Shown: positions 1 to 64,000 of the stretch, piece after piece
Numbering within the stretch: the stretch's first letter is position 1
Layout: every line of letters begins with the position of its first letter
Assembly: GCF_036347055.1 (NCBI RefSeq)
Contig: NZ_CP108882.1
Coordinates: 2,121,001 to 2,185,000 of the forward strand
Source: Streptomyces sp. NBC_00820
GTDB lineage: Bacteria > Actinomycetota > Actinomycetes > Streptomycetales > Streptomycetaceae
Length of the DNA: 64,000 bases
Direction of reading: 5' to 3'
The notes under the pieces: model-generated
Told to the model about the DNA's origin: nothing
Database searches by the model: none
The model's input: only the letters and a program-made list of their open reading frames with translations
Position numbers and translations under genes: made by a program

Positions 1-1
1 C

Positions 2-1006
2 GCGGTGGGGTGCGTGCCGTCCTACGGCACACTCGGCATCGCCGCCCCCGTGCTGCTGCTGGTCCTGCGGTTCCTGCAGGGACTGGGGCTCGGCGGGGAG
101 TGGGGCGGCGCCGTGCTGCTGACCGCCGAGCACGCACCGGCGGAGCGGCGTGGCCTGTGGTCGTGCTTCCCGCAGGTGGGACCCGCGCTGGGCTTTCTGC
201 TCGCCAACGGGATCATGCTCGCCCTGTCGGCCTCGCTGTCCGACGCGCAGTTCGCGCAGTGGGGCTGGCGGGTGCCGTTCTGGGCCGCCGGGGCGCTGGC
301 GCTGGCCGGGCTGTGGCTGCGCTCCTCGCTCACCGAGAGTCCCCGCTTCCTGGAGATCGACGACCACGCGCGCGTGCCGCTCGTGGAGGTCGTACGGCAC
401 CACGGGCGGCTGGTGCTGCTGACGGCCGGAGCGCTGGCCGCCGGGTACGCGGTGTTCTACGCGGTGACGACCTGGTCCCTGGCGTACGCGACGGAGCGGC
501 TCGGGGTCAGCCGTACCGTCATGCTGGTCTGCGTCATGGCCGCCGTGGTGGTGCACGGAGCGCTCACCCCCCTCATGGCGCTGCTCGGGGACCGGTACGG
601 GCGACGCCCCATGTGCATGACCGGATGCGCGGCGTGCGCGCTGTGGATGCTGCCGATGGTCGCGCTGCTGGCGACCGGCGAGCCCCTGCTGATGTTCGTC
701 GGCATCCTGGGCGCGCTGATCGCCTTCGTCACGATGTTCGCGGTGATCGCCGCGTATCTGCCGGAGCTGTACGAGGCCCGGGTGCGCTGTACGGGGGCCG
801 CCGTGGGCTACAACCTCGGCGGGGTGTTCGGTGGCGCTCTGACCCCGATCGTGGCCACGGCGCTCGCCGAGCACGGCGGGCGCGTTCCGTGGGGCGTGGG
901 CGTGTATCTGACAGGGATGGCCCTGCTGAGTCTGGGCTGCTTCGCGCTGCTCCCGGAGACGCGGCCGGTTCCCGTGCCCCCGGCGGTGGAGCCGGCCACG
1001 GGCTGA
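2..1006 (+). CDS. MHS-family MFS transporter, 3' part
   Basis: This is the C-terminal 334 residues of a major facilitator transporter; the 5' end lies left of the window, so roughly 100 residues and the first membrane helices are missing. The loop signature GLGLGGEWGG near residue 30 and the DRYGRRP loop between helices are typical of the metabolite:H+ symporter (ProP/ShiA-like) branch. About eight or nine hydrophobic segments remain, and the protein ends in a short Pro-rich cytoplasmic tail. Members take up organic acids or osmolytes with protons across the inner membrane. The substrate cannot be read from the sequence. It converges on the Ca2+/H+ antiporter gene, with 73 bases between them. 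Confidence 0.85.
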   Translation, partial: AVGCVPSYGTLGIAAPVLLLVLRFLQGLGLGGEWGGAVLLTAEHAPAERRGLWSCFPQVGPALGFLLANGIMLALSASLSDAQFAQWGWRVPFWAAGALALAGLWLRSSLTESPRFLEIDDHARVPLVEVVRHHGRLVLLTAGALAAGYAVFYAVTTWSLAYATERLGVSRTVMLVCVMAAVVVHGALTPLMALLGDRYGRRPMCMTGCAACALWMLPMVALLATGEPLLMFVGILGALIAFVTMFAVIAAYLPELYEARVRCTGAAVGYNLGGVFGGALTPIVATALAEHGGRVPWGVGVYLTGMALLSLGCFALLPETRPVPVPPAVEPATG

Positions 1007-1079
1007 GCGGGCCACGGGCTGAACGGGCCACGGCCTGAGCGCGTGGTCGAGGCGGGCCGCTCCGGAGGGGGCCGAGCGG

Positions 1080-2180
1080 CTACGGGTTGACCGCCAGTTC
1101 CAGATAGGCGGCGAACAGCACCAGGTGGACACCGCCCTGAAGGGGCGTGGCCCGGCCCGGCACCACCGTCAGGGAGCTGACGACCACGGTCAGTGCGAGC
1201 AGCAGCATGTCGGTCGCGCCGAGGCCGAGGACGAGCGGTCCGGACAGCCAGACGGAGGCGAGGGCGACGGCGGGGATGGTCAGGCCGATGCTGGCCATCG
1301 CGGAGCCGAGCGCGAGGTTGAGGCTGGTCTGCACGCGGTCGCGGCGGGCGGAGCGCAGGGCGGCGATCGTCTCCGGCAGCAGCACGAGCAGGGCGATGAT
1401 CACACCGACGACCGCTTGGTGCAGGCCGGCCGCCTGCACGCCGGACTCGATGGTGGGTGACACGCCCTTGGCCAGGCCGACCACGCCGACCAGCGCGAGA
1501 CCGAGCAGGCCGAGGCTGGTCCACGCCGCGCGCGCGGAGGGGGCCGCGGCATGGCCGTCCGCGGTGATCACCTCTCCCTGCCGGGTGATCGGCAGGAAGT
1601 AGTCGCGGTGCCGCACGGTCTGCGTGGCCACGAACAGGCCGTACAGGACCAGTGAGGACAGCGCCGCGAACGTCAGCTGCACGGTGGAGAACTCCGGGCC
1701 GGGCTTGCTGGTGGTGAACGTCGGCAGCACCAGGCTGAGCGTGGCCAGGGTCGCCACCGTCGCCAGGGCGGCACCGGTGCCCTCGGGGTTGAACACCGCG
1801 GTGCCGTGGCGCAGGGAGGCGACGAGCAGACAGAGCCCGACGACACCGTTGCAGGTGATCATCACGGCGGCGAAGACGGTGTCGCGGGCCAGGGTGGAAG
1901 TCTTGTCGCCCCCGTCGGCCATCAGGGTCACGATCAGGGCCACCTCGATGACCGTGACCGCGATGGCCAGTACCAGGGAGCCGAAGGGCTCACCGACGCG
2001 GTGGGCGACCACCTCGGCGTGGTGCACCGCCGCCAGGACGGCCCCCGCGAGCACCAGGCCCATCAGCCCGACGACCGCCCCGGGCTGCTCACGTCCCCAC
2101 GTGAAGATCAGCAGGACGATCGCCAGCACCGGCACCGAGAACGTCCAGTGCGCGGCGAGCGACCCGAGCCGAGTGATCAT
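1080..2180 (-). CDS. chaA: Ca2+/H+ antiporter, ChaA/CaCA family
   Basis: A 366-residue polytopic membrane protein with two inverted alpha repeats typical of cation/Ca2+ exchangers: GEPFGSLVLAIAVTVIE around residues 62-78 and LLPETIAALRSARRDRVQ in the C-terminal half, followed by NLALGSAMASIGLTIP. The conserved acidic residues of both repeats (the VTVIE and LLPET glutamates) are present, so it should be active. About eleven membrane segments are visible, with an acid-poor loop in the middle. Family members export Ca2+ (and Na+/K+ at high pH) in exchange for protons. It starts at ATG and is followed on the same strand by nothing close; the TerC gene lies 99 bases upstream on the same strand and is probably a separate transcript. 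Confidence 0.9.
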   Translation of the reverse strand: MITRLGSLAAHWTFSVPVLAIVLLIFTWGREQPGAVVGLMGLVLAGAVLAAVHHAEVVAHRVGEPFGSLVLAIAVTVIEVALIVTLMADGGDKTSTLARDTVFAAVMITCNGVVGLCLLVASLRHGTAVFNPEGTGAALATVATLATLSLVLPTFTTSKPGPEFSTVQLTFAALSSLVLYGLFVATQTVRHRDYFLPITRQGEVITADGHAAAPSARAAWTSLGLLGLALVGVVGLAKGVSPTIESGVQAAGLHQAVVGVIIALLVLLPETIAALRSARRDRVQTSLNLALGSAMASIGLTIPAVALASVWLSGPLVLGLGATDMLLLALTVVVSSLTVVPGRATPLQGGVHLVLFAAYLELAVNP

Positions 2181-2279
2181 GGGGCGATCGTGGCAGACGC
2201 GTGCGGGCTTCGCATTCCGCCCTTCCGGGATCTCCCGGGCGTGCCTCCGGGAGATCCCGGTCGCTCTTCCGGGGACCGC

Positions 2280-3281
2280 TCAGACGTCGACGCTGTTCTT
2301 CGAGGCGCCCTCGCGGCCCGTGTGCCCCGCCTCGGCGGCCGCCTGCTTCCTGGACGCCACGAGGCTGGTGACGGTGGTGACGACCAGGACGGCGCAGATC
2401 ACGCCGAGGGAGACCGGGGTGCTGATCTCGGGGACGTGGACACCGGACTCGTGCAGCGCGTGCAGCAGCAGCTTGACGCCGATGAAGCCGAGGATGACCG
2501 ACAGGCCGTACGACAGGTGGACCAGCTTCTTCAGCAGGCCGCCGATGAGGAAGTACAGCTGCCGCAGGCCCATGAGGGCGAAGGCGTTGGCGGTGAAGAC
2601 GATGTACGGGTCCTGGGTCAGGCCGAAGATCGCGGGGATGGAGTCCAGCGCGAAGAGCACGTCGGTGGTGCCGATGGCGAGCATCACGACCAGCATCGGG
2701 GTCATGACCCGCTTGCCGTTCTGCCGGATCCACAGCTTGGTGCCGTGGTACCGGTCGGCGACGCCGAACCTGTGCTCGACGGCCTTCAGCAGCTTGTTCT
2801 CCTCGTACTCCTCGTCGTGCTCCTCCGCTCGCGCCTCCTTGATCAGCTTCCAGGCCGTCCAGATCAGGAAGGCCCCGAAGAGGAAGAACACCCAGGAGAA
2901 GCCGGCGATGATCGCGGCTCCCGCGGCGATGAAGGCGGCCCGCAGGACCAGGGCTATGAGGACGCCGACGAGCAGGACGCGCTGCTGGTACTGCGAGGGC
3001 ACCGAGAACTTCGCCATGATCAGGACGAAGACGAAGAGGTTGTCGACGCTCAGCGACTTCTCGGTGATGAAGCCCGCGAAGAACTCCCCGGCCGGCTGGC
3101 CGCCGCCGAACAGGAGCAGGCCGAGGCCGAAGAGACCGGCCAGGGCGATCCAGACGACGGTCCAGATGCCCGCTTCCTTGACCGAGACGTCGTGCGGCTT
3201 GCGCCCGATGAAGAAGTCGATGGTGATCAGGGCGGCGAGGCCCACGATGGTGAGGACCCACAGGGTCAGGGAGACGTCCAC
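2280..3281 (-). CDS. TerC/Alx-family integral membrane metal exporter
   Basis: A 333-residue protein of the TerC family (YkoY/YceF of Bacillus, Alx of E. coli), recently linked to Mn2+ export or metalation of exported proteins. The GTG start at 3281 is preceded by GGAGGT; the longer upstream frame would run through the riboswitch, so it was rejected. Visible hallmarks are seven to nine helices, the VEKSLSVDNLF-type segment (here ITEKSLSVDNLFVFVLIM), and ALDSIPAIFGLTQDPYIVFT, whose acidic residues line the predicted metal path. A charged cytoplasmic loop rich in Glu (EEHDEEYEEN) lies near the middle. An upstream manganese riboswitch candidate fits the metal role. Old annotations as tellurium resistance protein are by name only. 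Confidence 0.9.
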   Translation of the reverse strand: MDVSLTLWVLTIVGLAALITIDFFIGRKPHDVSVKEAGIWTVVWIALAGLFGLGLLLFGGGQPAGEFFAGFITEKSLSVDNLFVFVLIMAKFSVPSQYQQRVLLVGVLIALVLRAAFIAAGAAIIAGFSWVFFLFGAFLIWTAWKLIKEARAEEHDEEYEENKLLKAVEHRFGVADRYHGTKLWIRQNGKRVMTPMLVVMLAIGTTDVLFALDSIPAIFGLTQDPYIVFTANAFALMGLRQLYFLIGGLLKKLVHLSYGLSVILGFIGVKLLLHALHESGVHVPEISTPVSLGVICAVLVVTTVTSLVASRKQAAAEAGHTGREGASKNSVDV

Positions 3282-3329
3282 AGCACCTCCGGCATGTCGA
3301 AACGGCCAACACTTCAGCGTTGTCGCTGC

Positions 3330-3423
3330 CGGAGGTCTCTTCCACCCGGGACGGGCCGGCGTCCCGGGATCCGCTTCGATCCGTACTGACGGGTGCGCCG
3401 CATTCAGGGAGTACTCCCCTCCG
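3330..3423 (-). ncRNA. yybP-ykoY manganese riboswitch candidate
   Basis: On the minus strand, 49 bases before the TerC start, the leader has the elements I associate with the Mn2+-sensing yybP-ykoY aptamer: P1 formed by CGGAGG (3423-3418) and CCTCCG (3335-3330), the 5' loop element GGGGAGTA immediately inside P1, an internal GTCAGTACGG segment, a strong CCCGGGACG/CGTCCCGGG hairpin, and the 3' loop element GAGACC abutting P1. In family members the two loop elements dock to make the metal site. The downstream TerC-family gene is the classical target. The expression platform is not obvious; there is no U-rich terminator, and the ribosome site lies just downstream, so translational control is the likelier mode. 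Covariance-model scoring was not possible here. Confidence 0.75.
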
Positions 3424-3602
3424 CACGGAAAACAGTACCCGATCACCAAGAAAAGGTAAAGAGGAAAGTAAAGGATAGTCCAAATTACCTGCTCAGAGGC
3501 TTTTACCTGTGCTTGACTCGACCGCGACCCGTCTCAGATCCCGGCTCGGCCGCCCACGGATCCGGGACACCGTCCGCCCACCGGGACCCGGACACCGTCC
3601 GC
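3424..3602 (-). promoter_or_regulatory. TerC upstream region, A+T-rich promoter zone
   Basis: Between the riboswitch and the TerD stop lies an unusually A+T-rich stretch for this genome (about 3440-3510) that should hold the promoter for the riboswitch-TerC transcript. On the minus strand TTGGAC is followed after 17 bases by TTTACC, a weak promoter match. A 14-bp direct repeat, GGACACCGTCCGCC, occurs at 3565-3578 and 3590-3603, the second copy touching the TerD stop codon. Confidence 0.35.
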
Positions 3603-4181
3603 CTACAGATGGGGCACGATCGCCGGGGCCAGATCCTGGATCGTCCGGCCGTGACCGGGTTCGCCGATGGCCTGCATGCTCCAGCCGTCGCCCTGCCGGG
3701 TCACCTTCGCCATGATCTGAGCCGTGGCCGAGCCGCCACCGGTGAGGGTGTAGCGGGCCAGTTCCTGGCTGGTGCTCACGTCGACCAGCCGGCAGAACGC
3801 GTTCTCCACCTCGGCGAACGTCTGTCCGCTGAAGGAGTTCACCGTGAACACGATCTGGTCGATGTGCGCCGGGACGCGCTGGAGGTCGACCATGATCGAC
3901 TCGTCGTCACCACCCCGGCCGGCGCCGCCGACCAGATTGTCGCCGGTGTGACGGACGGACTCGTCGACGCTCACGAGATGGCGGAACCAGACGACGTCCA
4001 CCACTTCCTTGCCGGTGAAGAGGACGGCCGAGGCATCCAGGTCGACCTCGCGGGTGCGGCTTCCGAAGAGGCCGCGGCGCTGGGCCGCCTTCCATCCCAG
4101 GCCCATCCGGACCGCGGTCAGCGTGCCACCGCCGGACTTCTGGAGACTGACGGCCTGCCCCTTGGACAAGTTGACGCTCAC
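3603..4181 (-). CDS. terD: TerD-family stress protein
   Basis: A 192-residue single TerD domain, the usual length of the family. The GTG start at 4181 follows GAGGAGGGG at a good distance; the protein opens VSVNLSKGQAVSLQK, as TerD proteins do. The Ca2+-binding segment GGDDESIMVDL (near residues 96-106) is intact. TerD proteins are cytoplasmic or membrane-peripheral Ca2+-binding proteins tied to tellurite, phage and colicin resistance phenotypes and to Ca2+-dependent stress responses. It lies divergent to the hydrolase-caspase-MoxR-vWA operon, whose last protein ends in a very similar TerD domain, so I read it as a partner of that system. Its last residues (TIQDLAPAIVPHL) match the fused copy (TFQDLMPAILPLL). 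Confidence 0.9.
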   Translation of the reverse strand: MSVNLSKGQAVSLQKSGGGTLTAVRMGLGWKAAQRRGLFGSRTREVDLDASAVLFTGKEVVDVVWFRHLVSVDESVRHTGDNLVGGAGRGGDDESIMVDLQRVPAHIDQIVFTVNSFSGQTFAEVENAFCRLVDVSTSQELARYTLTGGGSATAQIMAKVTRQGDGWSMQAIGEPGHGRTIQDLAPAIVPHL

Positions 4182-4501
4182 GCGGGTCCCCTCCTCTGCC
4201 GTGTCGTGGGCTCGGCACCCCGACATCCGGCGATCTGTGCGCTTTGCGTTCACCTTATGAGCGAGGGCCCCGGACATCACCATCCGGTGGAAGTCTTTGT
4301 GGCAAGTCTGCGACACAGCCACCCACGCCCGGCCCCCTGGTCGGGTCACCGACCGGCCCGCCGCCCCGAGCGCACGGCATGCCCCCGTCGAAAGCGCTGA
4401 ACGGGCAGCCCCGGCACCTCTCCGCCTCTACGCTTCTGTCGGCGATCCGATCAGGAGCAGTCGCACGGTTGTGGGTGCGACACGGGGGCGACGGGGGTGC
4501 G
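4182..4501. promoter_or_regulatory. Divergent promoter region with inverted repeat
   Basis: This 320-base region separates TerD from the conflict operon and must carry both promoters. I see a perfect 7-bp inverted repeat GTCGCAC (4460-4466) / GTGCGAC (4475-4481) with an 8-base loop, ending 20 bases before the operon ATG. It could be an operator or a leader hairpin that limits access to the first ribosome site. On the minus side TAAGGT is a possible -10 for TerD without a good -35. No coding potential was seen. Confidence 0.45.
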
Positions 4502-5488
4502 ATGAGACCTCGGCTGGTGTTCGTGCACGGGATCGGCGGTCCACGGGACGCCGCGGCGGAACTGGCCGCCTGGACTGGCGCGCTGGCGGCGGGAATGCGC
4601 GCCGCGGGTCATTCCGCGGTGGCCGACGGTCTGTCGAACGGCGACGTCGACTGCCGCTTCGTCCACTACGCCGATCTCTTCCGGCCCGCGCAGGCCCAGG
4701 GCTCCGCGGTCGGAGTCGAGGACGAGGACTCCGCGCGGCTGCTCCTCGAACTGCTCGACGAGGTTCTCGCCGGCCTCGCCGGGTCGCTCCCGGACACGTC
4801 TGGTTCCGAGCACGACGCGCAGGTGACCCGGGTCCTCTCCCACGCGCGCCTGCAGACCGCCCCGCAGGCACAGGAACAGGGCACGATGGCCGGGGCGCGC
4901 CGTGCCCTGAACGCGGCCACCACCGTGCTGTCCCTGCGGATGTTCCGTGGCCTGGGGCAGTGGACCGCCCCGAAACTCATGGTGCGCGACCTGGGTCAAG
5001 TGGCCCGTTACGTAGCCCGCTGTGAGGCCGACGAGTCGGGGACCACCCTCGACGCCCGCATCCGGAACCGGGTGGCGCGGGAGCTGGGTTCCTCCGCCAC
5101 GGTCCTGGTCGCCCACTCCCTGGGCAGTGTCGTCTCCTGGGAGACCCTGCACGAACACGCCCCGCGGATCCGGCTCCTGGTGACACTGGGCTCGCCGCTC
5201 GGCATGCGGACGGTCGTGTGGCCGAGGCTGGTGCCCCGGCCGCAGCGCACTCCCGAAGGGGTGGACGCGTGGCTGAACTTCTTCGACCACGACGACCCGG
5301 TCGCCGTACGCCCCCGGCTGGAGGAGGATTTCGGCCCCAACAGCGCGCGGGTGCTGCCGGTCAGCAGGAGGGTCGACTCCGTGGGCTTCTGGGTCCACCC
5401 GGCCAGGCTGTACCTGGAGCAGGCCGCCGTGGCCGGCCCGGTCGCCGAGGCGCTGCGCGCCGCCGCGGCCACCGCAGAAGAGCGATGA
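4502..5488 (+). CDS. Alpha/beta-hydrolase (lipase-like) of conflict operon
   Basis: A 328-residue alpha/beta hydrolase. After the ATG the chain begins with the beta-strand and oxyanion turn FVHGIGG (residues 7-13). The nucleophile elbow is AHSLGS with Ser206, and a plausible catalytic His299 sits in GFWVHP; an acidic residue is available in FFDHDDPVAV. The fold resembles PGAP1/DUF676-like serine esterases, which act on lipids or acyl esters. A Gln-rich, variable insert precedes the elbow. No signal peptide or membrane segment is evident, so it is cytoplasmic. ATGA overlap (5485-5488) couples it to the caspase gene. In this setting I infer an effector or regulator whose activity is released by the MoxR-vWA machinery; the substrate is unknown. 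Confidence 0.8.
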   Translation: MRPRLVFVHGIGGPRDAAAELAAWTGALAAGMRAAGHSAVADGLSNGDVDCRFVHYADLFRPAQAQGSAVGVEDEDSARLLLELLDEVLAGLAGSLPDTSGSEHDAQVTRVLSHARLQTAPQAQEQGTMAGARRALNAATTVLSLRMFRGLGQWTAPKLMVRDLGQVARYVARCEADESGTTLDARIRNRVARELGSSATVLVAHSLGSVVSWETLHEHAPRIRLLVTLGSPLGMRTVVWPRLVPRPQRTPEGVDAWLNFFDHDDPVAVRPRLEEDFGPNSARVLPVSRRVDSVGFWVHPARLYLEQAAVAGPVAEALRAAAATAEER

Positions 5489-7563
5489 CCCCGGCCTCGC
5501 TGCCCCCACCGCGCCACCTGCTGGTGATCGGGGCCCAGTGCGCCGCCATGGGATACCTCGACCGGCTGACGGAATCGGCCACGCTGCTGCACGGCGTACT
5601 GTCCGAGCCGAGCCTCGGAGGCTGTGTTCCGGGCCTGCCCGACGGCCGTTCCCTGCTGCTGGGGGAGGGCCTGACGGCCGAAAGCGTCGTGGGGGACGTG
5701 CGCGCCGCGTACCGCTTCGCGGGCGAGCGCGGAGCCGTCCTCGTACTGGCCCTGCTCGGACACGGCTTCGTCCCGGGGACCACGAGTTCGCTCTACTACA
5801 TGGCCGGCGACTCCCGGCCCGAGGAGCGCGACCACGCCGTCGAGGTGGGCCCGCTGCTGCGGGACGCGGCCGACCGGGACGGCGTGCACGGGGTCGTCTG
5901 CGTCGTGGACACCTGCCACGCCGGCGGTGCGATGCCCGATTCCCGGGAGCTGGCGGCCGGAGTGCGGGGCGGCAGCGCGCGGCTGGCGGTGCTGACCTCC
6001 TGCGGGGCCGCCCAGCCGGCCATCGATCTCAGACTCTCCCGGGAGCTCGCCGATCTCCTCCAGCGGGGCGATGCCGAGGGCGGCCGCTTCATCGACATCG
6101 GTACGGCCGCCCGCGCGCTGCGCAGCCGGGTGCTCGGCCAGAACGTCGGGTTCCAGGACTGGGACGGTCACCCGTTCGCGCGGGAGCCGTTGTGGCTCGT
6201 GCCCAACACCCGGCATCCCGAGCACTCCACGCCGCGTTCCGGCGCCCTCGGGCCGCGTGCGCGGGAGGAGCTCGCCGCCGCCCTCGCCGCCCTGGAGCCG
6301 CCGATCGCCCACGGCCGGCTGCCCGCCTCGGTCGACGACGCCACGGACCTGCTCGGCATCCTGACCGCCCGGCCCGCCGACCCCATGACCCAACGGGCCG
6401 TGCGTGCCGTGAAAGGTGTCGTCATCGCCTTCCGCACCATGGCCCTGCTGTCCGACTGGCTCGGCGGCGAGGTCACCACCGCACATCTGCGGCGGGCGCT
6501 CGGTGCCGTGCTCACGGCCGAGGCGCAGCGTCCGACGGCAGTGCCCCGGCCCACCCTCGCGGAGGCCGTCGACCATTTCGTCCACGAGTTCCCGGTCACC
6601 GATCCGGACTGTCTGCGCCGGCTCACCCGGTTCGTGGTCCTGCTGGGCACGGAGGCCGGGCAGGACCCCGCCGATCCCGTCGTCAAACGCTGGGCCCGGT
6701 CCGTCGACGCCTCCGTCGCGCTCAACGACGCGCTCGACTTCGCGCGTGAGCTGCGCGACGACCGGCTGCTCAGCCTGGTGGTCAGCCTGCACGCGTCGCT
6801 GACCGGGGACTGGCCCGACTCGGTGGACGCGTGGCTGCTCCAGGACGGTGCCGTGGTCGGCCACGAACAGTACGGGACACCCGATGCCGACCAGGCGCGG
6901 GTGGAGGAGGTGCTGGACGAGGCGGTGCTCTGGGCGGAGGAGGAGGCCCGGGAACGGGGCTTGCGGCTGCACCGGATCGACGTCGCGCTGCCCGCCGCCA
7001 GACTGCTGGACTGGCATCCCGAGGAGACCGGCCTGGGCGTGTGGCTGGGCCACCAGTTCGCCGTGGTCCTCCACTGGAGCGGGCGGCTCGCTCCCACCCG
7101 CCCGCTGCGACGGCTGCACAACGTGGTGAAGGACCGCTGGGAACGCATGCTGGGCTGCACCACCGGCGTACCCGTGGACTGGCTCGACCGGCACACCGTA
7201 CGCGACCCCGAACTGCTGCGCGGCGAACTGCGCAAGGGCCGGTACGCCAGGGGCATCGGGCTGCTGTACCACCCGGCAGGCGACGAGGCGCTGATGGAGA
7301 CGCTGCTGTCCTACACGCCGGTGTTCTTCTGGCCTCGGCGCGACAGTCACCATGCCGCCGGGCGGGACTGTCTCGACCAGTACTGGCCGACCATGCCCAT
7401 GGGCCTGACCCACGCCTACCGGCGGCGCTGGCTCGGCGACGACGGGGAGCCGGTCGCCGACCTGCGGGCCGTGTGGGACAGCGGGGAGTGGCTGGCGTTC
7501 TGCCAGAGCATCTCCCAGCGGGTGCCGCCGGCGGAAACCTGTCCCGGCAAGGAGGAGACATGA
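5485..7563 (+). CDS. Caspase-like protease with VMAP-type C-terminal region
   Basis: A 692-residue protein. The N-terminal ~230 residues form a caspase-like (C14/metacaspase) domain: a hydrophobic strand ends in LLGHG (catalytic His93) and VVDTCHAGGAM carries catalytic Cys144, followed by a LTSCGAAQPA strand. A helical middle segment (about 270-470) is followed by a C-terminal region with the pattern RLHRIDVALPAARLLDW ... GLGVWLGHQFAVVLHW ... LMETLLSYTPVFFWPR, which I recognise as like the VMAP-C region of vWA-MoxR-associated proteins. In that family the N-terminal domain is the effector and the rest connects it to the MoxR and vWA partners. Overlaps of four bases at both ends couple it to its neighbours. 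Predicted action: regulated cleavage of host or partner proteins, possibly causing dormancy or death after a trigger. Confidence 0.82.
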   Translation: MTPASLPPPRHLLVIGAQCAAMGYLDRLTESATLLHGVLSEPSLGGCVPGLPDGRSLLLGEGLTAESVVGDVRAAYRFAGERGAVLVLALLGHGFVPGTTSSLYYMAGDSRPEERDHAVEVGPLLRDAADRDGVHGVVCVVDTCHAGGAMPDSRELAAGVRGGSARLAVLTSCGAAQPAIDLRLSRELADLLQRGDAEGGRFIDIGTAARALRSRVLGQNVGFQDWDGHPFAREPLWLVPNTRHPEHSTPRSGALGPRAREELAAALAALEPPIAHGRLPASVDDATDLLGILTARPADPMTQRAVRAVKGVVIAFRTMALLSDWLGGEVTTAHLRRALGAVLTAEAQRPTAVPRPTLAEAVDHFVHEFPVTDPDCLRRLTRFVVLLGTEAGQDPADPVVKRWARSVDASVALNDALDFARELRDDRLLSLVVSLHASLTGDWPDSVDAWLLQDGAVVGHEQYGTPDADQARVEEVLDEAVLWAEEEARERGLRLHRIDVALPAARLLDWHPEETGLGVWLGHQFAVVLHWSGRLAPTRPLRRLHNVVKDRWERMLGCTTGVPVDWLDRHTVRDPELLRGELRKGRYARGIGLLYHPAGDEALMETLLSYTPVFFWPRRDSHHAAGRDCLDQYWPTMPMGLTHAYRRRWLGDDGEPVADLRAVWDSGEWLAFCQSISQRVPPAETCPGKEET

Positions 7564-8507
7564 CCTGGAACACGTTCTACACCGGTACCGGGGAACCCCG
7601 TCCGCACACCTGGCTGCCTCCCGCGCCGCCCTGGCGGACGTTCCCGCACCGGCCGTCCGGGGATGTCTTCCAGCCTCCCGAAGGACTGACCGACGCCGTC
7701 AACGCCGCGCTGTGCCTGCGGCGTCCGCTGCTCATCACCGGCCCGCCGGGCTCCGGCAAGTCGACGGTGATCGAGCAGGTGGCCCTCGAACTGGGCCTCG
7801 GGGCGGTGCTGCGCTGGCAGATCACCTCCCGCAGCACCCTGGCCGACGCGCTCTACCGCTACGACGCCCTGGGCCGGATCCACGCCCACCGGCTCGCGCA
7901 GGACCGTCACGACGCCCCTGGCTCGCCGGACGACATCGCCGCCTTCCTGCAGCTGGGCCCGCTGGGTACGGCCCTGCTGCCCACCCGCAGGCCTCGCGCC
8001 CTGCTCATCGACGAGATCGACAAGGCCGATCTCGACCTTCCCGGTGACCTCCTCGACGTGCTGGAACGCGGCGAGTACACCGTCGTCGAACTGCTGCGCG
8101 AGAATCGGAGGGCGGCCGAGGTGCGCACCTGGGAACCGGAGGTCGTGCACGGCATCGAGAACGGCCGGGTCCGCTGCACGGAGTTCCCGTTCATCGTCAT
8201 GACGAGCAACGGTGACCAGGAGCTGTCGCCGGCCTTCCTGCGCCGCTGCGTCCGCTACACCATGCCTGTTCCCACGGTGTCGCTGATGCAGGCCGTGGTG
8301 CGCCGGCATCTGGGCCTGGAGGTCCGTGAGCAGAGCCCCGAGGCGGATCTCGTCCGGGAGTTCGTCGAGCGCGTGGCGGCGGGCGAGACGGTCGCGGTCG
8401 ACCAGTTGCTGAGCACCATCCATCTCCTCAACGGCACCGCGGTGACCGATGCCGCCGAACGGGAGCGTGTGAAACGGCTGCTGATGAAGGACCTCTCACG
8501 TGCCTGA
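7560..8507 (+). CDS. MoxR-type AAA+ ATPase
   Basis: A 315-residue AAA+ ATPase. Walker A is GPPGSGKST (residues 61-69), Walker B LLIDEID (about 148-154), sensor 1 MTSNGDQ, and SPAFLRRC supplies the arginine finger region. The arrangement, including the helix-2 insert, is that of MoxR ATPases, which act as chaperone motors with von Willebrand A (MIDAS) partners. The start ATG sits in an ATGA overlap with the caspase gene, preceded by AAGGAGGAG, so the long in-frame upstream extension is not used. It overlaps the next gene by eight bases. In the ternary system it should remodel the vWA or VMAP protein with ATP hydrolysis, controlling effector release. Confidence 0.9.
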   Translation: MTWNTFYTGTGEPRPHTWLPPAPPWRTFPHRPSGDVFQPPEGLTDAVNAALCLRRPLLITGPPGSGKSTVIEQVALELGLGAVLRWQITSRSTLADALYRYDALGRIHAHRLAQDRHDAPGSPDDIAAFLQLGPLGTALLPTRRPRALLIDEIDKADLDLPGDLLDVLERGEYTVVELLRENRRAAEVRTWEPEVVHGIENGRVRCTEFPFIVMTSNGDQELSPAFLRRCVRYTMPVPTVSLMQAVVRRHLGLEVREQSPEADLVREFVERVAAGETVAVDQLLSTIHLLNGTAVTDAAERERVKRLLMKDLSRA

Positions 8508-10836
8508 TCCCGGGTCCGCGGGAGCGCCGGGCGACGCGCTGGCGAGCGTCGTCCGGGCGGTGCTGCGCGCGGATCCCGGGCGGGACGCGCTGGGGCTCGC
8601 GGAACTCCTGTGGCTCGCCGGGCTCGGCTCGCCCCCGCCCGCGGCGGCCCCCGAAGCAGCTCGGAGCTTCCCCGGCGCGCTCGCACCCCCGTGGAAGGCA
8701 CCCGGCGCCGACACGGGCCCCGCCGCGCTCGCGCCCGCACCGGCGGAACCCGACGCGAGCGACGAGACGCCCGACGCCGAGGACGAGGGGGTCCCCGAAC
8801 GGCCCGTCGCGGTCCCCGGCCACCAGCGGCTCCTGAGGGAACGTGACCTGTCGCGCGCGCTTCGTCCGTTCAGGCGGAGGTGGCCGCACGGCCGCCTCCG
8901 CCACCTGGACGTCGACTCCACCGTGGCGGAGTACGGCCGTACCGGCGAGCTCTCGCCCGTGTTCTCGCCCGCGCCGGAGCGCTGGTTCGATCTGACGCTG
9001 GCCGTGGACCGCAGTACCTCCATGTCCGTCTGGCAGGAGACGGCCGACGAGCTGGGCCGCCTGCTGGCCTCCCTCAACGCCTTTCGTACGATCCGGATGC
9101 TCACGTTCGACGCCGACCTGCCCGCTCCCGCGCTGCGTCACCACGTCGCACGTCCCGCGCACGGTGCCCAGCTCTCCGGTCCGGCGCGGCCCGGGCCGCG
9201 CGGGCTCGTCCTCGTCTTCTCGGACTGCACGGCCCGCGCGTGGCGGAGCGGGCACCTCTGGGAGCGGCTGCACCAGTGGGGGCGCAGGAGCGTGACCACC
9301 CTCGTCAACCCGCTTCCCACGCGCATCTGGCGGCACGTGGGCGTGGACCTCTCCGCGGTCCGGGTCACGTCTCCGGGGGTACCGGGAGCCCCGAACGGCG
9401 GGCTGCGCTTCCGGGCTCCGCCCCGGGCGGGGGGACTGCCGGTACCGACCGTCACCCTGTCGGCGCAGCCGCTCGCGCGCTGGGCACACACACTGATGCG
9501 GTGCAGTCCGGTCGGGTGCGACGCGCTGCTGGTGCCCGCGTCCGGCGGACGGGCCGTGGAGCGGTGGGAGGCGCCCGCCGAGGCGGACGGTGTGCGGGAG
9601 GACGGGGACGCGCTGGCGAAGGCCTTCCACAACCGGGCCTCGGCCGCGGCGGCGCGGCTGGCCGTGCTGTGCTCGCCCTTTCCGGAGTTCGGTATTCCGC
9701 TGCTGCGGCTGATCGCGGAGGAGCTCGTACCCCGTGCCACGGAGTCCGACCTGGCGGAGTTCCTCGTCGGCGGGCCCGTCGTCCCCGGCAAGCGGCCCCC
9801 GGCCGGCGACGCGGAATCGGCGTGGGTGCGGTACCGGCCGGCGGCCCGGGAGCACTTCATCTCCCTGCTCAGTTCACGCGAGGCGTGGCAGCTCTACGAC
9901 GTGCTGACCCGGGCCGTGGCCCGCGGTCCCGTGCTGCGGACGCGTCCGCGGGGTACCGGGCGGCTGCCGGGCGGGAGTTCCTGGGCGGCCCTGGCGGGCG
10001 GGGCAGCGCTGGCGGAGGCGCCGGCACAGGTGCTGAAGCTGCTGGGGATCGTGCTGGCTCAGGAGCAGGCCGAGGCGCCGGCCGAGAACCTGGCCGGCCA
10101 GGCCGCGGAGAGCGACGGGGCCGAGGGCCCGGTCGACGACGCGGTCGAAGGTCGGGCCGAAGGCGCAAACCCCGCCGAGGGTGCGGCGGAGGCGGGCCCT
10201 ACCGGTGAAGCCGACGAGGAGCGTTTGACCGAGGACAGGTACGTGACGGTCTCAGACGGGAGGTCCGTCACCCTGCGCCGGGGGGAGACGATCAGCCTGA
10301 CGCAGGCCGGGATCAGTCCCCGGAGCGCCATCCGCATCGAGACGAGCTGGACCTGCCGTCGCCGTCGTGGTCTGTTCCGGAACCGCAGCGAAGAAATCGA
10401 CATGGACGTCTCCGCGGTGCTCTTCAGCGAGAGGCAGCCGGTGGACGTGGTGTTCTTCCGTCACCTCCTCAGCGACGACGGGTCCGTCCGGCACAGCGGA
10501 GACAGTCTCGACTCCTCCCGCGCCGGCACCGGCACCGAGTCGCTCCTCGTCGACCTTCGCCGCGTCCCCGTGCACGTCGACGCCATCGTCATCACGCTGA
10601 ACTCCTTCACCGGCCAGTCGCTCGCCGTGGTCGAGAGCGTGACCCTCGGTCTCGTCGATCTGGATCGAGAACACGAGACGGCCGTCTATCCCCTGGCCGG
10701 AGGCGGCACACACACCGCGTGCATCCTGGCCAGACTCAGCCGCGCGGGAACCGATTGGTGCTTGACGGCCCTGGGGATCCCGGCGAGCGGCCGCACGTTC
10801 CAGGACCTGATGCCGGCGATACTGCCCCTCCTCTAG
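8500..10836 (+). CDS. vWA protein fused to C-terminal TerD domain (SAV_2336-like)
   Basis: A 778-residue protein beginning at GTG inside the end of the MoxR gene. The N-terminal ~110 residues are acidic and Pro/Ala-rich after a short helical segment, as in SAV_2336-type proteins. A vWA domain follows with the MIDAS motif DRSTS at Asp170 and the LVFSDC strand. A second helical section is followed by an Ala/Glu/Gly-rich linker (about 520-575). The last 200 residues are a complete TerD domain, strikingly similar to the free TerD at 3603-4181. In the fused copy the Ca2+ site GGDDES has become GTGTES, so metal binding may be reduced. The protein is the likely adaptor between the MoxR motor and the caspase effector. 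Confidence 0.85.
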   Translation: MPDPGSAGAPGDALASVVRAVLRADPGRDALGLAELLWLAGLGSPPPAAAPEAARSFPGALAPPWKAPGADTGPAALAPAPAEPDASDETPDAEDEGVPERPVAVPGHQRLLRERDLSRALRPFRRRWPHGRLRHLDVDSTVAEYGRTGELSPVFSPAPERWFDLTLAVDRSTSMSVWQETADELGRLLASLNAFRTIRMLTFDADLPAPALRHHVARPAHGAQLSGPARPGPRGLVLVFSDCTARAWRSGHLWERLHQWGRRSVTTLVNPLPTRIWRHVGVDLSAVRVTSPGVPGAPNGGLRFRAPPRAGGLPVPTVTLSAQPLARWAHTLMRCSPVGCDALLVPASGGRAVERWEAPAEADGVREDGDALAKAFHNRASAAAARLAVLCSPFPEFGIPLLRLIAEELVPRATESDLAEFLVGGPVVPGKRPPAGDAESAWVRYRPAAREHFISLLSSREAWQLYDVLTRAVARGPVLRTRPRGTGRLPGGSSWAALAGGAALAEAPAQVLKLLGIVLAQEQAEAPAENLAGQAAESDGAEGPVDDAVEGRAEGANPAEGAAEAGPTGEADEERLTEDRYVTVSDGRSVTLRRGETISLTQAGISPRSAIRIETSWTCRRRRGLFRNRSEEIDMDVSAVLFSERQPVDVVFFRHLLSDDGSVRHSGDSLDSSRAGTGTESLLVDLRRVPVHVDAIVITLNSFTGQSLAVVESVTLGLVDLDREHETAVYPLAGGGTHTACILARLSRAGTDWCLTALGIPASGRTFQDLMPAILPLL

Positions 10837-10881
10837 CGGGCGGCGGACCCGGCGAAGCCACACCGGTCCGCCCCCGCCCGC
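10837..10881. terminator. Bidirectional terminator between vWA-terD and uvrB
   Basis: The 50 bases between the two converging stop codons fold into a long hairpin: GCGGGCGGCGGACC (10836-10849) pairs with GGTCCGCC-ccc-GCCCGC (10865-10881), with a three-base bulge and a 15-base loop. No U tract is present, as is common in Streptomyces. Confidence 0.6.
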
Positions 10882-10885
10882 GCGT

Positions 10886-13033
10886 CTACGCGAGGCCTGC
10901 CTCCCGCATCTGCCGCAGTTCCTTCTTCATCTCGGAGACCTCGTCGCGCAGCCGGGCCGCGATCTCGAACTGCAGCTCGGCGGCGGCGGCGCGCATGCGC
11001 TCCGTCATCTCCTCGATCTGCTCGGCGAGTTCGGCCGCCGGACGGTCCGTGGGCACCGCGCCGGCCGCCTTGCCCTTGGCGGACTTGCCGGCCTTCGTGC
11101 CCTTGGCCGCCTTGTCGCCGAGTGACGGAACGGGAGACTTGGCCCCCTTGCCGTCCTTCAGCTTGCGGTATCCGGAGCCCAGCAGTTGTTCGGTGTCGAT
11201 CTCCTCGCGGGCGATCTGCGCGACGATGTCGTTGATCTTCTTGCGCAGCGGCTGCGGGTCGATGCCCTTGGCCTTGTTGTACGCGACCTGCTTCTCCCGG
11301 CGCCGGTTGGTCTCGTCGATGGCCTTCTCCATCGCCGGGGTGATCTTGTCGGCGTACATGTGGACCTGGCCGGAGACATTGCGCGCCGCGCGGCCGATGG
11401 TCTGGATCAGCGAGGTGCCGGAGCGCAGGAAACCCTCCTTGTCGGCGTCCAGGATGGCCACCAGGGACACCTCGGGCAGGTCGAGGCCCTCGCGCAGCAG
11501 GTTGATGCCGACCAGGACGTCGAACTCGCCGGAGCGCAGCTCGCGCAGCAGTTCCACACGGCGCAGGGTGTCGACGTCGCTGTGCAGATAGCGCACCTGG
11601 ATGCCGAGTTCCAGGAAGTAGTCGGTGAGGTCCTCGGCCATCTTCTTGGTGAGCGTGGTGACCAGGACGCGCTCGTCCTTCTCGGTGCGCTTGCGGATCT
11701 CGTGCACCAGGTCGTCGATCTGGCCCTCGGTGGGCTTGACCACGACCTCCGGGTCGATCAGGCCCGTCGGGCGGATGATCTGCTCCACGACGCCGTCACC
11801 GCGCGACAGTTCGTAGGCGCCCGGGGTCGCCGACAGGTAGACGGTCTGCCCGGTGCGCTCCTGGAACTCCTCCCACTTCAGGGGCCGGTTGTCCAGCGCG
11901 GAGGGCAGCCGGAAGCCGTGGTCGACCAGGGTGCGCTTGCGGGAGGCGTCGCCCTCGTACATGGCACCGATCTGCGGGACGGTGACGTGCGACTCGTCGA
12001 TGACGAGCAGGAAGTCGTCCGGGAAGTAGTCGAGCAGGGTGTTGGGCGGGGAGCCGGGCGCGCGGCCGTCGAAGTGCATCGAGTAGTTCTCGACACCGGA
12101 GCAGCTGCCGATCTGGCGGAGCATCTCGATGTCGTACGTGGTGCGCATCCGCAGGCGCTGGGCCTCCAGGAGCTTGCCCTGCTTCTCCAGCTCGGTCAGG
12201 CGCTCGACCATCTCCTTCTCGATGTCGTTGACGGCCCGCTCCAGGCGCTCGGGGCCGGCGACGTAGTGAGAGGCGGGGAAGACGTACAGCTGCTGGTCGT
12301 CGCTGATGATCTCGCCGGTGAGCGGGTGGAGCGTGGACAGCGCCTCGATCTCGTCGCCGAACATCTCGATGCGGACGGCCAGCTCCTCGTAGACCGGGAA
12401 GATCTCGATGGTGTCGCCGCGGACCCGGAAGGTGCCCCGGGTGAAGGCCGTGTCGTTGCGCGTGTACTGGATGTCGACGAAGCGGCGCAGCAGGTCGTCG
12501 CGGTCGATCTCGTCGCCGACCCGCAGGGGGACCATGCGGTCCACGTACTCCTGCGGGGTGCCGAGGCCGTAGATGCAGGACACCGAGGCGACCACCACGA
12601 CGTCACGGCGGGTGAGCAGCGAGTTCGTCGCCGAGTGGCGCAGGCGCTCGACCTCCTCGTTGATCGAGGAGTCCTTCTCGATGTAGGTGTCCGACTGCGG
12701 GACGTACGCCTCGGGCTGGTAGTAGTCGTAGTACGAGACGAAGTACTCGACCGCGTTGTTCGGCAGGAGCTCGCGGAACTCGTTGGCCAGCTGGGCGGCC
12801 AGCGTCTTGTTCGGCGCCATCACCAGGGTGGGGCGCTGGAGCTTCTCGATCATCCACGCGGTGGTGGCGGACTTGCCGGTGCCGGTCGCGCCCAGCAGGA
12901 CGACGTCCTTCTCACCGGCCTCGATGCGCTTGGCCAGGTCGGCGATGGCCGCCGGCTGGTCGCCGCTGGGCTGGTAGGAGCTGACGACCTCGAAAGGCGC
13001 CACCGTGCGTTCGATGTGGGAAACGGGCCGCAT
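10886..13033 (-). CDS. uvrB: UvrABC system protein B (excinuclease helicase subunit)
   Basis: A 715-residue UvrB of normal length. The chosen ATG at 13033 gives [16 protein letters not shown]; the frame extends further upstream but runs into the MHYT gene and has no conservation. Helicase motif I is GATGTGKS, the beta-hairpin region reads [12 protein letters not shown], motif II is VIDESH, motif [11 protein letters not shown], and the C-terminal UVR domain ([18 protein letters not shown]) binds UvrC/UvrA. UvrB takes damaged DNA from UvrA, verifies the lesion and recruits UvrC for incision. A Lys/Ala/Gly-rich linker before the UVR motif is longer than in Gram-negatives. No LexA-like operator was noticed upstream. 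Confidence 0.97.
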
Positions 13034-13073
13034 GGGATCCACCGTACGACCCCGCACTGACAACCGGCCCGGG

Positions 13074-13952
13074 TCAGCGGTTCTGCGGGGTGCGGGAGGC
13101 CAGGGAGCCGGACCGGCGGAGCGGCCCGCGGCCGGCGTCGAGGGCGGGGTGACGGTCCTGGTGGTAGGCGACGGCGGCGGCGGGAACACCCGGCTTGTCC
13201 TCGGCCGGGGTCCGGGGCGGCCGGCCCGTGATCACCAGCGGGTCGAACACCATGACGACTCCGGCGAGGATCAGGAAGGCCAGTGGTCCGATCAGCATCG
13301 GCGCGAGCACGGCGGTCGGTGAGCCGGCCGTGGTGGTTCCCGGGGTGCCGTGCAGGTGGACGGTGAGGGCGGCCATACCGGTGTAGTGCATGCCGCTGAC
13401 GGCCAGGCCCATGCCCAGGCTCGCTCCGATGCTCCACACGAAGCCGCGGACGTGTCCGGCTGCCCAGAGGGCGCTGGTGGCCGCCACGACGGCTATGACG
13501 ACGGAGGCGCCCACGGTGACCGTGTTGTACGCGAACCGCCCGTCGAAGTGCATGCTCGCCATGCCGAGGTAGTGCATCGAGGCGATGCCCAGACCGGTGA
13601 TCGTGCCGCCGGTGAAGAGGGGGGTGCCGGTGGCGCCCCGGTAGCCGACGATGAATATCCCCACGCCCACCATGACGATGGCCAGGCCGAGGCTCGCGTA
13701 GGTCATCGGTTCGTCGTAGTGGATGGGCGCCTTCTGGATGCTGAAGCCCATCATGGCGACGAAGTGCATGGTCCAGATGCCGGAGCCGATCGCGGCCGAG
13801 CCGAGCGCCAGCCACGCGGGCCGCCAGCGGTCCGTGACCAGCAGGGACCGGGTGGTGCAGCGCAGGCCGAGGGCGCCTCCGAGGCAGGCCATGAGAAAGC
13901 CGACCAGAGGGGTGACCACCCCGTAGCTGAATCCGTCGACCGTGCCTTGCAT
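13074..13952 (-). CDS. MHYT-domain integral membrane sensor
   Basis: A 292-residue membrane protein with three MHYT-type motifs, TMHFVAM, SMHYLGM and GMHYTGM, at the outer ends of helices; seven transmembrane segments are visible in the first 230 residues. The Met/His pairs are proposed to bind copper and sense O2, CO or NO. Unlike many relatives it has no GGDEF, EAL or kinase output domain; the C-terminal ~60 residues are a polar cytoplasmic tail rich in Pro and Arg. The ATG at 13952 starts [11 protein letters not shown]; long upstream in-frame sequence is antisense to the GDPD and ogt genes and is not coding. It is divergent from the GDPD gene. Confidence 0.9.
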
Positions 13953-13980
13953 GCGCGGCTGCCCTTCCGCTTTCGTGCGT

Positions 13981-13995
13981 CCCGGAATATCCGGG
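13981..13995. promoter_or_regulatory. 15-bp palindrome upstream of the MHYT gene
   Basis: CCCGGA-ATA-TCCGGG is a perfect inverted repeat 28-43 bases before the MHYT start, in the 279-base divergent spacer with GDPD. Its size and position fit a dimeric repressor or activator site; the regulator is unknown. A further hairpin-like AGGACCGC/GCGGTCTG lies just beyond. Confidence 0.4.
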
Positions 13996-14231
13996 ATGTA
14001 CCCCCGTCCCAGGACCGCGAAGGCGGTCTGGGTTGTCGCTGAGAGTATGACCCCCACCGGATTGGTCGAACGATTTTCCGGCAAAGAAACACGGCCTTGC
14101 CCCAGTTGTGCGGCACTGGTGAGCGGAGTTGGACGCGGACGTTCATTCTGTGGTCGTCCTGCGCGTGCGTGTCCCCGGTCCGCTGCGGACAATCTGATGC
14201 TGTCGGTATTCGTTCGACGCGAGGAGTACGC

Positions 14232-15101
14232 ATGCACGCGCGTGCCGCTGCTGTCACGGCCACGGCGATCCTGGGCACCACGGCCCTGCTGTCCCCGGGT
14301 TCCGCCGCCCGGGCCGGCGAGACCGGCGCACCCACGGTGGTCGCACACCGCGGCGCCTCCGCCTACGCTCCCGAGAACACCCTGGCCGCCATCGACAAGG
14401 CCGCCGAGCTGGGCTTCACCTGGGTCGAGAACGACGTCCAGCGCACCAAGGACGGCAGGCTGGTCGTCATCCACGACGACAGCCTGGCGCGCACCACGAA
14501 CGTCGAGGACGTCTTTCCGGGCCGGGCGCCCTGGAAGGTGAAGGACTTCACCGCCGCCGAGATCGCCCGGCTGGACGCGGGCGGCTGGTACTCCCCCGCG
14601 TACAGGGGCACGCGCGTGCCGACACTGGAGCAGTACATGCGCCGGGTCGAGCGCAACCACGAGAAGCTGCTCCTGGAGATCAAGAACCCCGAGCTGTACC
14701 CCGGTATCGAGCAGCAGACCCTGAAGCTCCTCGGCAACGAGAACTGGCTGGACCGGCGGCACCTCGGACGGCTCATCGTGCAGAGCTTCAGCGCGCGGAG
14801 CGTGCGGACCGTGCACGACCTCAAGCCCGCTGTCACCACCGGCTTCCTGGGCAGTCCGCCGGTGTCGCAGCTGCGGCAGTACGCGCGCTTCACCGACCTG
14901 ATCAATCCCTCGTACGGGTCGGTCTCCGCCGGTTACGTCTCCGCCGTGCACGCCGTCACGGGTCCGCATGCCAGGCGGCTCGGGGTGTTCGCCTGGACGG
15001 TGGACGACGCGGCCACCGCCCGGAAAGTGAAGGGTTACGGCGTCGACGGCGTCATCAGCAACAAGCCCGACGTGGTGCGGGCGGCGCTGGGCGCGCGGTG
15101 A
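14232..15101 (+). CDS. Secreted glycerophosphodiester phosphodiesterase
   Basis: A 289-residue GDPD-family enzyme that hydrolyses glycerophosphodiesters to glycerol-3-phosphate and an alcohol. GAGGAG lies six bases before the ATG at 14232. A signal peptide of about 30 residues (MHARAAAVTATAILGTTALL, then Ala-X-Ala before GETGAP) predicts export. The GDPD catalytic pieces are present: HRGASAYAPENT (metal-binding His and the PEN segment), VENDVQ (Glu, Asp) and IHDDSLART (general acid His). The KNPEL segment and the SFS strand complete the TIM barrel. Its likely job is phosphate and glycerol scavenging from phospholipids or teichoic acids outside the cell. No PHO box was identified by eye. Confidence 0.93.
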   Translation: MHARAAAVTATAILGTTALLSPGSAARAGETGAPTVVAHRGASAYAPENTLAAIDKAAELGFTWVENDVQRTKDGRLVVIHDDSLARTTNVEDVFPGRAPWKVKDFTAAEIARLDAGGWYSPAYRGTRVPTLEQYMRRVERNHEKLLLEIKNPELYPGIEQQTLKLLGNENWLDRRHLGRLIVQSFSARSVRTVHDLKPAVTTGFLGSPPVSQLRQYARFTDLINPSYGSVSAGYVSAVHAVTGPHARRLGVFAWTVDDAATARKVKGYGVDGVISNKPDVVRAALGAR

Positions 15102-15156
15102 GCGGTGCCCCTCGGCGGCGGGCGGCGCTGTCAGTGGCGGGTCGTACGGTGGGCCC

Positions 15157-15711
15157 ATGGACACCCATGGGCAGGACGAGCGGCGGGTCGTATGGGCCGT
15201 CGTGGGCACCGGCATCGGCCCGCTGCTGCTGGCCGCCACACGCGACGGGCTGGTCAACGTCGTCTTCCACGTCACCGACGCCGTGCGCGAGCGGGCGCTG
15301 GAAGGGCTGTCGGCCCGGCTGGGCGCCGAGCCCGTCGAGGATCCGGGCTCACCGCTGCTCGCCGAGGCGATACGGCAGCTCGAGGAGTACTTCGCCGGGC
15401 GGCGCCAGGCCTTCGAGCTGCCCCTGGACTGGTCACTGATCTCCGGCTTCAACCGGCAGGTGCTGCGTGAGCTGGCCTCCGGCGTCCCGTACGGCACGGT
15501 GGTGGGATACGGCGATCTGGCCGGACGGGTCGGCCGGCCGGCCGGGGCGCAGGCGGTGGGCGCCGCGATGGGTGCCAACCCGCTGCCGGTCGTCGTGCCG
15601 TGCCACCGGGTGGTGGAGAGCGACGGTGGCATCGGCGGATTCGGGGGTGGTCTGGAGACCAAGCGCAAGCTGCTCGCCCTGGAGGGTGTGCTGCCCGAGC
15701 CGCTGTTCTGA
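15157..15711 (+). CDS. ogt: Methylated-DNA--protein-cysteine methyltransferase
   Basis: A 184-residue O6-alkylguanine-DNA alkyltransferase. The acceptor cysteine sits in VVPCHRVV, followed by the GGIGGFGGG loop and ETKRKLLALEG; the helix-turn-helix PYGTVVGYGDLAGRVGRP with the arginine finger region precedes it. It removes alkyl groups from O6-guanine in a suicide reaction. TACGGT lies six bases before the ATG at 15157, so a leaderless transcript is possible; a second in-frame Met follows three codons later. The neighbouring genes are unrelated in function. Confidence 0.95.
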   Translation: MDTHGQDERRVVWAVVGTGIGPLLLAATRDGLVNVVFHVTDAVRERALEGLSARLGAEPVEDPGSPLLAEAIRQLEEYFAGRRQAFELPLDWSLISGFNRQVLRELASGVPYGTVVGYGDLAGRVGRPAGAQAVGAAMGANPLPVVVPCHRVVESDGGIGGFGGGLETKRKLLALEGVLPEPLF

Positions 15712-15903
15712 GGGTCCGGACACCGCAGCCGGCCGTACCCGGCCCGTACGCGCCGGGTACTGCCGGCTGCGCGCGGGGGGGGCTGGGACGGGACGGCGAC
15801 GGGCTGCGCCGATGTCGCCGTAGGGGGCGGTGGCGTTTAGCCGGGCTCAGGGCCCGCCAGAGATCCAGAGGTGAGTACGGACCGACGGACAGGAGGCGGG
15901 CAC

Positions 15904-16812
15904 ATGGTGCTGGTGATGTCGCAAGAGGTCCGGGAGGCGCTCGGGGCGGGGCGGCCCGTGGTGGCCCTGGAGTCCACGATCATCGCGCACGGGCTGCCGC
16001 GTCCGCACAATCTGCGGGTGGCGCGGGAGCTGGAGGACGTGGTGCGGCGGGAGGGTGCCGTGCCCGCGACCATCGCCGTGCTGGACGGGCGCCCGCACAT
16101 CGGGCTGGACGGGGAGCAACTGGAGCGGGTCGCGAACGAGGACGGCATACGCAAGCTGGGCCATCGTGATCTGCCGTTGGCCGTGGCGACGGGGGCGAGC
16201 GGGGCGACCACGGTCTCGGCGACCGCGCACCTCGCGGCGCTGGCGGGCATCCGGGTGTTCGCCACGGGCGGGCTGGGTGGTGTGCACCGGCAGTGGACGG
16301 TGACGCAGGACGAGTCGGCCGACCTGGGGCTGCTGGCGCGGACGCGGATCACCGTGGTGTGCGCGGGGGTGAAGTCGGTCCTGGACGTGCCGGCGACCCT
16401 GCAGCGGCTGGAGACACTGGGCGTGGCCGTCGCGGGGTACGGCACCGGGCGGTTCCCCGGCTTCTATCTGTCCGACTCCGGGTATCCGGTCGACTGGACG
16501 CTGCGCGACCCGGAGCAGGTGGCGGACGTCATGCGGGCGCAGGACGCGCTCGGCGCGCGGGAGTCGGCGCTGATCGTCGCCAATCCGGTGCCTGAGAAGG
16601 AGCAGCTCGATCCCGCTCTCCACGCGCGCGTGCTCGCCGGCGCGCTCGACGCCTGCGACAAGAAGGGGATCACCGGTCAGGCCGTCACCCCCTTCCTGCT
16701 CGACCACCTGGTCCGGGAGACGGACGGCGCGTCACTGAGGGCCAACCTGGCGGCGGTGCGCGGCAACGTGCGGCTGGCGGCGCGCGTCGCCGTGGCGTGG
16801 GCGCGGGGGTGA
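15904..16812 (+). CDS. psuG: Pseudouridine-5'-phosphate glycosidase
   Basis: A 302-residue PsuG. AGGAGG lies seven bases before the ATG at 15904, which decides this start over the GTG at 15871. Family hallmarks include the opening ALESTIIAHGLP, the KLGHRDLP segment with the catalytic lysine, ATGGLGGVHR, and the NPVPEKEQLD stretch. The enzyme splits pseudouridine 5'-phosphate reversibly to uracil and ribose 5-phosphate, giving salvage of pseudouridine from RNA turnover. GTGA overlap with the PfkB kinase downstream makes a two-gene pseudouridine catabolic operon. Confidence 0.95.
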   Translation: MVLVMSQEVREALGAGRPVVALESTIIAHGLPRPHNLRVARELEDVVRREGAVPATIAVLDGRPHIGLDGEQLERVANEDGIRKLGHRDLPLAVATGASGATTVSATAHLAALAGIRVFATGGLGGVHRQWTVTQDESADLGLLARTRITVVCAGVKSVLDVPATLQRLETLGVAVAGYGTGRFPGFYLSDSGYPVDWTLRDPEQVADVMRAQDALGARESALIVANPVPEKEQLDPALHARVLAGALDACDKKGITGQAVTPFLLDHLVRETDGASLRANLAAVRGNVRLAARVAVAWARG

Positions 16813-17738
16813 GCACGGGCCGGGCAGGGGCGCTGCTGGTCGTCGGGGACGTCATCACCGATGTCGTCGCGCGGCACCGGGGCCCGCTCGCGGCGGGCAC
16901 CGACACCGCCGCCGCGATCCGGACGCTGCCGGGTGGCGCGGGTGCCAACGTGGCCTGCTGGGCCGCCGACGCGGGCTGCCCGGACGTGCGGCTGCTGGGA
17001 CGGGTGGGCGCGGACACGGCACGCTGGCACGAGCGGGAGCTGGCCGCGGCCGGGGTGCGGCCCCGGCTGGTGGTCGATCCGGAGGCCGCGACCGGCACGG
17101 TGATCTGCCTCGTCGACACGGGGGCCGCGGCCGAGCGCACCTTCCTCACGGACAGCGGAGCGTCGCTGCGGCTCGAACCCGCCGACTGGTCGGACGCGTT
17201 GCTCGACGGGGTCGCCCGGTTGCATCTGTCGGGCTACCTGCTGTTCTCGGAGCCGAGCCGGGCCGTCGCGGGGCTGGCGCTCGCGGCGGCACGCGCGCGT
17301 GGGGTTCCGGTCAGCCTGGATCCGGCGTCGGCGGGCTTTCTCCTGGGCCTGGGGATGGACCGTTTCCTGGCGTTCGCGGAAGGGCTGGACGTGCTGCTGC
17401 CCAGCCGGGACGAGGCCTGCCTCCTGACCGGGCTGTCCGACTGGGCGGACGCGGCGGCCAAGTTGAGCCGGCTCGTCCCGTTGGTGGTGGCCAAGTCCGG
17501 TGCGCGCGGGGCGCTGGTGGCCCGGTCGGGGTCCGTGCTCGCGCGCGTTCCGGCCGCACCGGCGACCCCGCGGGACACCACCGGTGCCGGTGACGCCTTC
17601 ACCGGGGCGTTCCTCGCCGCGCTGGTCGCGGGCGCGGATCCCGTGGCGGCGGCGGAACACGGGTGCCGGGCGGGAGCGCGGGCGGTGGAACAGGTGGGCG
17701 CCAGACCACCGCGTCCACGCGCGGGCGAGCAGGCCTGA
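16809..17738 (+). CDS. psuK: PfkB-family pseudouridine kinase
   Basis: A 309-residue ribokinase/PfkB kinase starting at a GTG that overlaps the psuG stop (GTGA). The N-terminal GG motif appears as TLPGGAGANVACWAA and the C-terminal active-site signature as DTTGAGDAFTGAF, with the catalytic Asp. Coupling to psuG makes pseudouridine the probable substrate, phosphorylated to the 5'-phosphate that PsuG cleaves. The C-terminal 20 residues are Pro/Arg-rich and unconserved. Confidence 0.9.
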   Translation: MSTGRAGALLVVGDVITDVVARHRGPLAAGTDTAAAIRTLPGGAGANVACWAADAGCPDVRLLGRVGADTARWHERELAAAGVRPRLVVDPEAATGTVICLVDTGAAAERTFLTDSGASLRLEPADWSDALLDGVARLHLSGYLLFSEPSRAVAGLALAAARARGVPVSLDPASAGFLLGLGMDRFLAFAEGLDVLLPSRDEACLLTGLSDWADAAAKLSRLVPLVVAKSGARGALVARSGSVLARVPAAPATPRDTTGAGDAFTGAFLAALVAGADPVAAAEHGCRAGARAVEQVGARPPRPRAGEQA

Positions 17739-17855
17739 GCAGTTCGGAAAGAACTGAAGAACTGGAGGGCAGGTTCCAGGCCGTGTCCGCGACGTGGCGC
17801 CAAGTCTGCCCGCAGGGCGGGGGTGTACGCGGGCGAGTCCGGCAACATGGCTGGG

Positions 17856-17950
17856 GTTGCCCCCTGCTCGTAGAGCTTGGGGGAGTGCGTGCCAGACGCC
17901 GCAAGGCTGGGGGCACCTCCCACGCCCTTGAGGCAGTGGGGGAGGGACTT
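17856..17950 (+). repeat. Streptomyces-type dispersed intergenic repeat
   Basis: This spacer contains paired C5/G5 tracts (TTGCCCCCTGCTC ... GAGCTTGGGGGAG) and a second hairpin GGGGGCACCTCCCAC ... GTGGGGGAGG. I recognise the AGCTTGGGGGAG / GGGGGCACCTCCC combination as a frequent intergenic repeat in Streptomyces genomes. It may also act as the psuK terminator. The rest of 17739-17855 shows nothing coding. Confidence 0.55.
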
Positions 17951-17968
17951 CGCGGACAGAACATCTAG

Positions 17969-18122
17969 GGGTGTCGTTTGGATCAGGTCGGATCAGGCCG
18001 CGGCGTCCGGTGCGGTGCATCGCAAGGTGGAGGATCTGCCGCGTACTGGACCGGCTGATCCGACAACGCGGCGAGGTGCCGTGCCGGGCGTCGCGGACCC
18101 GAGCTGATCCAAACGACACCCC
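17969..18122. mobile_element. 154-bp MITE-like element with CTAG target duplication
   Basis: A near-perfect terminal inverted repeat, GGGTGTCGTTTGGATCA at the left end (17969 onward) and its complement at the right end (to 18122), flanks about 120 bases without an open frame. Both ends abut CTAG (17965-17968 and 18123-18126), which looks like a 4-bp target duplication. Size, long TIRs, palindromic target and lack of a transposase gene fit a non-autonomous derivative of an IS5/IS4-type element. The right CTAG supplies the TAG stop codon of the adjacent methyltransferase. Confidence 0.7.
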
Positions 18123-18917
18123 CTAGCCCTTGCGGCCCCATGCCGAGATCATCGGCGCGGTGGCCAGGTCCATGCCGCCCGCTTCCACGTGGGCCAGGTG
18201 ACGGTCGATCTCCTCGTCCGTGGCGAGGCCGGCGGTCACGAGCCGGTCGCGGATCTGGCGGACCGTGGCGGACTCCAGGGCGGCGCAGGCGGGTGAGGTC
18301 ATGGGGAAGTAGGCATCGGCCTCCACCTGGCACAGTCCGGCCTCCCGGAGCAGGCGCGGGAGTTTGCGGCCGTAGGCCAGATCGGCGCCGCGGTCGGCGA
18401 GGAGCTTGCGGAAGCCCTGCCTCAGCCGGTTGGCGAGTTGCTGCTCGGGGCCGTGCTCGTCGGGGCAGATCAGCGGCTGCAGGGCGGGGTCGGCGTCCTC
18501 GATCAGCAGCCGTCCGCCGGGGCGCAGCGCCTTGATCATCGTTCGCAACGCGCGTTCCCGGTCCGGCACATGGACGAGGACCAGCCGGGCGTGCACCAGG
18601 TCGAACCCCTCCCCCGGCGGCTCCTCCGCGCCCACGTCGTGGGCCCGCACCTCAACCGGGGGCCGGGCCACGGCGGCGAGCCGCGAGGTGTCGATGTCGG
18701 TGGCGACGACCTTGCCGGTGGGACCGACCTTCTTGGCGAGCCAGGACACCACCGAGGTGCCGCCGGCGCCGACCTCCCAGCAGCGCCAGCCGGGGCCGAG
18801 TCCGAAACCCTCGAGGTGCCGGAAGGTCGTGGGATCGAAGAGCGAGGCGAAGGCGTCGAAGCGCTCCCCCGCCTCGTTCTGCTGGTTGTCCAGAAGGTAG
18901 CCGTTGGATCGCGTCAT
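18123..18917 (-). CDS. Class I SAM-dependent methyltransferase
   Basis: A 264-residue methyltransferase. SAM-binding motif I is CWEVGAGGTSVVSWLA (near residue 50), the acidic motif II end VVATDID, and motif IV FDLVHARLVLVHV; the LRPGGRLLIEDADP segment is a typical post-motif III. The fold is close to UbiE/phosphatidylethanolamine-type enzymes; the substrate is unknown. The ATG at 18917 gives MTRSNGYLLDNQQNEAGERF, a common N-terminus in this family. Its TAG stop lies within the target duplication of the MITE-like element, so the C-terminus may have been altered by the insertion. It is divergent from corA. Confidence 0.85.
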   Translation of the reverse strand: MTRSNGYLLDNQQNEAGERFDAFASLFDPTTFRHLEGFGLGPGWRCWEVGAGGTSVVSWLAKKVGPTGKVVATDIDTSRLAAVARPPVEVRAHDVGAEEPPGEGFDLVHARLVLVHVPDRERALRTMIKALRPGGRLLIEDADPALQPLICPDEHGPEQQLANRLRQGFRKLLADRGADLAYGRKLPRLLREAGLCQVEADAYFPMTSPACAALESATVRQIRDRLVTAGLATDEEIDRHLAHVEAGGMDLATAPMISAWGRKG

Positions 18918-19093
18918 GCGACGATCATCCCAGTCGCCCCGTCGGCCGGAAGCCGCCGACGCTCCGTCCACAGACGGGAACAAAGCGGAACTTGCTGTTC
19001 CCACAGGCTTACCCATGCTTTGCGCCGGGCTGGCACACTGACCGGGCACGGCGCGAAAGCGTTGCACGGGGAGTTCCACGCGAGGAGACCCAG

Positions 19094-20221
19094 ATGTCCA
19101 TGGCAGGGAATCTGCGGAAGGTCACGGGACTGCGCAGGGTCGGCGGCCTGCGCAGAGTGGCGCGGCTTGGCCGACGGCGGCCGCGCGTGGACCTGAGTCA
19201 TCCCGCCAGGTCGCCGCTGGGCTCCTCGGTGGTGAACTGCGTGACGTACCGGGACGGTGTCCGGGTGCCGGGCAGCGCGGACCTGGTGGACGCCGTACGG
19301 TCGGTGCGCAAGAACGGCGAGGGGTTCGTCTGGCTGGGGCTGCACGAGCCGACGGACCGCGAGTTCGCCGGAATCGCCGAGCTGTTCGACCTGCACCCAC
19401 TGGCGGTGGAGGACGCGGTCGAGGCCCATCAGCGGCCGAAGCTGGAGCGGTACGGGGAGACGCTCTTCGCGGTGTTCAAGACCGTCTGTTACGTGGAGCA
19501 CGAACAGCTGACGGCGACGAGCGAGGTGGTGGACACCGGCGAGATCATGGTGTTCGTCGGCGAGGACTTCGTCATCACGGTCCGGCACGGGCGGCACGGT
19601 TCACTGGGCCCGCTGCGCGAGGAACTGGAAGCGGAGCCGCGGCAGCTCGCGAAGGGGCCGGCGACGGTGCTGCACGCGATCGCGGACCATGTCGTGGACG
19701 ACTATCTGAGTGTCACGGACGCGGTGCAGGCCGACATAGACCAGGTCGAGACGGACGTGTTCTCGGAGAGCGGCGCACGGACCGATCCCGGGCGGATCTA
19801 CCAGCTGAAGCGGGAACTGCTGGAGCTGAAGCGGGCGGTGGTGCCGCTCGCACGGCCGGTGGAGGACCTGGCCACCGAGAAGATACGTGTGATCGACCCG
19901 GAGATACGGGCCTACTTCAGGGACGTGCTGGACCATCTGATGCGGGCCAAGGAGCAGATCGCCGCGTTCGACGAACTGCTCAACTCCATATTGCAGGCAC
20001 ACCTCGCGCAGGTGACGGTCGCTCAGAACGAGGACATGCGGAAGATCACGGCATGGGCGGCGGTGATCGCGGTGCCGACGATGGTCTGCGGCGTCTACGG
20101 CATGAACTTCGATCACATGCCCGAGCTGCACTGGCGGTTCGGCTATGCGCTCGTCATGGGCGTGATGGCGCTGTCCTGTGTCGCGCTCTACCGGGGCTTC
20201 CGGCGCAACGGCTGGCTCTGA
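19094..20221 (+). CDS. corA: CorA-family magnesium/cobalt transporter
   Basis: A 375-residue CorA channel. The large N-terminal cytoplasmic domain ends in the pore helix, then two membrane helices with the selectivity signature YGMNFDHMPE in the loop between them; the protein ends in a basic tail, RGFRRNGWL. GAGGAG precedes the ATG at 19094. The first 35 residues are Arg-rich (LRRVGGLRRVARLGRRRPR), an actinobacterial extension. Function is Mg2+ (Co2+/Ni2+) influx, gated by internal Mg2+. The Mg-sensing leader found before some mgt genes is not seen. Confidence 0.95.
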   Translation: MSMAGNLRKVTGLRRVGGLRRVARLGRRRPRVDLSHPARSPLGSSVVNCVTYRDGVRVPGSADLVDAVRSVRKNGEGFVWLGLHEPTDREFAGIAELFDLHPLAVEDAVEAHQRPKLERYGETLFAVFKTVCYVEHEQLTATSEVVDTGEIMVFVGEDFVITVRHGRHGSLGPLREELEAEPRQLAKGPATVLHAIADHVVDDYLSVTDAVQADIDQVETDVFSESGARTDPGRIYQLKRELLELKRAVVPLARPVEDLATEKIRVIDPEIRAYFRDVLDHLMRAKEQIAAFDELLNSILQAHLAQVTVAQNEDMRKITAWAAVIAVPTMVCGVYGMNFDHMPELHWRFGYALVMGVMALSCVALYRGFRRNGWL

Positions 20222-20264
20222 CGCCCGTCACCGCGCGCGTCCGGGAGGACCCCGGCCGTTCGGC

Positions 20265-20897
20265 TCACCCCCGCCAGGCGGGGTGCCGTGGGTCGTCGGC
20301 GCGAACGAGGACGTCGGCGGTGGCGGCCGGGTCGGTCTCGGACTCGTAGCGCTCGAAGGCGGGGAGGATCCAGTGGTCGCTCTCCGGGGTACGGCGGCGC
20401 AGGGCGCCCGGGGAGAGGAGGACGTGGACGGTCAGGTCGAAGGGGAACCAGTGCCGCATGAGCAGGGGGCCGTGCAGCAACAGCACTCCGCCCGGCGGGA
20501 GTCGGACGTAGGCGCTGCGGGTGGCGCGGTCGGTGACCGGATCCCACAGGTCGGGAAGGACGCGGCCGTCACCCCCGGGATCCAGCGGGCCGAAGACCTC
20601 ACGCCATAGGGCGCTCGTGTCGAACCAGCCTCCGTAGTACGACTCCACGTCCCGTCGTCCGTGTTCCAGACGGAGCGAGGCAGGACGCAGGAAGTCCTCC
20701 GTGTCCACGACGAGCGAGGGCCTGCCGCGCACCCGCAGCGCCTCGGCGACCCGCTCGGCCAGATCTCCCGGCTGCGCGGCCGGCGCCCCGTCGAAAGCCA
20801 CCCGGGGCCACGCGCCGCCGTCCGCCGGCTCCAGCCCGAGCAGCCGGTCGGCAAGCTGCTCGGCGAGCCGGTCCCAGGTGATCGCTTCGAGTCGCAC
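20265..20897 (-). CDS. Uridine kinase-like protein with degenerate P-loop
   Basis: A 210-residue protein with the outline of the P-loop uridine kinase/phosphoribulokinase family: a strand VAFDGAP, then SLVVDTEDFLRPASLR, which matches the VISLDDFYRP-type substrate loop, ESYYGGWFD, and a lid ALRRRTPESD. The expected GxxGSGKST has been replaced by FDGAPAAQPGDL, lacking the Walker A Lys and Ser/Thr. Either it is no longer a kinase or it uses another nucleotide site. The GTG at 20897 is the only reasonable start before the frame runs into the divergent gene. It converges with corA. Confidence 0.7.
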   Translation of the reverse strand: MRLEAITWDRLAEQLADRLLGLEPADGGAWPRVAFDGAPAAQPGDLAERVAEALRVRGRPSLVVDTEDFLRPASLRLEHGRRDVESYYGGWFDTSALWREVFGPLDPGGDGRVLPDLWDPVTDRATRSAYVRLPPGGVLLLHGPLLMRHWFPFDLTVHVLLSPGALRRRTPESDHWILPAFERYESETDPAATADVLVRADDPRHPAWRG

Positions 20898-20960
20898 AGG
20901 CCCATGATGCCGGGTGGTGCGCGGCGGTGGGCAGGGGCGGGGAAGGGGAATGAACCGCTT

Positions 20961-21662
20961 ATGACTCGTCCTGTGGCTCCCCTCTCCCCCGGCGGGCCTG
21001 TCGTCGTGCAGCCGCTGCGGCGCAAGCGGTGCGCCGGGTGCCGGCGAGGGCCGCTGTCGCTGCTGATGCTGGAGGAGGGAGCGCCGCGCTGCCTGGACTG
21101 CGCCGATCTGGGGCATCTGGTGTTCCTGCCGCGCGGCGATGCCGCGCTGACGCGGAGAGCGCGGGAGGAGAGCGCGCTGTCGGCGGTGGTGGTGCGCTAC
21201 AACCGGCGCAGAAGCAGGTACGAGCGGCAGGGCCTGCTCGTGGAGGAGGCCGCGCTGACGCGGGCCGAGGAGCGGTGTCTGGCGGACGCGGAGGCACGGA
21301 ACCGGCGGCGGGCCCGGGACGCGAAGCGCAGGGCCGCGGAGGACGAGCGCTTCGCGGACGCGTTCACGGCGGAGATCGGGCGGCTGTTTCCCGGCTGCCC
21401 TGCCGGGCGGGCCCGGGAGATCGCGGCGCACGCGTCCGTGCGGGGCAGCGGGCGGGTCGGGCGCAGCGCGGACGGGCGGGCGCTGTCCGAGGGGGCCGTG
21501 ACCTCGGCGGTCATGGCCTCCGTACGGCATCTGGACACGCAGTACGACCAGCTGCTGATGAGCGGCATGTCCCGGCACGAGGCGCGGCGGCGGATCGCCG
21601 GAGCGGTGGAGGGCGTGATGCGGGGGTGGGGGTGGCGGGAGGAGGTGGCTGACACCGGCTGA
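20961..21662 (+). CDS. DUF2293-domain protein
   Basis: A 233-residue protein of unknown function. Four cysteines in two CxxC pairs (KRCAGCRRG and RCLDCADLG, residues 23-50) could hold zinc. A long Arg/Glu/Ala-rich helix follows (about 75-130), and the C-terminal ~90 residues are the DUF2293 domain, with LFPGCPAGRAREIAAHA, LSEGAVTSAVMASVRH and a YDQLL-x-GMSRHEARRRI ending. The high Arg content suggests nucleic-acid contact. The start ATG is 64 bases from the divergent kinase-like gene. Confidence 0.8.
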   Translation: MTRPVAPLSPGGPVVVQPLRRKRCAGCRRGPLSLLMLEEGAPRCLDCADLGHLVFLPRGDAALTRRAREESALSAVVVRYNRRRSRYERQGLLVEEAALTRAEERCLADAEARNRRRARDAKRRAAEDERFADAFTAEIGRLFPGCPAGRAREIAAHASVRGSGRVGRSADGRALSEGAVTSAVMASVRHLDTQYDQLLMSGMSRHEARRRIAGAVEGVMRGWGWREEVADTG

Positions 21663-22128
21663 GGGGACGTCGGTCCCGGGCGGGCGGCCTTACGGCACCG
21701 CTGGACACCGCCGGCACGGCCAGCACCGCGGCACCACCGGCACCGCCGGGGCCGCCGGGGCCGCCGGGGCCGCCGGGGCCGGCCTGGGCCGCCGGGGCCC
21801 CGTGGCCGCCCAGGAGCGTGCCGGGGCCGCCCCAGAAGGGGGCGGGGGCCTGTCCGGCCTGTCCCGGGGCGGCGGGGGAGCATGTCCGGCCCCGCGGCCG
21901 CGGGAAGCCTCGTGGCAGGGCCCGGGTCGCCGCTCTGCGGGGCTGTCGGTGGCGACGTATCGTGGCCGAAAGCGTGCCCACTGAGTCGAAGGAATGCCTG
22001 CACAGTGTCGTGAGACTGCCGGATGTGTGCCGGCCGCGCACCGGGAGCGGGCCGGGACGTGCCGTCCGAGGAGGCGCGGCTCGGCGTACACCCGGTGGCC
22101 CCGGTCTGCGTACGCGAGGAAGACGACC
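21663..22128 (+). repeat. Spacer with GGGGCCGCC tandem repeat
   Basis: A 466-base spacer without a convincing gene. Positions 21745-21783 contain about four perfect copies of the 9-mer GCCGCCGGG, with decayed copies to about 21815. A frame through it would encode Gly/Ala/Pro-rich low-complexity protein, not a known family. The region before 22129 must hold the gltD promoter; none is clear by eye. Confidence 0.5.
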
Positions 22129-23616
22129 ATGGCCGATCCGAAGGGCTTCATGCGCACGCCGCGCCAGGAGTGGCCGCGGCGGCCCGTCGAGGAGCGGGTC
22201 CGGGACTGGGCCGAGGTGTACGTCCCGGGCGCGCTGCTGCCCGTCATCAGCGCGCAGGCCGACCGGTGCATGGACTGCGGCATCCCCTTCTGCCACGACG
22301 CGTGCCCGCTGGGCAATCTGATCCCCGAGTGGAACGACCTGGTCTCCCGTGAGGACTGGCGGGCGGCGAGCGAACGGCTGCACGCCACGAACAACTTCCC
22401 CGAGTTCACCGGCAGGCTGTGCCCGGCGCCCTGCGAGGCGGGATGTGTGCTCGCGATCAACCAGCCGGCCGTCACCATCAAGAACGTCGAGTGCGCGATC
22501 GCCGACCGGGCCTGGGAGGAGGGGTTCACCCCGCCGTGCCCGCCGGAGCGGCTGTCCGGGAAGACCGTCGCGGTGATCGGCTCGGGGCCGGCCGGGCTCG
22601 CCGCCGCGCAGCAGCTGACGCGGGCCGGGCACACGGTCGCCGTGTACGAGAGGGACGACCGGCTCGGCGGACTGATGCGGTACGGCATCCCCGAGTTCAA
22701 GATGGAGAAGCGGCATCTGGAGCGCCGGCTGGAGCAGATGCGGGCCGAGGGGACCAGGTTCCGTACGTCGACGGTGGTCGGGCGGGACATCCCGGCGGCC
22801 GAGCTGCGGACACGGTACGACGCCGTGGTCGTCGCCACGGGCGCCACGGCGTGGCGGGAACTTCCGGTGCCTGGCCGGGAGTTGTCCGGGATACACCAGG
22901 CGATGGAGTACCTGCCGCTGGCCAACCGGGTGCGCGAGGGGGATCTGGAGGTCTCTCCGCTGTCCGCGGCGGGCAAGCATGTGGTGATCGTGGGGGGCGG
23001 CGACACCGGCGCCGACTGTCTGGGTACGGCGGTGCGGGACGGGGCCGCGTCCGTCACCCAGCTGGACATCTACGCGCAACCGGGTGCCGCGCGCGACGAG
23101 GACGCCGAGCCGTGGCCGACGTATCCGAAGATCTACCGGCTGTCGGCCGCGCACGAGGAGGCGCGGGATCTGCGGAGCGCCCCGGCGGCGGACGCGGACG
23201 CGCGGCTGTTCGCCGCCTCCACGCTCCGCTTCGCCGGGGACGGCGCCGGGCACGTACGGTCGCTGCACCTCGTCGAGGTCGACGAGCTACGGCAGCCGCT
23301 GCCGGGCACCGGGCGCATGATCCCGGCCGACCTCGTCCTGCTCGCCCTCGGCTTCTCGGGCCCCGACCGCGAGGACGGGCTCATCGATCAGCTGGGACTG
23401 GAACTGGAGCCCCGCGGCACGCTCGCCCGGGACGGCGGCTTCGCGACCAACGTGCCGGGGGTGTTCGCGGCCGGGGACGCGGCCCGCGGCCAGTCGCTCA
23501 TCGTGTGGGCCGTCGCGGAGGGGCGGGCGGTCGCGGCTGCCGTCGACCGCTATCTGACGGGCAGTTCGTGGTTGCCGGCGCCGATATCGCCGTACGACCG
23601 CCCGATGGCCGTGTAG
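22129..23616 (+). CDS. gltD: Glutamate synthase small-subunit-type oxidoreductase
   Basis: A 495-residue GltD. The N-terminal ~140 residues hold the two 4Fe-4S clusters (CMDCGIPFCHDACPLGN and CPAPCEAGC). FAD site: AVIGSGPAGLAAAQQL near residue 150. NADPH site: HVVIVGGGDTGADCLG. The C-terminal FAD motif GVFAAGDAARG is present. In glutamate synthase this subunit passes electrons from NAD(P)H to the large subunit GltB. No gltB gene is adjacent here, so this is an orphan copy and could supply electrons to another partner, as in dihydropyrimidine dehydrogenase-like proteins. CGAGGAAGACGACC precedes the ATG. Confidence 0.9.
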   Translation: MADPKGFMRTPRQEWPRRPVEERVRDWAEVYVPGALLPVISAQADRCMDCGIPFCHDACPLGNLIPEWNDLVSREDWRAASERLHATNNFPEFTGRLCPAPCEAGCVLAINQPAVTIKNVECAIADRAWEEGFTPPCPPERLSGKTVAVIGSGPAGLAAAQQLTRAGHTVAVYERDDRLGGLMRYGIPEFKMEKRHLERRLEQMRAEGTRFRTSTVVGRDIPAAELRTRYDAVVVATGATAWRELPVPGRELSGIHQAMEYLPLANRVREGDLEVSPLSAAGKHVVIVGGGDTGADCLGTAVRDGAASVTQLDIYAQPGAARDEDAEPWPTYPKIYRLSAAHEEARDLRSAPAADADARLFAASTLRFAGDGAGHVRSLHLVEVDELRQPLPGTGRMIPADLVLLALGFSGPDREDGLIDQLGLELEPRGTLARDGGFATNVPGVFAAGDAARGQSLIVWAVAEGRAVAAAVDRYLTGSSWLPAPISPYDRPMAV

Positions 23617-23623
23617 GAACCGC

Positions 23624-23665
23624 CCCTCACTTCGACCACCCCTCACTTCGACCGCCGGTCACTTC
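23624..23665. repeat. 16-bp tandem repeat at converging gene ends
   Basis: CCCTCACTTCGACCAC is repeated about 2.6 times with drift between the gltD stop and the AhpD-like stop; the last copy reaches into the final codons of the AhpD-like gene. Confidence 0.5.
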
Positions 23666-24213
23666 GCCCGCTGGTCCGTCCCCGCGACCTTGCCCGTGGC
23701 CAGGGCCACCCTGTTCCACGTGTTGATGGTGAGGATCAGGGCGAGGACGTGGGCGAGTTCCTCCTCGTCGAACCAGGCGGCGGCCTCGGCGTAGACGGTG
23801 TCGGGTACGCCTCCGTCGGCGACGAGGGTGACCGCCTCGGTCAGGGCGAGGGCCGCCTGCTCCTTCGGGGTGAAGAAGTGCCGCGCCTCCCGCCATACGG
23901 CGACCATGTGCAGCCGGTCCTCGCTCTCGCCGGCCCTGCGGGCGTCGTTGGTGTGCATGTGGAGGCAGTAGGCGCAGTGGTTGAGGTGCGAGGCACGGAT
24001 CTGGATCAGCTCGACGAGGTCCGGGGCGAGGCCCGTGCGGGCGGCGGCGTCGAAGCCGATGAGGGCGCGGAAGGCCTTGGGGGCGGACTTCGCGAAGTCC
24101 AGGCGGGTGCGGGCCTCCCCGGCAGGGGCGCCGGGGGCCGCGGAGGGGACCTCCGAGGCGGTCGTCGAGGGGGCGGTGGTGTGCGCGGTGCCGGTCGTCT
24201 TCGTCGTCGTCAT
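23659..24213 (-). CDS. Carboxymuconolactone decarboxylase/AhpD-like protein
   Basis: A 184-residue protein of the AhpD-like alkylhydroperoxidase superfamily. The redox motif CAYCLHMH (CxxC followed by His) lies at about residues 86-93, after RASHLNHC. Such proteins reduce peroxides using the CxxC pair, often with thioredoxin-like partners. The first ~40 residues are Thr/Ala/Pro-rich. The gene is divergent from a MocR regulator with only 47 bases between starts; a TAGGTT -10 sits seven bases from its ATG, implying a leaderless transcript under control of that regulator. Confidence 0.88.
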   Translation of the reverse strand: MTTTKTTGTAHTTAPSTTASEVPSAAPGAPAGEARTRLDFAKSAPKAFRALIGFDAAARTGLAPDLVELIQIRASHLNHCAYCLHMHTNDARRAGESEDRLHMVAVWREARHFFTPKEQAALALTEAVTLVADGGVPDTVYAEAAAWFDEEELAHVLALILTINTWNRVALATGKVAGTDQRAK

Positions 24214-24256
24214 GCAGGTAAACCTACGAGCCCGAAAGACCGTCGGTAGGGTGCAT
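24212..24256. promoter_or_regulatory. Divergent leaderless promoters inside a palindrome
   Basis: The 47-base spacer between the AhpD-like and MocR genes has TAGGTT on the minus strand (24226-24221), seven bases before that ATG, and TAGGGT on the plus strand (24247-24252), eight bases before the MocR ATG. Both fit the -10 placement of leaderless actinobacterial mRNAs. The same bases form an imperfect palindrome: ATGCAGG ... CCTACGA ... TCGGTAGG ... TGCAT, with perfect ATGCA/TGCAT ends. The likely binder is the MocR protein. Confidence 0.65.
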
Positions 24257-24260
24257 TTCC

Positions 24261-25706
24261 ATGGCGGAATCATGGGTCAATCCGGCGGAGCGTATCGGTG
24301 CCGACCTGCATCTGGAGCTGTCGGGGCCGGGCGGGCGGCGGGCGGCGCTGATCCGGGCGCTGCGGGAGGCCGTGCGCGGTGGCCGCCTGGCGCCCGGTAC
24401 CCGGCTGCCGCCGTACCGCTCGCTCGCCGCCGACCTGGGGCTGGCCCGCAACACGGTCGCCGACGCGTACGCGGAGCTGGTCGCGGAGGGCTGGCTGAGC
24501 GCACGGCAGGGGTCGGGCACGCGGGTGGCCGACCGCGCACGGCCGCTGCCGGCCGCCGAGAGGGTGCCCGGAAAGATGTCCGGGCAGGTGTCCGGGAAGG
24601 TGCCTCCGCGCGTGCGTACGGCGCGGCACGACCTGCGGCAGGGTACGCCGGACGCGTCGGCGTTCCCGCGGACGGCCTGGTCGGCCTCGTACCGCAGGGC
24701 GTTGCAGGCGGCGCCGAACGAGGCGTTCGGACCCGGGGATCCCGCCGGGCGCCACGAGCTGCGCGAGGCACTCACCGAGTACCTCGCCCGCACGCGTGGG
24801 GTGCGCAGCACGGCCGACCGGATCGTCGTCTGCTCCGGCTTCGCGCACGCGCTGCGGCTGCTGTTCGGGCAGGGCGGCGCGGGTGTGCTGCGCGGTCCGC
24901 TGGCCGTCGAGGCGTACGGGCTGGGGTTCCACCGGGAGCTGCTCGCGGCGGCGGGCACACGGACCGTACCGCTGCCGCTGGACGAGCACGGGGCACGCGT
25001 GGCCGGGCTGGGGCGGGAGCGGGCGGTGCTGCTCACTCCCGCGCACCAGTTCCCGACCGGGGGGCCGCTGCATCCGGAGCGGCGGGCGGCGGTGATCGAC
25101 TGGGCACGCGCGCGTGGGGCGGTGGTTCTGGAGGACGACTACGACGGCGAGTTCCGCTACGACCGCAGACCCGTCGGCGCACTCCAGGGGCTCGACCCCG
25201 AGCGGGTGATCCACATCGGCTCGGTCAGCAAGAGCCTGTCACCGGCGCTGCGGCTGGGCTGGATGGTACTGCCGCAGCGGTACGTCGGCCCCGTGCTCGC
25301 GGCCAAGGGAGAGCGGGAGGGGTGGGCGAGCGGACCGGATCAGCTCGCGCTCGCCGACTTCTTGGTCTCGGGGTCGTACGACCGCCATGTGCGGCGCATG
25401 CGGCAGCGTTACCGGAGCCGCCGTGACCGGCTGGTCGCGGCGCTCGCCGCGCACGCGCCGCACGTCGAGGTGACCGGCATCGCGGCCGGGCTGCACGCGG
25501 TGCTGCGGCTGCCGGCCGGCACCGAGCGGTCCGTGCTGAAGGCGGCCGCCTGGCAGGGCGTCGCCCTGGACGGACTCGCCGCGTTCCGGCATCCGGAGAC
25601 CGGGATGCCTGCGGCCGACGGTCTGGTGGTCGGGTACGCGACGCCCGCGGAGCACGCCTTCGAGGCGGCTCTGGAGGCGTTGTGCGGGGTCCTGCCGCCG
25701 GGGTGA
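24261..25706 (+). CDS. MocR-family regulator (GntR HTH + PLP aminotransferase fold)
   Basis: A 481-residue MocR/PdxR-type regulator. Residues 26-95 form the GntR winged helix (LIRALREAVRGGRLAPGTRLP ... NTVADAYAELVAEGWL). The remainder is a fold-type-I aminotransferase domain with EDDYDGEFRYDR and the PLP lysine in SVSKSLSPALRLGW. These regulators sense PLP or PLP-amino acid adducts. The linker between domains is Val/Gly/Pro-rich. It is divergent from the AhpD-like gene and probably controls it and itself through the shared palindrome. PdxR control of vitamin B6 synthesis is not suggested, since no pdxST is adjacent. Confidence 0.92.
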   Translation: MAESWVNPAERIGADLHLELSGPGGRRAALIRALREAVRGGRLAPGTRLPPYRSLAADLGLARNTVADAYAELVAEGWLSARQGSGTRVADRARPLPAAERVPGKMSGQVSGKVPPRVRTARHDLRQGTPDASAFPRTAWSASYRRALQAAPNEAFGPGDPAGRHELREALTEYLARTRGVRSTADRIVVCSGFAHALRLLFGQGGAGVLRGPLAVEAYGLGFHRELLAAAGTRTVPLPLDEHGARVAGLGRERAVLLTPAHQFPTGGPLHPERRAAVIDWARARGAVVLEDDYDGEFRYDRRPVGALQGLDPERVIHIGSVSKSLSPALRLGWMVLPQRYVGPVLAAKGEREGWASGPDQLALADFLVSGSYDRHVRRMRQRYRSRRDRLVAALAAHAPHVEVTGIAAGLHAVLRLPAGTERSVLKAAAWQGVALDGLAAFRHPETGMPAADGLVVGYATPAEHAFEAALEALCGVLPPG

Positions 25707-25744
25707 GTGCCGGGGCACGGGACTCTTGCGATGCGGCACGGACG

Positions 25745-25778
25745 CCGGAGGGCGGCACGGACACGTGCCGCCCTCCGG
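25745..25778. terminator. Strong hairpin terminator, 15-bp perfect stem
   Basis: CCGGAGGGCGGCACG (25745-25759) and its exact complement (25764-25778) enclose the tetraloop GACA. It lies between the converging MocR and DUF397 genes and could serve both. No clear U tract. Confidence 0.75.
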
Positions 25779-25882
25779 GAGCGAGCGGCTCTCCGGGAGT
25801 GCAGGGGGTGGTCGCTGTGGCGGGGGGATCAAGTCGGTTCCGGGCGGGGCAAGTCGGGACACGCAGTAAAAACAAGGGTCGA

Positions 25883-26137
25883 TCAGGACAGCAGGAAGTC
25901 GGCCTCCCCCGCCTTCGCGCCCTGGATGAAGGCGGTCATCTCGTCCGTGGTGTAGATCAGCGCCGGGCCGTCCGGATCGGTCGACTGGCGCAGGGCTATC
26001 CGTCCGTCGGCCAGCTTCATCGCCTCCAGGCAGTTGCCGCCGTTGCCGCCGCTCCAGGGCTTGTGCCACCCTTCGCTGCCCAACTCCCGTGCGGGCATGC
26101 CGTTGTAGACGCGGTCACGCGCCTTGATGAGGTCCAT
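25883..26137 (-). CDS. DUF397-domain small protein
   Basis: An 84-residue DUF397 protein. It has the typical central pattern: KPWSGGNGGNCLEAMKLADG, then IALRQSTDPDGPALIYTTDE and FIQGAKAGEADFL. DUF397 proteins are small partners encoded next to DUF5753 XRE regulators in actinomycetes and are thought to modulate them, or to act as antitoxin-like modules. Its ATG follows the TGA of the XRE gene directly, so the pair is translationally coupled. Confidence 0.93.
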   Translation of the reverse strand: MDLIKARDRVYNGMPARELGSEGWHKPWSGGNGGNCLEAMKLADGRIALRQSTDPDGPALIYTTDEMTAFIQGAKAGEADFLLS

Positions 26138-26998
26138 TCACAGCTCCTTGCGGAGATCCCGCAGGATCTCCTTCGTGCGTTGTGCCGTGGCGGCCTGCGC
26201 CGCCATGCGGTCCATGACCTCCAGGTGGGTCGCCACCTCGGAGCGCGCGTCCAGGTAGACGGCGCCGGTCAGGTACTCGCTGTAGACCATGTCCGGAAGT
26301 TCCGGCATGGCGAATCGGAACAGCACGAAGGGCCCGTACGTCCCCGGGTGGGGGCCGTTGGCGAACGGGGCCACCTGGAGCGTCACATGGGGCAGCTTCG
26401 TGGCGTCGAGCAGCTTGTCGATCTGCGCGCGCATCACCTCCGGGCCGCCGACCGGGCGGCGCAGGGCGGTCTCGTCCATGACCACCCAGAAACGGGGGGC
26501 GTCGGAACGGGTGAGCAGTGCCTGGCGCCGCATGCGCAGGTCGACATGGCGCTCGATGTCGTCGGGGCTCGTCTGGCCGATGGCGCCCGACTTGAGCACA
26601 CCGCGCGCGTAGTCCTCGGTCTGCAGCAGTCCGGGCACGAAGTGCGGCTCGTAGGAGCGGATGAGTGCGGCCGCTCCCTCCAGGCTGACGTACATCGAGA
26701 ACCAGCCGGGCAGGATGTCGTGGAAGCGCTGCCACCAGCCCGGCCTGTTGGCCTCCTCGGCCAGCCGCACGAAGAGGTCGGCCTCGTCGTCGGGAACGTC
26801 GTAGGTCTTCAGCAGCAGTTGGAGGTAGGGGATCTTGAGGGCGACCTCGGCCATCTCCATGCGGCGGACGGTGGCGGGGGCGACCCGGAGGACGCGCGCG
26901 GCCTCCTCTCGCTTCAGGCCGGCGCGCTCCCGTAGGTCCAGCAGGCGCCGACCGAGGACGACCTGGCCCACGGTCGGCGCGGACCGCGGTTCGCTCAC
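26138..26998 (-). CDS. XRE-family regulator with DUF5753 (WhiJ-like)
   Basis: A 286-residue DNA-binding regulator. Residues 10-70 are a Cro/CI helix-turn-helix (LRERAGLKREEAARVLRVAP, TVRRMEMAE); the rest is DUF5753 (FVPGLLQTEDYARGVL ... RRQALL ... WVVMDETALRRPVGG). GGAGG precedes the GTG at 26998. Such proteins, WhiJ being the best known, pair with DUF397 proteins and HATPase proteins and control development and antibiotic production in Streptomyces. The nested palindromes at 27191-27250 are its most likely operator. Confidence 0.92.
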   Translation of the reverse strand: MSEPRSAPTVGQVVLGRRLLDLRERAGLKREEAARVLRVAPATVRRMEMAEVALKIPYLQLLLKTYDVPDDEADLFVRLAEEANRPGWWQRFHDILPGWFSMYVSLEGAAALIRSYEPHFVPGLLQTEDYARGVLKSGAIGQTSPDDIERHVDLRMRRQALLTRSDAPRFWVVMDETALRRPVGGPEVMRAQIDKLLDATKLPHVTLQVAPFANGPHPGTYGPFVLFRFAMPELPDMVYSEYLTGAVYLDARSEVATHLEVMDRMAAQAATAQRTKEILRDLRKEL

Positions 26999-27190
26999 GC
27001 TCCCACCTCCGACAGAAGAAATCCCGTTGCGGCCAAGGAGGTCCCGCTCCGGCCGAAGCATCCCCACAGCCCTGCGGCGCCGTTCGAAGACCACTTCACC
27101 GACCCGGTCCGGATCGGTGACGGTCCCAATTGGCGCCGCTCTGGGTGCTGTTGCGAGCAGTGTGCCACGGCCTTTGACCGAGTCACACAA

Positions 27191-27250
27191 CACTCTGCAT
27201 TTTTCAGAGTGACACTTGCCAAGTGTTCATGGCACCGAGATAGTGGCAAG
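27191..27250. promoter_or_regulatory. Nested palindromic operator of the WhiJ-like module
   Basis: Three inverted repeats crowd the XRE/HATPase divergent region: CACTCTG (27191-27197) / CAGAGTG (27205-27211) around a T-rich loop; ACACTT-GCC-AAGTGT (27212-27226), directly abutting; and CTTGCC (27215-27220) / GGCAAG (27245-27250). The A+T-rich centre is unlike its surroundings. This is the expected place for autoregulation by the XRE/DUF5753 protein and for promoters in both directions. The whole spacer is 26999-27359; no gene was seen in it. Confidence 0.65.
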
Positions 27251-27359
27251 CGTGATTCCGTCCGCGCCCTTAGGAACAGACGTCGCCGCAGACCGTCTCG
27301 GTCTCGGCGCCGATGGGGTTCCCCCCGCTCGCACATGTCCGAGCGCGGGGGGAGGAGAA

Positions 27360-28019
27360 GTGCCCGGTGTGGGCGCCGCAGAGCGCCGGTTCCGGTTCGA
27401 GCTGGCCGTGCATCCGGGTACCCCGGCACAGGCGAGACGCCTGACGCGCGCCCGGCTGACCGAGTGGTCGGTGTGCGACGAGACCTGCGACGACACGGTC
27501 CTGGTCGTCTGCGAGCTGGTCACCAACGTGGTGGTGCACACCGCGAGCAGTCGCGTGGTGTGCGAACTGCGCGAACAGGACGGCACGGTGCGCGTGGCCG
27601 TACGCGACGAGGGCTGTGCGTCCGACGCCCCCCACCCCTACCCACAGCGTCCCGACGAGGAGCACGGGAGGGGGTTGCTCCTCGTCGGCACGCTGTGCCG
27701 GGCCTGGGGAATCCACGAGGACGGCCCGGGTCTGCTGATATGGGCCGAGCTGCCCCACCGGACGGAGGGAGCCCAGGACACCGCCGGGCACCACGACACC
27801 GCCACCGGGCACCACGACGGCCTCGGCACACCCGACGGTCTCGGCGCACCCGGCGGTCTCGGCGCACCCGGCGACCTCCACGCGTCCGACGGCCTCGGCT
27901 GCCGTAACGATCTCGGCTGGGGCACCCGCCCCAAGCCCGGCACGTCGGGCGACCAGGACGAGAGCGTGCCGCCGAAGCCCCGGAACGGGTCGGTTCCGGC
28001 GCCGCGGGGTCGCGGATGA
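27360..28019 (+). CDS. HATPase-domain protein (RsbW-like anti-sigma kinase fold)
   Basis: A 219-residue ATP-binding protein. The HATPase core covers about residues 5-130: N box VCELVTNVVVH, G1 box RDEGC, G2 region HGRGLLLVGTLCRAWGI. Actinomycete proteins of this type resemble RsbW/SpoIIAB anti-sigma kinases and accompany XRE-DUF397 pairs. The C-terminal 80 residues are low complexity with GLGAPG-type repeats. GGAGG is four bases before the GTG at 27360. An upstream in-frame GTG at 27243 is possible, but codons 27243-27359 have only about 60% G/C at third positions, so I prefer the shorter form. Confidence 0.82.
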   Translation: MPGVGAAERRFRFELAVHPGTPAQARRLTRARLTEWSVCDETCDDTVLVVCELVTNVVVHTASSRVVCELREQDGTVRVAVRDEGCASDAPHPYPQRPDEEHGRGLLLVGTLCRAWGIHEDGPGLLIWAELPHRTEGAQDTAGHHDTATGHHDGLGTPDGLGAPGGLGAPGDLHASDGLGCRNDLGWGTRPKPGTSGDQDESVPPKPRNGSVPAPRGRG

Positions 28020-28468
28020 GGGCCCGGGTGAACGGCGCCGACGATTCCGCCCGGTCACTGGGCATGAACACACTCGTACACCTCGGGCGGATGCGGCCGG
28101 CGCCGGAGCCGGATCGGGAACCGGCTCACCGGCTGTCCGTGCCCGAGGGCATGACGGCCCCGCTCGGCTGCGACGCCGTGGCCGTGCCGGCCCTGATCGG
28201 ACAGATGATCGTCCCGCGGCTGCCGCGGGTGGGGTGCGTGTACGCCGACGGCACGCGCTGGTGGTGGATCGTTCCGGCGGACTCCGACTACGCCCTCCCC
28301 TGGCCGGCCCCCGCCCACTACACCCCCGGCGCCCTGGTCCCGCACGCCGCCCGGCTGATCCACCGCCCCGAGGGCACGATCCCCTACACCCCGCCGATCC
28401 CCCTGTACCTGGCCCTGTGCCGGGTGACGGGCACGAACCCGGACTGGTCCCGGCCCGTCCCGGCGTAG
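28016..28468 (+). CDS. Conserved actinobacterial protein of unknown function
   Basis: A 150-residue protein, started by an ATG in an ATGA overlap with the HATPase gene; the Met at codon 17 (MNTLVHLGRM) is an alternative. It is rich in Pro and aromatic residues: DGTRWWWIVPADSDY, PWPAPAHYTPGALVP, PYTPPIPLYLALCRVTG. No membrane segment or catalytic motif was recognised. Coupling to the HATPase protein suggests a role in the same regulatory module. Confidence 0.7.
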   Translation: MRARVNGADDSARSLGMNTLVHLGRMRPAPEPDREPAHRLSVPEGMTAPLGCDAVAVPALIGQMIVPRLPRVGCVYADGTRWWWIVPADSDYALPWPAPAHYTPGALVPHAARLIHRPEGTIPYTPPIPLYLALCRVTGTNPDWSRPVPA

Positions 28469-28797
28469 CCACCGCGCCCGGTCCGGCGCAGCCACCGCGG
28501 CCAGGTCCGGCGCGGAAGGCACCGGACGCCTGGCGCGGACACCCGGTACCGCTCCAGGACGGGTTCCACCGCACCTCCGTACTCCCGCGCCTCCGTACCC
28601 CCGCGCCTCCGTACCCCCGCGTCCCTGTACCCCGCGCCTCCGTACCCCCGCACCGCGCACCTTCGCGCCTCCGCACCCTTCCGCTTCGCCGTCCGCACCC
28701 CTTTCACGCCCCCGGCACCCCCTCGCGCGCCCTGCCCCCGCCGCCGTCCCGCCCGGGATAGTGGCCGTTTGGTCCTGTCCCGGGGAGGAGGTGCGCG
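28469..28797 (+). repeat. Spacer with 16-bp cytosine-rich tandem repeat
   Basis: Positions about 28571-28651 carry the unit GCCTCCGTACCCCCGC in five copies, three near-perfect and two degenerate. The remainder of this 329-base spacer is pyrimidine-rich and has no gene. CGGGATAGTGG near 28756 and GGGGAGGAGG at 28782-28791 belong to the ABC transporter start region. Confidence 0.55.
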
Positions 28798-30744
28798 GTG
28801 CGCAAGAGGCGGGGGGCGGCCGGCCCCGAGGTCTCGGAGTCGGAGCGGCTGCTGTTCGGGGGGCAGCTGCGGTACGACATGGGATGGAACGAGCACTCCG
28901 AAGCGTTTCTGGAGCTGAGCTTCCGGGCGATGATGGCGCGGCTGCCCGGCATGCTGGCGTCCAGCCTCCGGCTGGCCCGGCAGGCGGACCCACGGGCCGC
29001 GCGTACGGTGCTGGTCGCCGAGGTGGGCCGGGGCGTGGCGCAGGCGGTGAGCCTGCTGGCCGTGAACAGCGCGCTGGGCCGGCTGCTCGGCGGGGCGGAC
29101 GTCGAACAGCGGCTGCGAGCCGCCGTACCGGCTCTGGTGGTCATGGCCGCCGTCCTGCTGGTCGCGGCGCTGCTGCGGGCCGCCTCGACCTACGCCACCG
29201 GGCGGCTCGAACCCAAGGTGGAACGGGTCGCGACCGAGCTGTACCTGGAACGTGCGTCGAATGTCGAGCTGTCCGCGATCGAGGACCACGCCTTCCACAA
29301 GCTGCTGGACACCGCGCAGTACGGAGCCCAGTCCGCGCGCCGGATGATCTCGTACAGCGCCCGCGTGATCAACGCGATGATCTCGCTGATCACGGCGGCC
29401 GGCGTCCTGACCGTGCTGCATCCCGCGCTGCTGCCGCTGCTGGTCACCATGACGCTGCCGAGCGCCTGGAGCGCCCTGACCAACGCCCGGCGCCGGTACG
29501 AGTCCTTCCACACATGGGTGCAGCACGCCCGGGCCGGGCATCTGATCGGCAGTCTGCTCACCGAGCCGGGTGCGGCGCCGGAGATCCGGGTGCACGGCGT
29601 CGGACCCTTCCTGCTGCGGCACTACCGGGCCATGTCGGAGACGGCGGAGGCGGAGCAGGCGCGGCTGTCCCGGCTGGCCGCCCGGACCGGCCTGATCGCG
29701 GCCACCTGGACCGGCGTCGCGACGCTCGCCACGTACGCCACGCTGGGCGCGCTGCTGCTGGGCGGCACGATGGCCCTGTCGGTGGCCGGTACGGCGGTCA
29801 TCGCGATCCGCACGGGATCGGCGAGCCTCGACACGCTGGTCCTGGAGATCAACCAGTTGCACGAGGAGGCCCTGTTCGTGGGTGATCTGCAGCGGCTGTA
29901 CGGGGAGGCGGCCGAGCGGGCGATCCCGGTCGGCGGCGAACCCCTGCCCGAGGACCCCAAGGAGATCCGGTTCGAGAACGTCACCTTCAGCTATCCGGGG
30001 GACGCCGCCCGCCCCGCGCTGGACGACGTGAGCCTCTCCCTGCCGCTCGGCCGGATCATCGCGCTCGTCGGCGAGAACGGCTCGGGCAAGACCACCCTGG
30101 TCAAGCTGCTCGCCGGGCTGTACACACCGGACCGCGGGCGGATCCACTGGGACGGCGTCGACGCCGCGACCGCGGACCGGCGGATGCTCGCCGAGCGCAT
30201 CGCGATGGTGGCGCAGGACTTCAAGCGGTGGCCGTTCACCGCCCGGGTGAACGTGGCCGTCGGCCGCTCGTCCGCTCCCCTGACCGAGGAACGACTGGCC
30301 GCGGCGGTGGTGGAGGCGGGGGCCGAGGAGGTGGTGGCGGACCTTCCGCGCGGCCTGGACACGCTGCTGGCCCGCAACTTCAGCGGCGGACACGAGCTGT
30401 CCGGCGGCCAGTGGCAGCGCCTCGGCATCGCGCGGGCCGCCTACCGGCGCGGGCACATCCTGATCGTGGACGAGCCGACGGCGGCGCTGGACGCGCGGGC
30501 CGAGCTGGAGGTGTTCGAGAAGATCAGGGCGCTGGCGGCCAACGGCCAGACCGTCGTCCTGATCACCCATCGGCTCGCCTCGGTCCGCCACGCCGACCTG
30601 GTGCACGTGCTGGAGCAGGGGCGGCTGGTGGAGTCCGGGACACCGGAGGAGCTGCTGGCCAAGGGCGGCGTCTACGCGGAGCTGTACGCGCTGCAGGCGG
30701 AACAGTTCACGGCGCCGGTGCCGGCCCCCAAACCGGCGGCCTGA
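28798..30744 (+). CDS. ABC transporter, fused permease and ATPase
   Basis: A 648-residue half-transporter that should act as a homodimer. An N-terminal cytoplasmic segment of ~60 residues precedes an ABC type-1 membrane domain (about 65-370, five or six helices). The nucleotide-binding domain has Walker A GENGSGKTTL, Q-loop VAQDFKRWPF, signature LSGGQWQR, Walker B ILIVDEPT and the H-loop ITHR. The GTG at 28798 follows GGGGAGGAGG. It resembles MsbA/peptide exporters; a peptidase domain is absent. The substrate is unknown; no precursor peptide gene was seen nearby. Confidence 0.92.
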   Translation: MRKRRGAAGPEVSESERLLFGGQLRYDMGWNEHSEAFLELSFRAMMARLPGMLASSLRLARQADPRAARTVLVAEVGRGVAQAVSLLAVNSALGRLLGGADVEQRLRAAVPALVVMAAVLLVAALLRAASTYATGRLEPKVERVATELYLERASNVELSAIEDHAFHKLLDTAQYGAQSARRMISYSARVINAMISLITAAGVLTVLHPALLPLLVTMTLPSAWSALTNARRRYESFHTWVQHARAGHLIGSLLTEPGAAPEIRVHGVGPFLLRHYRAMSETAEAEQARLSRLAARTGLIAATWTGVATLATYATLGALLLGGTMALSVAGTAVIAIRTGSASLDTLVLEINQLHEEALFVGDLQRLYGEAAERAIPVGGEPLPEDPKEIRFENVTFSYPGDAARPALDDVSLSLPLGRIIALVGENGSGKTTLVKLLAGLYTPDRGRIHWDGVDAATADRRMLAERIAMVAQDFKRWPFTARVNVAVGRSSAPLTEERLAAAVVEAGAEEVVADLPRGLDTLLARNFSGGHELSGGQWQRLGIARAAYRRGHILIVDEPTAALDARAELEVFEKIRALAANGQTVVLITHRLASVRHADLVHVLEQGRLVESGTPEELLAKGGVYAELYALQAEQFTAPVPAPKPAA

Positions 30745-30764
30745 GCGGCCCGGCCCCACTCCCC

Positions 30765-30941
30765 TCAGTCGGCGGAGTCATGACCGCGCACGATCACGAG
30801 GAAGGTGTCCGTCGCGAGGTCCATCACGACCTCGGCGGGCAGTCCTTCGAGCCGCCGCGCTCGCGCGAACTCCTCCGCGGGCCATGATCCCCGCGGGCCA
30901 CCGGCGGGAAAGCGGCCGAGCACGGTTCGCCCGTTCACCAT
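30765..30941 (-). CDS. Small conserved-looking protein, 58 residues
   Basis: A short gene with strong signals: GGAGGT six bases before ATG at 30941 and a G/C-biased third position throughout. The product opens MVNGRTVLGRFPAGGPRGSW, continues with a Pro-Ala-Glu-Glu segment and ARRLEGLPAEVVMDLATD, and ends in the hydrophobic strand TFLVIV and HDSAD. It looks like a compact soluble fold; no family was recognised. It converges with the ABC transporter, 20 bases between stops. Confidence 0.65.
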   Translation of the reverse strand: MVNGRTVLGRFPAGGPRGSWPAEEFARARRLEGLPAEVVMDLATDTFLVIVRGHDSAD

Positions 30942-31063
30942 CTCGCACCTCCAGAAGGCGTCGTACTTATTGGAGTTAACGCCTGGGAGGAGGGAACGGC
31001 TCGCTCAGTGACGCGACTGAGACATGGTCGACACCTTTGGCGGCAGGACCGGCACGTTCCGTA

Positions 31064-31708
31064 TCAGTCCTCGTACTCGTCGTGATGGCGAAGCCGGTCG
31101 CTGCCGTGCGGACGCCGCCCGAGGGCCGTCAGGTCGAGCAGACCCCCGATGGTGCCGAGTCCGTCCAGTCCTTCGTCGTACACCGAATAGGTGTGGAAGA
31201 TCCGGTCGCGCTCCCGGAGGAAGCAGCTGAGGCCCGGGCGCTCGACCGGGTCCCCGGCCCGGTCCACGGTCGCCTCGAAGTCGCGGTTGAAGTCGCTGTG
31301 GCAGGAGGAGTACCAGGGCACCGCCCAGCCCATCCGCGCCTTGAACGGCAGGATGCGGGTGAACGGCGCCCGGGAGACGGCCGCGAAGGAGGTGTTGCGG
31401 GCCCGCAGGTGGGCGAGGTGGCCCACCTGGTCGAGGAAGGCCGAGCAGCACGGGCAGCCGGCCTCCCACTCGGGCGCGAACATGAAGTGGTGGACGACGA
31501 GCTGGGCACGGTCCTCGAAGAGGTCGCGCAGGGTGGCCTTTCCGTCGCCGCCCTCGAAGACGTACTCCGGGTCGACCTCGACCATGGGCAGCCGTCGCCG
31601 CTCGGCACTGAGCGCCGCTCGCGCGCTGCTGACCGCCTCCTCCTTGCGCTGCAACTCCTCGCGCGCCGCCCGCCACTGCTCGCGCGAGACGATCTCCGGA
31701 AGCGACAT
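31064..31708 (-). CDS. DUF899 thioredoxin-like protein
   Basis: A 214-residue DUF899 protein, thioredoxin fold. Recognisable parts are LPEIVSREQWRAAREELQ, PMVEVDPEYVFEG, the peroxiredoxin-like strand VVHHFMFAPEWEAGCPCCSA with a CPCC motif, and WAVPWYSSCHSDFNRDF. ACAGGAGGGCCC precedes the ATG. The family is common in actinobacteria and proteobacteria; no substrate is established. Confidence 0.88.
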   Translation of the reverse strand: MSLPEIVSREQWRAAREELQRKEEAVSSARAALSAERRRLPMVEVDPEYVFEGGDGKATLRDLFEDRAQLVVHHFMFAPEWEAGCPCCSAFLDQVGHLAHLRARNTSFAAVSRAPFTRILPFKARMGWAVPWYSSCHSDFNRDFEATVDRAGDPVERPGLSCFLRERDRIFHTYSVYDEGLDGLGTIGGLLDLTALGRRPHGSDRLRHHDEYED

Positions 31709-31819
31709 GGGCCCTCCTGTACGACGGTCGGTTCAAGGTGCTGACCGCCACCGCGCGCGGAACTCATCGGCGCGCGCCGAGTTTTTTTCCGCGCCACCGC
31801 GGAGTCGGCGCCGAACAGG

Positions 31820-31935
31820 GTGCGAAGCCGGTGCCGAGCAGGCTGCGGAGCCGGTGCGAAGCCGGTGCCGAGCAGGCCGCGGAGCCGGTGCGAAGCCGGT
31901 GCCGGGCCGCCACCGGACCGCCGTCGAACCGCTGT
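31820..31935. repeat. 34-bp tandem repeat upstream of DUF899
   Basis: The unit beginning GTGCGAAGCCGGTGCCGAGC (31820) and ending CGGAGCCG is repeated at 31854 with one change and then in part at 31888. A second small repeat family, ACCGCCGTCGA/ACCGCTGTCGA, follows to 31953. The spacer has no gene. Confidence 0.65.
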
Positions 31936-31975
31936 CGAACCGCCGTCGACCGACGCCCAGCCGCTCGACGGGGGC

Positions 31976-32749
31976 TCAGCGCGCGGACTCCAGGCCCAGG
32001 CCCAGTACCTCCTCCGCTTCCTCCAGGGCATGCGTCAATGCCTTCGGCTCCGGTCGCAACGCGCCCACCACCGTGTCGATCCCCCGCAGCCCGGCGCGCT
32101 CCAGCAGCCGCTTCTCGTTCGTCACCCACTCCCCGCGCGCCGCCAGCACCGCGTGACCGGCCTGCGCGGCAGCAAGGGCCATGGCGCCGGCGACCTCGGT
32201 GAGACGGGCGTGCGGGGCGTGGTTGGCCTTGGCGTAGGACAGGGTCGCGCGGGCGATGCCGGCCCAGCGCTCGGCGGCGCTGCGGCGCAACGCGTCGGGG
32301 TAGGCGGCGGGACGGGGCAGCCGGCCGCGCAGCACCTGGTTGACGGCCAGTTCCGCCACGACCAAGTAGCTGGGAATCCCGGCGAGATGGAAGAGGAGCG
32401 GCTCCACCCGGAACCGCCCCTGCCCCGCCTCGGCCAGTTCGCGCTCCACGACGTCGAGGTCCCGGTAGTGCACGTCGACCCGCCGCCCGTCGATGGTCAG
32501 CCACGCCCCGCCGTTGAACACACCGCCGCCCCAGGCGCCGACCTCGCAGACCTCGCCCTCCCAGCCGATCGCGCGCAGGTCGTCGGGGTCGAAGGGGCCG
32601 CGGTAGTAGACCGCCAGGTCCCAGTCGCTGTCGGGGGTGTGCGTGCCCTGGGCCCGGGACCCGCCGAGGGCCACGGCCCGGACCGTGGGGAGGGCGGCCA
32701 GCCGGTCGGCCGTGGTGGAGAGGAACTCGGAGTCGGAAAGAGCGGACAT
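31976..32749 (-). CDS. Nucleotidyltransferase (pol-beta fold, MNT-like)
   Basis: A 257-residue protein with a minimal nucleotidyltransferase domain: LGGSRAQGTHTPDSDWDLAV (about residues 28-47) carries the GS motif and the DxD metal pair, and VDVHYRDLD the third acidic residue. The C-terminal half is helical (DUF4037-like). Relatives transfer nucleotides to small molecules, RNA or protein, for example aminoglycoside adenylation. GAAGGA precedes the ATG at 32749; a longer upstream frame is antisense to ridA and rejected. Substrate unknown. Confidence 0.82.
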   Translation of the reverse strand: MSALSDSEFLSTTADRLAALPTVRAVALGGSRAQGTHTPDSDWDLAVYYRGPFDPDDLRAIGWEGEVCEVGAWGGGVFNGGAWLTIDGRRVDVHYRDLDVVERELAEAGQGRFRVEPLLFHLAGIPSYLVVAELAVNQVLRGRLPRPAAYPDALRRSAAERWAGIARATLSYAKANHAPHARLTEVAGAMALAAAQAGHAVLAARGEWVTNEKRLLERAGLRGIDTVVGALRPEPKALTHALEEAEEVLGLGLESAR

Positions 32750-32935
32750 GGCGATCCTTCCAGGAAGCACGAGCGGCCGGTGCCGGGAACCTGGGCCCGG
32801 CCGGACGGCACTCCTTCCGACGGGTAGGCCGAGGTGGCGTCCGGGCTCCGGAGGGTACAGCGAAAATCGGGTGCGCCGGTCCGGAGCGGCCCCGGATGAT
32901 GGGGAGGTTGACCACCCTTCACTCCAGGAGCCGCC

Positions 32936-33349
32936 GTGATCAAGCGAGTTACCGTGCCCGGACTCTTTCCGCCACCCACGTACTCCCACGCCTCCCTCGT
33001 CGAAGCGGGCACGAAGCTCGCGTTTCTCGCGGGGGCCGTGCCCTTGGACGAGAAGGGCGAGCTGGTCGGAGCGGGAGATCCGGTGCGGCAGGCCGAGCAG
33101 GTGATCGGCAATCTGCGGGAGCAACTGCACGCCGTCGGCAGCGCCTTGGAGCATGTGGTGTCGACCGAGGTGTATGTGGTGAGCGGCGAGACCTCCGTGC
33201 TGTCGGCGGTGTGGGAGGTGGTCGAGTCCTCGGGGCTGAGCCGTGGGCCGCACTCGTCCACCCTGCTCGGGGTCTCCTGCCTCGGCTACACCGGCCAGTT
33301 GGTGGAGATCACGGCGACGGCCGTGGTGCCGGAGCCGGAGGTCGCGTGA
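32936..33349 (+). CDS. RidA-family protein
   Basis: A 137-residue YjgF/RidA family member. The usual pattern is visible: FPPPTYSHASLVEAG, LAFLAGAVPLDEKGELVGAGD, RQAEQVIGNLREQLHAVG, VVSTEVYVV and a final VEITATAVV. It lacks the classical arginine of the imine-hydrolysing RidA subgroup in a recognisable RxC motif, so it may belong to an Rid group of other function. GGAG precedes the GTG start. TGATG overlap joins it to the GNAT gene. Confidence 0.88.
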   Translation: MIKRVTVPGLFPPPTYSHASLVEAGTKLAFLAGAVPLDEKGELVGAGDPVRQAEQVIGNLREQLHAVGSALEHVVSTEVYVVSGETSVLSAVWEVVESSGLSRGPHSSTLLGVSCLGYTGQLVEITATAVVPEPEVA

Positions 33350-33837
33350 TGACGGCCCCTGTCGTTCTGCGCCGGGCGGTGGCGGCGGACGCTCGCGCGG
33401 CCGCCGACGTCTGGCTGCGGTCCTTCGCCGCCGCGCTGCCCACAGTCGTCCGGCCACGCTCGGACGACGAGGTGCGGGACTACATCCGGGACGTGGTCGT
33501 CCCCCTGCGGGAGACCTGGGTCGCCGAGACCGAGAACGAGACCGAGAGCGAGAGCGGGGGCGGGGGCGGGGGCGGGATCGTCGGCTTGATGGTCCTCGAC
33601 GGGGACCTTCTGTCCCAGCTGTACCTGGACCCCGGCTGGCGGGGGCGCGGCCTCGGCGACCGGTTCGTCGCGCTGGCCAAGGAGCGCAGTCCCGGCGGGC
33701 TGTCCCTGTGGACCTTCCAGGTCAACAAGCCCGCCCACCGGTTCTACGAGCGGCACGGCTTCACGGCCGTCGAGTTCACCGACGGCAGCGGCAACGAGGA
33801 ACGGGAGCCGGACGTGCGGTACGTGTGGCGGCCCTGA
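33349..33837 (+). CDS. GNAT-family N-acetyltransferase
   Basis: A 162-residue GNAT protein. The acetyl-CoA site is LYLDPGWRGRGLGDRFVALA (motif A), and the later part reads FQVNKPAHRFYERHGFTAVEF. A Glu/Thr/Ser run followed by seven glycines (about 60-77) interrupts the strand before motif A; it is encoded by GAGACC/GAGAGC and GGGGGC hexanucleotide repeats and probably varies between strains. The ATG overlaps the ridA stop by one base. Acceptor unknown. Confidence 0.88.
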   Translation: MTAPVVLRRAVAADARAAADVWLRSFAAALPTVVRPRSDDEVRDYIRDVVVPLRETWVAETENETESESGGGGGGGIVGLMVLDGDLLSQLYLDPGWRGRGLGDRFVALAKERSPGGLSLWTFQVNKPAHRFYERHGFTAVEFTDGSGNEEREPDVRYVWRP

Positions 33838-33852
33838 CCCGACGGCGCGTAC

Positions 33853-34566
33853 TCACGGCCGCCGTGTCCGCTGGTCCAGCCCGGCCGCGTCCGCTGCCGT
33901 GCGCAGCACCTCGCGCAGCATCCCGGGGGTGAGCCGGCCGGTGAAGGTGTTGCGCTGGCTGACGTGGAAGCAGCCGAAGACGTCCAGACCGTCGAGTACG
34001 ACCCGGGCTCCGTGGGCGAAGGCCGGGCGAGGGCGGGGAACGTTCCAGCCCGCCTCGGTGAACGCGGGCATAGCGGCCTGCCAGCCGAAAGCGCCCAGGA
34101 TCACGGCGGCCCTGAGGGTCGGGCGCAGCAGCTCCAGTTCCGTCACCAGCCAGGGGCGGCAGGTGTCGCGTTCGCCCGGGGTGGGCTTGTTGGCGGGCGG
34201 GGCACAGTGCACGGGGGCGGTGACGCGGACACCGTACAGTTCCAGGCCGTCGTCGGCGCTGGCGGAGGTGGGCTGCGAGGCCAGCCCCACGTCGTACAAC
34301 GCCTGGTAGAGCACGTCTCCGGAGCGGTCTCCGGTGAACATGCGGCCGGTGCGGTTGCCGCCGTGCGCGGCGGGCGCCAGCCCGATGATCACCAGGCGGG
34401 CGTCGGCCGGCCCGAAGCCGGGCACCGGCCGCCCCCAGTACGTCCACTCGGCGAACGCCGCGCGCTTGGTGCGGGCCACCTCCTCGCGCCACTCCACGAG
34501 CCGGGGACAGGCCCGGCAGCCCGCGATGCGCCGGTCGAGCCGGGCCAGGCCGCTGCTGTCGTCCAT
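33853..34566 (-). CDS. Family 5 uracil-DNA glycosylase (UdgB-type)
   Basis: A 237-residue Fe-S uracil-DNA glycosylase. Cluster cysteines are seen in CRACPRLV and in VHCAPPANKPTPGERDTC. Motif A is GLAPAAHGGNRTGRMFTGD, lacking the usual polar catalytic residue as in family 5; the C-terminal motif is HVSQRNTFTGRLT. It removes uracil, and in this family hypoxanthine and other deaminated bases, the first step of base excision repair. The ATG at 34566 gives MDDSSGLARLDRRIAGCRAC. It is divergent from the S4 gene. Confidence 0.93.
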   Translation of the reverse strand: MDDSSGLARLDRRIAGCRACPRLVEWREEVARTKRAAFAEWTYWGRPVPGFGPADARLVIIGLAPAAHGGNRTGRMFTGDRSGDVLYQALYDVGLASQPTSASADDGLELYGVRVTAPVHCAPPANKPTPGERDTCRPWLVTELELLRPTLRAAVILGAFGWQAAMPAFTEAGWNVPRPRPAFAHGARVVLDGLDVFGCFHVSQRNTFTGRLTPGMLREVLRTAADAAGLDQRTRRP

Positions 34567-34673
34567 ACGGCCACCGTATGCCGGGGCCGATGGGGCGGGC
34601 GCCCGGTGAGGGTCCGGACGGCGCCCCTCCTGCCCCACCGGAAATCGCGTCCCGGTCCATCACCTCCAGGAGT

Positions 34674-34679
34674 TAGGGT
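34674..34679 (+). promoter_or_regulatory. TAGGGT -10 element of a leaderless S4 gene
   Basis: TAGGGT ends seven bases before the ATG at 34687, the spacing expected for a leaderless mRNA. There is no well placed ribosome site between them (AGGAG is inside the promoter). No clear -35 was found. Confidence 0.5.
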
Positions 34680-34686
34680 CGGCACT

Positions 34687-35442
34687 ATGGCTCTGGCTTC
34701 CGAAGACGCGGACGAGAACGCGCACCGCCACACCGGCGGCCCGGTCGAGACGGCCCCCACCGGACATCCCGAGGATTCCGCGCCTGCCGGGGCCCGGAAC
34801 GGCACCCCGCCCACGTCGAGGCCCGACGCCTCCTCCGTGTCGCAGACGGACGCCCAGCCCGAAGCCCAGGCCGCCCCCCGTCCGGACGGCCGGCCGGACG
34901 AACAGTCGCTCGACCCGCAGATCGCCGCCGCCATGGCCGCGGCAGAGGCCGCCGGACCGGCAGCCGGCGCGACGGTCCGGATCGACAGCTGGATCTGGGC
35001 CGTACGCCTGATCAAGACCCGCTCCCAGGGCGCCACCGCCTGCCGGGGCGGCCACGTCCACGTCAACGGCGAGCGCGTGAAGCCCGCCTACTCCGTGCGC
35101 GTCGGCGACGAGGTCCGTCTGCGGAACGAGGGCCGGGAACGCGTCGTGATCGTCAAGCGCCTGATCCGCAAGCGGGTCGGCGCCCCAGTGGCCGCCCAGT
35201 GCTACGTCGACAACTCCCCTCCGCCCCCGCCCCGCGAGTCCGTGGCCCCGGCCGGTCTCCGCGACCCCGGCACCGGCCGCCCCACCAAGCGCGACCGCCG
35301 CGAGATGGAACGACTGCGCGGGATGGCGGGCCTGGGCGGCCCAGGGGGACCTGGCGGACCGAGCGGACCAGGCGGACCGGGCAGGCGCGGCGGATCAGGT
35401 GGAGCCGGCCGAGCCGACCGGCCAAGCGGCCCCGGCCAGTGA
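34687..35442 (+). CDS. S4-domain RNA-binding protein (Hsp15-like)
   Basis: A 251-residue protein with a single S4 RNA-binding domain at about residues 98-150: RIDSWIWAVRLIKTRSQ, then GGHVHVNGERVKPAYSVRVGD. E. coli Hsp15 uses this domain to bind stalled 50S subunits carrying nascent chains. Here the domain is flanked by a disordered acidic, Pro/Thr-rich N-terminus (~95 residues) and a C-terminal tail of Gly-Pro-Gly repeats with scattered Arg, both much longer than in E. coli. Confidence 0.85.
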   Translation: MALASEDADENAHRHTGGPVETAPTGHPEDSAPAGARNGTPPTSRPDASSVSQTDAQPEAQAAPRPDGRPDEQSLDPQIAAAMAAAEAAGPAAGATVRIDSWIWAVRLIKTRSQGATACRGGHVHVNGERVKPAYSVRVGDEVRLRNEGRERVVIVKRLIRKRVGAPVAAQCYVDNSPPPPPRESVAPAGLRDPGTGRPTKRDRREMERLRGMAGLGGPGGPGGPSGPGGPGRRGGSGGAGRADRPSGPGQ

Positions 35443-35701
35443 CCTGAGTCGGAGATCTTCCGGTGGTTCGCAAGTCTCGCCCTGCTCGCCGCCGGTCCGG
35501 CTTCACCCTGGCCGCACAAGCCCGGCCACACAGCCCGGCCGCACGGTACTGCCCACAGAGCTCGCAGCCCGCAGCCCGCTCCGCACAGCCCCGGGTGACT
35601 GAACCGGCGTCCCGCAACGCTCCGCCCGCGCCGGGGAATCACGGTTGCCGTCACCGAGGCAGCCCGCCGAGCCCAGCCGGTCCCGTGGAGACCATCGACT
35701 C

Positions 35702-36394
35702 TCAGGCCACAGGCACCGCCTTCACCCAGATCCCGTCCGGGGTCAGATACGTGTCCACCTCCAGTCCTGCTTCCTCCAGCGCGGCCTCGAACTGTTGCTT
35801 GGTCAGGGCGCGGCTCCGGAAGGTCTGGGACCAGGACGCGTCCGGGAACTCGTACTCGGCGCGCACCGCGTCGACTCCGTCACCGACAGGTTCCGCGGAC
35901 ACGATCCGCACGGTGAAGCCGCTCGGGTCGACCCGTTCCCTCGGGACGTTCGTGTGGTAGTCCGCGCCCTCCCGCTGGATGAGGACGCAGCCGCCCTTCG
36001 CCACGTGCCGGGCGCAGGTGCGCAGCATGCCCCGGCGCACCTCGACGTCTCCGGCGTGCACGAGGAACGACGCGAGCATCACCACGTCGAACTGCTCGTC
36101 CAGGGCCAGGTCTTCGATCGGGCCGCGTATCGTGCGCGCCCCGCGTACGCGGCTGAGCATCTCGGCGGACTCGTCCACCGCCGTGACCGTGAAGCCGCGT
36201 TCCAGCAGGGCGTGGGTCACCCGGCCCACCCCGCTGCCCAGCTCCAGGACGTGCGCCCCCGCGGGCACTGCCGCGGCGATGACGTCCGGCTCGTCGCCCA
36301 CCGGCAGCCTCGCGTACAGCTCGACCGCGCAGCCGTCCGGAGTGATCGAACCGGGTCCTGTTCCTTCGTATCCCTCACGCATCTCGACCGTCAT
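35702..36394 (-). CDS. Class I SAM-dependent methyltransferase
   Basis: A 230-residue methyltransferase. Motif I is VLELGSGVGRVTHALL (about 49-64), motif II VTAVDES, then EQFDVVMLASFLVHA as motif IV, and KGGCVLIQREG. The last third reads RSRALTKQQFEAALEEAGLE, the usual C-terminal helix and strand. The substrate is unknown. Its ATG overlaps the TGA of a candidate gene upstream on the same strand (ATGA), suggesting an operon. The 259 bases below its stop, 35443-35701, hold nothing recognisable. Confidence 0.85.
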   Translation of the reverse strand: MTVEMREGYEGTGPGSITPDGCAVELYARLPVGDEPDVIAAAVPAGAHVLELGSGVGRVTHALLERGFTVTAVDESAEMLSRVRGARTIRGPIEDLALDEQFDVVMLASFLVHAGDVEVRRGMLRTCARHVAKGGCVLIQREGADYHTNVPRERVDPSGFTVRIVSAEPVGDGVDAVRAEYEFPDASWSQTFRSRALTKQQFEAALEEAGLEVDTYLTPDGIWVKAVPVA

Positions 36395-36795
36395 GCCCGA
36401 ACAACGGGCGCCATCCGTACGCGAGTTCCCCTCCCGCCCGGGTTCACACGTTCGAGCGAATCACCCCGCGACGGGAACCGACCGCGCCAGGGGTCTTCGC
36501 GTGCCCAGGTCATCACCCGTGCCGTGCGCCGCAGGGCGACCAGTTCGTCGATGTCCTCGTGCGGTACCGCCAGGTCGAGAAACAGCTCGCGCAGATCGTC
36601 GGCGTCCGGGGCCAGTACGAGTCCGATCCGGGTCCGGCCCGGTCCGGGTCCGGTCCGGGTCCGGGTCCGGGTCCGGGTCCGGGTCCGGGTCCGGGTCCGG
36701 GTCCGGGTCCGGGTCCGGGTCCGGGTCCGGCAGTACCGCGCGCCCCCTTCGGCGCACGGCGTTGGTGAACGTCCCGGCCGGAGAGTACGTTGCAA
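36391..36795 (-). CDS. Possible gene interrupted by a hexanucleotide repeat
   Basis: This open frame ends in a TGA that overlaps the methyltransferase ATG (ATGA), the signature of an operon. Its last ~70 residues (LVLAPDADDLRELFLDLAVP, then HEDIDELVALRRTARVMTWA) have G/C-rich third positions and a natural amino acid pattern. The middle is a Thr-Arg dipeptide run encoded by the (CCGGGT)n repeat, and the only start upstream is a TTG without a ribosome site. It may be a gene whose 5' end was replaced by repeat expansion, or a remnant. No family was recognised. Confidence 0.35.
   Translation of the reverse strand: MQRTLRPGRSPTPCAEGGARYCRTRTRTRTRTRTRTRTRTRTRTRTRTGPGPGRTRIGLVLAPDADDLRELFLDLAVPHEDIDELVALRRTARVMTWAREDPWRGRFPSRGDSLERVNPGGRGTRVRMAPVVRA
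36628..36730. repeat. (CCGGGT)n hexanucleotide microsatellite
   Basis: Twelve perfect head-to-tail copies of CCGGGT run from 36655 to 36726, with imperfect copies from 36628. Because the unit is six bases, length changes keep reading frames, and all frames are free of stops. Confidence 0.95.
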
Positions 36796-36812
36796 GGAGG
36801 AGTGGTGGTCCT

Positions 36813-37109
36813 ATGCGTACGGGCAGTGAACCGGCGACCGCGCGCAGTGCGCTGCGGGCACGCTTGTGGCTGAGCGTCTGGGGAGTGGCCTGGGCGATCT
36901 TCGGCACGGCGGCTTTCGCGCTCACCGGGCACCTGGGCTGGGCGATCGCGTGCGGTGTGCTGTGGGTGGTGGTCACCGTCGACATGACGATGATCCTCAG
37001 GCACCTCCGGCAGGGGCCGCACTACCAGCCGGGCCGCGACATACCGCCGTACCGCCCGCCGGACAGCGGGCCGCCCTTCCGGCGGCCACCACGCCACCGC
37101 CACCCCTGA
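36813..37109 (+). CDS. Small two-helix membrane protein, unknown
   Basis: A 98-residue protein with two adjacent hydrophobic helices (LWLSVWGVAWAIFGTAAFAL and GWAIACGVLWVVVTVDMTMI) joined by a tight turn, and a Pro/Arg/His-rich cytoplasmic tail of about 30 residues. AAGGAGG lies 12 bases before the ATG, which is long. The function is unknown. The hexanucleotide repeat lies just upstream and could affect its expression. Confidence 0.65.
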   Translation: MRTGSEPATARSALRARLWLSVWGVAWAIFGTAAFALTGHLGWAIACGVLWVVVTVDMTMILRHLRQGPHYQPGRDIPPYRPPDSGPPFRRPPRHRHP

Positions 37110-37153
37110 ACGGCACACCCCCGACCGGCCCCCAGGAACCCCCAGCGACCGGG

Positions 37154-37239
37154 AATCCCCCGCGCTCAGGCGTCCCAGTACGCAGGCATCCCCAACTCTC
37201 AGACATCCCCAACGCTCAGGAATCCCCAACGCTCAGGAG
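37154..37239. repeat. 17-bp tandem repeat at the TPR gene end
   Basis: Four drifting copies of CATCCCCAACGCTCAGG lie head to tail; the last copy provides the stop codon region of the TPR gene. Confidence 0.6.
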
Positions 37240-37613
37240 TCGAAGCGGGCCGCCTTCAGGTACTGCGGGTTGGGGTCGAGCGCGGCGGCCAGCCGGAAGT
37301 GACGCTTCGCCTGGACGCCCCGGCCCTGCCGCTCGTAGGTGCGGGCGAGCGCGAAGTGCGCGAAGGCGTTGTCCGGCTCGCGCTCCAGCACGATGGTGAA
37401 CTCCAGCTCGGCAGGCCGCAGTTGAGCAGCCGCGAAGAAGGCTCGCGCGCGCAGCAGGCGAGCCGCGGTGTTCTCGGGGTACGCGGCGATGACTTCGTCG
37501 AGCAGCTTCACCGCGCCCCGCGGGTCCCGCGCGTTGAGCAGTTGCTCGGCGGCGCGGAAGTCGATGACATGCGTCTCCGGAGTACGTCCGGTCGATCCGC
37601 TGGTCTCGGGCAC
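37233..37613 (-). CDS. Tetratricopeptide repeat protein
   Basis: A 126-residue protein made of about three TPR units: AAEQLLNARDPRGAVKLLDE, ARLLRARAFFAAAQLRPAEL and FAHFALARTYERQGRGVQAK. TPRs are protein-binding scaffolds. It starts at GTG with AAGGA upstream and follows coaE on the same strand after 49 bases, so they may share a transcript. A specific role is not known. Confidence 0.85.
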   Translation of the reverse strand: MPETSGSTGRTPETHVIDFRAAEQLLNARDPRGAVKLLDEVIAAYPENTAARLLRARAFFAAAQLRPAELEFTIVLEREPDNAFAHFALARTYERQGRGVQAKRHFRLAAALDPNPQYLKAARFDS

Positions 37614-37662
37614 GGCAGAGTCCTTCCCTCGCTGCCGCGCTCCAACGCCCCGACGGGGCCCG

Positions 37663-38301
37663 CTATTCCGGGCCGGCCCCGTCGGGATTCCCGCCGGCTC
37701 CCGACTCGTGCGCCTGGCGCGCGAGGTCGTCCCACACCTGCGCCACGCGCTTCTTCAGGGCGTCCAGAGGTACGTCGTTGTCGATCACGATGTCGGCGAT
37801 CCGCACGCGCTGTTCGCGGGTCGCCTGTGCGGCCATGCGCGCGCGTGCGTCGGCCTCCGTCATCCCGCGCAGCCGGACCAGCCGGTCGAGCTGGGTCCCG
37901 GGACCGGCGTCGACGACGATCACGAGGTCGTACAGCGGCGCCAGGCCGTTCTCGGTGAGGAGCGGCACGTCGTGGACCACGACGGCGTCGGCGGCCGCCG
38001 CGCTCTCCAGTTCGCGGGAGCGGGCGCCCACGAGGGGGTGCACGATCGCGTTGAGGGTGGCGAGCTTCGCGGGGTCGGCGAACACGATGGAGCCGAGCTT
38101 CGGCCGGTCCAGGCTGCCGTCGGGGGCGAGGACCTCCTGGCCGAAGGCCTCGACTACGGCGGCGAGACCGGGCGTTCCGGGCTCGACGACCTCGCGCGCG
38201 ATGCGGTCCGCGTCGATCAGCACGGCCCCGTGCTCGACGAGCAGCCGCGACACCTCGCTCTTGCCGGCGCCGATGCCGCCGGTCAGGCCCACTTTCAGCA
38301 T
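37663..38301 (-). CDS. coaE: Dephospho-CoA kinase
   Basis: A 212-residue CoaE. The P-loop [14 protein letters not shown] begins at residue 5 from the ATG at 38301; [10 protein letters not shown] and the HPLVGAR lid segments are typical. The enzyme phosphorylates the 3'-hydroxyl of dephospho-CoA, the last step of coenzyme A synthesis. Streptomyces CoaE lacks the long C-terminal GrpB-like domain of mycobacteria, as here. The frame upstream of the Met has no ribosome site. Confidence 0.96.
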
Positions 38302-38513
38302 GAGCGGAAGCTTAGGCCCTGCCATCGACAGGGCCGCCCCCGGCTCCCAGAGCACTCAGGGGCGCCACTCGGGGATCTCCGGGCGCCACTCGCAAAGCCT
38401 CGGGCGCCGCGCGGAAACTCCGGACACGACGCGAAAGCCCTCCGGAGGCGCCGCGCGGGATCTCCAGACACGGCGCGGAACCCATCCGGGGGGCGCCACG
38501 CGGCGGCCGGGTC
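38302..38513. repeat. Spacer with degenerate GGGCGCC-based repeats
   Basis: Between coaE and the PAC2 gene, motifs such as GGGCGCCACTCG and GGGCGCCGCGCG recur with CTCCGG/CTCCAGACACG spacers (about 38353-38510). It looks like a decayed tandem array. No gene seen. Confidence 0.4.
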
Positions 38514-39452
38514 CTAGCTCTCGCCCTCTCGCTCCGCGAGGAACCGCTCGAACTCGCGCCCGATCTCGTCGGCGGACGGAATGTCGACCGGTTCGGCGAG
38601 CATGTTGCCCCGGGTCTCGGCGCCGGCGGCCGCGTCGTACTGGTGCTCCAGACCCTGGACGAGCGCGGTCAGTTCCTCGTCGCCCTCCTGGATCTGCCGG
38701 TCGATCTCCGTCTGCGTGCGGTGTGCTTCCGTGCGCAGCGCGTGGGCGATGCCGGGAAGGACGAGTCCGGTGGCGGCCGTGATGGCCTCCACGGCGGTCA
38801 GCGCGGCATCCGGGTACGCGGAGCGGGCGATGTAGTGGGGCACGTGCGCGGCGACGCCGAGGACGTCGTGGCCGGCGTCGATGAGACGGTATTCGAGCAG
38901 CGAGGCCGCGCTGCCGGGCACCTGCGCCTCGTCGAAGAGGCTGCTGTGGCCGGGGACGAGGTCGGTGCGGTTGCCGTGCGGGGTGAGGCCCACGGGGCGG
39001 GTGTGCGGAACGCCCATGGGGATGCCGTGGAAGTTCACGGACATGCGTACGCCGAGCCGTTCCACGATCTGCCGTACGGCCGCCGCGAACCGCTCCCACT
39101 CGACGTCCGGTTCGGGGCCGGACAGCAGCAGGAAGGGCGCGCCGGTGGCGTCCTGGACGAGGCGGACCTCGATGGAGGGCACCTCGTAGTCGGCCCAGCG
39201 GTCGCGCTTGAACGTCAGCAGCGGGCGGCGGGCTCGGTAGTCGACGAGCCGGTCGTGGTCGAAACGGGCCACGACCTGGTGGGGCAGTGAGTCGAGGAGC
39301 CGCTCGACGATCTGGTCGCCGGTCTCGCCCGCGTCGATGTATCCGTCGAAGTGGTAGAGCATGACCAGACCGGCCGACTCCTGGGCGAGCGCCATGTCGA
39401 CGACTGCCAGCCCCTTCGGCTCCCATGCGTACAAACCCTGCGGATCAAGCAC
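38514..39452 (-). CDS. PAC2-family protein (proteasome-assembly chaperone-like)
   Basis: A 312-residue protein of the PAC2 superfamily, common in proteasome-bearing actinobacteria. Core features are [20 protein letters not shown], the [12 protein letters not shown] segment, [16 protein letters not shown], and [18 protein letters not shown]. In archaea and eukaryotes relatives help assemble 20S proteasomes; the bacterial role is not settled. The GTG at 39452 has GAGGAGGGG eight bases upstream. The N-terminus [12 protein letters not shown] is conserved in the family as I know it. Confidence 0.88.
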
Positions 39453-39591
39453 TGTGACCGCCCCTCCTCGTGTTCGTACAGCACAACACGCCCCGAGACA
39501 CGAGCATTCCCGCCCCCGTTGACACTCTGTCAGCGGCCCCGCCGAAACGGGGAAGGGATCACTTCCCCGCCCGGCCCGCACCAACCTCTTC

Positions 39592-39615
39592 AGGGGCGTG
39601 GGGAACCGCGCGAGC
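39592..39615. repeat. Copy of common GGGGCGYGGGGAACYGCGCGA repeat
   Basis: AGGGGCGTGGGGAACCGCGCG belongs to the same short intergenic repeat as that found three times at 51956-52266; the sequence GGGGCGCGGGGAACTGCGCG is widespread in Streptomyces spacers. Confidence 0.6.
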
Positions 39616-39670
39616 GGCCCGGAGGCGAGCCGCACTCGAAGGGTGGCGGAAAGCGTCCGGAAAACACCTG

Positions 39671-39700
39671 AGGGGCCGCACCTCGAAAGGTGCGGCCCCT
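39671..39700 (-). terminator. rpsA: rpsA terminator, 13-bp perfect stem
   Basis: AGGGGCCGCACCT and its exact complement enclose the tetraloop TTCG (minus strand), 34 bases after the rpsA stop, followed by CAGGTGTTTTCC with a short T run. A textbook intrinsic terminator by local standards. Confidence 0.9.
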
Positions 39701-39734
39701 GCAGGGACTACCGGCTAAGCCCAAGGGCTAGCGA

Positions 39735-41234
39735 TCAGCTCTGGCCGCCGGCCAGCTTCTCGCGCAGCGCGGCCAGCGCCTCGTCCGAGGCGAGGGCACC
39801 AGAGGTGTCCGCACCCTCGGAGGAGTACGAACCGCCACCGCCACCGGCAGCGGCCGGGGCAGCAGCCTCGCCGCCCTCGGCGGCAGCGGCCTCGTCGGCC
39901 TCGCGGGACTTGATGACCTGAGCCTGGTGCTGCTCGAAGCGCGTCTGCGCCTCGGCGTACTGGCCCTCCCACGCCTCGCGCTGGGTCTCGTAGCCCTCGA
40001 GCCAGTCGTTGGTCTCGGGGTCGAAGCCCTCGGGGTAGATGTAGTTGCCCTGGTCGTCGTAGGACGCGGCCATGCCGTACAGGGTCGGGTCGAACTCGAC
40101 CGAGGCCGGGTCGGCACCGAAGGACTCGTTGGCCTGCTTCAGCGAGAGGCTGATGCGACGACGCTCGAGGTCGATGTCGATGACCTTGACGAAGATCTCG
40201 TCGTTGACCTGGACGACCTGCTCCGGGATCTCCACGTGGCGCTCGGCCAGCTCGGAGATGTGGACCAGACCCTCGATGCCCTCGTCCACGCGGACGAACG
40301 CACCGAACGGAACCAGCTTGGTGACCTTACCCGGGACGACCTGACCGATCTGGTGGGTCCGGGCGAACTGCTGCCACGGGTCTTCCTGCGTCGCCTTCAG
40401 CGACAGGGAGACACGCTCGCGGTCCATGTCGACGTCGAGGACCTCGACGGTGACTTCCTGGCCGACCTCGACAACCTCGGACGGGTGGTCGATGTGCTTC
40501 CAGGACAGCTCGGAGACGTGCACCAGACCGTCGACGCCACCCAGGTCCACGAAGGCACCGAAGTTGACGATCGAGGAGACGACGCCGGAGCGGACCTGAC
40601 CCTTCTGGAGGGTCGTGAGGAACGTCTGGCGAACCTCGGACTGGGTCTGCTCCAGCCAGGCACGGCGGGACAGGACCACGTTGTTGCGGTTCTTGTCCAG
40701 CTCGATGATCTTGGCCTCGAGCTCCTTGCCCACGTAGGGCTGGAGGTCGCGGACACGGCGCATCTCGACGAGGGAAGCCGGCAGGAAGCCACGGAGGCCG
40801 ATGTCGAGGATGAGACCACCCTTGACAACCTCGATGACGGTACCGGTGACGATGCCGTCCTCTTCCTTGATCTTCTCGATGGTGCCCCAGGCGCGCTCGT
40901 ACTGGGCGCGCTTCTTCGAGAGGATCAGGCGGCCTTCCTTGTCCTCCTTCTGGAGAACCAGGGCCTCGATCTCGTCGCCGACCTTGACGACCTCGTTCGG
41001 GTCGACGTCGTGCTTGATCGAGAGCTCGCGGCTCGGGATGACACCTTCGGTCTTGTAACCGATGTCGAGCAGGACCTCGTCCCGGTCGACCTTCACGATG
41101 ACGCCGTCGACGATGTCGCCGTCGTTGAAGTACTTGATCGTCTCGTCGATCGCGGCGAGGAAGGCTTCCTCGTTACCGATGTCGTTGACCGCAACCTGCG
41201 GGGTGGTGGCGGTGGTCTCGGTGCTGCTCGTCAT
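39735..41234 (-). CDS. rpsA: 30S ribosomal protein S1
   Basis: A 499-residue S1 with four S1 RNA-binding repeats, at about 35-105, 125-190, 205-280 and 295-365, each ending in a VSLSLK-, VVLSRR- or ISLSLK-type strand. The actinobacterial form lacks the last repeats of E. coli S1 and ends in an acidic, Ala/Gly-rich tail. S1 binds mRNA leaders and aids initiation, including on structured leaders. Codon choice is strongly biased to C-ending codons, consistent with high expression. The ATG at 41234 is conserved (MTSSTETT). Confidence 0.97.
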   Translation of the reverse strand: MTSSTETTATTPQVAVNDIGNEEAFLAAIDETIKYFNDGDIVDGVIVKVDRDEVLLDIGYKTEGVIPSRELSIKHDVDPNEVVKVGDEIEALVLQKEDKEGRLILSKKRAQYERAWGTIEKIKEEDGIVTGTVIEVVKGGLILDIGLRGFLPASLVEMRRVRDLQPYVGKELEAKIIELDKNRNNVVLSRRAWLEQTQSEVRQTFLTTLQKGQVRSGVVSSIVNFGAFVDLGGVDGLVHVSELSWKHIDHPSEVVEVGQEVTVEVLDVDMDRERVSLSLKATQEDPWQQFARTHQIGQVVPGKVTKLVPFGAFVRVDEGIEGLVHISELAERHVEIPEQVVQVNDEIFVKVIDIDLERRRISLSLKQANESFGADPASVEFDPTLYGMAASYDDQGNYIYPEGFDPETNDWLEGYETQREAWEGQYAEAQTRFEQHQAQVIKSREADEAAAAEGGEAAAPAAAGGGGGSYSSEGADTSGALASDEALAALREKLAGGQS

Positions 41235-41625
41235 GTGGAAAAGGGCTCCGGTACGGACATTGAAGTCGTAGGCACAACTCACGCCAGGAACCCGTTTCGC
41301 ACTGATGAAGCCGGACAGCCAAGGAAGCGCCACACCTACGAGCACCAAGTGCCCTGTGGCGCCTCGAAAACCGAGGGGACATACAACAGATGCGAGCACA
41401 GCCTGCTAGGTCTGAGGTGCGCAGGCTCGCAGCGCAACTTGTAGCATACGGGGGCAGCCGGGCAGGGTCAATGCGCGAAGGCGCACACCCCGGGCGGATC
41501 ACCGCATACCCGGCACAAGAAATGTCCCAACAGGCCGCGCAGGACTGCGAAACCCCTTCTTTGAGACGCGTTTCCTGACACGCGCCCGGCGGGATGCACG
41601 GAAGAGTACGACGAGGGAGCCCATC
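41235..41625. promoter_or_regulatory. rpsA: Divergent spacer between rpsA and methyltransferase
   Basis: This 391-base spacer has no gene. It must contain the rpsA promoter and a leader; GTAGCATAC near 41441-41449 is the best -10-like sequence, on the plus strand. No riboswitch was recognised. Confidence 0.35.
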
Positions 41626-42450
41626 ATCCAAGAGCCGGAGCAGCTCGACCCTGAGGGGATCGAGCCCGAAGCCACCCGACGTGACGCCGGGATCGCGGAG
41701 AGCAGCCGCGCCAACCGGGGCTGGTGGGACCGCAACGCGGACGAGTACCAGGTCGAGCACGGCACCTTCCTCGGTGACGACCGCTTCGTGTGGGGCCCGG
41801 AGGGCCTGGACGAGGTGGAGGCCGAGCTGCTCGGCCCGATCGAGGAGCTGAAGGGCAAGGACGTCCTGGAGATCGGCGCGGGTGCGGCCCAGTGCGCGCG
41901 CTGGCTGGCCGCCCAGGGTGCCCGGCCGGTGGCCCTGGACCTCTCGCACCGCCAGCTCCAGCACGCGCTGCGGATCGGCGGATCGTTCCCCCTCGTCTGT
42001 GCCGACGCGGGCGCGCTGCCCTTCGCGGACGGTTCCTTCGACCTGGTCTGCTCGGCCTACGGGGCGCTGCCCTTCGTCGCGGACCCGCGGCTGGTGCTGC
42101 GCGAGGTGCGGCGGGTGCTGCGGCCGGGCGGGCGGTTCGTCTTCTCGGTGACCCACCCGATCCGCTGGGCGCTCCCCGACGAGCCCGGCCCGGAGGGGCT
42201 GACGGTGGTGTCGTCGTACTTCGACCGCACCCCCTACGTCGAGCAGGACGAGCAGGGGAACGCGGTGTACGTCGAACACCACCGCACCGTCGGTGACCGT
42301 GTCCGGGACGTCGTCGCCTCGGGCCTGCGGCTGGTGGACCTGGTGGAACCGGAGTGGCCGGCCTGGAACACCTCGGAGTGGGGTGGCTGGTCCCCGCTGC
42401 GCGGCAACCTGATCCCCGGCACGGCGATCTTCGTCTGCGAGCGGGACTGA
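41626..42450 (+). CDS. SAM-dependent methyltransferase with apparent ATC start
   Basis: A class I methyltransferase of about 274 residues. Motif I is VLEIGAGAAQCARWLA, then PVALDLSHRQ, the FPLVCADAGALPFADGSFDL segment, and LRPGGRFVFSVTHPIRWALP. The conserved start of this group, NRGWWDRNADEYQVEHG, lies upstream of the first possible GTG (41788), so the real start is earlier. No ATG, GTG or TTG exists in frame back to the stop at 41413. AGGGAG at 41614-41619 points to ATC at 41626 (or 41623). Substrate unknown. Confidence 0.8.
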   Translation: MQEPEQLDPEGIEPEATRRDAGIAESSRANRGWWDRNADEYQVEHGTFLGDDRFVWGPEGLDEVEAELLGPIEELKGKDVLEIGAGAAQCARWLAAQGARPVALDLSHRQLQHALRIGGSFPLVCADAGALPFADGSFDLVCSAYGALPFVADPRLVLREVRRVLRPGGRFVFSVTHPIRWALPDEPGPEGLTVVSSYFDRTPYVEQDEQGNAVYVEHHRTVGDRVRDVVASGLRLVDLVEPEWPAWNTSEWGGWSPLRGNLIPGTAIFVCERD

Positions 42451-42465
42451 GAGCTCCCTTCTTAT

Positions 42466-42508
42466 GCGCGCCCGTGCGCGCGTGCCTTGTGCGCGCGCAC
42501 GGGCGCGC
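42466..42508. terminator. 17-bp perfect hairpin after the methyltransferase
   Basis: GCGCGCCCGTGCGCGCG (42466-42482) pairs perfectly with 42492-42508 around a nine-base loop, 16 bases past the stop. It lacks a U run, as usual here. Confidence 0.75.
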
Positions 42509-42509
42509 A

Positions 42510-42628
42510 CGGCGTGGCCCGGCCACGCGTGGCCCGGCCTCGCGTGGCCCGGCCTCGCGTGAGCCCGCGCGCGTGCGGGGCCGTGCCCGCCGTCGTACGG
42601 CACGTGCGTGCCCGCCGTCGTACGACAC
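42510..42628. repeat. Two short tandem repeats before hrpB
   Basis: CGCGTGGCCCGGCC(A/T) is repeated three to four times at 42525-42565, and CGTGCCCGCCGTCGTACG occurs twice at about 42585-42626, the second copy just before the hrpB start. Confidence 0.6.
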
Positions 42629-42635
42629 TGGGGGC

Positions 42636-45233
42636 GTGATCCGCTACGACGCCCTGGACGCGCTGCCCGTGCGCACCGCCCTGCCCGCCCTGACCGAAGC
42701 GCTGGACGGGGACGGCACGGCCGTCCTGGTGGCGCCGCCCGGTACCGGCAAGACGACGCTGGTGCCGCTGGTGCTGGCGGGGCTCGTCGGCGGCGGTCCC
42801 GCGCGGCGGGTCGTGGTGGCCGAGCCGCGGCGGATCGCGGCGCGGGCGGCGGCCCGGCGGATGGCGTGGCTGCTCGGCGAGAAGCCCGGCGAGAGCGTCG
42901 GGTACACCGTGCGCGGCGAGCGGGTCGTGGGGCGGCACACTCGCGTGGAGGTCGTGACGACCGGCGTGCTGCTGCAGCGGCTCCAGCGTGACCAGGAGCT
43001 GGCCGGCGTCGACGACGTCGTGCTCGACGAGTGCCACGAGCGGCATCTGGACGCCGACACGGCGGCCGCGTTCCTGTGGGACGTACGGCAGACGCTGCGG
43101 CCGGAGCTGCGGCTGGTGGCCGCGTCGGCGACCACGGACGCGCAGGGGTGGTCGCGGCTGCTGGGCGGGGCGCCGGTGGTCGAGGCGGCGGGTGTCTCGT
43201 ATCCGGTCGAGGCGGTGTGGGCGCCTCCGGTACGGCCGGTACGGCCCCCGCACGGGATGCGTGTCGATCCGGCGCTGCTCGCGCACGTGGCCTCGGTGGT
43301 GCGGCGGGCGCTGGCTGAGCGGGACGGCGATGTGCTGTGTTTCCTCCCCGGAGTCGGGGAGATCGCGCGCGTGGCGGGTCAGCTGGGGAATCTGGGGGAT
43401 CTGGACGTGCTCCAGGTGCACGGCCGGGCGCCGGCCGCCGTACAGGACGCGGTGCTGACGGCCGGGGAGCGGCGCCGGGTGGTGCTGGCGACGTCCGTGG
43501 CGGAGTCGTCCCTGACGGTGCCCGGGGTGCGGGTGGTGGTCGACTCGGGGCTGGCCCGGGAGCCGCGGGTGGATCACGCGCGCGGGCTGAGCGGCCTGAC
43601 GACCGTACGGGCGTCGCGGGCGGCCGGCCGGCAGCGGGCGGGGCGCGCCGGGCGTGAGGCGCCGGGTGTGGTGTACCGGTGCTGGTCCGAGGCCGAGGAC
43701 GTGCGGCTGCCTGCTTTCCCGGCGCCCGAGATCAAGGTGGCCGACCTGACCGCGTTCGCCCTGCAGACGGCCTGCTGGGGCGATCCGGACGCCTCCGGGC
43801 TGGCGTTGCTGGATCCGCCGCCGGGCGGGGCGATGGCGGCGGCGCGGGACGTGCTGACGGCCGTGGGCGCGGTCGACTCCGCGGGCCGGGCCACGGAACT
43901 CGGCGTGCGGCTGGGGCGGCTGGGGGTGCACCCCCGACTGGGACGGGCCTTGCTGGACACCTCCGGCGGGGGCGCCGGGGCGGTCGCGCTGCTCTCCGAG
44001 GAGGCGCCGCGGGAGTACGGGGACGATCTGGCCGGCGCTCTGCGGCGCGCCCGGCGTGGGGGTGACGCCTACGCGGGACGGTGGCGGAGCGAGGTACGCC
44101 GGCTGCGGGGCGTCTCCACGGAGTTCTCCCACCTGCCCGCCCCTGCGCCGCTCTTCCCGGCGGACCGCAGCGGAGTTCCGCCGGCGCGCGCGGACCGGGA
44201 CGCGGCCGCCGCTTCGATCGCCGCTTCCCCGTCCCGGGTGAGCGGGCGGACGGACGCCGAGGAGGACGGCCTCGTCGGACTGACCGCCGCCCTCGCCTTC
44301 CCCGAACGGGTCGCCAGGCTCGATGGCGGGTCGTACCTCATGGTGTCCGGGACGCGGGCCGAGCTCACCGAGGGATCGGCGCTGCGGGGGGCGCCCTGGA
44401 TCGTCGTGGCCGTCGCCGACCGGCCCGGCGGCAAGGGGCACGCGCGGGTGCGGCTCGGGGCGGCCGTGCACGAGGACGTGGCACGGGCGGCCGCGGGGGC
44501 GCTGCTGGAGGAACGCGACGAGGTGCGCTGGGCCGACGGGGACGTCGTGGCGCGGCGCGTCGAGCGGCTGGGAGCCGTCGAGCTGGCCGTACGGCCGCTG
44601 CGGGACGTGGCGTCCGGTCCGCTGCGCCGTGCTCTTCTCGACGGGCTCCGGCAGGAGGGGCTCGGACTGTTGCGCTGGTCTCCGGAGGCGGTGGTGCTGC
44701 GGCAGCGGCTGGCGTTCCTGCGCGCGCACCTCGGGGAGCCGTGGCCGGACGTGTCGGACGAGGCGCTGTACGCGCGCGTGGACGAGTGGCTGGAGCCCGA
44801 GCTGGGCCGGGCCCGGCGGCGGGCCGATCTCGGGCGGATCGACGCCGGGGAGGCTCTCGCGCGGCTGCTGCCCTGGGCGGGCGGGGAGGCCGCCCGGCTG
44901 GAGGAGCTGGCTCCCGAACGGATCGCCGTACCGAGTGGGTCCAGGATCCGGATCGACTACGGGGATCCGGAACGGCCGGTGCTCGCGGTGAAGCTGCAGG
45001 AGATGTTCGGGTTGCGGGAGACGCCGGCCCTCGCGGGGGTGCCGCTGCTCGTGCACCTGCTCTCCCCCGCCGGCCGGCCCGCCGCCGTCACGGCCGACCT
45101 CGCGTCCTTCTGGCGGGACGGCTACCGGGCCGTGCGGGCCGAGCTGCGCGGGCGCTATCCGAAGCATCCGTGGCCCGAGGACCCGGCCGCGGCCGAGCCC
45201 ACCCGGCACACCAACGCGCGCCTCAGGCGCTGA
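42636..45233 (+). CDS. hrpB: ATP-dependent helicase HrpB
   Basis: An 865-residue DEAH-type helicase of the HrpB family. Motif I APPGTGKTTLVP begins near residue 33; motif Ia VAEPRRIAARAAA; motif II is LDECHER (DECH rather than DEAH, typical of HrpB); motif III SATTD; motif VI QRAGRAGR. The C-terminal HrpB domain contains the LARLLPWAG and VPSGSRIRIDYGDPERPVLAVK segments. The GTG at 42636 opens VIRYDALDALPVRTALP, matching the family start. Its cellular role is unclear; RNA or DNA remodelling is assumed. Confidence 0.95.
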   Translation: MIRYDALDALPVRTALPALTEALDGDGTAVLVAPPGTGKTTLVPLVLAGLVGGGPARRVVVAEPRRIAARAAARRMAWLLGEKPGESVGYTVRGERVVGRHTRVEVVTTGVLLQRLQRDQELAGVDDVVLDECHERHLDADTAAAFLWDVRQTLRPELRLVAASATTDAQGWSRLLGGAPVVEAAGVSYPVEAVWAPPVRPVRPPHGMRVDPALLAHVASVVRRALAERDGDVLCFLPGVGEIARVAGQLGNLGDLDVLQVHGRAPAAVQDAVLTAGERRRVVLATSVAESSLTVPGVRVVVDSGLAREPRVDHARGLSGLTTVRASRAAGRQRAGRAGREAPGVVYRCWSEAEDVRLPAFPAPEIKVADLTAFALQTACWGDPDASGLALLDPPPGGAMAAARDVLTAVGAVDSAGRATELGVRLGRLGVHPRLGRALLDTSGGGAGAVALLSEEAPREYGDDLAGALRRARRGGDAYAGRWRSEVRRLRGVSTEFSHLPAPAPLFPADRSGVPPARADRDAAAASIAASPSRVSGRTDAEEDGLVGLTAALAFPERVARLDGGSYLMVSGTRAELTEGSALRGAPWIVVAVADRPGGKGHARVRLGAAVHEDVARAAAGALLEERDEVRWADGDVVARRVERLGAVELAVRPLRDVASGPLRRALLDGLRQEGLGLLRWSPEAVVLRQRLAFLRAHLGEPWPDVSDEALYARVDEWLEPELGRARRRADLGRIDAGEALARLLPWAGGEAARLEELAPERIAVPSGSRIRIDYGDPERPVLAVKLQEMFGLRETPALAGVPLLVHLLSPAGRPAAVTADLASFWRDGYRAVRAELRGRYPKHPWPEDPAAAEPTRHTNARLRR

Positions 45234-45265
45234 CCCGCAGCGGAGCACGGAGCGGGGCACGGAGC

Positions 45266-45309
45266 GGGGCGCCCCCTCCGCTCGGGTGGCGAGGTGGAGG
45301 GGGCGCCCC
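45266..45309. terminator. Bidirectional terminator, 14-bp perfect stem
   Basis: GGGGCGCCCCCTCC (45266-45279) pairs perfectly with GGAGGGGGCGCCCC (45296-45309), loop 16 bases, between converging hrpB and the transglycosylase. A 12-bp tandem repeat ACGGAGCGGGGC precedes it. Confidence 0.8.
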
Positions 45310-45336
45310 GGTGTGCCGTGCGCGTGCGCCGGTCCG

Positions 45337-47100
45337 TCAGGAGGTCGCCGACGGGTCCGGAGACGGGGTGGACGGGTCGGCCGACGGGGTGGTGGAGGTG
45401 TCGGCCGGGGCGACCTTCAGCTCGACGATGAGGGTGGCTCCGCCGGGGGTGGTGAGGCGGAGCAGGAACGTGCCGGTGGTGTCGTCCGCATAGAGCTTCG
45501 GCAGGGTGAGCAGGCCCTTGTCGTCGGTCTGGAGGGCGGCGAGGGTGCGTACGGGCTTGCCGTCGGCGTCCTTGAAGTAGGGGCCCTTGTCGTTCTCGGT
45601 GGAGTCGTCGGCCGCCTTGATCAGCGTGGCGGTGACCGCCACCTTGTCCGCGACGGCGCCCTTGTAGGCGGCCTTCACCTGGACCTGGTCGGCGAACTCG
45701 CCGCCCGGGGTGCAGGTCAGCGGGGTGTCCGCGGTGCGGGCCAGGGTGTCGGCGGCGCGGGCGGTGACGGTGGCGGTGTAGTCGACGCCCTTGGCCTTGT
45801 GGCCGACGACCGCGGTGGTGACCTTGAAATCGCCGGTCTTCTCGCCCGCCTGGAGCGCCGGCGCGAGGGCCACTCCCTTGGCGTCGGTGGCGATCGTGGC
45901 GACGCTCTCGCCGCCGGCGAAGGTGGCGTCGGTGTCGCCGGTGATGGTGAACCGGACGCGTACCTTGCCCACGGCCGTCCCGGACTTGGTCTCGGCGCGG
46001 GTGGCGATCCGCTCGCCGAACGTGTCGCCGGCCATCGCGGTGAGCTGCGCGGTGTCCGCGTCCGCCAGGTGGTCCACGGTGGCGGACGGGGTGGGCGGCT
46101 GTGACGGGACCGGCGGGGCCGGGGGCGTGGGGTGCGGGCTCTCGCCGCCACCGCCGGGCTTGTCGGGGCGCGGGTCCGGTGCGGGCGTGGGCTTCGACTG
46201 CGGCTTCTGCGGCTTCCGCGGCTCGGAGGGCGTGGTGGGCCTGGAGCGCGGGGTGCTGTCGTCGCTGCGGTGGGAGGGCAGGGTGCCGGTGCCGTCGGGC
46301 ACGGAGTGGGTGCCCTTGCCGTAGTACTCCATCCAGTTCAGGACCAGGCGCAGGTAGTCCTGGGAGTTGTTGTAGCTGAGGATCGCGCTGTGCAGGTCGG
46401 CGTCGCTCGACAGGTCCCAGCCGTTGCGGCACAGGTAGTGGCCGGCGGCGAGCGCGGCGTCGTAGACGTTGTTGGGGTCCTTCTTGCCGTCGCCGTTGCC
46501 GTCGCGGCCGGCCCAGGCCCAGGTGGAGGGGATGAACTGCATGGGTCCGACGGCCTGGTCGTAGGCGCTGTTGCCGTCGTAGGCACCGTGGTCGGTGTCC
46601 GGGATGAGCGCGAAGCCGTTGCCGTCGAGCTGCGGGCCGAGGATGCGGCCCAGTGTGGTGCCGTCGGCGTCCACCCGGCCGCCGCGGGCCTGGCCGGACT
46701 CCACCTTGCCGATGGCGGCGAGGAGTTGCCAGGGCAGGTTGCAGCCCGGCTTGGCGGCGCGCAGGTCGGTCTCGGCCTTCTGGTAGGCCGCGAGGACGGT
46801 CGCGGGAATGCCGGCCTCGGCATCACCCTGGACGACCGGCGTGCCGGAAGCAGGCGACGACGGGCCGGGGTTGGGGCTGTTCAGTGGCGGCAGGTCCGTG
46901 TAGTAACGCGAGTTGCCGGTGGCGGTCCCGTCGGACGCGGGGTCGGGGACGGGGGTGCTGGCGCCGGCGGCGGCCTGTCTCCCGGGGTCCTCGCCGGTCG
47001 CACCCGGAGCCTGGGACGCGGACAGAGCCGCGACCGCTGCCGCTGCCACGGCGGTGGTCGCCGCTCCCTTGCGCAGTCGCCTGCCGAAATGCGCCGCCAT
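45337..47100 (-). CDS. Secreted lytic transglycosylase with Ig-like C-terminal modules
   Basis: A 587-residue exported protein. The N-terminus MAAHFGRRLRKGAATTAVAA begins a signal peptide ending near residue 40. The SLT-like domain (about 95-265) has the catalytic glutamate in AIGKVESGQARGG, the AVGPMQFIPSTWAW strand-helix, DPNNVYDAALAAGHYLC and ILSYNNSQDYL, as in SltB/GH103-like enzymes that cleave peptidoglycan to anhydromuropeptides. A Pro-rich linker (270-345) leads to two beta-sandwich-like repeats with GDTDATFAGG and GLLTLPKLYADDTTGTF, perhaps wall-binding. Ends in a Ser/Pro/Asp tail without an LPXTG motif. Confidence 0.9.
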   Translation of the reverse strand: MAAHFGRRLRKGAATTAVAAAAVAALSASQAPGATGEDPGRQAAAGASTPVPDPASDGTATGNSRYYTDLPPLNSPNPGPSSPASGTPVVQGDAEAGIPATVLAAYQKAETDLRAAKPGCNLPWQLLAAIGKVESGQARGGRVDADGTTLGRILGPQLDGNGFALIPDTDHGAYDGNSAYDQAVGPMQFIPSTWAWAGRDGNGDGKKDPNNVYDAALAAGHYLCRNGWDLSSDADLHSAILSYNNSQDYLRLVLNWMEYYGKGTHSVPDGTGTLPSHRSDDSTPRSRPTTPSEPRKPQKPQSKPTPAPDPRPDKPGGGGESPHPTPPAPPVPSQPPTPSATVDHLADADTAQLTAMAGDTFGERIATRAETKSGTAVGKVRVRFTITGDTDATFAGGESVATIATDAKGVALAPALQAGEKTGDFKVTTAVVGHKAKGVDYTATVTARAADTLARTADTPLTCTPGGEFADQVQVKAAYKGAVADKVAVTATLIKAADDSTENDKGPYFKDADGKPVRTLAALQTDDKGLLTLPKLYADDTTGTFLLRLTTPGGATLIVELKVAPADTSTTPSADPSTPSPDPSATS

Positions 47101-47424
47101 AGAGTGAACCCCTCCCGTGGACGTCCCTGACGTCCTTCGCCGTCTGTCTGCCTCGCTCTGGTGTGACGGTCGAGCCGGTGTTCTGGTTGCCCCTGTTCCG
47201 CCCTTGCGTCACTGCGACGTGTGTGCAGCCGTGCACCCCGCAGGTCGACCCAGGTGACACTACGACAACATGCTTGGCCCAGACACCCGTTCGCGCCCGT
47301 TTTCACCGGTTGACCGACTCCCTTTGTGGCGTCCGGTCCCGATGGGAGGGGGCACCCATACTGGGCGGACTCGATCTCCGGTTCCCCCCCGTCACACAGC
47401 CGACGACCGCTCCAGGAGGCTTCG
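47101..47424. other. Divergent spacer, no recognisable feature
   Basis: 324 bases between the transglycosylase and DUF4184 genes. GGAGGGG before the former and AGGAGG before the latter mark ribosome sites. I see no riboswitch, repeat or open frame of note. Confidence 0.5.
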
Positions 47425-48408
47425 TTGCCGTTCACACTCAGCCACGCGGCGGCCGTGCTGCCCGCCGTCCGCGGGGACGGCAGTGGCCGTGGCCGGCTGG
47501 TGCCCTCGGTGCTCGTCGCGGGCTCCTTCGCCCCCGACATGCCCTACTTCGCGGCGAGCGTCGTACCAGGCGGCATGGAGTTCGGGGCGGTCACTCACTC
47601 CTTCGCGGGGGTGGTGAGCGTCGACGTGCTCATCGCCTGGGCGCTGGTGACGGCGTGGCTGCTGGTCCGGGAGCCGCTCGTGGCACTGCTGCCCCCGGCC
47701 CGGCAGGGCCGGCCGGCCGCCCTCCTGCGCTGTGGCGCGCCACGCACGCGCTTGCGGGCGGTCACCGTGCGGGCGGTCTCCCCGCGGGCCGTCTCCGTGC
47801 GGGCGGTCTCCGTGCTGCGGTGGTACGGCTGCGCGGTGCTCGGTGCGCTGACGCATGTCGTGTGGGACGCGTTCACGCACCACGACCGGTGGGGGTCACG
47901 GCTGATCCCCGCCCTCGGCCGGGACCTCGCGGGCATGCCGGTGTACACGTGGACGCAGTACGGCTCGTCGGCGCTGGGCGCCATGGTGATCGCGGTCTTC
48001 TCGGTACGAGCGCTGCGGCTGACCCCCGCCGGGCAGCCGGCGGGGGTGCCCGCGCTGTCCGTACGGGACCGGTGGTGGGCCGGTGCCGTGATCGGCGGGT
48101 GCGCCCTGGCCGGTGCGGTGCTGCGGGCGGCCCGGTGGTGGGACCACCACGCCGCGGCTGCGGCGGCACGGCCCTGGGACCTGGTGCCCACCCTCTGCTT
48201 CGGGGCGGGCGCCGGGCTGCTCCTGGGGGTGCTTCTGTACGCGGCCGGGGTCAGGCTGTGGCGTCCGGCCCGGATTCCGGGCGGTCCCGGCGATCACCCG
48301 GAACGTCCCGGGCGTCCCGGGCGTCCTGAGGGCCCGCGGAGCCCTGCGCGTGCCGCGCGTCCCGGTGGGACGGTCGGTGCGGGGCGGGACCGGTCGGGCG
48401 CTCGGTGA
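47425..48408 (+). CDS. DUF4184-family membrane protein
   Basis: A 327-residue membrane protein. It starts at TTG with AGGAGG five bases upstream, giving the family N-terminus LPFTLSHAAAVLPA. Further hallmarks are the SFAPDMPYF motif, THSFAGV, and HVVWDAFTHHDRWG, whose His/Asp residues suggest a metal site and recall metal-dependent membrane hydrolases. Six or so helices follow. The C-terminal 55 residues are Gly/Pro/Arg low complexity and overlap the 3' end of the convergent gene. Confidence 0.88.
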   Translation: MPFTLSHAAAVLPAVRGDGSGRGRLVPSVLVAGSFAPDMPYFAASVVPGGMEFGAVTHSFAGVVSVDVLIAWALVTAWLLVREPLVALLPPARQGRPAALLRCGAPRTRLRAVTVRAVSPRAVSVRAVSVLRWYGCAVLGALTHVVWDAFTHHDRWGSRLIPALGRDLAGMPVYTWTQYGSSALGAMVIAVFSVRALRLTPAGQPAGVPALSVRDRWWAGAVIGGCALAGAVLRAARWWDHHAAAAAARPWDLVPTLCFGAGAGLLLGVLLYAAGVRLWRPARIPGGPGDHPERPGRPGRPEGPRSPARAARPGGTVGAGRDRSGAR

Positions 48409-48733
48409 GGGACGCGACGAAGACGGTGAGGGTGCGCCGGGGGCGCGCCTTCGGGACCAGGGCGAGCAGCAGCGCGAGGTAGCCGCGTGCCAGGTCGGGC
48501 CACGCGCGCCAGTCGGGGGCGCGGTGGATCCGGGCGGTGAGCCGGCGTCTGAGGTCCTTGACGGTCCTGCGCACCGTCGTGGCCGGGTCGGCGGGGATGC
48601 GGGCGGTGCTTGCGTCGTCCGCGAGGGGCGGGACCGGCGAGGCGGGCGTGGCCTGGGCCGAGACGGTGTCCGCCCAGACCAGGATGCCGTTGCGCGCCTC
48701 GGGCGTCCGGCGGTGGAGCATGCGTATACCCAT
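48251..48733 (-). CDS. Hypothetical actinobacterial protein, convergent overlap
   Basis: A 160-residue protein starting at ATG 48733 (MGIRMLHRRTPEARNG). A central part TVRRTVKDLRRRLTARIHR and DLARGYLALLLALV looks structured; the last 45 residues are Asp/Arg/Pro-rich. It resembles short proteins opening MGIRxLHRR that I associate with Streptomyces, without a known function. It overlaps the DUF4184 gene by 158 bases tail-to-tail, in the low-complexity ends of both. The 416 bases upstream lack another candidate. Confidence 0.55.
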   Translation of the reverse strand: MGIRMLHRRTPEARNGILVWADTVSAQATPASPVPPLADDASTARIPADPATTVRRTVKDLRRRLTARIHRAPDWRAWPDLARGYLALLLALVPKARPRRTLTVFVASLTERPTGPAPHRPSHRDARHAQGSAGPQDARDARDVPGDRRDRPESGPDATA

Positions 48734-49146
48734 GCTCGCAGTGTTGCCGGTACGCGCGGCGGGCGGCGTTCTGGCGGGGGCCACGTGAGTGAAACACCCT
48801 CCGGGGGCCGGTGCGGGTGCCTGCGGAGTGAGGGCGACCTTGGCACAGGGCGGGACCGGCGTCGCGGGGTGCGTTGTGGGGCTGCGGTGGGGTGCGGGGG
48901 CTGCGGGGGTTGCGGGGGTGCGGTGGGACCGGCACCGCCGGTGCGGCCCGTGGGCGGGCGCCTGCCGGCCCGGCCGTTGCCGGTGCGGCGCAGGGAGCCG
49001 GTGCGGCGCAGGGAGCCGGTGCGGCTCTGTGGGGAAGCGCGGCTCTGTGGGGAGGCTGTGGGGCGGGAGGCCCGCGCTGAGGGGGCGCGCTGCGGGGAGG
49101 GTGGGCCGTGGTGTGCGGCCCGCCCTCCCCGCTGGATCGCCGAAGG
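48734..49146. repeat. Low-complexity spacer with 18-bp tandem repeats
   Basis: The spacer below polA contains G-rich low-complexity sequence. At about 48978-49022 GTGCGGCGCAGGGAGCCG is repeated, followed by two copies of GCGGCTCTGTGGGGA (49020-49050). No gene seen; the polA terminator is at its end. Confidence 0.55.
49092..49132 (-). terminator. polA: polA terminator, 16-bp stem with one mismatch
   Basis: GCGGGGAGGGTGGGCC (49092-49107) pairs with GGCCCGCCCTCCCCGC (49117-49132); one G-T type position, nine-base loop; 14 bases beyond the polA stop. Confidence 0.8.
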
Positions 49147-51870
49147 CTAGTGCGCCGCCGACTCCCAGTCCGGGCCTACGCCCACCGAGACGTCCAGGGG
49201 GGCGCGGAGGTCGACGGCGTCGGCCATTTCGCGGCGGACGATCTCCTCGACGGTCGCGCGCTCCCCGGGGGCGATCTCCAGGACGATTTCGTCGTGGACC
49301 TGGAGCAGCGTGCGGGACTTGAGGTCCGCCGCGCGCAGGGCCCGGTCGACGTTGAGCATGGCGATCTTGACGATGTCGGCCGCGGTGCCCTGGATCGGGG
49401 CGTTCAGGGCCATGCGCTCGGCCATCTCGCGCCGCTGGCGGTTGTCGCTGTTGAGGTCGGGCAGGTAGCGGCGGCGGCCGAACAGGGTCTCGGTGTAGCC
49501 GGTCGCGCGGGCCTCGTCGACCACCCGGCGCAGGTAGTCCCGTACGCCGCCGAAGCGCTCGAAGTAGGTGTCCATCAGGGCACGCGCCTCGCCCGCCTCG
49601 ATGTTCAGCTGCCCGGAGAGGCCGAAGGCGGACAGGCCGTAGGCCAGGCCGTACGACATCGCCTTGATCTTGCGGCGCATCTCCGCGTCCACCGCGTCCC
49701 GCTCGACCGAGAACACCTGGGAGGCGACCGTGGTGTGCAGGTCCTCGCCGGTGGCGAAGGCCTCGATCAGGCCCTCGTCCTCGGAGAGGTGGGCCATCAC
49801 GCGCAGCTCGATCTGGCTGTAGTCGGCGGTCATGAGGGACTCGAAGCCCTCGCCGACCACGAAGCCCCGCCGGATCGCGCGGCCCTCGTCGGTGCGGACG
49901 GGGATGTTCTGGAGGTTCGGGTCCGTGGAGGACAGCCGGCCGGTCGCGGCCACGGTCTGGTTGAAGGTGGTGTGGATACGGCCGTCGGCGGCGACGGTCT
50001 TGATCAGGCCTTCGACCGTGACGCGCAGCTTCGCCTGCTCCCGGTGGCGGAGCATGATCACCGGCAGTTCGTTGGTGGTCTGGCCGGCGAGCCAGGCCAG
50101 GGCGTCGGCGTCGGTGGTGTAGCCGGTCTTGGTCTTCTTCGTCTTGGGCAGGGCCAGTTCGCCGAAGAGGACCTCCTGGAGCTGCTTGGGCGAGCCCAGG
50201 TTGAACTCGTGGCCGGCGGCCGCGTGCGCCTCCTTCACGGCCTGCTGCACGGCGCCCGCGAAGGTCTGCTCCATGGCCTCCAGGTGGGCGCGGTCGGCGG
50301 CGATGCCGTGGCGCTCCATGCGGGCGAGCAGGGCGGAGGTGGGCAGTTCCACGTCCCGCAGCAGGCCGGCGGCGCCGACCTCCTCGAGGCGGCCCTCGAA
50401 GGCCTCGCCCAGGTCGAGGATGGCGCGGGCCTGGACCATCAGGGCCTCGGCCTCGGCACCCTCGTCCGCGCCGAAGGCCAGCTGGCCGTCGGCCGCGGCG
50501 GCGGGGGCCAGCTCGCGGTGCAGGTACTCCAGGGACAGCGCGTCCAGGTCGAAGGAGCGGCGGCCGGGCTTGACCAGGTAGGCGGCGAGCGCGGTGTCCA
50601 TGCGCACGCCCTCGACGCTCCAGCCGTGCTCGGCGAGGACGCGCATGGCGCCCTTGGCGTTGTGGAACACCTTGGGGCGCTCGGCGTCGGCGAGCCAGGC
50701 CGCGAAGGCGTTCTCGTCGGACTCGTCCAGCTCGGCGGGGTCGAACCAGGCGGCCGCTCCCCCGGCCGCGGCGAGCGCGACCTCGGCGACCGAGCCGGTG
50801 CCCAGCGCCCAGGTGTCGACCGTGGCGACGCCGAGCGTCCCGGTGCCGTGCTCGGCGAGCCAGGCGGCCAGTTCGCCGGTGCGCAGGACCGTGCCGTCCA
50901 GCTCGACGCCCTCGGTGGCGACCGGGGCGGTCTCGGCCTCCTCCGCGCCGGGGTCGACGGCGTAGAGCCGCTCGCGCAGGGACGGGTTCCTGATCTCCAG
51001 GGTGTCCAGGATCATCGCGACGGTCTTGCGGTCGTACGGGGCGCGCTCCAGCTCGGTGACCGTCTTCGGCAGCTCGACCTGGCGCTCCAGCTCCGTGAGG
51101 ACGCGGTTGAGCTGGACCGACTCCAGGTGGTCGCGGAGGTTCTGGCCGGCCTTGCCCTTGACCTCGTCGACGCGCTCGACCAGCTCGGCGAAGGAGCCGA
51201 ACTGGTTGATCCACTTCGCCGCCGTCTTCTCGCCGACGCCGGGGATGCCCGGGAGGTTGTCCGACGGGTCGCCGCGCAGGGCCGCGAAGTCGGGGTACTG
51301 GGAGGGCGTCAACCCGTACTTCTCGAAAACCTTCTCCGGGGTGAACCGGGTCAGCTCCGAGACGCCCTTCGTCGGGTACAGCACGGTCGTGTTCTCGGTG
51401 ACCAGCTGGAAGGAGTCGCGGTCGCCGGTGACGATCAGCACCTCGAAGCCCTCGGCCTCGGCCTGGGTGGCGAGGGTGGCGATGACGTCGTCCGCCTCGA
51501 AACCGGGTACGGCGAAGCGGGGGGCGTGCATCGCGTCGAGCAGCTCGCCGATCAGCTCGACCTGGCCCTTGAACTCGTCCGGGGTCTTGGAGCGGTTCGC
51601 CTTGTACTCGGTGAACCGCTCCGAGCGCCACGTCTTGCGGGACACGTCGAAGGCCACCGCGAAGTGCGTGGGCGCCTCGTCACGCAGGGTGTTGGCCAGC
51701 ATCGAGGCGAAGCCGTAGATCGCGTTCGTCGGCTGGCCCGTCGCGGTGGTGAAGTTCTCCGCGGGCAGCGCGAAGAACGCGCGGTACGCCAGCGAGTGCC
51801 CGTCCATGAGCATCAGACGGGGACGGCCGCCGGGGTTGTTGTCGGTCTTCTTCGCTGCTTTCTCTGCCAC
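49147..51870 (-). CDS. polA: DNA polymerase I
   Basis: A 907-residue Pol I. The 5'-3' nuclease covers the first ~300 residues (MLMDGHSLAYRAFFAL, FEADDVIATLA, TGDRDSFQLV, GIPGVGEKTA). The middle domain resembles the proofreading domain, but the metal ligands are lost: the DxE site reads VDTWALG and the second motif HNAKGAMR lacks its Asp, so no 3'-5' exonuclease is expected, as in other actinobacteria. Polymerase motifs: TADYSQIELR (A), RRKIKAMSYGLAYGLS (B) and QVHDEIVLE (C). GTG at 51870 gives VAEKAAKKTDNN. Role: Okazaki fragment maturation and repair synthesis. Confidence 0.97.
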   Translation of the reverse strand: MAEKAAKKTDNNPGGRPRLMLMDGHSLAYRAFFALPAENFTTATGQPTNAIYGFASMLANTLRDEAPTHFAVAFDVSRKTWRSERFTEYKANRSKTPDEFKGQVELIGELLDAMHAPRFAVPGFEADDVIATLATQAEAEGFEVLIVTGDRDSFQLVTENTTVLYPTKGVSELTRFTPEKVFEKYGLTPSQYPDFAALRGDPSDNLPGIPGVGEKTAAKWINQFGSFAELVERVDEVKGKAGQNLRDHLESVQLNRVLTELERQVELPKTVTELERAPYDRKTVAMILDTLEIRNPSLRERLYAVDPGAEEAETAPVATEGVELDGTVLRTGELAAWLAEHGTGTLGVATVDTWALGTGSVAEVALAAAGGAAAWFDPAELDESDENAFAAWLADAERPKVFHNAKGAMRVLAEHGWSVEGVRMDTALAAYLVKPGRRSFDLDALSLEYLHRELAPAAAADGQLAFGADEGAEAEALMVQARAILDLGEAFEGRLEEVGAAGLLRDVELPTSALLARMERHGIAADRAHLEAMEQTFAGAVQQAVKEAHAAAGHEFNLGSPKQLQEVLFGELALPKTKKTKTGYTTDADALAWLAGQTTNELPVIMLRHREQAKLRVTVEGLIKTVAADGRIHTTFNQTVAATGRLSSTDPNLQNIPVRTDEGRAIRRGFVVGEGFESLMTADYSQIELRVMAHLSEDEGLIEAFATGEDLHTTVASQVFSVERDAVDAEMRRKIKAMSYGLAYGLSAFGLSGQLNIEAGEARALMDTYFERFGGVRDYLRRVVDEARATGYTETLFGRRRYLPDLNSDNRQRREMAERMALNAPIQGTAADIVKIAMLNVDRALRAADLKSRTLLQVHDEIVLEIAPGERATVEEIVRREMADAVDLRAPLDVSVGVGPDWESAAH

Positions 51871-51955
51871 GCCCCCGATCCTGCCACGGCCCACTGACAC
51901 CTGTGGCTCCGCCTGGGTGGGGGCATGGGGTGCCGGGTGCGTGGGGGTCGTCTTT

Positions 51956-52266
51956 CGGGTGCGGGTGGGTGGGGGCTGGGCGCGCAGTTCCCCGCGCCCC
52001 TGGGGGGTGGCCGTGGCGGTCGTCGGGGAGGCGCTGCCCGCCCAAGGGGCGCCGGGTCGGTGCGGAGCGCTTTTCGGGTGCGGGTGGGTGGGGGCTCGGC
52101 GCGCAGTTCCCCGCGCCCCTGGGGGGCGGCCGTGGCGGTCGTCGGGGAGGCGCTGCCCGCCCAAGGGGCGCCGGGTCGGTGCGGAGCGCTTTTCGGGTGC
52201 GGGTGGGTGGGAGCTCGGCGCGCAGTTCCCCGCGCCCCTGGGGGGTGGCCGTGGCGGTCGTCGGGA
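51956..52266. repeat. 119-bp tandem repeat, 2.6 copies
   Basis: Copies start at 51956, 52075 and 52194 (the last truncated near 52266). They are almost identical. Each includes GCGCAGTTCCCCGCGCCCCT, the complement of the GGGGCGCGGGGAACTGCGC repeat common in Streptomyces spacers, and the segment GCGCTGCCCGCCCAAGGGGC. It lies between the divergent polA and fdhF-like genes, 95 bases before the latter. Confidence 0.95.
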
Positions 52267-52361
52267 GGTGGGGCTGGGACTACCCGGGCGGAATCATTGT
52301 CGGTGGGGCGTGGGAGGATCGGCGGCGGTTTGTATCCCGTGCAGTCGAAGGGGAGCGTGCG

Positions 52362-54634
<2,273 letters not shown>

Positions 54635-54641
<7 letters not shown>

Positions 54642-54656
54642 GCGTTTGCTCAGTCG
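54635..54656 (+). terminator. Hairpin at the molybdoenzyme stop codon
   Basis: CGACTGAGC-GTTT-GCTCAGTCG is a perfect 9-bp stem including the TGA stop, 41 bases before the hotdog gene start. It may attenuate transcription or be an operator; GAGCGTTTGCTC has a TetR-site look. Confidence 0.45.
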
Positions 54657-54697
54657 ACACCGGATCGACCGGATCGACGAGAACGGAGCCTGGTCCC

Positions 54698-55162
54698 ATG
54701 GGCGAGCAGCAGCACGTGAAGTTCCCGCAGGAGATCATCGACGAGTACGCGGCCCTCGGTGTCGACCTGCCCGCGCTGTTCTCGGCAGGACACCTCGGGA
54801 CGCGGATGGGTGTGCAGGTCCTGGAGGCCTCGCCGGAGCGGGTCGTCGGGACGATGCCGGTGGAGGGCAACACCCAGCCGTACGGGCTGCTGCACGGCGG
54901 CGCCTCCGCGGTGCTCGCCGAGACCCTCGGCTCGGTCGGTTCCATGCTGCACGGCGGCGCCTCGAAGGTCGCGGTGGGCGTGGACCTGAACTGCACCCAC
55001 CACCGCGGGGTCCGCTCCGGCCTGGTCACCGGCGTGGCCACGCCCGTGCACCGGGGCCGCTCGACGGCGACGTACGAGATCGTGATCAGCGACGAGGAGG
55101 GGCGCCGGGTGTGCAGCGCCCGGCTGACCTGCCTGCTGCGGGACACCCAGGCGCCGGCCTGA
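54698..55162 (+). CDS. PaaI-type hotdog-fold thioesterase
   Basis: A 154-residue hotdog thioesterase. The active-site helix begins QPYGLLHGGASAVLAETLGS (HGG with the Glu further on), followed by GVDLNCTHHRGVRSG and RRVCSARLTCLLRD. Such enzymes hydrolyse acyl-CoA, for example phenylacetyl- or hydroxybenzoyl-CoA. GGAG precedes the ATG at 54698. It follows the molybdoenzyme on the same strand after 56 bases; it could share its transcript if the hairpin is not a terminator. Confidence 0.9.
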   Translation: MGEQQHVKFPQEIIDEYAALGVDLPALFSAGHLGTRMGVQVLEASPERVVGTMPVEGNTQPYGLLHGGASAVLAETLGSVGSMLHGGASKVAVGVDLNCTHHRGVRSGLVTGVATPVHRGRSTATYEIVISDEEGRRVCSARLTCLLRDTQAPA

Positions 55163-55791
55163 GCCGAGCCGCTCCGGCCCGAGGCCGGGGCGCGCGACGC
55201 CGGAACCTGAGCGCGCGACGCCGAGGCCGGGGCACGCACGACCGGGGCCGGGGCATGCGCGGCCCGGGCCGTTGCGCACCGCTGCGGGCCATGTCCCGCA
55301 GCGCCGCACCCTGTCCACGCCGGCCGCACCATGCCGCACTGAACATGCCCCGCTGAAACATGCCCCACTGAGCATGTCCCACCGAACCGAGCCGGCGATG
55401 CCCCAACCGGACCGGACCGCACCGGACATGACCGCACCGCACCGCACCGGCTGCGCCCCGTTCGAACCGAGCCAATTCCCGCTCGAACCCAGCCAATTAC
55501 CGCTGTACCGAGCCATCCCGCTCCGCGGCGCGCGGCGGCGGTCCGCACCCTCCGGAGGCGGCCGCCGCCGCGCGTGCTTTCGGCCAGGACACGCCTCCCG
55601 GACCCGCCGGACGTCCGCGAACTCCGAGCACGCCGGGCATTGATGCGACTGCTTTGCGCCAATCCCGCAGGCCCGTTCAACCATTTCAAGATCCCGGACC
55701 TTCGTTAACAGTCTGCGAAATACTCCAGAAATATTCGCAAGCCGTCCGGCGGCCTGTCGCCAAGAACGCGCAAACTCGCCCCTGTCGGGGG
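55163..55791. repeat. Spacer with several small tandem repeats, then A+T-rich tract
   Basis: Between 55163 and 55520 there are decayed tandem repeats: GCGCGCGACGCCG, then CATGCCCCACTGA-type units (55330-55385), accumulations of ACCGCACCG, and GAACC(G/C)AGCCAATT(C/A)CCGCT twice (55463-55505). No gene is credible. From about 55650 the sequence becomes markedly A+T-rich, marking the regulatory region of the biosynthetic operon; TGCGAAATA (55714-55722) and TATTCGCA (55732-55739) form an imperfect inverted repeat there. Confidence 0.55.
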
Positions 55792-55820
55792 TTGAAGTCG
55801 GCGGATCCACTCATTAGGTT
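55792..55820 (+). promoter_or_regulatory. Sigma-70-type promoter of the biosynthetic operon
   Basis: TTGAAG (55792-55797), a 17-base spacer, and TAGGTT (55815-55820) fit the HrdB-type consensus well. Transcription would start near 55827, giving a ~35-base leader with AGGAGAG before the ATG at 55862. The TGCGAAATA/TATTCGCA inverted repeat lies 52 bases upstream of the -35 and is a candidate activator site. Confidence 0.7.
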
Positions 55821-55861
55821 CCCATGGGTCGTAAATCTCGCCGGGCGCGTCAGGAGAGACG

Positions 55862-56875
55862 ATGTCGGAGTCATCCGGATTACCTCTGGTGGAGGTCGGA
55901 GAGGTCGTGAGCGCCGCGAGGCGGTCCGCCGGGCTGATCCGCCGTACACCGGTTCTGCACCTCGACGTGCCCACGTCCGCGCGGGACGGGGCCGCCGAGC
56001 GGGCGGAGGGTCTGCTGCTCAAGGCCGAACACCTGCAACTGCTCGGCTCGTTCAAGATCCGCGGCGCGTACAACGCGATCGCCCTGCTGCCGGAGGACGT
56101 GCGCGGCCGCGGCGTCGTCACCTTCTCCAGCGGCAACCACGGCAAGGCGGTCGCCTACGCGGCGGCCCTGCACGGCGTCAAGGCCACCGTGGTCATGCCC
56201 GAGACGGCGCCCGGCGTGAAGATCGACGGGGTGCGGGCGCTCGGTGCCACGGTGGAACTGGTCACGCCCGAGCGGCGGGACACCTATCCGTACGAACTCG
56301 CGGAACGGACCGGCTCACGGGTCGTGCACCCCTTCGACGCCCGGGACGTCATCGCCGGACAGGGCACGCTCGGCCTGGAGATCCTGCGCCAGGTACCCGA
56401 CGTCTCGGCCGTCCTGGTGCCCGTCAGCGGCGGCGGCCTGATCAGCGGTGTGGCCGTCGCCGTCAAGGCGCTGCGCCCCGACGTCGCCGTCATCGGCGTG
56501 GAGCCGGAGCTCGCGGCGGACGCGGCACAGAGTCTGCGCGACGGCGAGCGGGCCGTGTGGCCGACCGAGCACGTGTACCGGACCCGGGCCGACGGCCTGC
56601 GCGCCACCTCGCTGGGCGCACTGCCCTGGGAGCACGTGCGCCGGCTCGTGGACGGCATCGTGACGGTCCCGGAGGACGACATCAGCCGTGCGCTGCGCTG
56701 TCTGGCCCGGCACGGGAAGCAGTTGGTGGAGCCGTCGGGAGCAGTCGCCCCGGCGGCCTTTCTGTACGGGCACCACGTCCCCCCACCGGGGGCGGGGCCC
56801 GTGGTGAGCGTGGTGTCGGGCGGGAACGCGGATCCCGCCCTGACCGCCGCGGTGCTCACCGGACAGCAGTTCTGA
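55862..56875 (+). CDS. Fold-type-II PLP enzyme (threonine/serine dehydratase-like)
   Basis: A 337-residue PLP enzyme of the threonine ammonia-lyase/serine racemase group. The PLP lysine is Lys65 in GSFKIRGAYNAI; the phosphate and substrate loop is FSSGNHGKAVAYAA, and VSGGGLISG binds the PLP phosphate. It lacks the C-terminal ACT-like regulatory domain of biosynthetic IlvA, so it is a catabolic or specialised type. Possible reactions include dehydration of threonine, serine or a beta-hydroxy amino acid, or racemization. As first gene of the operon, with its own good promoter, it may make or tailor the amino acid that is later loaded on the carrier protein. Confidence 0.85.
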   Translation: MSESSGLPLVEVGEVVSAARRSAGLIRRTPVLHLDVPTSARDGAAERAEGLLLKAEHLQLLGSFKIRGAYNAIALLPEDVRGRGVVTFSSGNHGKAVAYAAALHGVKATVVMPETAPGVKIDGVRALGATVELVTPERRDTYPYELAERTGSRVVHPFDARDVIAGQGTLGLEILRQVPDVSAVLVPVSGGGLISGVAVAVKALRPDVAVIGVEPELAADAAQSLRDGERAVWPTEHVYRTRADGLRATSLGALPWEHVRRLVDGIVTVPEDDISRALRCLARHGKQLVEPSGAVAPAAFLYGHHVPPPGAGPVVSVVSGGNADPALTAAVLTGQQF

Positions 56876-56908
56876 GCGCGATCACCGAATCAGCTCTTTG
56901 GGGGACCC

Positions 56909-58213
56909 TTGTCACCACACATTCCCATGTCGCTGTCCGCGGCATGCGCGGAGGCGGAATTCGCCTACCGTTTCCTGCCTTTCTATCGCGATCTCGTGGA
57001 CCAGCAGGGCCTGGCCCCGTCCGGGAAGTTATCCGTCGGCACTCCTGAGGCATTCCGGAAACTCCCCTTCACCGGCAAGGCCGATTTCCGGCGCGGATTT
57101 CCGGCCCGTGTCGTCAATCACGAGGAAACCCTGCCGGAACTGACGTACACCAGCAGCAGTTCGGGGACCACCGGCGACCGTCTGGTCACCGTGGTGCACC
57201 GGCCCCTGCTCGCCGAGCGGATGGCGGTCACCGCCGCCGCCCACCCGGGCCTGAGCGAGCGGCTGTTCGGCGTGGCGCAGCGCAAGGTGGCCCGGCTGGC
57301 CGCACCCAACTGCTCCGACGTGGAGTGCGCCACCCCGCTGTCCACCCTCACCGACCGCACGCTGCCCGACGGGACGCTGGTGCTGTCCGTCGCGCACGAC
57401 GTACTGGCCACCTCCGAGGCGATGGTCGACAAGATCCTCGACGAGCTGACCGCCTACCGGCCCGCCTGGCTCTACGCCGACCCCACCCATCTGGCCTTCC
57501 TCTGCGGCCGGCTGCGCGAACGGGGCATCGGCTCGCTGCCCGTGCGCGCCGTCGTCCTCACCTACTCGCTGCTCACCCGGGCCGCGCGCCGCACCGTCAC
57601 CGCCGCGCTGCCCGAGGGCACTCCGGTGGCCGAGGTGCTGTCCATGTCGGAGTTCGGCTGGCTCGGCATCGAATGCCCCGCCGGGGCACGGCACCTGAAC
57701 GAGCGGAACTACCACCACGAGATCCTCCGCGACGACGGCAGCGAGGCCGCGACCGGCGAGATCGGCGAACTCGTCGTCACCAGCGTCGGGGACCAGCTCT
57801 CACCGCACGTGCGCTACCGCACCGGAGACCTCCTCGAACCCGGCGGCCGATGTCCCTGCGGGGCCGCGGGACGCACCGTGGTCCACCACGGCCGCGCCTC
57901 CACCTGCCTCGCCGACGGCACCACCGGCCGCTTCGTGACGGCACGGCAGGCCGACGACGCCCTCGGCGACATCCCGGGCGTGGACCACTACCGGATCGAC
58001 CAGAGCACCCCCGACACCGCGCACTGCCGGATCATCGCCCGCGCCGACGCCCCGCACGACCCCGTCCCGGCCGTACGCGACCGGCTCCGCGACCTGCTCC
58101 CCCGGGTCGGACGCGTCCACGTCACCGCCGTACCCCACATCGAGGCCGAACGCTCGGGCAAGTTCAGCACCTGCTCCGGGCCCGGCCGCACAGCCGAAGG
58201 AGCCCTGCTGTGA
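56909..58213 (+). CDS. PaaK/F390-like adenylate-forming ligase
   Basis: A 434-residue AMP-forming enzyme. The P-loop is TYTSSSSGTTGDR (about 78-90), the middle YRTGDLLEPGG, and CPCGAAGRT is the CxCG segment found in phenylacetate-CoA ligases; the C-terminal GKFSTCS supplies a possible catalytic lysine. It should activate a carboxylic acid as acyl-AMP for transfer to CoA, carrier protein or another nucleophile. A TTA codon at residue 41 (57029-57031) implies bldA dependence. Start uncertain: TTG 56909, with GGGGGA just upstream, or ATG 56927. GTGA overlap with the next gene. Confidence 0.82.
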   Translation: MSPHIPMSLSAACAEAEFAYRFLPFYRDLVDQQGLAPSGKLSVGTPEAFRKLPFTGKADFRRGFPARVVNHEETLPELTYTSSSSGTTGDRLVTVVHRPLLAERMAVTAAAHPGLSERLFGVAQRKVARLAAPNCSDVECATPLSTLTDRTLPDGTLVLSVAHDVLATSEAMVDKILDELTAYRPAWLYADPTHLAFLCGRLRERGIGSLPVRAVVLTYSLLTRAARRTVTAALPEGTPVAEVLSMSEFGWLGIECPAGARHLNERNYHHEILRDDGSEAATGEIGELVVTSVGDQLSPHVRYRTGDLLEPGGRCPCGAAGRTVVHHGRASTCLADGTTGRFVTARQADDALGDIPGVDHYRIDQSTPDTAHCRIIARADAPHDPVPAVRDRLRDLLPRVGRVHVTAVPHIEAERSGKFSTCSGPGRTAEGALL

Positions 58214-59421
58214 CCGCCGTCGTGGACCTGCGCGCCGACTTCCCGGTCCTCGGCCGCACGCTGGACACGGGCCCCCTCGTCTACCTCGACAACGCCGCCA
58301 CCTCGCTCAAACCACGCTCGGTGATCGACGCGATGGCCGGCTACTACGACACCGTCAGCGCCAACATCCACCGGGGCAAGCACATCCTGTCCGAGGAGGC
58401 CTCCGAACGCTACGAGCAGGTGCGCGCCAGGATCGCCGCACGGCTCGGCGTCGCCCCGCACAACGTGGTGTTCACCGCCAACACCACCGACGGCATCAAC
58501 CTGGTGGCGGCCGGCCTGCCCCTCACCGCCGACGACCTGGTCGCCCTCCCCCTCGACGCGCACCACTCCGCCCAGCTCCCCTGGCGGGAGCGGTGCCGCA
58601 CGATGTGGCTGGACGCGAGCGAGCACGCCACCGTCGACGAGGACTCCTTCCGCGCCGCGCTGGACCGCTCGCCCCGGCTGGTCGTCCTCACCGCCTGCTC
58701 CAACATCACCGGACACACCGCCGACATCGACCGGCTCACCGCACAGGCCCACGAGGCCGGAGCCTGGACCGTGGTGGACGCCGCACAGCTCGCGCCGCAC
58801 CGGCTGCCGCGCATCGGCGACCACGTCGACGCCCTGGCCTTCTCCGCACACAAGATGCTCGGCCCCACCGGCATCGGCGTGCTCTGCCTGAGCGACCGCG
58901 TGATCGACGCGCTCAGCCCGGCCCGGCTCGGCGGCGGCACCGTCGACTGGGCCGACGCACACGAGTTCCGCCTGCGCCGCGCCCCCTACCGCTTCGAACC
59001 CGGCACCCCGAACATCAGCGGCGTCTACGGCCTCGGGGCCGCCCTGGAGTATCTCGACCAGGTCGGCGAGGCCGAACTCGCCGCAAGCGACCACCGCCTG
59101 CTGACCGCACTCCTCGCGGCGGCCGAGGCCCGCCCCTACCTCACCGTCCTCGGCGGCCTGTCGGACAAGGACCGGCTGCCCGTGCTGACCGTGACCCTGC
59201 GGGGCATCCCCGACCCCTCCCCGCTGGCCCGCGCACTCAGCGACTCCTACGGGGTGATGTGCCGCTCCGGCTACTTCTGCGCCCAGCCGTACTTCGCCGC
59301 CCACCAACTGCCCGCGGGCCTGCGCATCGCGCCCTACCTCTACAACACCGAGGCGGAGATCGAGCACACCTTCACCGCGCTCGACGAACTCCACCGCCAT
59401 CTGGCCCGGGACACGCGATGA
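58210..59421 (+). CDS. SufS-like class V aminotransferase/cysteine desulfurase
   Basis: A 403-residue fold-type-I PLP enzyme, class V. VYLDNAATSLKP starts it, the PLP lysine is Lys215 in SAHKMLGPTGIGVL, and the active-site cysteine is Cys357 in RSGYFCAQP, where SufS has RSGHHCAQP. Group II cysteine desulfurases take sulfur from cysteine as a persulfide. With Cys and Lys retained, sulfur transfer is plausible; relatives in natural-product clusters also do beta-elimination or C-S lyase chemistry. No suf genes are adjacent, so a specialised role is inferred. Overlaps: GTGA upstream, ATGA downstream. Confidence 0.85.
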   Translation: MTAVVDLRADFPVLGRTLDTGPLVYLDNAATSLKPRSVIDAMAGYYDTVSANIHRGKHILSEEASERYEQVRARIAARLGVAPHNVVFTANTTDGINLVAAGLPLTADDLVALPLDAHHSAQLPWRERCRTMWLDASEHATVDEDSFRAALDRSPRLVVLTACSNITGHTADIDRLTAQAHEAGAWTVVDAAQLAPHRLPRIGDHVDALAFSAHKMLGPTGIGVLCLSDRVIDALSPARLGGGTVDWADAHEFRLRRAPYRFEPGTPNISGVYGLGAALEYLDQVGEAELAASDHRLLTALLAAAEARPYLTVLGGLSDKDRLPVLTVTLRGIPDPSPLARALSDSYGVMCRSGYFCAQPYFAAHQLPAGLRIAPYLYNTEAEIEHTFTALDELHRHLARDTR

Positions 59422-60986
59422 CCGTACCCGCCGAGGCCCTGTACGAGCGGTTCCGTACCGTCGCCGCCGCCTCCCCCGACCGCACGGCGGTCATCGGCGC
59501 CGACGGCGAACACCACACCTACCGGGAGCTGTCCGGTCTCGCCGACGCCGCCACCCAGGCGCTCAGTGCCCGCCTCGGCGGCGAGGACACCGTGGTCGTC
59601 GAGGCCGAGCGCTCACCACGCCACCTCGCGGCCCTGCTGGCCGCCTGGCGCCTGGGCCTGGCCTACGTCCCGCTGCGCCACCACGAGACACCGGCACGCC
59701 GCGCCCACGTACTGCGGCAGCTCGGCGGGCGCGCCCTGCTGGTCTCCGGCGACGCCCGCTCGGCCCGGGTCTCCCGCGTCGATCCGCGCGTGACCGGAGA
59801 GCTGGCCGCACCCCTGCGCTGGCCCACCGGACAGGCCGCCTACGTGGTGTTCACCTCCGGCAGCACCGGCACCCCGAAGGGCACCGTCCTGTCCGCGGAG
59901 GGCTTCGCCAACCGGCTCGACTGGAGCCAGGACGCCTACCCGCTCACCCCCGACGACGTACTGCTCCAGCACACCGCCGTCTCCTTCGACTTCGCGGTGT
60001 GGGAGACCGCCGCCGCGCTGCTGCACGGCGTCCCCCTGCTGCTCACCGAGGACGGCCGGTACACCGACCCCGAGGAAGCGGTGCACACCGCGGTCCGGCA
60101 CGGGGCCACCGTCGCCCACTTCGTGCCCTCCGTGCTCTCCCTGGTGGAGATGTCCGGGCTGCTCGCCGACTGGCCCTCGCTGCGGCTGCTGTACTCCGGC
60201 GGCGAACAGCTGCGGGGCCCCCTGGCGGCACGGGTGCTGCGCCAGGCACCGCGGGCGCGCCTGGTCAACCAGTACGGCCCCGCCGAGACCTGCGTCGACT
60301 CCACCCACCACCCCTGCACACCGCCGCACCCCGAGGGACCGGTCCCCATCGGCCGGGCCATCGACCGCACCCGGCTCACACTCCTCGCGGCCGACGGGCT
60401 CGGCCCGGACGCGGGCGAGCTGGTGATCGGCGGCCCCGGCGTCGGCTTCGGCTACCTGGACCCCGCCCAGCCCGCCGGCGACCGCTTCGGACACGACCGG
60501 CACGGCCGTACGTTCCGCACCGGCGACCTGGTGCGCCGGCTGCCCGGCGGCGAACTGCTCTTCCTCGGCCGCCGCGACGACCAGCTCAAGGTCGGCGGGG
60601 TCCGCGTGGAACTGGGCGAGATCGAGTCGGTCGCCGCCGCCGTGCCCGGGGTGTCCGCCGCCGTGGCCCTCGCCGTGGACGGACCGGAAGGACCGGTCAT
60701 CGACCTCGTGGTGGAGAGCCGCGACGGCAGCCTGGACCAGCGGGCACTGCGCGCCGCCCTCGCCGAACGCCTGATGGGACCGGTCGCGCCCCGGCGGCTG
60801 AAGGTCGTCACCGCGCTGCCCCGCACACCCGGCGGCAAGATCGACCGCTCCCGGCTGCCCGGCCGCGACCACCCCGGACCCCCGGGAACACCCCCGGAAC
60901 CCCCGCAGTCCCGGTCCTCCTCAACACCGCCCCCGCCCCCAGCACGCCTCACACCTCCCGTACCTGCGAACAAGGAGACACGTTGA
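59418..60986 (+). CDS. Stand-alone NRPS adenylation domain
   Basis: A 522-residue amino-acid-activating domain. Core motifs: A3 FTSGSTGTPKG (145-155), A4 FDFAVWE, A5 NQYGPAET, A7 GELVIGGPGVGFGYL, A8 FLGRRDDQLKVGGVRVELGE, A10 lysine Lys474 in TPGGKIDR. Aligning by eye with GrsA, the specificity residues read D-F-W-H-Y-G-Q-V-D-K, closest to the threonine type (DFWNIGMVHK) that I know; treat as a hint. The C-terminal 45 residues are Pro-rich and disordered. There is no C, T or TE domain in the chain. It should load the amino acid on the next gene's carrier protein. Confidence 0.92.
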   Translation: MTVPAEALYERFRTVAAASPDRTAVIGADGEHHTYRELSGLADAATQALSARLGGEDTVVVEAERSPRHLAALLAAWRLGLAYVPLRHHETPARRAHVLRQLGGRALLVSGDARSARVSRVDPRVTGELAAPLRWPTGQAAYVVFTSGSTGTPKGTVLSAEGFANRLDWSQDAYPLTPDDVLLQHTAVSFDFAVWETAAALLHGVPLLLTEDGRYTDPEEAVHTAVRHGATVAHFVPSVLSLVEMSGLLADWPSLRLLYSGGEQLRGPLAARVLRQAPRARLVNQYGPAETCVDSTHHPCTPPHPEGPVPIGRAIDRTRLTLLAADGLGPDAGELVIGGPGVGFGYLDPAQPAGDRFGHDRHGRTFRTGDLVRRLPGGELLFLGRRDDQLKVGGVRVELGEIESVAAAVPGVSAAVALAVDGPEGPVIDLVVESRDGSLDQRALRAALAERLMGPVAPRRLKVVTALPRTPGGKIDRSRLPGRDHPGPPGTPPEPPQSRSSSTPPPPPARLTPPVPANKETR

Positions 60987-61240
60987 ACCCCGCGAACAAC
61001 GCCGTGACCGCGGACGCACAGGCCCGTGTCAGCCAGGTGTGGACGGAGGTCCTCGACTGCCCGCCACCCTCCGCGGACCAGCACTTCTTCGACGACCTCG
61101 GCGGCAACTCACTGCTCGCCTACCAGGCGACCGTACGACTGCGCGAGGCCCTGGGCCGGCACGTACCGCTGAAACTGCTCTTCACCGCGCCCAGGTTCGC
61201 CGACTACACCGCCCACCTGTCCGGGGAGGCCGCCGTATGA
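60983..61240 (+). CDS. Free-standing peptidyl carrier protein
   Basis: An 85-residue carrier protein. The phosphopantetheine site is Ser43 in DDLGGNSLLAYQATVRL, with VWTEVLDC and FDDLGG helices around it. AAGGAG lies six bases before the TTG start, which overlaps the previous stop (TTGA). It holds the activated amino acid as a thioester for tailoring by the dioxygenase. ATGA overlap with the next gene. Confidence 0.92.
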   Translation: MNPANNAVTADAQARVSQVWTEVLDCPPPSADQHFFDDLGGNSLLAYQATVRLREALGRHVPLKLLFTAPRFADYTAHLSGEAAV

Positions 61241-62241
61241 CCGGCCAGGACCTCGCACTCGAGGACTGCACGACCCACGGGACGTTCCCGCTCGTGGTGA
61301 GCGCCGCCGGCGTCCGGGACGCCCAGGGCTGGGCCACGGCGCACGCCGAACCGCTGCGGGCGGCACTGCACCGGCACGGAGCACTGATCCTGCGCGGCTT
61401 CCCGGTGCCCGACGAGGGCGCCTTCCAGGACGTCGTCGGCGCCCTGAGCGGCGGCACCTGGGCCGAGTACCAGGAACGCGCCACGCCCCGCTCGCACGTG
61501 ACGGGCGCGGTGTTCACCTCCACCGAGTACCCGCCCGACCGCTCGATCTTCGTGCACAACGAGAGCTCCCACGTGCTGCGCTGGCCGCGCCGCCTGTACT
61601 TCTGGTGCGGCACCCCCGCGGCCGAGGGCGGGGAGACCCCGGTGTGCGACACCCGGCGCGTGTACCGCGGGCTGGACCCGGCACTGCGGGAGCGGTTCAC
61701 CACCGAAGGCTGGATCTACCAGCGCACCTTCGGCACCGGCATCGGCTTCAGCTGGCAGTCCGTGTACGGCGTGGACACCTTCGCCGAGCTGGAGGAGTAC
61801 TGCGCCCGCAACCACGCGGCCCTGCGCCGCGACGGCGACACGGTCCAGGTCCGCTACCGCCGCTGGGCGGCCGTACGGCACCCCGACACCGGCGAGGACA
61901 GCTGGTTCAACCACGGTGTCTTCTTCAACCGCTGGAACCTCGAACCGGAGCTGCAGGAGTTCGCCGAGGAACTGGGCGAGTCGGCGCTGCCGTACAACAC
62001 ACTGCACGGGGACGGCACCCCCATCGACCGCGAGGTGATCGAGGAGATCCGGGCGGCCTACGACGCGGCGACGGTCGCCGAGCCGTACCGGGCCGGTGAC
62101 GTCATGGTCGTCGACAACATCGCCGTCGCCCACGGCCGCAGGCCCTACCGGGGCGCCCGGCGCATCCTGGTCACGATGACCGACCCCACCGACGGCACGG
62201 AATTCGCGCCTCCGGACGTGGTGGCCACGCCCGGCTGGTAG
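61237..62241 (+). CDS. TauD/TfdA (SyrP-like) Fe(II)/2-oxoglutarate dioxygenase
   Basis: A 334-residue non-haem iron oxygenase. The iron ligands are His107 and Glu109 in FVHNESSH and His299 in NIAVAHGRRPY, with Arg near 309 for 2-oxoglutarate. HxE instead of HxD is usual in SyrP-like enzymes that hydroxylate amino acids bound to carrier proteins. Directly downstream of the carrier protein, it most likely hydroxylates the tethered amino acid at the beta-carbon; desaturation or other oxidation is possible. ILRGFPVP and WRWGT-type strands (here YFWCGTPAAEGGETP) mark the fold. Confidence 0.9.
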   Translation: MTGQDLALEDCTTHGTFPLVVSAAGVRDAQGWATAHAEPLRAALHRHGALILRGFPVPDEGAFQDVVGALSGGTWAEYQERATPRSHVTGAVFTSTEYPPDRSIFVHNESSHVLRWPRRLYFWCGTPAAEGGETPVCDTRRVYRGLDPALRERFTTEGWIYQRTFGTGIGFSWQSVYGVDTFAELEEYCARNHAALRRDGDTVQVRYRRWAAVRHPDTGEDSWFNHGVFFNRWNLEPELQEFAEELGESALPYNTLHGDGTPIDREVIEEIRAAYDAATVAEPYRAGDVMVVDNIAVAHGRRPYRGARRILVTMTDPTDGTEFAPPDVVATPGW

Positions 62242-62314
62242 AACGTCCGGGAACCGGTGCGGGCCCGCGCGGGGCCCGCACCCTCAGGAGCGAGCACCGA
62301 AGGAAGCAACTCTC

Positions 62315-63280
62315 GTGAACATCGTGCTGTACGCGGTCATCGTGCTCTTCTGGGGCACCACCTGGATCGGCATCAAACTCCAGCTCGGCAGCGTGGACCC
62401 GGCCGTGTCGGTCGCCTACCGCTTCCTGCTGGCCGCCGTCTGCATGTTCGTCTGGACCGGCGTACGCAAGCTGCCCATGCGCTTCCCCTTACGCAGCCAT
62501 CTCCGGCTCGCGCTGGTCGGGTTGCTCATGTACTCCAGCAACTACGTGCTCTTCTACTACTGTTCCGAACACCTGGTCTCCGGCCTGGTGTCGATCATCT
62601 TCTGCCTGTCGGTCGGCTTCAACATCCTCAACGGCCGCCTCTTCCTCAAGCGGCCCGTCTCGCGCACCGTGGTCCTCGGCTCGCTCGCCGGAGTGCTGGG
62701 CCTCGCCCTGGTGTTCGGCAACGACATCACGCACACCAAGGCCTCCTCGGAGCTGCTGACCGGTGTCCTCCTCGGCCTCGGCGCGACCCTGCTGTTCTCC
62801 CTGGGGAACATCACCTCCTCCTGGAACCAGAGCGCGGGCGGCCTGCCGATCGTGCAGTCCACCGCCTGGAGCATGCTGTACGGCGGGGTGTTCACCTCCC
62901 TCGGCTGCCTGGCCGCCGGGAACTCCTTCACCGTCGAGCCCTCGTTCCGCTACCTGGCGGGGCTGGTGTACCTGTCCGTGTGCGGCTCGGCGATCGCCTT
63001 CGTCACCTATCTGACGCTGCTGTCCCGGATCGGACCGGACCGCGCCGCCTTCGCCACCGTGGCCTTCCCCATCGTCTCCCTCTCCCTGTCCACGGTCTTC
63101 GAGGACTACCGGTGGAGCGCCCTCGCCGTGCTCGGCGTGCTGGTCGTCCTGGCGGCCAACGCGGCCATCCTCGCCGGTCCCAGACTGCGCCGGCTGCTGG
63201 GCGGGACGGCCCCGGGCGGGACGGCCGAGACGACCGCGGAACCCCGGCCGGTACCGGAGAGCGGACCGCGCCGTGGCTGA
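62315..63280 (+). CDS. EamA-family (DMT) exporter
   Basis: A 321-residue transporter with ten predicted helices in two EamA repeats (FWGTTWIGIKLQLG in the first, ITSSWNQSAGG between them, GSAIAFVTYLTLLSRIGPDR in the second) and a C-terminal tail rich in Pro, Gly and Glu. DMT proteins of this kind export amino acids and metabolites, RhtA being an example, so it probably exports the product and gives self-protection. A TTA codon at residue 59 (62489-62491) again predicts bldA control. GAAGGAAG precedes the GTG at 62315. Confidence 0.9.
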   Translation: MNIVLYAVIVLFWGTTWIGIKLQLGSVDPAVSVAYRFLLAAVCMFVWTGVRKLPMRFPLRSHLRLALVGLLMYSSNYVLFYYCSEHLVSGLVSIIFCLSVGFNILNGRLFLKRPVSRTVVLGSLAGVLGLALVFGNDITHTKASSELLTGVLLGLGATLLFSLGNITSSWNQSAGGLPIVQSTAWSMLYGGVFTSLGCLAAGNSFTVEPSFRYLAGLVYLSVCGSAIAFVTYLTLLSRIGPDRAAFATVAFPIVSLSLSTVFEDYRWSALAVLGVLVVLAANAAILAGPRLRRLLGGTAPGGTAETTAEPRPVPESGPRRG

Positions 63281-64000
63281 GCCGCCGGCCACACCCCCGG
63301 ACAGCGCGGCGCACACGGGAGGCGCGCCCTCGGACAGCGCGGCACACACGGGCGGCACGCACGCGGGTCTCCCGCCCCAAGGCCGTTACTACCTGCTCCC
63401 CTACGCGGGCGGGGGCCCCGCGGCCTACCGTCCGCTGACCGACCACTGGGCGGCCCGCCCGGACCACTCGCCCGCGGTGGTGCCGCTCGCCTGGCGGTCC
63501 GGGACGTATCTCGGCACGGGCGGACTGCGCGCCCTCGCGGACGACCTGGCCGGCCGTGTCGCCGCGGACCTTCGGCTTCGACCCGGGCTCCGTTACGGCC
63601 TGTTCGGGCACAGCATGGGCGCGCTGGTCGCCTACGAGACGGCCGTCGCGCTCGCCCGCCTCGACTGCCCGGCGCCCGCGGTCCTCGCCGTGTCGGGGCG
63701 GGTGGCGCCGCAGTACGGCTACCGGGCCGCCGTCGACCCCCAGGAGCCGGAGAGCACCGCCGAGTACCTGCGTTCCTGCGGCGGCGCGCTCGCCGAGGCC
63801 GCCGCGGACCCCGAGTTCGTCGAGCTCGTGCGGGAACGGCTGCGGGACGACGTCCTGCTCGGTGCCGGGCACACGCACCGGGAGCGGCCGCCGCTGCCGG
63901 TGCCCGTCGTCGCGTTCGGCGGACGCGACGACCCGCTCGCGGCGCACGCGGAGATGGCGGGGTGGCTGCGGCACGGCGCGGACTCCGGGCGGCTGTGGCT
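63273..64000 (+). CDS. Type II thioesterase, 5' part
   Basis: The first 242 residues of an alpha/beta-hydrolase thioesterase of the GrsT/RifR type, cut by the window edge. LLPYAGGGPAAYRPL is the typical first strand, the nucleophile Ser114 sits in GHSMGALVAYE, and PVVAFGGRDDPL carries the acidic residue; the histidine lies at or beyond the edge. The start GTG overlaps the exporter stop by eight bases. The N-terminus has a duplicated PDSAAHTGG unit. It may hydrolyse the mature amino acid from the carrier or remove wrong acyl groups. Confidence 0.9.
   Translation, partial: MAEPPATPPDSAAHTGGAPSDSAAHTGGTHAGLPPQGRYYLLPYAGGGPAAYRPLTDHWAARPDHSPAVVPLAWRSGTYLGTGGLRALADDLAGRVAADLRLRPGLRYGLFGHSMGALVAYETAVALARLDCPAPAVLAVSGRVAPQYGYRAAVDPQEPESTAEYLRSCGGALAEAAADPEFVELVRERLRDDVLLGAGHTHRERPPLPVPVVAFGGRDDPLAAHAEMAGWLRHGADSGRLW

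Follow-up and report, generated by a model that had tools for sequence, protein, structure and literature searches.

The 64,000-nucleotide stretch of Streptomyces sp. NBC_00820 analyzed here (the window; positions 2,121,001 to 2,185,000 of an 8.1-Mb genome that is a single contig) contains a four-gene operon between uvrB and terD, and the last product of this operon itself ends in a TerD domain. As listed in Table 1, the products are, in order, an alpha/beta-hydrolase, a caspase-VMAP protein, a MoxR-type AAA+ ATPase, and a vWA component with the TerD tail, and the gene overlaps of 4, 4, and 8 bases given in a preliminary description were confirmed from the ORF coordinates. The gene at the far edge of the site is taken to be uvrB, judged from its protein sequence.

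Table 1. Features of the operon and its insertion site, in window coordinates.
Feature	Coordinates	Strand	Remarks
Resident stand-alone terD	3603..4181	-	likely start 4181; core gene normally neighboring uvrB
Divergent intergenic region, terD to operon	4182..4501
Operon, four genes	4502..10836	+	overlaps of 4, 4, and 8 bases
Alpha/beta-hydrolase, 328 aa	4502..5488	+	Pfam matches below cut-off; invariant candidate triad
Caspase-VMAP protein, 692 aa	5485..7563	+
Caspase-like domain	5497..6225	+	residues ~5-247; His93 and Cys144
VMAP-M2 middle region	6082..6735	+	residues 200-417; PF19965, E 2e-45
VMAP-C region	6823..7479	+	PF20028, 36.4 bits (cut-off 27)
MoxR-type AAA+ ATPase, 315 aa	7560..8507	+	AAA_5, 36.7 bits (cut-off 22)
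vWA component with C-terminal TerD tail, 778 aa	8500..10836	+	SAV_2336 N-terminal domain, 284 bits (cut-off 200); TerD
TerD tail of the vWA protein	10258..10833	+	residues 587-778; probable origin in uvrB-linked terD subfamily; lacks GDN and GDDE
uvrB	10886..13189	-	other edge of insertion site; longest ORF, true start possibly further in

The hydrolase is assigned to the alpha/beta fold from the sub-threshold Pfam matches and a candidate triad (Ser206, Asp262 or Asp265, and His299) that is invariant in 25 of 25 relatives; the earlier term lipase-like exceeds this evidence, and the protein is described here as a putative alpha/beta-hydrolase. The second protein begins with a domain of the caspase superfamily fold carrying the proposed His93/Cys144 dyad: the catalytic residues are kept in all 45 relatives, and residues 5 to 247 are the only part of the predicted structure that matched solved structures. 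The Pfam caspase family gave no match in this protein. The VMAP-M2 region was matched in 23 of 23 relatives. The similarity to VMAP-C is present though weak; the PF20028 match is above its cut-off, an hhalign comparison of 22 relatives with 15 other VMAP-C domains gave 93.4% (E = 2.5e-7), and hmmscan did not report VMAP-C for the protein or its relatives.

The matches of the MoxR protein to the bpMoxR and MadB profiles are below their cut-offs; the Asp-Glu pair of Walker B is found in 47 of 47 proteins, and the Walker A lysine in 46 of 47, with a gap in the remaining one. In the vWA component, which the Pfam vWA family did not match, a DxSxS-like site retains its aspartate in 47 of 47 sequences and its serines in 33 and 27 of the 47, respectively. 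A single-sequence structure model of the vWA-TerD protein has a pLDDT of 37.8, which is too low for a claim about the fold. Between the vWA core and the tail lies a fast-evolving, low-complexity linker (approximately residues 480 to 586; dN of 0.51 between two genomes).

A scan of named genomes with a profile alignment yielded 48 other loci (46 in Streptomyces, 1 in Amycolatopsis, and 1 in Kibdelosporangium), and the same scan with a single protein as the query found none; because two caspase motifs were used as patterns, the scan favors caspase-type VMAP proteins. All four genes are present and identically ordered in 45 of the 48 loci, which bears out the expectation that they recur together; two of the exceptions stop at a contig end (L115 and L144), and the third is without MoxR (L108). 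The last locus, which is the same as L049, also lacks the start of the vWA gene, and either a deletion or an assembly fault would produce this arrangement. In a second set, 25 of 295 Streptomyces genomes matched the VMAP protein at an E value of up to 1e-20, and all 24 others were fetched; 22 of them, some of which are also in the 48-locus set, encode a full-length VMAP protein, accompanied by the hydrolase in 22 of 22, MoxR in 21 of 22, and the vWA component in 22 of 22, with the gene order held in 21 and the remaining locus lacking MoxR. The gene overlaps recur as well, with start codons picked by script: 4 bases between hydrolase and VMAP genes in 44 of 48 loci and between VMAP and MoxR genes in 40 of 46, and 8 bases between MoxR and vWA genes in 32 of 45. 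The other two of the 24 (L065 and L066) encode a hydrolase and, after it, a caspase protein of reduced length (457 and 454 aa), and 18 kb of sequence gave no match to MoxR or vWA; the caspase protein of L065 ends in TPR repeats with a stub of VMAP-M2. Streptomyces cyaneochromogenes MK-45 carries two identical complete systems (L137 and L145), each approximately 11 to 13 kb from a chromosome end and thus far from the one-third chromosome position reported for such systems.

With the VMAP-C similarity and this co-occurrence, the operon is almost certainly a caspase-type VMAP ternary conflict system (MoxR-vWA-VMAP), as had been suggested. It is of a known type, since it matches the gene set of Kaur et al. 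2020 (PMC7159879), including the hydrolase pair and TerD, and thus adds a further member to the VMAP ternary systems already described. In the available portions of that paper, the systems are given a fixed order of VMAP, MoxR, and vWA genes with variable vWA tails, TerD being among the listed domains, and the window system shares with them the order, the caspase-VMAP fusion, the adjacent alpha/beta-hydrolase, and a Streptomyces host. The same portions describe the caspase-VMAP protein as always lying beside a neighboring alpha/beta-hydrolase. In our loci, which were chosen by the caspase-VMAP profile, the hydrolase precedes it in 48 of 48 cases; the presence of two hydrolytic proteins, which the preliminary description regarded as an unusual version, is therefore the rule. 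TerD, which that description also counted as unusual, is already listed as a tail domain in the portions of PMC7159879 at hand, but it is rare here, being found on 2 of 46 tails. These portions also report several paralogous systems per genome, and three VMAP-C matches, two of them beyond the operon, were found in the NBC_00820 genome. The window system lies approximately 26% from one chromosome end, compared with a preference near 33% reported there. The systems of Thiohalocapsa PB-PSB1, as described in the accessible part of PMC10907252, also combine MoxR, a vWA protein with a variable C-terminal module, and a VMAP protein with a peptidase; however, they carry a DGR-mutated C-type lectin tail and a trypsin, whereas the window system has a caspase and a single degenerate tail that looks host derived. 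PADLOC gave no match to the operon other than generic ATPase matches to MoxR, and the portions of published text examined contained no experiment on caspase-type VMAP systems.

The C-terminal module of the vWA component is exchangeable. The 46 tails fall into 11 clusters, and 13 changes of tail label are required on a 47-row tree of MoxR plus VMAP sequences. In this tree, the two TerD-tailed systems, those of the window and of its nearest relative, Streptomyces sp. NRRL S-455 (G259:C24; NZ_JOCT01000024.1), are sister to six Streptomyces systems of a TIR cluster (L103 to L107 and L114) with support of 100/100. These six have the same four genes but carry the TIR-cluster tail, in which Pfam shows TIR_2 in four of the six cases, and they are not located in the uvrB-terD site, as no uvrB or terD match was found in their fetched flanks.

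Relatives of the resident terD are present in 119 of 121 Streptomyces genomes, and terD adjoins uvrB in all 29 other readable Streptomyces loci, the best-scoring of 118 others. The gap between the two genes is 87 to 275 bp in these 29 loci, compared with 6,704 bp for the window and 6,516 bp for NRRL S-455; in both of the latter, the operon sits between uvrB and terD on the opposite strand. A TGTTGCA(N)nCACAAA-like stretch upstream of terD recurs in most of the uvrB-terD gaps of other species shown, and it is retained beside terD in the window (within 4182 to 4330) and in NRRL S-455. The operon would therefore have entered between uvrB and this element, which may be the terD promoter; no match to a sigma-70-type promoter was found in the intergenic region (4182..4501). 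Beyond terD lies a gene of the sodium/calcium exchanger family (PF01699; 1080 to 2180, minus strand), whose presence would agree with a connection between the resident TerD and calcium. An HrpB-type helicase gene elsewhere in the window (PF08482; 42354 to 45233, plus strand) is ordinary.

The TerD tail resembles the resident gene more than any other TerD of its genome (49% identity, compared with at most approximately 32% for the other TerD domains). A tree of 61 TerD domains placed both tails with the 31 uvrB-linked terD sequences at 100/98; the remaining rows, 20 second copies (of 21) and 8 paralogues from the NBC_00820 genome, lay apart from this group. Eleven paralogue loci had been taken, of which L007, L012, and L017 were dropped for no match or a short one; the rows from L004 and L006 are identical, as are those from L011 and L013. 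An RRG[LF]F motif with a 7-residue spacing occurs in all 31 uvrB-linked solo proteins and both tails and in none of the 20 second copies. The AU test, however, does not reject a placement of the tails outside the solo clade (p = 0.283), and a grouping of them with both resident genes likewise escapes rejection (p = 0.377); both tails form long branches. The derivation of the tail from the uvrB-linked terD subfamily is thus well supported by sequence comparison, whereas derivation from one particular donor is not.

The tail looks as though it was captured from the terD gene of the insertion site and then degenerated. A rival account, doubtful yet deserving serious consideration, is that it was acquired elsewhere from a terD of the same subfamily and that the system reached the uvrB-terD site by chance or through homology. 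This account draws on the AU tests, which leave the donor unfixed; on the identity of the tail to the best solo terD orthologues of other species, which at 54 to 56% exceeds the 49% to the resident gene; and on the opposite orientations of tail and resident gene, an arrangement that would not follow directly from simple homologous integration. It has to accommodate the finding that, among 46 tails, the TerD tail occurs only in the two systems at uvrB-terD, and that a relative of the tail in the flanks of its own locus was found in just 3 of 46 loci, namely the window, that of NRRL S-455 (L102), and L136, where the relative looks like the remainder of one and the same gene, interrupted by a stretch of N. 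On the same counts, local capture as a general rule for tails was rejected for this set of loci, and capture from a neighbor would be particular to the uvrB-terD case. In the portions of PMC7159879 consulted, recombination of arms is proposed as the source of variety and capture from a neighbor is absent; here, the tail can be traced to a uvrB-linked terD. The parts of the open-licence PMC literature searched also yielded no VMAP tail captured from a neighboring gene. A search of 121 Streptomyces genomes at an E value of up to 1e-50 returned no TerD of the subfamily beside solo-type copies (62 to 79% identity), and 12 of 118 genomes of the class gave a match at an E value of up to 1e-25, inspected for frame length only.

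In the tails, the acidic motifs that are best conserved across the family are gone. GDN and GDDE are present in 31 of 31 uvrB-linked solo proteins, in 20 of 20 second copies, and in both solved TerD structures found by sequence (PDB entries 3ibz and 2kxt), and in neither of the two tails, in both of which DASA is also changed to DVSA. These motifs are presumably the calcium ligands of TerD, and the tails would thus lack the acidic ligand motifs of a calcium-binding TerD. Pan et al. 2011, as cited in the text available, found that the TerD of K. pneumoniae binds calcium. A comparison of the window with NRRL S-455 gives a dN of 0.344 (0.270 to 0.432) and a dN/dS of 0.47 (0.30 to 0.67) for the tail, compared with 0.104 (0.071 to 0.137) and 0.19 (0.11 to 0.29) for the resident terD and 0.041 and 0.15 for uvrB; the dN of the tail is 3.3 times that of the resident gene. 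On these estimates, the dN/dS of the tail indicates weaker constraint and not positive selection, and because it is below 1, relaxed constraint explains the tail as well as an arms race would. Given its derivation, the lost motifs, and the raised dN, the tail would fit a bait, a sensor, or a dominant-negative copy better than an enzyme.

The gene content and order, the conserved catalytic residues, the exchange of tails, the subfamily relation, and the loss of acidic motifs can be read from the data, whereas the direction of signaling, the trigger, the substrates, and any role in defense are inferred. In the explanation that we tentatively prefer, which as a whole falls a little short of even confidence, the degenerate TerD tail would have no enzymatic role and would act as a bait, a sensor, or a dominant-negative version of a core host protein, taken from the adjoining terD. 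It would touch a product of an invader or a host partner of TerD that has been disturbed. The ATPase couple of MoxR and vWA would turn this contact into remodeling of the VMAP protein, and the released caspase, with its partner alpha/beta-hydrolase, would damage or kill the infected hyphal compartment. A corresponding assignment, with the vWA tail as the sensor and the VMAP peptidase as the output, is proposed in the accessible part of PMC10907252. The opposite direction is proposed by Kaur et al. in the portions of PMC7159879 at hand, which counts against the explanation preferred here: VMAP is the sensor, and its peptidase liberates the vWA tail, which then acts as the effector. Applied to the window, VMAP-M/C would sense the invader, MoxR-vWA would set a threshold, and the caspase would cut the vWA protein, so that the freed TerD tail binds a nucleotide-like ligand or disturbs calcium. 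This release of an effector, which we consider rather unlikely here, is the published proposal; it agrees with the listing of TerD as a ligand-binding tail domain in the same portions and with the fast, low-complexity linker before the tail. A tail that has lost these acidic motifs and has no enzyme-like feature would, however, need a different mode of harm, and the caspase and hydrolase keep their catalytic residues in all relatives examined. A core host protein's copy that has lost its motifs, next to two enzymes with invariant residues, fits the tail as a sensor better than the release of an effector.

Improbable by our estimate is a role of the operon in development, stress, or calcium signaling of the hyphae instead of defense against invaders, a suggestion to which the PADLOC result, with nothing beyond generic ATPase matches, the exchanger gene near terD, and a report that implicates a terD gene of Streptomyces in calcium homeostasis (Daigle et al. 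2015, as cited in the text available) lend some weight. A narrower form of the preferred explanation, unlikely though somewhat less so than this last suggestion, would make the tail an integrated decoy, formed when a copy of the near-universal Streptomyces TerD was captured on site and lost its original activity; an invader protein that targets the TerD of the host would bind the copy fused to vWA and fire the MoxR-caspase-hydrolase machine.

The operon is a well-resolved addition to the caspase-type VMAP systems, and its added value is the traceable origin of an exchangeable tail, for which the donor subfamily, the site, the orientation, and the loss of motifs can be read from the sequence. 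The role and source of the variable tails are a long-open question, and this traceability makes them testable on a single pair, the resident TerD and the degenerate copy carried by the vWA protein. Should phages act on TerD, the system is a ready place to look, and the decoy, if that reading were true, would provide a bacterial parallel to the integrated domains in plant immune receptors.
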